A stretch of 16,112 nucleotides of DNA. It comes from Alphaproteobacteria bacterium. GTDB taxonomy: Bacteria; Pseudomonadota; Alphaproteobacteria; RF32; CAG-239. Positions 1 through 16,112 of the stretch are shown here, piece by piece. Numbering within the stretch: position 1 is the first letter of the stretch; each line of letters begins with the position of its first letter. Below the pieces are notes generated by a model. It made no database searches, was not told the origin of the DNA, and saw nothing but the letters and a program-made list of their open reading frames with translations. The DNA lies in contig JAGCTK010000217.1 of assembly GCA_017963715.1 (NCBI GenBank), positions 1 through 16,112 on the forward strand, given 5' to 3'. Position numbers and translations under genes: made by a program.

Positions 1-2
1 CC

Positions 3-104
3 ACAAACGAACTTGGCTTTTATTTTGCTGAGACAGAAGAAGAACTCACGCGTCTAAAGTGTAAAAATCGCTTAAATATATTCAAAAAAATAAATCTTTT
101 CTAA
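3..104 (+). CDS. Possible C-terminal end of an unidentified gene, cut by window start
   Basis: An open frame enters from the left edge and runs for 33 codons to a TAA at 102-104. The readable tail starts TNELGFYFAETEEELTRL and ends in a basic, lysine-rich stretch. The other forward frames and the reverse frames close sooner, and the composition is plausible for protein, but the fragment is too short to identify. In many alphaproteobacteria mnmG or mnmE precedes rsmG; this tail does not resemble the MnmG end, and mnmG lies elsewhere in the window. Confidence 0.3.
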   Translation, partial: TNELGFYFAETEEELTRLKCKNRLNIFKKINLF

Positions 105-136
105 AATACAAATTTGTTTGTAACTTTTAAATGCGG

Positions 137-165
137 TTGATGAATTTTAAAGCGTGATGTATAAC
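137..165 (+). promoter_or_regulatory. Candidate sigma70-type promoter of the rsmG-parAB operon
   Basis: TTGATG at 137-142, a 17-base spacer and TATAAC at 160-165 form a credible -35/-10 pair. The expected transcription start, about seven bases downstream, falls at or next to the rsmG ATG at 173. No Shine-Dalgarno-like purine run precedes that ATG. If the promoter is used, the first gene of the operon would be read from a nearly leaderless mRNA. Confidence 0.5.
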
Positions 166-172
166 ATGTTTT

Positions 173-793
173 ATGGAAGATTTTATATCAAAATATCATG
201 TTTCACGTGAAACATTAGAGGTTTTTTCTCGCTATATCAATATCTTAAGAGAGTGGCAAGAAAAAATGAATCTTGTCAGCCCAAATTCGTTTGAGCAAAT
301 TTGGACGCGGCACATTGCCGACTCGTATCAACTGTATCAATACTTAAGTGCTGACACGCAAAACGTATATGACATCGGGTCCGGCGCGGGTTTTCCGGCT
401 GTTGTGTTGGCGATTGCCTCAATGATGAGTGGCCGTACGACACAGTTTAAATTGATTGAAAGCATCACAAAAAAAACAGTGTATTTAAACGATGTTAGAA
501 ATAAACTCGGCTTAAAAAATGTCGAGATTATCAACGATCGTGCCGAAAATTTGCACGTTAAGCCGGCCGATATCATCACCGCGCGAGCAGTCGCAAACCT
601 CAATAAACTACTCGGTTTAGCGTATCCGCTGACAAACTTGAACACTGTTCTTATTCTGCCAAAGGGGCAGGGCTATGCGCTTGAGGTAGATGAAGCCAAG
701 CAAAATTGGCATTTTGATATCAAGGTCTTGCAAAATGAAGTCGAACCTCAAGGTGTTGTCTTAATACTTTCAAATTTAAGGAAAAAGAGATGA
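173..793 (+). CDS. rsmG: 16S rRNA (guanine(527)-N7)-methyltransferase RsmG (GidB)
   Basis: RsmG makes m7G527 in 16S rRNA using S-adenosylmethionine, and its loss gives low-level streptomycin resistance in several bacteria. The 206-residue protein has the usual family length. The N-terminal part carries REWQEKMNLVSPNSFEQIW followed by RHIADS. The SAM-binding glycine loop DIGSGAGFPAVVLAIA lies near residues 67-82, and the later ARAVANLNKLL block is typical of the family. It starts a + strand operon, and its stop overlaps the parA start as ATGA. Codons 9-14 (HVSRET) contain a parS site. No clear ribosome binding site precedes the ATG, so the transcript may be leaderless. The rsmG-parA-parB order is classic. 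The mnmG gene that often precedes rsmG lies about 3.1 kb downstream of its end instead. Confidence 0.96.
   Translation: MEDFISKYHVSRETLEVFSRYINILREWQEKMNLVSPNSFEQIWTRHIADSYQLYQYLSADTQNVYDIGSGAGFPAVVLAIASMMSGRTTQFKLIESITKKTVYLNDVRNKLGLKNVEIINDRAENLHVKPADIITARAVANLNKLLGLAYPLTNLNTVLILPKGQGYALEVDEAKQNWHFDIKVLQNEVEPQGVVLILSNLRKKR
198..215. other. parS centromere site 1, inside rsmG
   Basis: The sequence ATGTTTCACGTGAAACAT is a perfect 18-base palindrome containing the 16-base parS core TGTTTCACGTGAAACA at 199-214. This matches the widely conserved chromosomal ParB site. It lies in the rsmG reading frame and encodes HVSRET. ParB should load here, bind CTP and spread along the DNA, and ParA would then move the origin region. 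The parB gene is about 1.3 kb downstream. Confidence 0.93.
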
Positions 794-1560
794 AAATCAT
801 TTCGGTGACAAACCGCAAAGGCGGAGTCGGTAAGACAACAACAGCTGTCAATATCGCAACGGCTATGGCAGCCATTGGCAAAAAGGTGGCGCTGTTTGAC
901 CTTGATCCGCAAGGCAACGCCACAACTTCGCTCGGTATCAACAAAAAAGAAATTTCGTGTTCGGCGTATGATGTGCTCATCAACGGCGCAAATATTAGGA
1001 GTGCGCTCCAAACAACGCTTGTGCCGCAGTTTTATATTGTGCCCTCAACACCCGATTTGGCCGCAGCCGAAGTTGAATTAATCAATGTCACGCGACGCGA
1101 GTACATTTTACAAAATGTTTTGCGTGCTCTATCGGGTGATTTTGATTATGTGTTGATTGATTGTCCGCCGTCGCTCAATTTGTTAACGGTTAATGCGCTG
1201 ACGGCCTCAAATTCGGTGATTGTGCCTTTGCAGTGCGAGTTTTTGGCGCTTGAGGGCTTGACGGATTTGGTTAAAAATATCGAGCGCGTCAAACGCATGT
1301 TAAACCCGAATTTGAAGTTGCAAGGCATTGTTTTAACGATGTTTGACAGACGAAACAACTTGAGTTTTATGGTTGAAAAAGATGTGCGCAAATATTTCGG
1401 AGATTTGGTATACCAAACCGTTATTCCGCGCAGTGTGCGCATTTCGGAAGCACCGTCGCACGGCAAGCCGATTATGCTTTACGATTTTAAGAGTATCGGC
1501 GCACAAAGTTACATCAAACTTGCCAAAGAAGTTTTAACAAGAGAAGGAGACATTAAATGA
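790..1560 (+). CDS. parA: Chromosome partitioning ATPase ParA (Soj)
   Basis: ParA is the nucleoid-bound ATPase that moves ParB-parS complexes and so segregates the replication origin. The 256-residue protein begins with the deviant Walker A box KGGVGKTT at residues 10-17, with the signature lysine K10. The Walker A' segment DLDPQGNAT is at about 37-45, and Walker B with VLIDCPPSL is near 120-128. It lacks an N-terminal DNA-binding extension, which fits a chromosomal Soj-type protein rather than a plasmid type Ia ParA. A good AAGGA ribosome binding site lies inside the end of rsmG. The ATG overlaps the rsmG stop, and the gene's own stop overlaps the parB ATG, so translation is probably coupled across all three genes. 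Confidence 0.97.
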   Translation: MKIISVTNRKGGVGKTTTAVNIATAMAAIGKKVALFDLDPQGNATTSLGINKKEISCSAYDVLINGANIRSALQTTLVPQFYIVPSTPDLAAAEVELINVTRREYILQNVLRALSGDFDYVLIDCPPSLNLLTVNALTASNSVIVPLQCEFLALEGLTDLVKNIERVKRMLNPNLKLQGIVLTMFDRRNNLSFMVEKDVRKYFGDLVYQTVIPRSVRISEAPSHGKPIMLYDFKSIGAQSYIKLAKEVLTREGDIK

Positions 1561-2426
1561 GTGAGCAAAAACACGGTCTCGGGCGCGGTTTGGATGCGCT
1601 TTTCGGCGACGAAAACGAGCATTTTGACCTAAACCAGGTTATTCCGGACGAATCAGGCAATAGATTGGTGGAACAGGTTAATGTGGCACTTTTAGTTGCG
1701 CGCAAAGATCAGCCGCGTGAAGATTTTGACGAGGAAAGCCTGATTGACTTAACCGAATCGATCAGACAGAAGGGGATTTTGCAACCGATTTTGGTGCGGC
1801 CGAAAAATAACTTTTTGGAGATTATCGCCGGCGAGCGACGCTACCGAGCGGCTTTGAAAGCCGGTTTACAGATGGTGCCCGTTATTAAAAAGGATTTAAG
1901 CGATGCCGAGGCTTTTGAAATCGCCCTGATTGAAAACATGGTTCGCCAAAACTTAAACCCGATGGAAGAAGCGGCCGGATTTGATAAGTTGATCAAAGAA
2001 TACGGCTATACACACGAGGATTTATCAAAATCTATCAGAAAATCAAGAAGTTATATCACAAACAGTTTGCGTCTTTTGGATTTACCGTTAAGTGTTCAAA
2101 AAATGGTGAGCGACAAACGCTTAAGCGTCGGCCATGCTAAAGTGTTGGTCGGGTTGCAAAATGCCGAAGATATTGCCCAAAAGGTGATTGATAAAGATCT
2201 GAGCGTTCGTCAAACTGAAGAATTGACAAGTCGCATCAAATCGGGTAAAAAATCGGTTGCGCACAGAGTGCAAAACGAAGACTTGCGGGCGATCGAAAAA
2301 CGACTTACCCAGTCTTTGAATGTCAAAGCCAAAATTTCATTCAATGATAAAGGCAAGGGCAAAATTGTTTTGACATACAATAATTTTACGGAACTTGAAA
2401 ATTTATTAAACAAACTTGAAAAATAA
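1557..2426 (+). CDS. parB: Chromosome partitioning protein ParB (Spo0J), CTP-dependent DNA clamp
   Basis: ParB binds parS, hydrolyses CTP and slides or spreads along DNA to form the segrosome. Domains are visible in order. The N-terminal GLGRGLDALFG at 7-17 is the ParA-contacting segment. The CTP-binding and spreading motif GERRYRAA is at 92-99, followed by ENMVRQNLNP at 126-135. A helix-turn-helix lies around 150-175 (THEDLSKSIRKSRSYITNS), and a charged C-terminal dimerisation region spans about 240-289. The length of 289 residues is typical. An AAGGAG ribosome binding site sits at the end of parA. Two perfect parS sites for it lie in this window, one in rsmG and one in mnmG. Confidence 0.97.
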   Translation: MSEQKHGLGRGLDALFGDENEHFDLNQVIPDESGNRLVEQVNVALLVARKDQPREDFDEESLIDLTESIRQKGILQPILVRPKNNFLEIIAGERRYRAALKAGLQMVPVIKKDLSDAEAFEIALIENMVRQNLNPMEEAAGFDKLIKEYGYTHEDLSKSIRKSRSYITNSLRLLDLPLSVQKMVSDKRLSVGHAKVLVGLQNAEDIAQKVIDKDLSVRQTEELTSRIKSGKKSVAHRVQNEDLRAIEKRLTQSLNVKAKISFNDKGKGKIVLTYNNFTELENLLNKLEK

Positions 2427-2437
2427 AGGACTTAAAA

Positions 2438-2683
2438 ATGGCAACAATACTTGAAAAAATGCTTGAAAACTGCAAAGCGCAAGGTTATGAACCGACCGAA
2501 AACATCGAAAAAATCGCCCGCGCGAAAAATATGATGTTCGGGGACGAAGAATGGAAGCGCTGTCCGTGTGATGGGCATAACGACAACCGTTATTGCATCT
2601 CGGAATTGTGCAAAAGCGACATCGAGCGTGACGGAATTTGTCATTGCAGATGCTATCGTAAAACAGGTACGGATAATAAATAA
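2438..2683 (+). CDS. Small cysteine-rich protein, ferredoxin:thioredoxin reductase catalytic-subunit-like
   Basis: This 81-residue protein has eight cysteines: C12, C42, C44, C53, C58, C68, C70 and C72. The CPC pair at 42-44 and the CHC pair at 68-70 match the first and last motifs of the ferredoxin:thioredoxin reductase catalytic beta chain. In that family such cysteines hold a [4Fe-4S] cluster next to a redox-active disulfide. The middle CPC of the plant and cyanobacterial enzyme is replaced by CISELC at 53-58, and the spacing is shorter. It therefore belongs at best to a compact divergent branch. It follows parB by 11 bases with an AAGGA ribosome binding site, so it is the last gene of the par operon before the terminator. 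The Fe-S cluster and the redox role are inferred, and its partner is unknown. Confidence 0.65.
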   Translation: MATILEKMLENCKAQGYEPTENIEKIARAKNMMFGDEEWKRCPCDGHNDNRYCISELCKSDIERDGICHCRCYRKTGTDNK

Positions 2684-2722
2684 TCTGTAAACTTAAAATT
2701 ACTCTCAAATTGTAATAATGTC

Positions 2723-2751
2723 ATTCTCGGCTGTATGCCGAGAATCTTTTT
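2723..2751 (+). terminator. Rho-independent terminator of the rsmG-parA-parB operon
   Basis: A perfect 9-bp stem (ATTCTCGGC at 2723-2731 with GCCGAGAAT at 2737-2745) closes a 5-base loop and is followed by CTTTTTA. The T-run is only on the + strand side, so it ends the rightward operon. Its T-run touches the stop codon of the convergent leucine-rich-repeat gene. Confidence 0.92.
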
Positions 2752-3535
2752 ATTTATATGTGATTCTGACTTTATTTGTTTTACCCGTTACGGCATTCGC
2801 CTCATCAACGCTGTAAATACGTTTTTTGATATAATTTCCTGCCGAAATATCTTTTGTATTATTATACCAATGGTTTTGATAAAAAATTTTATCGCCGTCA
2901 TTGGTGTAACTTAAAATTGCCGGAGATATACTAAGCGGTTTTGTCGGGGGTGGCCAACTGCCGTTATAATCCTCATACTCTAAAGCGTTTTCAAGATATG
3001 TTTGGCACGTGGTTTGTTTTTGATCAGGACAGACTAAATTTGTAATTTTTGAGCCCGTTAATGCTAAATTTGAAATTGAAGAACCCGAATCAAAAAGCGA
3101 TTCCGGTAAAATCAAGGTTTTAACATTTGTACCAGCAACAATACCTTCATGAATAACCTTGATGGATTCGGGCAAAGAAATATTTTTAAGTTTTGCGCAA
3201 CCTTCAAAGGGATACGCACCAATAGATGTGACCGAATCTGAAATTTCAACTTTTTGCAAATTTGGCGATACAACAAAAGCATGAGTGGGAATTGATGATA
3301 TGCCTGAAATACTGACTTCGGTAATATCTTTTCCCCATGGTGCATCGTAATAATCATGATATCCCATAGCGCCTGTGCCGGTAATGGTTAATTTTTGGTT
3401 TTCATCTAAAGACCATTGGCAGTTTGTGCCGTAATTGCCTTGAGCATCTTTCGGACCACAAAAACCGGAAGTCGAATTTTGCGCATAAACATCTGTGTAT
3501 ATACATAGAAAAGCAACTAAAATTATTTTTTTCAT
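2750..3535 (-). CDS. Secreted BspA-type leucine-rich-repeat protein
   Basis: The protein has 261 residues. A signal peptide is clear (MKKIILVAFLCIYTDVYA, cleavage near 18-19), so it should leave the cytoplasm. After a cysteine-bearing entry segment (C26, C39, then DENQKLTITGTGAM) come short BspA/LRR_5-type repeats at about 70-165, with elements such as LQKVEISDSVTSIGAYPFEGC and LKNISLPESIKVI. A second cysteine pair is C169 and C177. The last part ends IYSVDEANAVTGKTNKVRITYK, which looks like a separate C-terminal module. Such proteins often take part in adhesion or surface display, but no ligand can be read from the sequence. GGAG lies seven bases before the ATG. No promoter fits between the gene and the terminator-like hairpin upstream, so expression probably depends on read-through from the structured leader. 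Confidence 0.85.
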   Translation of the reverse strand: MKKIILVAFLCIYTDVYAQNSTSGFCGPKDAQGNYGTNCQWSLDENQKLTITGTGAMGYHDYYDAPWGKDITEVSISGISSIPTHAFVVSPNLQKVEISDSVTSIGAYPFEGCAKLKNISLPESIKVIHEGIVAGTNVKTLILPESLFDSGSSISNLALTGSKITNLVCPDQKQTTCQTYLENALEYEDYNGSWPPPTKPLSISPAILSYTNDGDKIFYQNHWYNNTKDISAGNYIKKRIYSVDEANAVTGKTNKVRITYK

Positions 3536-3561
3536 AGAGTGACTCCGTTTTAATGCGTTAT

Positions 3562-3586
3562 AAAAAACGCCTCGAATTTAGAGACG
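3562..3586 (-). terminator. Intrinsic terminator or attenuator just before the LRR gene
   Basis: On the minus strand, CGTCTC (3586-3581) pairs with GAGGCG (3573-3568, one G-U pair) around a 7-base loop and is followed by six T (3567-3562). An overlapping alternative hairpin, GCGTT (3570-3566) with AACGC (3559-3555), would take over the 3' arm of the terminator. The LRR start codon is 26 bases after the T-run. Confidence 0.6.
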
Positions 3587-3693
3587 ATCAGGGAGTTCGA
3601 AAATCACACTAAGAGAGATGACTCCTAAAATCTTTAGCTTAAAATAAGCCTGTACATGCATTTTAGGCTCCCCGACCAATGCGGGGTAAAACC

Positions 3694-3720
3694 AAAAAAG
3701 CATCCTTAAATGGATACCTT
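3694..3720 (-). terminator. Internal terminator-like hairpin within the structured RNA
   Basis: On the minus strand, AAGGTATCC (3720-3712) can pair with GGATGCTTT (3705-3697, including two G-U pairs) around a 6-base loop, followed by a run of six T (3699-3694) and, two bases later, four more. Its 5' arm shares GGTATC with the alternative hairpin 3713-3718/3724-3729, so the two folds exclude each other, as in an attenuator. Whether it terminates in vivo is not known. Confidence 0.4.
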
Positions 3721-3808
3721 CCAGGTATCTCTTAGTGTTGAGCCTTCGACAGCCCCGAACCTCTCGGTTCTCAACAAAGAAAGCAATAACTTTCTATGTC
3801 TTGCTTTC

Positions 3809-3837
3809 ATTAAATCATAAGTTCATATCATTGTCAA
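3809..3837 (-). promoter_or_regulatory. Strong sigma70-type promoter of the structured RNA and LRR gene
   Basis: On the minus strand, TTGACA (3837-3832) matches the -35 consensus perfectly. A 17-base spacer and TTTAAT (3814-3809, five of six) follow. The expected start is near 3802. It is back to back with the mnmG promoter. Confidence 0.75.
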
Positions 3838-3865
3838 ATAAAAAGTATGCGTGTTAAAATATCGC

Positions 3866-3893
3866 TTGAAATTTGAAGTAAGTGGTGTATAAA
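3866..3893 (+). promoter_or_regulatory. Candidate promoter of mnmG
   Basis: TTGAAA at 3866-3871, a 16-base spacer and TATAAA at 3888-3893 give a good pair. The predicted start is near 3900, about 20 bases before the chosen mnmG ATG, which leaves room for the AAAGGA ribosome binding site at 3908-3913. This also argues against an upstream start for mnmG at 3882, which would precede the transcript. Confidence 0.6.
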
Positions 3894-3920
3894 CATCACT
3901 CAATAACAAAGGATAATGTG

Positions 3921-5777
3921 ATGGCAAAAACTTTTGATGTGATTGTGGTTGGTGGCGGACATGCCGGTTGTGAAGCGGCGGCCGCGTCGGCGCGTATCGG
4001 CGCCAAAACCGCACTTGTGACGCACAAACTTGCAAGCATCGGCGAAATGTCGTGCAATCCTGCCATCGGCGGGTTGGGCAAGGGGCATTTGGTGCGCGAA
4101 ATAGACGCACTCGACGGCTTAATGGGACGTGTGATAGATAAAGCCGGTATTCAGTTTCGGATTTTAAATGCTTCCAAAGGGCCTGCGGTGCAAGGGCCGC
4201 GCGCACAAGCCGACAGAGCGCTTTATAAAAAGTATATGCTTGAGGCTTTGGAAAACCAAGACAATTTAGAGTTGATAGAAGGCGCCGTTGAGGGGCTGGT
4301 TTTGGATATGAACGCCGTTCACGGTGTGACGTTAAATACGGGTGAAACACTGTATTCTCAGGCGGTTGTGTTGACCACAGGCACGTTCTTGAACGGTGTG
4401 ATGTTTATCGGCCATAATACCTCTGTGGGCGGCCGCGTGGGGGATGTGTCGTGCCAAGGTATAACAGTGTATTTAAAAGAGGCCGGACTCAAAGTCGGTC
4501 GTTTGAAGACGGGAACACCGGCACGCTTGAATGGTGAAACGATTAATTGGGATATATTAGAGCGCCAGGGCGGTGATGAACATCCGAAACCGTTTTCTTT
4601 TATGACCGAATCGTTGCCGCAAAAACAGATTGATTGTTTTATCACGCATACAAATGAAGTAACACACAAAATAATTCGCGATAACTTTTCAAAATGCGCG
4701 TTGTTTTCTGGCTTAATCAAGGGTGTTGGTCCGCGTTATTGCCCGAGTATTGAAGATAAACTTGTCAAATTTGCAGACAGAACATCTCACCAAATCTTTT
4801 TGGAACCGGAAGGCTATGATACAAATGTTGTGTATCCGAACGGTATTTCGACATCTTTGCCGGCCGATGTACAGGATGCGTTTATTCATACCATCAAAGG
4901 CCTTGAAAATGTTGAAATTTTGCGTCCTGCTTATGCGATCGAATACGATTATGTCGATCCGCAAGAATTGAACAATAAACTTGAAACCAAAAAGGTCAAA
5001 AATCTGTTTTTAGCCGGGCAAATCAACGGCACGACAGGCTATGAAGAAGCAGCGGCGCAAGGCTTGCTTGCGGGCGCTAATGCGGCGCTGCAGGCAACCG
5101 GACAGGCAAATGCACTCACAATTGATCGTAGTGAAGGTTATATCGGCGTGATGGTTGATGATTTAATTACCAAGGGCGTTGACGAGCCTTATCGTATGTT
5201 TACTTCGCGTTCGGAATATCGGTTGTATTTAAGGGCAGACAATGCGGATTTGCGTTTGACGCAAAAAGGTTATGATTTAGGGCTTGTCGGCGAAAAACGT
5301 TATCAAAAATTCAAAGCCAAAAAGGCAAACATTGATGCGTTGCGTGATGAGGCGATGAGTACCAAAATCGATTATAAAACCTTAAAACAAGCCGGTATAG
5401 CCATTCATCATGACGGCACAGTCAGAACGCTTTTTGACGTGATGGGGTTTGAAAATGTTTCACGTGAAACATTAAATGCTTTATATCCTAAAATCAATCA
5501 GTTAGATGAAGCGGTTGTGAAACAAATCATCATCGAATCGACCTATCACGGATATATCAAGCGCCAACAAGCCGATATTGAAGTTTTCAAAAAAGATGAG
5601 AACTTAAAAATAAGAGATGATATAGATTATACCAAAATCGGCGGCCTGTCCCGCGAGATTGTTGCAAAACTGACAAAAGTCAGGCCTTCAACCATCGGTG
5701 AGGCCTCACGCATCCCGGGAATGACGCCGGCCGCAATCGTGGCTGTGCTGGGATATTTGAAGAAAACACAGCACTAA
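3921..5777 (+). CDS. mnmG: tRNA uridine-5-carboxymethylaminomethyl(34) synthesis protein MnmG (GidA)
   Basis: MnmG is the FAD-binding partner of MnmE; together they modify the wobble uridine U34 of certain tRNAs in the cytoplasm. The start at 3921 gives 618 residues, the normal size. The FAD-binding loop is [16 protein letters not shown] near residues 7-22. Other family blocks are [61 protein letters not shown] and [21 protein letters not shown]. The C-terminal helical region ends in [21 protein letters not shown]. The in-frame ATG at 3882 is rejected because its extension is unrelated to the family and lies in the promoter. Codons 512-517 (NVSRET) carry a second parS site. No mnmE is visible. 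Confidence 0.97.
5454..5473. other. parS centromere site 2, inside mnmG
   Basis: A perfect 20-base palindrome contains the same 16-base core TGTTTCACGTGAAACA (5456-5471) found in rsmG. It encodes NVSRET in the mnmG frame. Two identical 16-base palindromes about 5.2 kb apart on either side of parAB are not expected by chance and fit a chromosomal parS cluster. Confidence 0.93.
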
Positions 5778-5837
5778 GAGCCTATAAAATGTAAATTTTG
5801 CTTGACCGTGTGCGCAAGGCTCGTTTATGCTTTTGAT

Positions 5838-6512
5838 ATGTCACGTTTTTTAGATAAATTGATTGAACTTTTTAAGTGGCCGGTAGCGATGTATATGTTT
5901 GCCTCTTTGCCGGCATTGATTGCGTCGCGACATTATTTTGATTTGGCAAACACCAAAACTTTGGCGCTTTTGGTTGGTCTTGTGGCGTATGTTTTGACCA
6001 GAACAATGATGGACGCGTCGGTTAAAACTTCGATGCAGGTGATTGCGCACGAATTTGCGCATGCGTTTTTTGCGCTTTTGACGTTTCATAAAATAAAGCA
6101 TATTGTGTTTCACGCCGACGATACGGGCGGCGAAATGGGGTTTAGCGGGGCAGGCAACTGGCTGATTATTATCGCGCCTTACTTTTTTCCGCTGTTTGCG
6201 CTGATTTATATGTCGGTGATGAGTTTGATGCCGCCGCAAATTATGTGGCACGGTGTTTTGGGCTATTTTTTGGGTTATCACATTGATACGGTCGGTTCGC
6301 AAATTCATGAAAAACAAACCGATTTACCCAAAGCGGGCTATTTGTTTTGTGCGCTTTTTTTGCCGGCCGCCAATTTGTGGACAATCGGCAGTATTTTAGC
6401 CTTTAACTCAAAAGGTTGGGCAGGTATTTTTGAATATTTTAATTTAATCAATCACTTAAATTTTGATTATGTGATTGAGGCAGGCGAATTGCTCAAGTCA
6501 TTATTTTCCTGA
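5838..6512 (+). CDS. Integral membrane protein with HEFAH motif, M50B-like putative metallopeptidase
   Basis: From the ATG at 5838 the protein has 224 residues and several hydrophobic segments: near PVAMYMFASLPALIA, TLALLVGLVAYVL, LIIIAPYFFPLFALIYMSVM, and YLFCALFLPAANLWTIGSIL. Within a helix it has VIAHEFAHAFFALL, an HExxH zinc motif, followed by GGEMGFSGAGNW. This pattern resembles the membrane-embedded M50 or M50B-like proteins. The second metal-ligand motif of classical site-2 proteases (NxxPxxxxDG) is not visible, so activity is uncertain; the HIDTVGSQIHEKQTD stretch could supply a later ligand. The frame is open back to a TTG at 5802, but no ribosome binding site supports either start. 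It follows mnmG by 60 bases and could be co-transcribed. Its last 46 bases overlap the convergent carboxypeptidase gene. Confidence 0.55.
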   Translation: MSRFLDKLIELFKWPVAMYMFASLPALIASRHYFDLANTKTLALLVGLVAYVLTRTMMDASVKTSMQVIAHEFAHAFFALLTFHKIKHIVFHADDTGGEMGFSGAGNWLIIIAPYFFPLFALIYMSVMSLMPPQIMWHGVLGYFLGYHIDTVGSQIHEKQTDLPKAGYLFCALFLPAANLWTIGSILAFNSKGWAGIFEYFNLINHLNFDYVIEAGELLKSLFS

Positions 6513-7072
6513 GAGGCATAATATTCTTCAAGCGTCATATCGGCTAAAAACAGTTTTTTTGCAAGTTCTTGACCGACAAATCTGAAATGCCAAGGCTCAA
6601 AAGCAACACCCGTGATATGTTCTTTGCCCTTTGGAAACCGCAAAATAAAACCATACCGATACGCATTTGAAAACAACCACTTGATTTCGGGATCAGTTTC
6701 GGTTTGTTCTTCAATCATTTGTTTGTTGCGTCTAAAGATGATATCGACGGCAAGCCCTGTTTGATGCTCGCTGCCACCCGGTTTAGCAACAAATTTTAAG
6801 GCATGTTCAAGGCCTTTTTTTAAGGCTGTCTCCTCAAATATTTTTTGCTGGTATTGATAAGTTCTGTAAGAAGAATCCACAAATATCTCATAGCCTTGCT
6901 TGAGGGCTTCTTTTTGCATATCCTTAAACGCATGATATGCGCCGATACAAAGCCGGTTGATATAAGTTGGATCAAGTTTAGAACCGGTCGGCTCGTGTAT
7001 CTCGATTAAATCCTCAGGAACATAATCGGCGGCGAGCAAATGACCGTTATTGACAAGTATCGTATAATCCAT
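6467..7072 (-). CDS. D,D-/L,D-carboxypeptidase of the VanY/LdcB type (peptidase M15B)
   Basis: This 201-residue zinc peptidase should trim a terminal D-amino acid from a peptidoglycan stem peptide. The M15B signatures are present: DSSYRTYQYQ at 66-75, SEHQTGLAVD at 101-110 with zinc ligands H103 and D110, and FEPWHFRFVG at 158-167 with catalytic E159 and ligand H162. RYGFILRFP at 139-147 is also typical. There is no signal peptide or N-terminal anchor; the protein starts MDYTILVNNGH. It may therefore work in the cytoplasm, as recycling L,D-carboxypeptidases do. It lies nine bases after the Mur ligase gene, in an operon with it. Which bond it cuts (D-Ala-D-Ala or the L,D bond of a tetrapeptide) cannot be read from the sequence. 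Confidence 0.85.
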   Translation of the reverse strand: MDYTILVNNGHLLAADYVPEDLIEIHEPTGSKLDPTYINRLCIGAYHAFKDMQKEALKQGYEIFVDSSYRTYQYQQKIFEETALKKGLEHALKFVAKPGGSEHQTGLAVDIIFRRNKQMIEEQTETDPEIKWLFSNAYRYGFILRFPKGKEHITGVAFEPWHFRFVGQELAKKLFLADMTLEEYYASQENNDLSNSPASIT

Positions 7073-7081
7073 TGTAGTTTT

Positions 7082-8443
7082 CTATTTTAACCCTTCTAAA
7101 ATATCACGGCAAAAGTCGGGCAGAGTATTGTCACGTGCGCCCATAATCACAATTCTGTCACCTTGTTTTGCTTCTTTTAAGATATATTGCCTCACCTCGT
7201 CGCGCGTGTTGAAAAACAAAGCATTAAGACCGAGACTTAAAGCATAATCTATCAAATCTTTAGATGAAATATCCTTGTTGACGCTGCCTCCGGCATAAAA
7301 AATCTCGGGCATTAATAAAATATCATCTTTTTGAAAAGTTGCGGCAAACGAATCAATAATCTGGCGGCCCATCAATCGCATCGGCGAAAAACCGTGAGGC
7401 TGAAACATGATAATCAATCGGCCGTCATAATCTCTTAGAGCGGAAACTGATGCTTTGACCTTGTCTGGGTTGTGCGCAAAATCATCAATCACCGTGATAC
7501 CGCCCTTTTGCCCGATGAGGTCAAGACGCCGTTTTGTGCCTAAAAATCCTTCAAGCGCTTTAGCGGCTTCAAAAGCATCAATACCCAAAATTTCGCACGC
7601 CAATATTGCGGCTGCCGCATTTGAGGCATTAAATGCGCCGATTAAATTAAGGCGAAAAGTTTTGCCGCGCAAAGTATAAGATAAGCCGTCTTTTAAGGGC
7701 TTGATGTTATGGATAAAAACATCGGCCGCCTGATTAGTGATTGAAAATGTTTTGACATTTTCGTTTTGAAGCAACACTTTGGAATGCGCGCAGTCTAAAT
7801 TGACAATACCGAATTTTGACTTTTTGATAAAATCATCAAAGATTTTTTGAAGTTCTTCGATTGATTTATGGTCAAGCGTGATGTTGTTGACAATACCGAT
7901 ATATGCTTTGTATTTTTCAATCGAACCGTCGCTTTCATCCGCTTCGGCAACGCAAATATCACCGTCATTTAAGATAACATTCGGAATCCCTTTTTGCTCA
8001 ATATAATTTTTTAAAAGGCCGCCGTTAATCACAAGCGGTTTTTGGCCGAGCGTGTCCAAAATATAACCAATCATAGCGGTCAGGGTTGTTTTGCCCGATG
8101 TGCCGCCGACGGCAACGGATTTTGGATAAGAATTAAAAATTTCAGCCAGTAAATCCGAACGTTTTTTGATGGTAATGCCGAGTTCAAGCGCTTTTTTGAC
8201 ATCGGGAATAGTTTCTTCAACCGCGGTTGATACGTATAAAAAGTCGGTGTCCGGTTTGATGCTTGAGCCGTCTTGGGCAAAAATGTGCACGCCGATATCT
8301 TCAAGCGCTTTTTTGCTTAGGCCGTCTTTGCCTTGGTCAAAACTGCGATCAGAACCCGAAACATCAAATCCTTTGGCTTTTAAAACTTGCGCAAGCGCGC
8401 TCATACCGCTGCCCGATATGCCGCAAAAAGAAACCTTTGTCAT
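7082..8443 (-). CDS. Mur ligase of the MurC/Mpl type
   Basis: Mur ligases of this branch join UDP-N-acetylmuramate to L-alanine (MurC) or to a recycled tripeptide (Mpl), using ATP. The 453-residue protein has the three-domain layout. The UDP-binding loop GISGSGMSALAQVL is at 8-21, with GSD at 30-32. The ATP loop GTSGKTT is at 114-120. AEADESDGS lies at 166-174 and NNITLDH at 186-192. In the C-terminal domain come DDFAHNPDKVKAS near 325 and the MurC-like FQPH segment. The GTSGKTT loop and the DDFAHNP variant (MurC usually has DDYGHHP) set it apart from canonical MurC. The gene is not in a division and cell-wall cluster but sits beside a carboxypeptidase, which favours a recycling or second MurC-like role. 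An AAAGGA ribosome binding site precedes the ATG, 13 bases after the upstream gene. Confidence 0.8.
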   Translation of the reverse strand: MTKVSFCGISGSGMSALAQVLKAKGFDVSGSDRSFDQGKDGLSKKALEDIGVHIFAQDGSSIKPDTDFLYVSTAVEETIPDVKKALELGITIKKRSDLLAEIFNSYPKSVAVGGTSGKTTLTAMIGYILDTLGQKPLVINGGLLKNYIEQKGIPNVILNDGDICVAEADESDGSIEKYKAYIGIVNNITLDHKSIEELQKIFDDFIKKSKFGIVNLDCAHSKVLLQNENVKTFSITNQAADVFIHNIKPLKDGLSYTLRGKTFRLNLIGAFNASNAAAAILACEILGIDAFEAAKALEGFLGTKRRLDLIGQKGGITVIDDFAHNPDKVKASVSALRDYDGRLIIMFQPHGFSPMRLMGRQIIDSFAATFQKDDILLMPEIFYAGGSVNKDISSKDLIDYALSLGLNALFFNTRDEVRQYILKEAKQGDRIVIMGARDNTLPDFCRDILEGLK

Positions 8444-8456
8444 TGTTTATCCTTTC

Positions 8457-9293
8457 TTATAAAGCATCATAGGTTTGTTTGGAATCTTGTTCATCTGGGA
8501 TAAGATTTTTGTAATCGATGATGATGTAGGTTTGTCCGTCACCGTCGGCCAGCAGCGCTAATGTGACCGAAATATGATCGTTTGAAAATGTGGCATAAAG
8601 TGTGGCTTCACCCGTCATCAATTTTTCTTTAAAGCCTTCATCGCCGATTTCCATATAATATTGGCGGATGGTTTTGGCAGACTTGCCGTCTTCGGTCGTG
8701 ATTGTTTCTTCAACGTTTTTGACAAACGGGGTATATACTTCATCCGCATTACCGTATTTTTGCTCGAGTATTTGATAAAAATTGTGGTATTCTTCCAAAC
8801 CCTTGGTGGCTCTTGAATCGTCTTCAAGCAGACGACCATAGCCGGAAATGCGCCACAATGCATCATTATCACCGAAACTGATCAGGACTTTACGTATGGC
8901 TTTGACGGGTTTGGGTAAATCGGTTGCCATATAACTGTTCGGTGAATCTTTGACGGCATAAGGTGTGAGTTTGACCTGAAGTTCTAAAATTTCGTCTTTG
9001 GAAGCGAGCCATTTAAGCCCGAACGGAGCAAGTTCTCTTTCAGTCGGCAAAACGGCATCTTTGGTTGATTTTGTTATTTTTGATTGATCATCCGCATCAA
9101 TTTTGAGTTCGAGGGGTTTTTTATCGAGAATTTCACCGGCTGAAATTTGGGCTTTTTCTTTTTCAATCGTATTTTTGACTTCCTGTTGCATATGTTCATC
9201 AACAATTAAATTGTCAAAAAAATCATCATCGGCGCGCGCTGTATGAGCAAGGGCAAACAGACCAAATGCAGCATATAAAACAACTTTTTTCAT
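8457..9293 (-). CDS. Secreted or periplasmic protein of unknown function
   Basis: I do not recognise the family. The start at 9293 is chosen because GGAGG lies a few bases upstream and because it puts a clean signal peptide first (MKKVVLYAAFGLFALAHTARA, cleavage before DDDFFD). The mature protein begins with an acidic, charged linker (about 22-85). A folded region starting APFGLKWLASKDEILEL follows, and this resembles the opening of small periplasmic domains of unknown role. It continues through KVLISFGDNDALWRISGYG to the end near IIIDYKNLIPDEQDSKQTYDAL. It has no cysteine-based lipobox and no transmembrane helix beyond the signal. It is the first gene of the minus-strand operon with the Mur ligase and the carboxypeptidase, which suggests a cell-envelope role, and it is divergent from a TetR gene with a shared operator-like palindrome. 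Confidence 0.7.
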   Translation of the reverse strand: MKKVVLYAAFGLFALAHTARADDDFFDNLIVDEHMQQEVKNTIEKEKAQISAGEILDKKPLELKIDADDQSKITKSTKDAVLPTERELAPFGLKWLASKDEILELQVKLTPYAVKDSPNSYMATDLPKPVKAIRKVLISFGDNDALWRISGYGRLLEDDSRATKGLEEYHNFYQILEQKYGNADEVYTPFVKNVEETITTEDGKSAKTIRQYYMEIGDEGFKEKLMTGEATLYATFSNDHISVTLALLADGDGQTYIIIDYKNLIPDEQDSKQTYDAL

Positions 9294-9322
9294 AAAAACC
9301 TCCAATATCTTCAAAAAAAAAT

Positions 9323-9351
9323 TTGAACACTGTTCATTTTTGCTTTATAAG
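9323..9351 (+). promoter_or_regulatory. Candidate promoter of the TetR gene, overlapped by an operator
   Basis: TTGAAC at 9323-9328, a 17-base spacer and TATAAG at 9346-9351 form a good promoter for the gene starting at 9396. The -35 box lies inside the palindrome at 9324-9336, so a bound regulator would block polymerase directly, which is the standard autoregulation geometry of TetR repressors. Confidence 0.55.
9324..9336. promoter_or_regulatory. Probable TetR-family operator
   Basis: TGAACACTGTTCA is a perfect inverted repeat with 6-base arms around one central base. It lies between the divergent TetR gene and the secreted-protein operon, 31 bases from the latter's start codon. This form resembles known TetR/AcrR operators. 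It could control both directions; a minus-strand -10 like TATAAA (9349-9344) would place the start of the leftward transcript at the operator, but its -35 is poor. Confidence 0.65.
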
Positions 9352-9395
9352 AATATTTAAGCACAAAAATGTTAATTTTGATATAAGATTTTAAA

Positions 9396-9992
9396 ATGAA
9401 TAAAGATGAGATTCAAGAAAAATTGATAGAGACCGGCCGCAAAATGGTGCGCGAACAGGGGCCGTCCGCCTTGACGGCGCGTAAACTGTCGGAAGCATCG
9501 GGTTATTCCGTCGGCACGATTTATAATCAGTTCGGCAATATGGATAATTATATTTTGGTGCAAAACTATTTGACGCTGACAGATTTGCTTCAATGTTTGC
9601 ACGAAACAACAGCTGATTTTGCATACGACAGAATCAATGCTTATGCGGATACTTTTGTGCGGTTTGTGATGGAAAACAAAAATTTTTGGTTTGTGATGTT
9701 CAATTTTCACTTAACGCAAAGTTCTCGTGCATTTTCAATCACTTATTTGCGACGTGTTTCCACAATTTTGACAATGTTTGAAAAAGAGTTTAAAGAACTT
9801 TATCCCGCCCTCAAGGTCGAAAAACGCCACGCCGGCGTGCAGGTGTTGTGGATTACGCTTTTTGCGTTGAGTTCGCTTTTGACGACCGATTCAATCAACG
9901 CATATTCAAAACTGGAACCGGCAAAAATCACCAAATTTTTAATCGGCACATATCTTACCGGTTTAAAAGTGCTTGAAAAATCAACATCATAG
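9396..9992 (+). CDS. TetR/AcrR-family transcriptional regulator
   Basis: The 198-residue protein starts with the TetR DNA-binding domain. After a first helix (KDEIQEKLIETGRKMVREQG) comes the helix-turn-helix LTARKLSEASGYSVGTIYNQFGNMDNYI at about 26-53, which has the characteristic AxxxGxSxGTIYxxF spacing. The C-terminal ligand and dimerisation domain is all-helical and aromatic (FVMENKNFWFVMFNF), with no recognisable effector site. It sits head to head with the secreted-protein and Mur ligase operon and just before a pair of ion transporters on the same strand. Either or both may be its targets. The palindrome over its own promoter suggests autorepression. Confidence 0.92.
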   Translation: MNKDEIQEKLIETGRKMVREQGPSALTARKLSEASGYSVGTIYNQFGNMDNYILVQNYLTLTDLLQCLHETTADFAYDRINAYADTFVRFVMENKNFWFVMFNFHLTQSSRAFSITYLRRVSTILTMFEKEFKELYPALKVEKRHAGVQVLWITLFALSSLLTTDSINAYSKLEPAKITKFLIGTYLTGLKVLEKSTS

Positions 9993-10043
9993 CATTAAAG
10001 ATGATGAAAACGGATTTTTGTGCCCGTCAAATTAAAAAAAAGT

Positions 10044-10071
10044 TTGTATTTTTTGAAAGCGGCTATATATT
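10044..10071 (+). promoter_or_regulatory. Weak candidate promoter of the transporter pair
   Basis: TTGTAT at 10044-10049, a 16-base spacer and TATATT at 10066-10071 could start transcription about 20 bases before the first transporter ATG at 10098. No copy of the TGAACA palindrome is visible here, so if the TetR protein controls the transporters it would be by read-through from its own gene. Confidence 0.35.
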
Positions 10072-10097
10072 AGCAGAAGTGGTATAAAGGATATCAA

Positions 10098-11411
10098 ATG
10101 TCTTTGTTCAGTGCGCAAATTGCTGCCGTTTCGGTGTTAATTGTCTGCTATGTGTTTTTGATAACGGAAAAACTCAACCGTGCCGTGACGGTTTTGCTCG
10201 GTGCATCTGCTTTGATTGTGTTAAAAGTGTTAACACAAAAATCTGCAATCTCTGGGATTGATTTTAACACGATTTTACTTCTTATTGGCATGATGGTAAT
10301 TGTCGGCATTGCCGAAAAATCGGGTATGTTTCAAGCGCTTGCAATTTTAAGTGCAAAAGTTGTTAAAGCCTCGCCGCGCGGGATATTGCTGATGTTCGGT
10401 GTTTTGACGGCTGTTTTGTCGGCCCTGCTTGATAATGTGACGACAGTTTTGCTGATTGTGCCGATAACACTCGACTTGACACGTGCGCTCAAACTCAATC
10501 CGATGCCGTATTTGTTGCTTGAAATATTTACCTCAAACATCGGCGGCACGGCAACACTCATCGGTGATCCGCCCAATATTTTGATCGGCTCGGCGCTTCA
10601 TTTATCGTTTATGGATTTTGTGCTTGAATTGACACCGATTGTAATCATCAATTTGGCACTTATTTTGATTGTATTTGACATCTTGGTCGGGCAAAAACTC
10701 AAAGCTGATGAGGCAAGCAGAGCCGATATATTAAAAATTTCGGCCAAAGAGATGATTACCAAAACGTCGCTGTTTTATCAGTCGCTCTTTGTGTTAACAT
10801 TGCTGTTAATCGGCTTTGTGACGTCAGAGTATTTAAGAGTGGAAAACGGGACAATCGCACTGTTTGGTGCAGCGTTGATGCTGTTTTTATATACCTACGG
10901 CGAAGCACACATGCCGCGTGACCAAAAGGTTGAAGATGCATTTTCACTGGTTGACTGGACAACAATTTTTTTCTTTTGCGGGTTGTTTGTGATTGTTTTT
11001 TCGCTTGAAACAACGGGGCTTCTTGAGATGCTCGGCGCAAAATTGGCGGCGCTCACAAAAAACAGTGTTCAACATGCAACATTTGCGGTGTTGTGGCTGT
11101 CAGCCGTCTTATCAACTTTGATTGATAATATTCCGTTTGTGGCAACGATGATTCCGACACTTAAATCGATGGAGGTCACACTCGGCGGGCGTGAGGCAAT
11201 GATGCCGGTGTGGTGGGCATTGTCTTTGGGTTCATGCTTGGGCGGTAACGGTTCGCTGATTGCGGCATCCGCCAACGTGATTGTGGCCGGCTTTGCTTCA
11301 CGCACGGGGCAGCCGATTCGTTTTGCAAAATTTTTGTTATACGGCTTGCCCGTGATGTTGGTATCGATGTTGTTGTCGAGCCTTTATCTGTACTTAAAAT
11401 ATTTTTTATAA
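10098..11411 (+). CDS. ArsB/NhaD/P-protein-type ion transporter, copy 1
   Basis: This is a 437-residue polytopic inner-membrane protein of the ion transporter superfamily that includes ArsB, NhaD, YbiR and the P protein. It has about 11-12 hydrophobic segments in two inverted halves. Each half carries a discontinuous-helix signature. The first half has LLDNVTTVLLIVP around 110-122, then SNIGGTATLIGDPPNILIGSAL from 146. The second half has IDNIPFVATMIP near 342-353, then MMPVWWALSLGSCLGGNGSLI. SNIGGTATLIGDPPN is the hallmark of the Na+/H+, arsenite and organic-anion branch. The substrate cannot be read. There is no arsR, arsC or arsA nearby, so arsenite is not supported. AAGGA precedes the ATG. 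A close paralogue follows after 15 bases. Confidence 0.85.
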   Translation: MSLFSAQIAAVSVLIVCYVFLITEKLNRAVTVLLGASALIVLKVLTQKSAISGIDFNTILLLIGMMVIVGIAEKSGMFQALAILSAKVVKASPRGILLMFGVLTAVLSALLDNVTTVLLIVPITLDLTRALKLNPMPYLLLEIFTSNIGGTATLIGDPPNILIGSALHLSFMDFVLELTPIVIINLALILIVFDILVGQKLKADEASRADILKISAKEMITKTSLFYQSLFVLTLLLIGFVTSEYLRVENGTIALFGAALMLFLYTYGEAHMPRDQKVEDAFSLVDWTTIFFFCGLFVIVFSLETTGLLEMLGAKLAALTKNSVQHATFAVLWLSAVLSTLIDNIPFVATMIPTLKSMEVTLGGREAMMPVWWALSLGSCLGGNGSLIAASANVIVAGFASRTGQPIRFAKFLLYGLPVMLVSMLLSSLYLYLKYFL

Positions 11412-11426
11412 CGGGGCAGGGGACGT

Positions 11427-12749
11427 ATGTTTGATTTGACTTTATTGACTGACCCGAAAGTTGTTGCTTCCATGATTATGGCGGCATGTTATATGGTGCT
11501 GTTTTCCGAAAAAGTCAATCGCGCGGTTGTGACATTAATGGCGGCAACATTTATGATTTTGTCGGGCGTGATGACACAATCTCAAGCAATTGCCGGTATT
11601 GATTTTAATACCATCTCCCTTTTAATCGGTATGATGGTGATTGTCTCTGTCACCGAGCGATCCGGCCTGTTTCAGTTTGTTGCGGTGTTGAGCGCCCAAA
11701 AAGTGCGTGCCAATCCGATCGGTATTCTGATAATGCTTGGTATTATTACGGCTGTTTTTTCGGCATTTTTAGACAATGTGACGACCGTTTTGTTGATTGT
11801 GCCGGTCAGTGTGCAAATTGCTCGAAAATTGGAAATCGACCCGTATCCGTATCTGATTTTAGAAATTTTTGCCTCAAACATCGGCGGAACGGCCACACTC
11901 ATCGGTGATCCTCCCAATATTTTGATCGGCTCTGCACTTAATTTGTCGTTTACCGATTTTCTTGTCAATTTGGCACCTGTCGTGTTGACGGTGGTGACTG
12001 TTTTGATTGCGGGATTTGCACTGATTTTCAGAAATGCGCTTAAAACATCAGCCAAAAACAAAGCGGCGGTCATGCGTATGAATGCATACGCGCACTTAAC
12101 GGATAGGGTGTTGTTGTATAAATCTTTGATAGTCTTGGGATGTGTCATTGTCGGATTTATTATGGCCGAAAAAATACATCTTGAAAACGGCGTAATTGCG
12201 CTGTGCGGTGCGGCGGTTCTGCTGTTGCTTTATACATTAAACGATGCACCGTTCAAACGAGACGACAAGACGGAAGAAATGTTTAATTTGGTCGACTGGA
12301 CAACGATTTTCTTCTTTTGCGGGTTGTTTATGGTGGTGTTCGGGTTAGAGCAAACGGGCGTGCTTGAAATGCTCGGTCAAAAATTTATTTCGATGACGGA
12401 GGGTAGCATTAAACGAGCGACTTTCGCCATTTTAAGTATATCGGCGATTGTTTCGGCAGCCATTGATAATATTCCGTTTGTGGCAACGATGATTCCGATT
12501 TTAAAATCAATGGAATCATCACTCGGCGGGCGCGAGGCGATGATGCCGGTGTGGTGGGCATTGTCGGTGGGTTCGTGCTTTGGCGGCAACGGCTCATTGA
12601 TTGGCGCTTCGGCCAATGTGATTGTGGCGGGACTTGCCGCACGTGAAGGACATCCGATCAGATTTTTGACATTTTTGTTATGGTCAATACCGGTGATGTT
12701 GTTATCGGTATTGGTGGCCGGAATTTATATTTATTTTAAGTATTGGTAA
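11427..12749 (+). CDS. ArsB/NhaD/P-protein-type ion transporter, copy 2
   Basis: This 440-residue paralogue of the preceding gene aligns along its whole length with almost no gaps. It has the same LDNVTTVLLIVP, SNIGGTATLIGDPPNILIGSAL, IDNIPFVATMIP and MMPVWWALS-GSC-GGNGSLI signatures. Several DNA stretches are nearly identical to copy 1, including 37 matching bases at 12462-12498. The most different parts are the N-terminus and the central cytoplasmic loop (RNALKTSAKNKAAVMRM against the loop of copy 1). It has a GGGGA-type ribosome binding site and is surely co-transcribed. The two may form a heterodimer or carry different substrates. Its end is six bases from the convergent mlaC stop, with no hairpin terminator visible between. 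Confidence 0.85.
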   Translation: MFDLTLLTDPKVVASMIMAACYMVLFSEKVNRAVVTLMAATFMILSGVMTQSQAIAGIDFNTISLLIGMMVIVSVTERSGLFQFVAVLSAQKVRANPIGILIMLGIITAVFSAFLDNVTTVLLIVPVSVQIARKLEIDPYPYLILEIFASNIGGTATLIGDPPNILIGSALNLSFTDFLVNLAPVVLTVVTVLIAGFALIFRNALKTSAKNKAAVMRMNAYAHLTDRVLLYKSLIVLGCVIVGFIMAEKIHLENGVIALCGAAVLLLLYTLNDAPFKRDDKTEEMFNLVDWTTIFFFCGLFMVVFGLEQTGVLEMLGQKFISMTEGSIKRATFAILSISAIVSAAIDNIPFVATMIPILKSMESSLGGREAMMPVWWALSVGSCFGGNGSLIGASANVIVAGLAAREGHPIRFLTFLLWSIPVMLLSVLVAGIYIYFKYW

Positions 12750-12755
12750 AACAAT

Positions 12756-13388
12756 TTACTGTCTGATTTGCATTTCGTTTGAAACGGTTAAATCTTCAAG
12801 ATCTTCCAAAAACCAAGAGATTTCTTCCTCGTCGTTTTTGATCATTTGCACAAATTTTGTGCGAAATGTCAAAAGCATACTGACACCGTCCAACTTAAAA
12901 TCAATCAGTTTTATACCATCATCTGTTTCATGCAGGCGAAAATCGACGCCGACTTGTTTTAAATCTTCGGTTTGAAATTTTTCGGGCAAATCAACCAAGC
13001 ACTTCACATCATAAAATTTGCCTTTTTGTATGACCTCGCCGATACTAAAATCAATGGATGATGTGTCAAAATTTAACGGATAAGTTTTGTATAAGCTTTT
13101 GATATATCTTAAAAAAAGTTGATGATACTGTTCTTTTTGCTCGGCATCAAGTTGTGTATAATAGGGACCGAGGACAAATTTTGCAATATAAAAAGTATCG
13201 GTTTTTGTCTCAAAAAGGTTATCTAAAGCCTGATATTTTTCTTGTAAATCATGTGTGCCGAGAGCGGTAATCAATTCATAACCGGATTGAGTGACAAAGT
13301 CGCGTGCCTTTGTTTCGTCGGCGTGGGCTGACGAAAAACACAAAAGCATCAAAGCCGATATAAAGGCAAAGAGTTTTTTTGATATCAT
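12756..13388 (-). CDS. mlaC: Periplasmic phospholipid-binding protein MlaC (Ttg2D family)
   Basis: MlaC shuttles phospholipid through the periplasm between an outer-membrane complex and the MCE-bearing inner-membrane ABC transporter. The 210-residue protein has a signal peptide (cut after SSAHA, about residue 23). It then has the Tol/Ttg2 family layout: ALDNLFETKTDTFYIAKFVLG, an acidic helix ending in YHQLFLRYIKSLY, and the strand-rich half FYDVKCLVDLPEKFQTEDLKQVGVDFRL with a late KLIDFKLDGVSMLLTFRTKF segment. This matches MlaC length and order. It is the last gene of the mce operon. Its ATG follows the DUF2155 stop codon directly (TAGATG), which suggests coupled translation. Confidence 0.88.
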   Translation of the reverse strand: MISKKLFAFISALMLLCFSSAHADETKARDFVTQSGYELITALGTHDLQEKYQALDNLFETKTDTFYIAKFVLGPYYTQLDAEQKEQYHQLFLRYIKSLYKTYPLNFDTSSIDFSIGEVIQKGKFYDVKCLVDLPEKFQTEDLKQVGVDFRLHETDDGIKLIDFKLDGVSMLLTFRTKFVQMIKNDEEEISWFLEDLEDLTVSNEMQIRQ

Positions 13389-14195
13389 CTAAGGTTGAAC
13401 CTTTTTAAGTTCGGCATCAATGTCAATAAGAAGCGAATCATCGCTTGTCGATTCGAGTTGTTTTTCAAGGATGGCAATGTCGGCATCTTCAATGTTGATA
13501 TTCATCTCTTGAGCGGCTTCGGATAATGCGCGGGCAAAATCTTCGGGCGAAAGTGTGACATCCTCCCCGACGGGAACATAATTCTCATCAATAATGAGCA
13601 AGTTTTGCGGCTCGCCGTCTTTCTTTTCGGGCAGTTGATTTTGCACCTGCGGGGTAATGTCTTCTTTATATATTTCATCCTTAAACGAAATATTTTTGGC
13701 ATTTTCGGTGACAAAAGTGTTTTGTTGCAAACTGTCATTTAAGGCCACAACCTCATTTAATCTCGGAAGCGTGTCACGTGCGGCCAAGGCCTGTTCGGAT
13801 AGCAGTTTTGACGTATCAACCTGGCCGTCAAAACACTTTAAGAGCCAAATGTCATAAATCGGATGTTCAACCGCATTGACGGCAGGCGATGATGAAAACA
13901 TCCAACCCTTAAAGATGTTATATTCTTCCCCGCCGAAACTTTTATCGGCAACATCCAAAAAAGCAAAATTTTCGGGTACTTCTTCCGCACTGCGTGTTTT
14001 GCAAGCGCGCAGTACAATCGAAAACGATCCGAACGAAATCATCCCGCCGACCGGAATTTCAACAATGCTGACGCGTCCCGTGATTTTATCCATGGCTTGA
14101 AATTGCCCCATATTGGTCGCAATTTCGGCGGCACTTGCAAATTTAAAGGACATTGATACACATAACATCAGCATCCAAAAAAGTTTATTTTTCAT
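13389..14195 (-). CDS. DUF2155 domain protein with a long acidic C-terminal tail
   Basis: The function of DUF2155 is unknown; it is an alphaproteobacterial family often found near mlaD. The start at 14195 is chosen because GGGAG lies six bases upstream and it begins a signal peptide (MKNKLFWMLMLCVSMSFKFASAA). The DUF2155 domain spans about 35-121: MDKITGRVSIVEIPVG, FGSFSIVLRACKT, VPENFAFLDV, FKGWMFSSSPAVNAVEHPIYDIW and LLKC, with two conserved cysteines (C65 and C121). Unlike the usual short members, about 147 residues follow. They are rich in Asp, Glu, Gln and Ser, with little sign of a fold. The start overlaps the mce gene end by 11 bases. Its position between an MCE gene and mlaC suggests a part in envelope lipid transport. 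Confidence 0.85.
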   Translation of the reverse strand: MKNKLFWMLMLCVSMSFKFASAAEIATNMGQFQAMDKITGRVSIVEIPVGGMISFGSFSIVLRACKTRSAEEVPENFAFLDVADKSFGGEEYNIFKGWMFSSSPAVNAVEHPIYDIWLLKCFDGQVDTSKLLSEQALAARDTLPRLNEVVALNDSLQQNTFVTENAKNISFKDEIYKEDITPQVQNQLPEKKDGEPQNLLIIDENYVPVGEDVTLSPEDFARALSEAAQEMNINIEDADIAILEKQLESTSDDSLLIDIDAELKKVQP

Positions 14196-14643
14196 TGTCA
14201 TCTCCCGTGACCATAAAGATAATTTCACCAACCATATCTTCCAATGTCTTAAAATCTTTTGTTTTTGAAAAAGCGTCGCCCGATTTTAAGAATTCTTTGG
14301 ATTTACCGGGTTCGATTTTGACGAATTTATCACCCATCAAGCCGTCGCTTGTAATGGCAATTGTGCTGTCAACGGGCAGTTTGATTTCGGGAGAAATACT
14401 TAAAATCACATCAACCGTATAATCGGTCGGGGACAATTTTTGGTCGGTCACCGTACCGATTTTGATACCATTGATGCGCACATCCGAGCCGGTATTCAAA
14501 CCGCCGACTTTCAAAAATTCGGCATGCAACGGATAACCTTGCACGACTTGCAAATCGCTGACACGGTATGCAAAGGCCACAAAGACCAGCGCGACGAGTA
14601 AGACCAGAATGCCCATAATGGTTTCGACAGGTTTTTTATTCAT
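14185..14643 (-). CDS. mlaD: MlaD-type MCE domain protein
   Basis: MlaD is the inner-membrane, periplasm-facing ring protein of the Mla lipid ABC transporter. The start at 14643 gives 152 residues and a normal N-terminus (MNKKPVETIMGILVLLVALVF). One transmembrane helix is at about 8-26. The MCE domain is at about 37-113 (LHAEFLKVGGLNTGSDVRINGIKIGTV ... SDGLMGDKFVKIEPG), followed by a short amphipathic helix at 133-146. GLMGDKFVKIEPG is the standard end of the domain. Further upstream codons are open but overlap the previous gene and lack family similarity. ATGAATAA overlaps the upstream stop by eight bases. Confidence 0.9.
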   Translation of the reverse strand: MNKKPVETIMGILVLLVALVFVAFAYRVSDLQVVQGYPLHAEFLKVGGLNTGSDVRINGIKIGTVTDQKLSPTDYTVDVILSISPEIKLPVDSTIAITSDGLMGDKFVKIEPGKSKEFLKSGDAFSKTKDFKTLEDMVGEIIFMVTGDDNEK

Positions 14644-15142
14644 ATTTTGTATCCTTTGTAATGGAATGATGTTTCTTTTTTGCTTTGCCGATGGCGACAA
14701 TGCGCTCTAAAAGTTCTTGCAAAATCATGGCATCTTGCGTGTAATTGAATTGGTCGCCGTCTTTTAAAAATTCTTCGGAACCGCCCGGCTCGATTTCAAT
14801 ATATTTGCTGCCCATAATCGAATTGCTGACGATGTTGGCACTGCTGTCATCGGGGATTTGAAGACCGTCAACAATTTCAAGTTTTAATATAGCATTAAAA
14901 TGCTCGTCGAGCCTTGCGCCGACAACGCGCCAGACATCAATACCCGCCATACGCACTTTATCACCGATGACAAGCCCGTCAGTGCGGCCGAAAGAGGCGT
15001 TGAGGTGATAAAAATCATCATCAATATGCTTATATTTGTGTGTTGACAGTGCCATAAACAGAAAAATGACGCTGAAAATCAGAATCGTCAAAATACCGAA
15101 ATAAAAAGCGTTGCATTCATCTTTTGTAAATTGTGTGTCCAT
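14636..15142 (-). CDS. Second, divergent MCE domain protein
   Basis: This 168-residue paralogue of MlaD is the first gene of the minus-strand operon. It has a cytoplasmic stub, one transmembrane helix at 12-33, and an MCE domain at about 42-121: HLNASFGRTDGLVIGDKVRMAGIDVWRV, then IVSNSIMGSKYIEIEPGG. The MCE fold signature is clear but the loops differ from the next gene. Start choice: GGAAG precedes the ATG at 15142, and the -10 box lies at 15179-15174, so the longer frame (to 15226) would start outside the transcript. The C-terminus is rich in Lys and His ([17 protein letters not shown]). It could form a mixed hexamer with MlaD or its own ring; this is not decided by the sequence. Confidence 0.85.
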   Translation of the reverse strand: MDTQFTKDECNAFYFGILTILIFSVIFLFMALSTHKYKHIDDDFYHLNASFGRTDGLVIGDKVRMAGIDVWRVVGARLDEHFNAILKLEIVDGLQIPDDSSANIVSNSIMGSKYIEIEPGGSEEFLKDGDQFNYTQDAMILQELLERIVAIGKAKKKHHSITKDTKYE

Positions 15143-15173
15143 CGTGTCTTCCGTATGACCAAATTTTAAGCGC

Positions 15174-15202
15174 ATTGTAAAGATAAGTTTTGAAAATGTC
15201 AA
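15174..15202 (-). promoter_or_regulatory. Strong sigma70-type promoter of the mce-DUF2155-mlaC operon
   Basis: On the minus strand, TTGACA (15202-15197) matches the -35 consensus perfectly. A 17-base spacer and TACAAT (15179-15174, five of six) follow. The transcript should start near 15167, 25 bases before the chosen ATG at 15142, with the GGAAG ribosome binding site in the leader. Confidence 0.75.
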
Positions 15203-15259
15203 TTTGAAAAATATTGTTCCTCCCAAAAAGGTGTGTTTGTGTGCAAATTATCTTTTTTT

Positions 15260-15288
15260 TTGACATCCGGCCGTTTAAGATTTATTTT
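15260..15288 (+). promoter_or_regulatory. Promoter of mlaE
   Basis: TTGACA at 15260-15265 with a 17-base spacer and TATTTT at 15283-15288 (four of six). The expected start lies at about 15295, at the mlaE ATG at 15296, so the transcript would be leaderless or nearly so unless translation begins at the in-frame ATG 15308. Confidence 0.55.
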
Positions 15289-15295
15289 AAGGGTA

Positions 15296-16112
15296 ATGAA
15301 AGTTTTAATGTTTGAAAGACATAATGACATTTTAAGTCTTAAACTCACGGGCAATTATCAAAACCAAAATTTGCCCGAGGGCTTGTTTGAACAAATCACG
15401 GCGCACAAGACAACGGAAATTGTGATCGATGCCGAAGCGCTTGAATCATGGGATTCATCATTGTTGGCTTTGCTGTTTAAGATATCCCAAGTTGCCGAAA
15501 AAAGACATATCACCATCACCAAAAAGATGTGGCCGGCCGGTGTCGGAGAATTGATAGGTTTGGCTTCATCGGCACTCGTGCATACGCCGATTGAATATCA
15601 AAAGACGGAAAATGTTTTGGCGCGCATCGGTGCTTTCGGCCTTAGAGTGTATCACCATACGTTGCAGGGCGGAAGTTTTGTGCTTCAAAACTTAAAAATT
15701 TATTTTAGCGCACCTTTCAAAAATACGGCGATGCGCCGTAAAGATTTTTGGTTTGCGCTGGAAAATTGCGGGCCGAAAGCATTGCCGATCGTGCTTTTGA
15801 TCAGTTTTATGGTCGGATTGATTTTGGCATTTGTCGGCGCGGTGCAACTTCAGATGTTTGGGGCGGAAGTGTATGTAGCAAGTCTGGTGACCATCGGTAT
15901 GACGCGCATTATGGGCGCGATAATGGTCGGGATGATTATGGCAGACCGCACGGGCGCATCTTATGCGGCAACGATTGGAACGATGCAGGTTAATGAAGAA
16001 ATTGATGCGCTTCAAACCCTCGGGATTGATGTCAACGAATTTTTGGTTTTGCCGCGTCTTAAAGCCCTTGTCATTACGTTGCCGTTGCTGACGATATTTG
16101 CTGATTTTTCGG
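15296..16112 (+). CDS. mlaE: MlaE-family lipid ABC transporter permease with N-terminal STAS-like domain, 3' part cut off
   Basis: The frame runs from the ATG at 15296 past the window end, giving 272 residues of an estimated 370. The first about 110 residues form a STAS-like domain (ILSLKLTGNYQNQNLPEGLF ... TTEIVIDAEALESWDSSLLALLF). This layout is common in alphaproteobacterial MlaE. The permease part then begins: FWFALENCGPKALPIVLLISFMVGLILAFVGAVQLQMFGAEVYV, then GMTRIMGAIMVGMIMADRTGASYAA and TMQVNEEIDALQTLGI, the conserved cytoplasmic coupling segment of MlaE. It is divergent from the mce operon, so permease and MCE subunits are made from opposite strands. The ATPase gene mlaF probably follows outside the window. 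An in-frame ATG at 15308 is a possible alternative start. Confidence 0.9.
   Translation, partial: MKVLMFERHNDILSLKLTGNYQNQNLPEGLFEQITAHKTTEIVIDAEALESWDSSLLALLFKISQVAEKRHITITKKMWPAGVGELIGLASSALVHTPIEYQKTENVLARIGAFGLRVYHHTLQGGSFVLQNLKIYFSAPFKNTAMRRKDFWFALENCGPKALPIVLLISFMVGLILAFVGAVQLQMFGAEVYVASLVTIGMTRIMGAIMVGMIMADRTGASYAATIGTMQVNEEIDALQTLGIDVNEFLVLPRLKALVITLPLLTIFADFS

Follow-up and report, generated by a model that had tools for sequence, protein, structure and literature searches.

The window, i.e., the whole stretch of 16,112 nucleotides that was analyzed, carries on its minus strand a gene for a BspA-type LRR protein, and the sequence between this gene and an upstream promoter is rich in complementary segments. 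The question raised by this locus is what kind of RNA these segments build, and whether it serves the gene that follows. The first-pass annotation had left it as an unclassified RNA, either stand-alone or a new cis-regulatory leader. We found that the window contains a real structured RNA leader, which occurs in many copies across a group of gut bacteria, and, of the two options, the leader before a surface protein gene was the one that stood. This RNA is very probably of the same kind as C4 and sRNA-Xcc1, and we give a probability of about 0.7 to the reading in which the LRR leader functions as a C4-type antisense-RNA switch. The new part lies in the many copies before surface genes and in a terminator that takes the place of the a2 and b2 targets.

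Architecture of the LRR leader

The LRR gene (2750..3535, minus strand, as are all features below) encodes 261 aa with a PF13306 match (9.2e-15) and, by eye, a signal-peptide-like start; it is the putative gene regulated by the leader. The promoter at 3809..3837, already listed in the first-pass annotation, was read directly: the −35 box TTGACA (3837-3832) and the −10 box TTTAAT (3814-3809) are separated by a 17-nt spacer. Our promoter scan initially omitted it because an A was demanded at position 2 of the −10 box; when this rule was dropped, the promoter agreed with the consensus at 11 of 12 positions. The transcript would start near 3802, judging from the promoter. A computed fold placed a first hairpin at 3773..3800, whose sequence varies among copies; a hairpin was seen by eye in many of them. 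It is followed by P0 (GAACC-GAGA-GGTTC, 3757..3770), which is the GAGA tetraloop hairpin previously reported; it is invariant in the close set and has both-side changes in 3/5 pairs in the wide set. The P1 hairpin (3740..3755) was 96.8% paired, also with both-side changes in 3/5 pairs, and its 6-nt loop GTCGAA (3750-3745) is the segment called here a', comparable to a1 of phage P1. Right after it stands b' (CACTAAGAGA, 3728..3737), the partner of b and comparable to b1 of the phage. The 11-bp long-range helix announced by the earlier reading was found where ACACTAAGAGA at 3738-3728 pairs with 3616-3606.

Further downstream, the P3 hairpin GATACC:GGTATC (3713..3729) was 95.6% paired in the 27-copy set described below and showed both-side changes in 5/5 pairs in the wide set. 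P3 is mutually exclusive with T1, an internal terminator-like hairpin (GGTATCC-GGATGC-TTTTTT, 3694..3718) that was missing from the first list of features. Next come the P5 hairpin CCCC:GGGG (3670..3686) and a compact C4/sRNA-Xcc1-like domain at 3586..3677, composed of S1, P6, P7 and a. In this domain, the helix S1 (3677-3668 with 3595-3586) encloses P6 (3667-3660 with 3631-3624) and the short hairpin P7 (3602..3623), which has both-side changes in 4/6 pairs and bears b (TCTCTTAGTG, 3616-3607) in its loop; the segment a (TTCGA, 3597..3601), partner of a', lies beside it. The leader ends in the intrinsic terminator T2 (CGTCTC-TAAATTC-GAGGCG-TTTTTT, 3562..3586), 26 nt 5' of the ATG at 3535, as had been described.

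Copies, distribution and covariation

A DNA search detected five copies of the element in its own genome, the other four being 73-75% identical; of 11 genomes from the genus, six had copies, up to 18 each. We aligned 27 full copies from different places with MAFFT, without structure; this set comprised the copies with one 5' motif and a parsable 3' end, and a copy at a contig end (L005) was excluded. When the hand-drawn fold was laid on the alignment, 98.2% of the cells paired, and both-side changes were found in 24 of the 51 pairs (175 cells, versus 46 after shuffling). Structures slid along the same alignment paired at only 32-50%, a comparison that favors the hand-drawn fold, since it was derived from the same 27 sequences. 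A covariance model built from these copies (R1) matched at least 126 of the 152 genomes of the bacterial family, in 14 of 16 genera, with 1 to at least 19 copies per genome and at least 15 in the genome of the window; over the whole order, which has one genome more than the family, the count stayed at no fewer than 126. A second, full-length model from 50 diverse copies (R2), whose alignment was fitted to the structure, gave both-side changes in 40/51 pairs; in a sample of 385 genomes of the class, it had matches in 37, including five of the same family. The compensatory changes that the first-pass annotation expected of a structured RNA were thus found once homologous copies had been collected, and the covariation was strong. 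The named relatives identified by MnmG, such as Azospirillum sp. CAG:239, belong to the uncultured alphaproteobacteria, and many come from the rumen or gut; an exact-pattern scan of the named genomes yielded no copy.

Rfam searches at the gathering threshold gave no match in the window, in agreement with the previous statement that no tmRNA, 6S, SRP, RNase P or known riboswitch was recognized, and below this threshold the matches on the element were at chance level, sRNA-Xcc1 excepted. Unclassified therefore holds in the sense that no Rfam family reaches its threshold, but the RNA is far from single, and its architecture and sub-threshold homology place it among the phage antisense RNAs of the C4/sRNA-Xcc1 type. 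It represents a large family with strong covariation, uncatalogued in Rfam 15. Among the 136 copies with enough upstream sequence, a promoter of at least 10/12 consensus positions was found in 36, compared with 6% of block-shuffled sequences, and support for the promoter across copies is therefore moderate. Two side observations came from these searches. A true 6S RNA was detected in L069, elsewhere than the element. In addition, L182 contains, just 3' of a full copy, a further partial match to the conserved 3' region (G453:C6, 2395-2438, minus strand), as if the module had been duplicated and its 5' half lost.

Position of the copies and genes that follow

Downstream genes were called with a simple custom ORF caller. 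In 138 distinct copies, the next gene was codirectional in 120 and opposite in 7, and none was called in 11; the distance from the core end to the start codon had a median of 55 nt and exceeded 600 nt in five of the 120. This arrangement bears on the possibility that the element is a small RNA gene in its own right, with other mRNAs as targets, next to which the surface gene is incidental. Its own promoter and terminator would suit such a gene, and the title of a 2011 paper terms sRNA-Xcc1, the related RNA treated below, trans-acting. However, codirectional neighbors in 120 of the 127 copies with a called gene, at so short a distance, argue against it, and the conserved 5' half would be left without a role; we thus consider this explanation improbable.

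Pfam analysis of 114 of the 115 proteins encoded downstream, in which families may share proteins, found LRR_5 (44), LRR_8 (11), Bundlin (11), PilS (8), HTH_3 (4), Autotransporter (3) and SNase (3), along with rarer families. LRR, prepilin-like and autotransporter genes are the recurrent ones, and several further proteins appeared lipoprotein-like by eye. Among these 114 proteins, no antirepressor family was present in the best 25 of the 51 families listed, and the window gene itself is LRR_5. Some neighbors were of other kinds: DUF4268 proteins follow the module in two distant alphaproteobacteria (L190, L191), and Cro/C1-type HTH proteins with a common QQVQKYE motif, noted by eye, follow it in L150, L154, L168 and L194; both may be a mark of phage or defence origin. 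In L007, L009 and L028, an interspersed repeat (CGTCATCC...TTCAGGATCT type, by eye) lies between T2 and the start codon, and the gap is longer.

Terminators and mutually exclusive folds

The terminator T2 was found after the core in 133 of 137 copies, versus 3% of shuffled sequences. T1 was detected in 37 of the 41 close copies, versus 12% of the shuffled ones, and in 47/97 outside the close set. The 3' arm of P5 (GGTCGGGGAG) is complementary to the tail of the element (CTCYCCGACC), and this pairing is S1; P5 and S1 share strands and are mutually exclusive. Both segments could be parsed in 119 of the 138 copies, 19 being left out, and in 112 of the 119 they paired at 9 or 10 of 10 positions, with one bulge allowed. 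With the 49 distinct combinations, none of 5000 permutations was as good when the bulge was allowed, and 12 of 5000 were as good without it, figures for which the related copies are not independent. In addition, S1 covaries across the class. P5, examined in 20 distant alphaproteobacterial copies, paired hardly better than shuffled arms. The 3' strand of S1 and the 5' arm of T2 have 2-6 nt in common in 128/137 copies, and a single nucleotide in the window.

Equilibrium folding of the full window leader, in which pseudoknots are not modeled, gave a best structure of −90.7 kcal/mol with a T2 probability of 0.01, part of T2 being paired elsewhere. With T2 forced the energy was −87.7 kcal/mol, and with S1 forced −76.4 kcal/mol, under the same treatment of pseudoknots; the ground state predicted for this leader is therefore distinct from both the T2 and the S1 state. 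Co-transcriptional folding may deviate from this equilibrium.

Such alternative folds would also be expected from a new riboswitch or protein-sensing attenuator, in which the conserved loops would make up the binding pocket, binding would shift the balance of P5 and S1 and thereby control termination, and a':a and b':b would be structural helices. The mutual exclusion of P5 and S1 and the leader position fit this model, and the unpaired motifs GTATGTnCA and CTAAAGG are strongly conserved; moreover, in the equilibrium fold of the window leader both a':a and b':b remained paired in cis. In the Rfam searches, the element matched no known riboswitch class. Against this model, the genes downstream share no evident pathway, as far as the Pfam analysis of the 114 proteins goes. 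Two further points against it come from the known RNAs considered next: the two most variable helices sit at the positions where phage P1 has its antisense pairs a/a1 and b/b1, and mapping of the related sRNA-Xcc1 revealed a free small RNA (PMC2996969). Taken together, we regard a sensing attenuator as unlikely.

Comparison with C4 of phage P1

Phage P1 employs its C4 antisense-RNA switch to control a gene that promotes lysis, and C4 is characterized as a processed small RNA by which its own operon is silenced. In the phage P1 record, the order is promoters, a1, b1, C4 RNA, a2, b2, icd and ant1. The C4 fold consists of an outer helix and two hairpins, with the complement of b1 in the second loop, followed by that of a1. 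The a1 site itself is part of a hairpin, described by Rfam c4-a1b1. Between b1 and C4 there is a further, terminator-like hairpin, at which the Rfam model isrK scores 35 bits against a cut-off of 50. The record gives a2 and b2 as the sites of icd-ant translation repression. The window element resembles C4 (RF01695) and c4-a1b1 (RF03163) in that a promoter, a1 in a hairpin, b1 and a terminator-like hairpin occur in the same order; its 3' part likewise has an outer helix with two hairpins, the second of which bears b in its loop, and a beside the closing helix; the gene follows. In terms of complementarity and order, therefore, the element has a1/b1-type targets upstream of an RNA that contains both a and b, arranged as in C4.

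The models gave less. None of C4, c4-a1b1 and sRNA-Xcc1 reached its Rfam threshold in the window. When R3, a covariance model of the 3' domain of the element made from 32 of 46 domain sequences, was run on a 2-kb stretch of phage P1, C4 was the best place, with a weak score of 13.7 bits (E 0.033). The link to C4 itself thus rests mainly on architecture, and for this reason we call the element C4-type by architecture and not a member of RF01695. There are also differences. We searched for a2/b2-like targets 12-62 nt after the core in 120 copies, and complementarity to the own copy (15.1) was close to that with other copies (14.8), 32 of 500 permutations being as high; before the start codon, where C4 has a2 and b2, the element has none detected, and the intrinsic terminator T2 stands there. 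Moreover, P6 is longer in the element, surface genes replace the antirepressor, and there are many copies per genome. From its sequence, this branch looks built to act on termination.

There are precedents for such action. The CI RNA of satellite phage P4 is described in PMC4825925 as ending transcription by pairing with upstream and downstream targets, and, according to the same source, both CI RNA and IsrK of Gifsy-1 are encoded in a leader, pair with that leader or with their operon, and affect termination or read-through. We liken both to the element by description, the sole contact between models being the isrK match in phage P1.

Kinship with sRNA-Xcc1

The Rfam model of sRNA-Xcc1 (RF02221) gave 23 bits (E 2.9) in the window, against a cut-off of 53 bits, and this weak match (L001 1550-1647, window 3579-3676) coincided with the 3' domain of the element. 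In 13 distant loci, the same domain was matched at 31-37 bits in four, with an E of 5e-4 for one alone. The 87-nt RF02221 model folds into counterparts of S1, P6 and P7, all present in the 3' domain. In the family of the window genome, 21 of 33 genomes matched RF02221 at E ≤0.001, one above the cut-off, and at E 0.001 there was no match in the own genome; among the matches listed, RF02221 sites and R1 sites were different. When R2 was run on 20 of the RF02221-like sites from this family, five matched at the RF02221 site (E 4e-9 to 4e-6), and these bridge both models. At the level of the phylum, RF02221 was present in 57 of 398 genomes, 49 of which fall outside the class of the element. Thirty of these phylum loci were searched with R3, and seven matches, all at RF02221 sites and in six of the 30 loci, were found (best 1.3e-5); R2 matched none of the same 30.

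The same 30 loci were searched for complementary segments. Those upstream were complementary to the own P7/a region (own 22.1, cross 17.1, 0/2000 permutations), although the own upstream segment was the single best partner in just 11 of the 30, and a terminator-like hairpin stood before the domain in 26/30, as called by a lenient script. The fold, the sub-threshold matches in both directions, these upstream segments and the hairpin are the features shared with the element. In contrast, the RF02221 loci also showed downstream complementarity (18.8 versus 14.8, 0/2000 permutations), and their next ORFs included phage genes: among the first ORFs 3' of RF02221 scanned from 25 of the 30 loci, short or doubtful first ORFs being excluded, there were Bro-N (5), Phage_pRha (3), P22_AR_N (1) and KilA-N (1), which are phage antirepressor or regulator families. 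In a separate run on downstream ORFs, 14 of 20 were used after the same exclusion.

In Xanthomonas, sRNA-Xcc1 is reported upstream of symE in an integron cassette (PMC12444791), and it was mapped as an 88-nt RNA (PMC2996969). One paper of the open PMC literature names both C4 antisense RNA and sRNA-Xcc1, and its passages give them as separate families. Our comparison suggests that both, although separate in Rfam, are one kind of module, which occurs many times before surface proteins of uncultured gut bacteria. It also raises the question of whether sRNA-Xcc1, described as trans-acting, is the 3' part of a self-targeting leader. We conclude that the window element is a divergent self-targeting antisense module of the C4/sRNA-Xcc1 type, used outside phage immunity.

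Some individual loci deserve mention. In two RF02221-like sequences of the own family, stretches around the ribosome-binding region were complementary, by eye, to the own tail; by eye as well, L330 and L331, RF02221-like sites of this family, seem to possess, besides a T2-like hairpin, a segment that covers the ribosome-binding site and could pair with the own tail, an arrangement that would join the C4 and window layouts. L210 has an sRNA-Xcc1 site and, about 1.3 kb away on that strand, a match to c4-2 RNA (RF02944; 2890-2958, minus strand), which at 34.8 bits stays under the cut-off of 41.

Copy-specific complementarity of a and b

The P7 loop supplies the 3' strand of the long-range helix, and the other variable helix takes its 5' strand from the loop of the P1 hairpin; both helices can therefore be read as loop-to-strand pairings, b':b and a':a. 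The complementary arms listed by the first-pass annotation are thus real, with the addition that two of them occupy the target and antisense positions of a C4/sRNA-Xcc1-type system. In an alignment-based count, a' and a were complementary at 5/5 positions in 136 of 138 copies, and b' and b at 8 or 9 of 9 in 135 of 138. Moreover, the score of the 5' region against its own 3' region was 21.9, versus 13.9 against other copies, and none of 500 permutations was as high (120 copies).

To compare copies within a genome, 93 of the 138 were used, in ten genomes. Both addresses matched in 9 of 970 ordered pairs of different copies, with 96 pairs matching at a and 96 at b. About 9.5 double matches are expected if the two are independent, and therefore we do not claim selection against cross-talk. 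An earlier parse of 112/138 copies, in which none of 608 within-genome ordered pairs matched at both a and b, is superseded by the alignment-based count. Between the four genomes of the genus, 34 of 1412 pairs matched at both, as expected of orthologues. From these sequences, each module seems to address mostly itself alone. The data fit self-addressed switches; any covarying helices would look alike, and copy-specific pairing would also be expected if a':a and b':b were plain structural helices.

Proposed mechanism

Under the reading that we prefer, a C4-type antisense switch, the 5' half of the leader would display two target sites, a' in the loop of the P1 hairpin and b' right after it, and the 3' half would fold into a compact C4/sRNA-Xcc1-like RNA with b in the P7 loop and a beside it, complementary to its own a' and b'. 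This 3' domain may accumulate as a small RNA, like sRNA-Xcc1. Pairing of a and b with a' and b', in cis or from another copy of the transcript, would then set the balance between a stop at T1 or T2 and read-through. In most copies, S1 and T2 would compete for their few common bases, an open S1 leading to termination and a closed S1 to read-through; with an overlap of one base, this step is weakest in the window, and T1 may therefore matter more there. A second copy of the small RNA that occupies a' and b' could let S1 close and give read-through, the reverse of C4; alternatively, pairing that favors T1 would silence the gene. The sign of the regulation, the processing and the choice between cis and trans action are what we infer from this layout.

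A broader idea, which we put forward tentatively and with less than even confidence, is that alphaproteobacteria of gut and rumen turned a phage immunity RNA into genome-wide self-addressed switches, with up to 15-19 modules per genome, each with a two-part a/b address and one surface or secreted protein, so that premature termination would yield varied surface repertoires. Should pairing work in trans, the a/b code would represent a natural set of mostly non-cross-reacting RNA switches.

Genomic surroundings and mobility

In the window, the module is flanked by housekeeping genes of the chromosome: rsmG, parA and parB lie to one side and mnmG to the other. R1 was run on the surroundings of mnmG in two partly overlapping sets of relatives, nine from the genus, with flanks of about 1.5 kb that were shorter at contig ends, and 80 named ones, with flanks of up to 3 kb. 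It found no copy in either set; the window copy therefore looks like a local gain. This absence, together with the integron cassettes that carry sRNA-Xcc1 (PMC12444791), would agree with a mobile element, non-coding or a gene cassette, for which the important fold is that of the single-stranded DNA, as in integron attC, with regulation being secondary. The conservation of the terminators and of the spacing to the start codon, nevertheless, speaks against this explanation, which we rate as very improbable.

A copy of the module was also observed in a virus-classified contig, IMGVR_UViG_3300002334_000366 (L324, 7987-8150, minus strand; R2 2.7e-17). By eye, the genes of this contig include terminase-like ones and a cluster of large ATPase-like ones, possibly a defence island. 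Two other exact patterns had no match in the same virus collection. As for gene order, rsmG, parA and parB come first in the window and mnmG after the LRR module (173-5777), and in two relatives (L233, L240) mnmG is followed by rsmG and parA. Elsewhere in the window, two adjacent and very similar genes for CitMHS/ArsB-type transporters (10098-11411 and 11427-12749; Pfam was run on the first) are apparently a tandem duplication.
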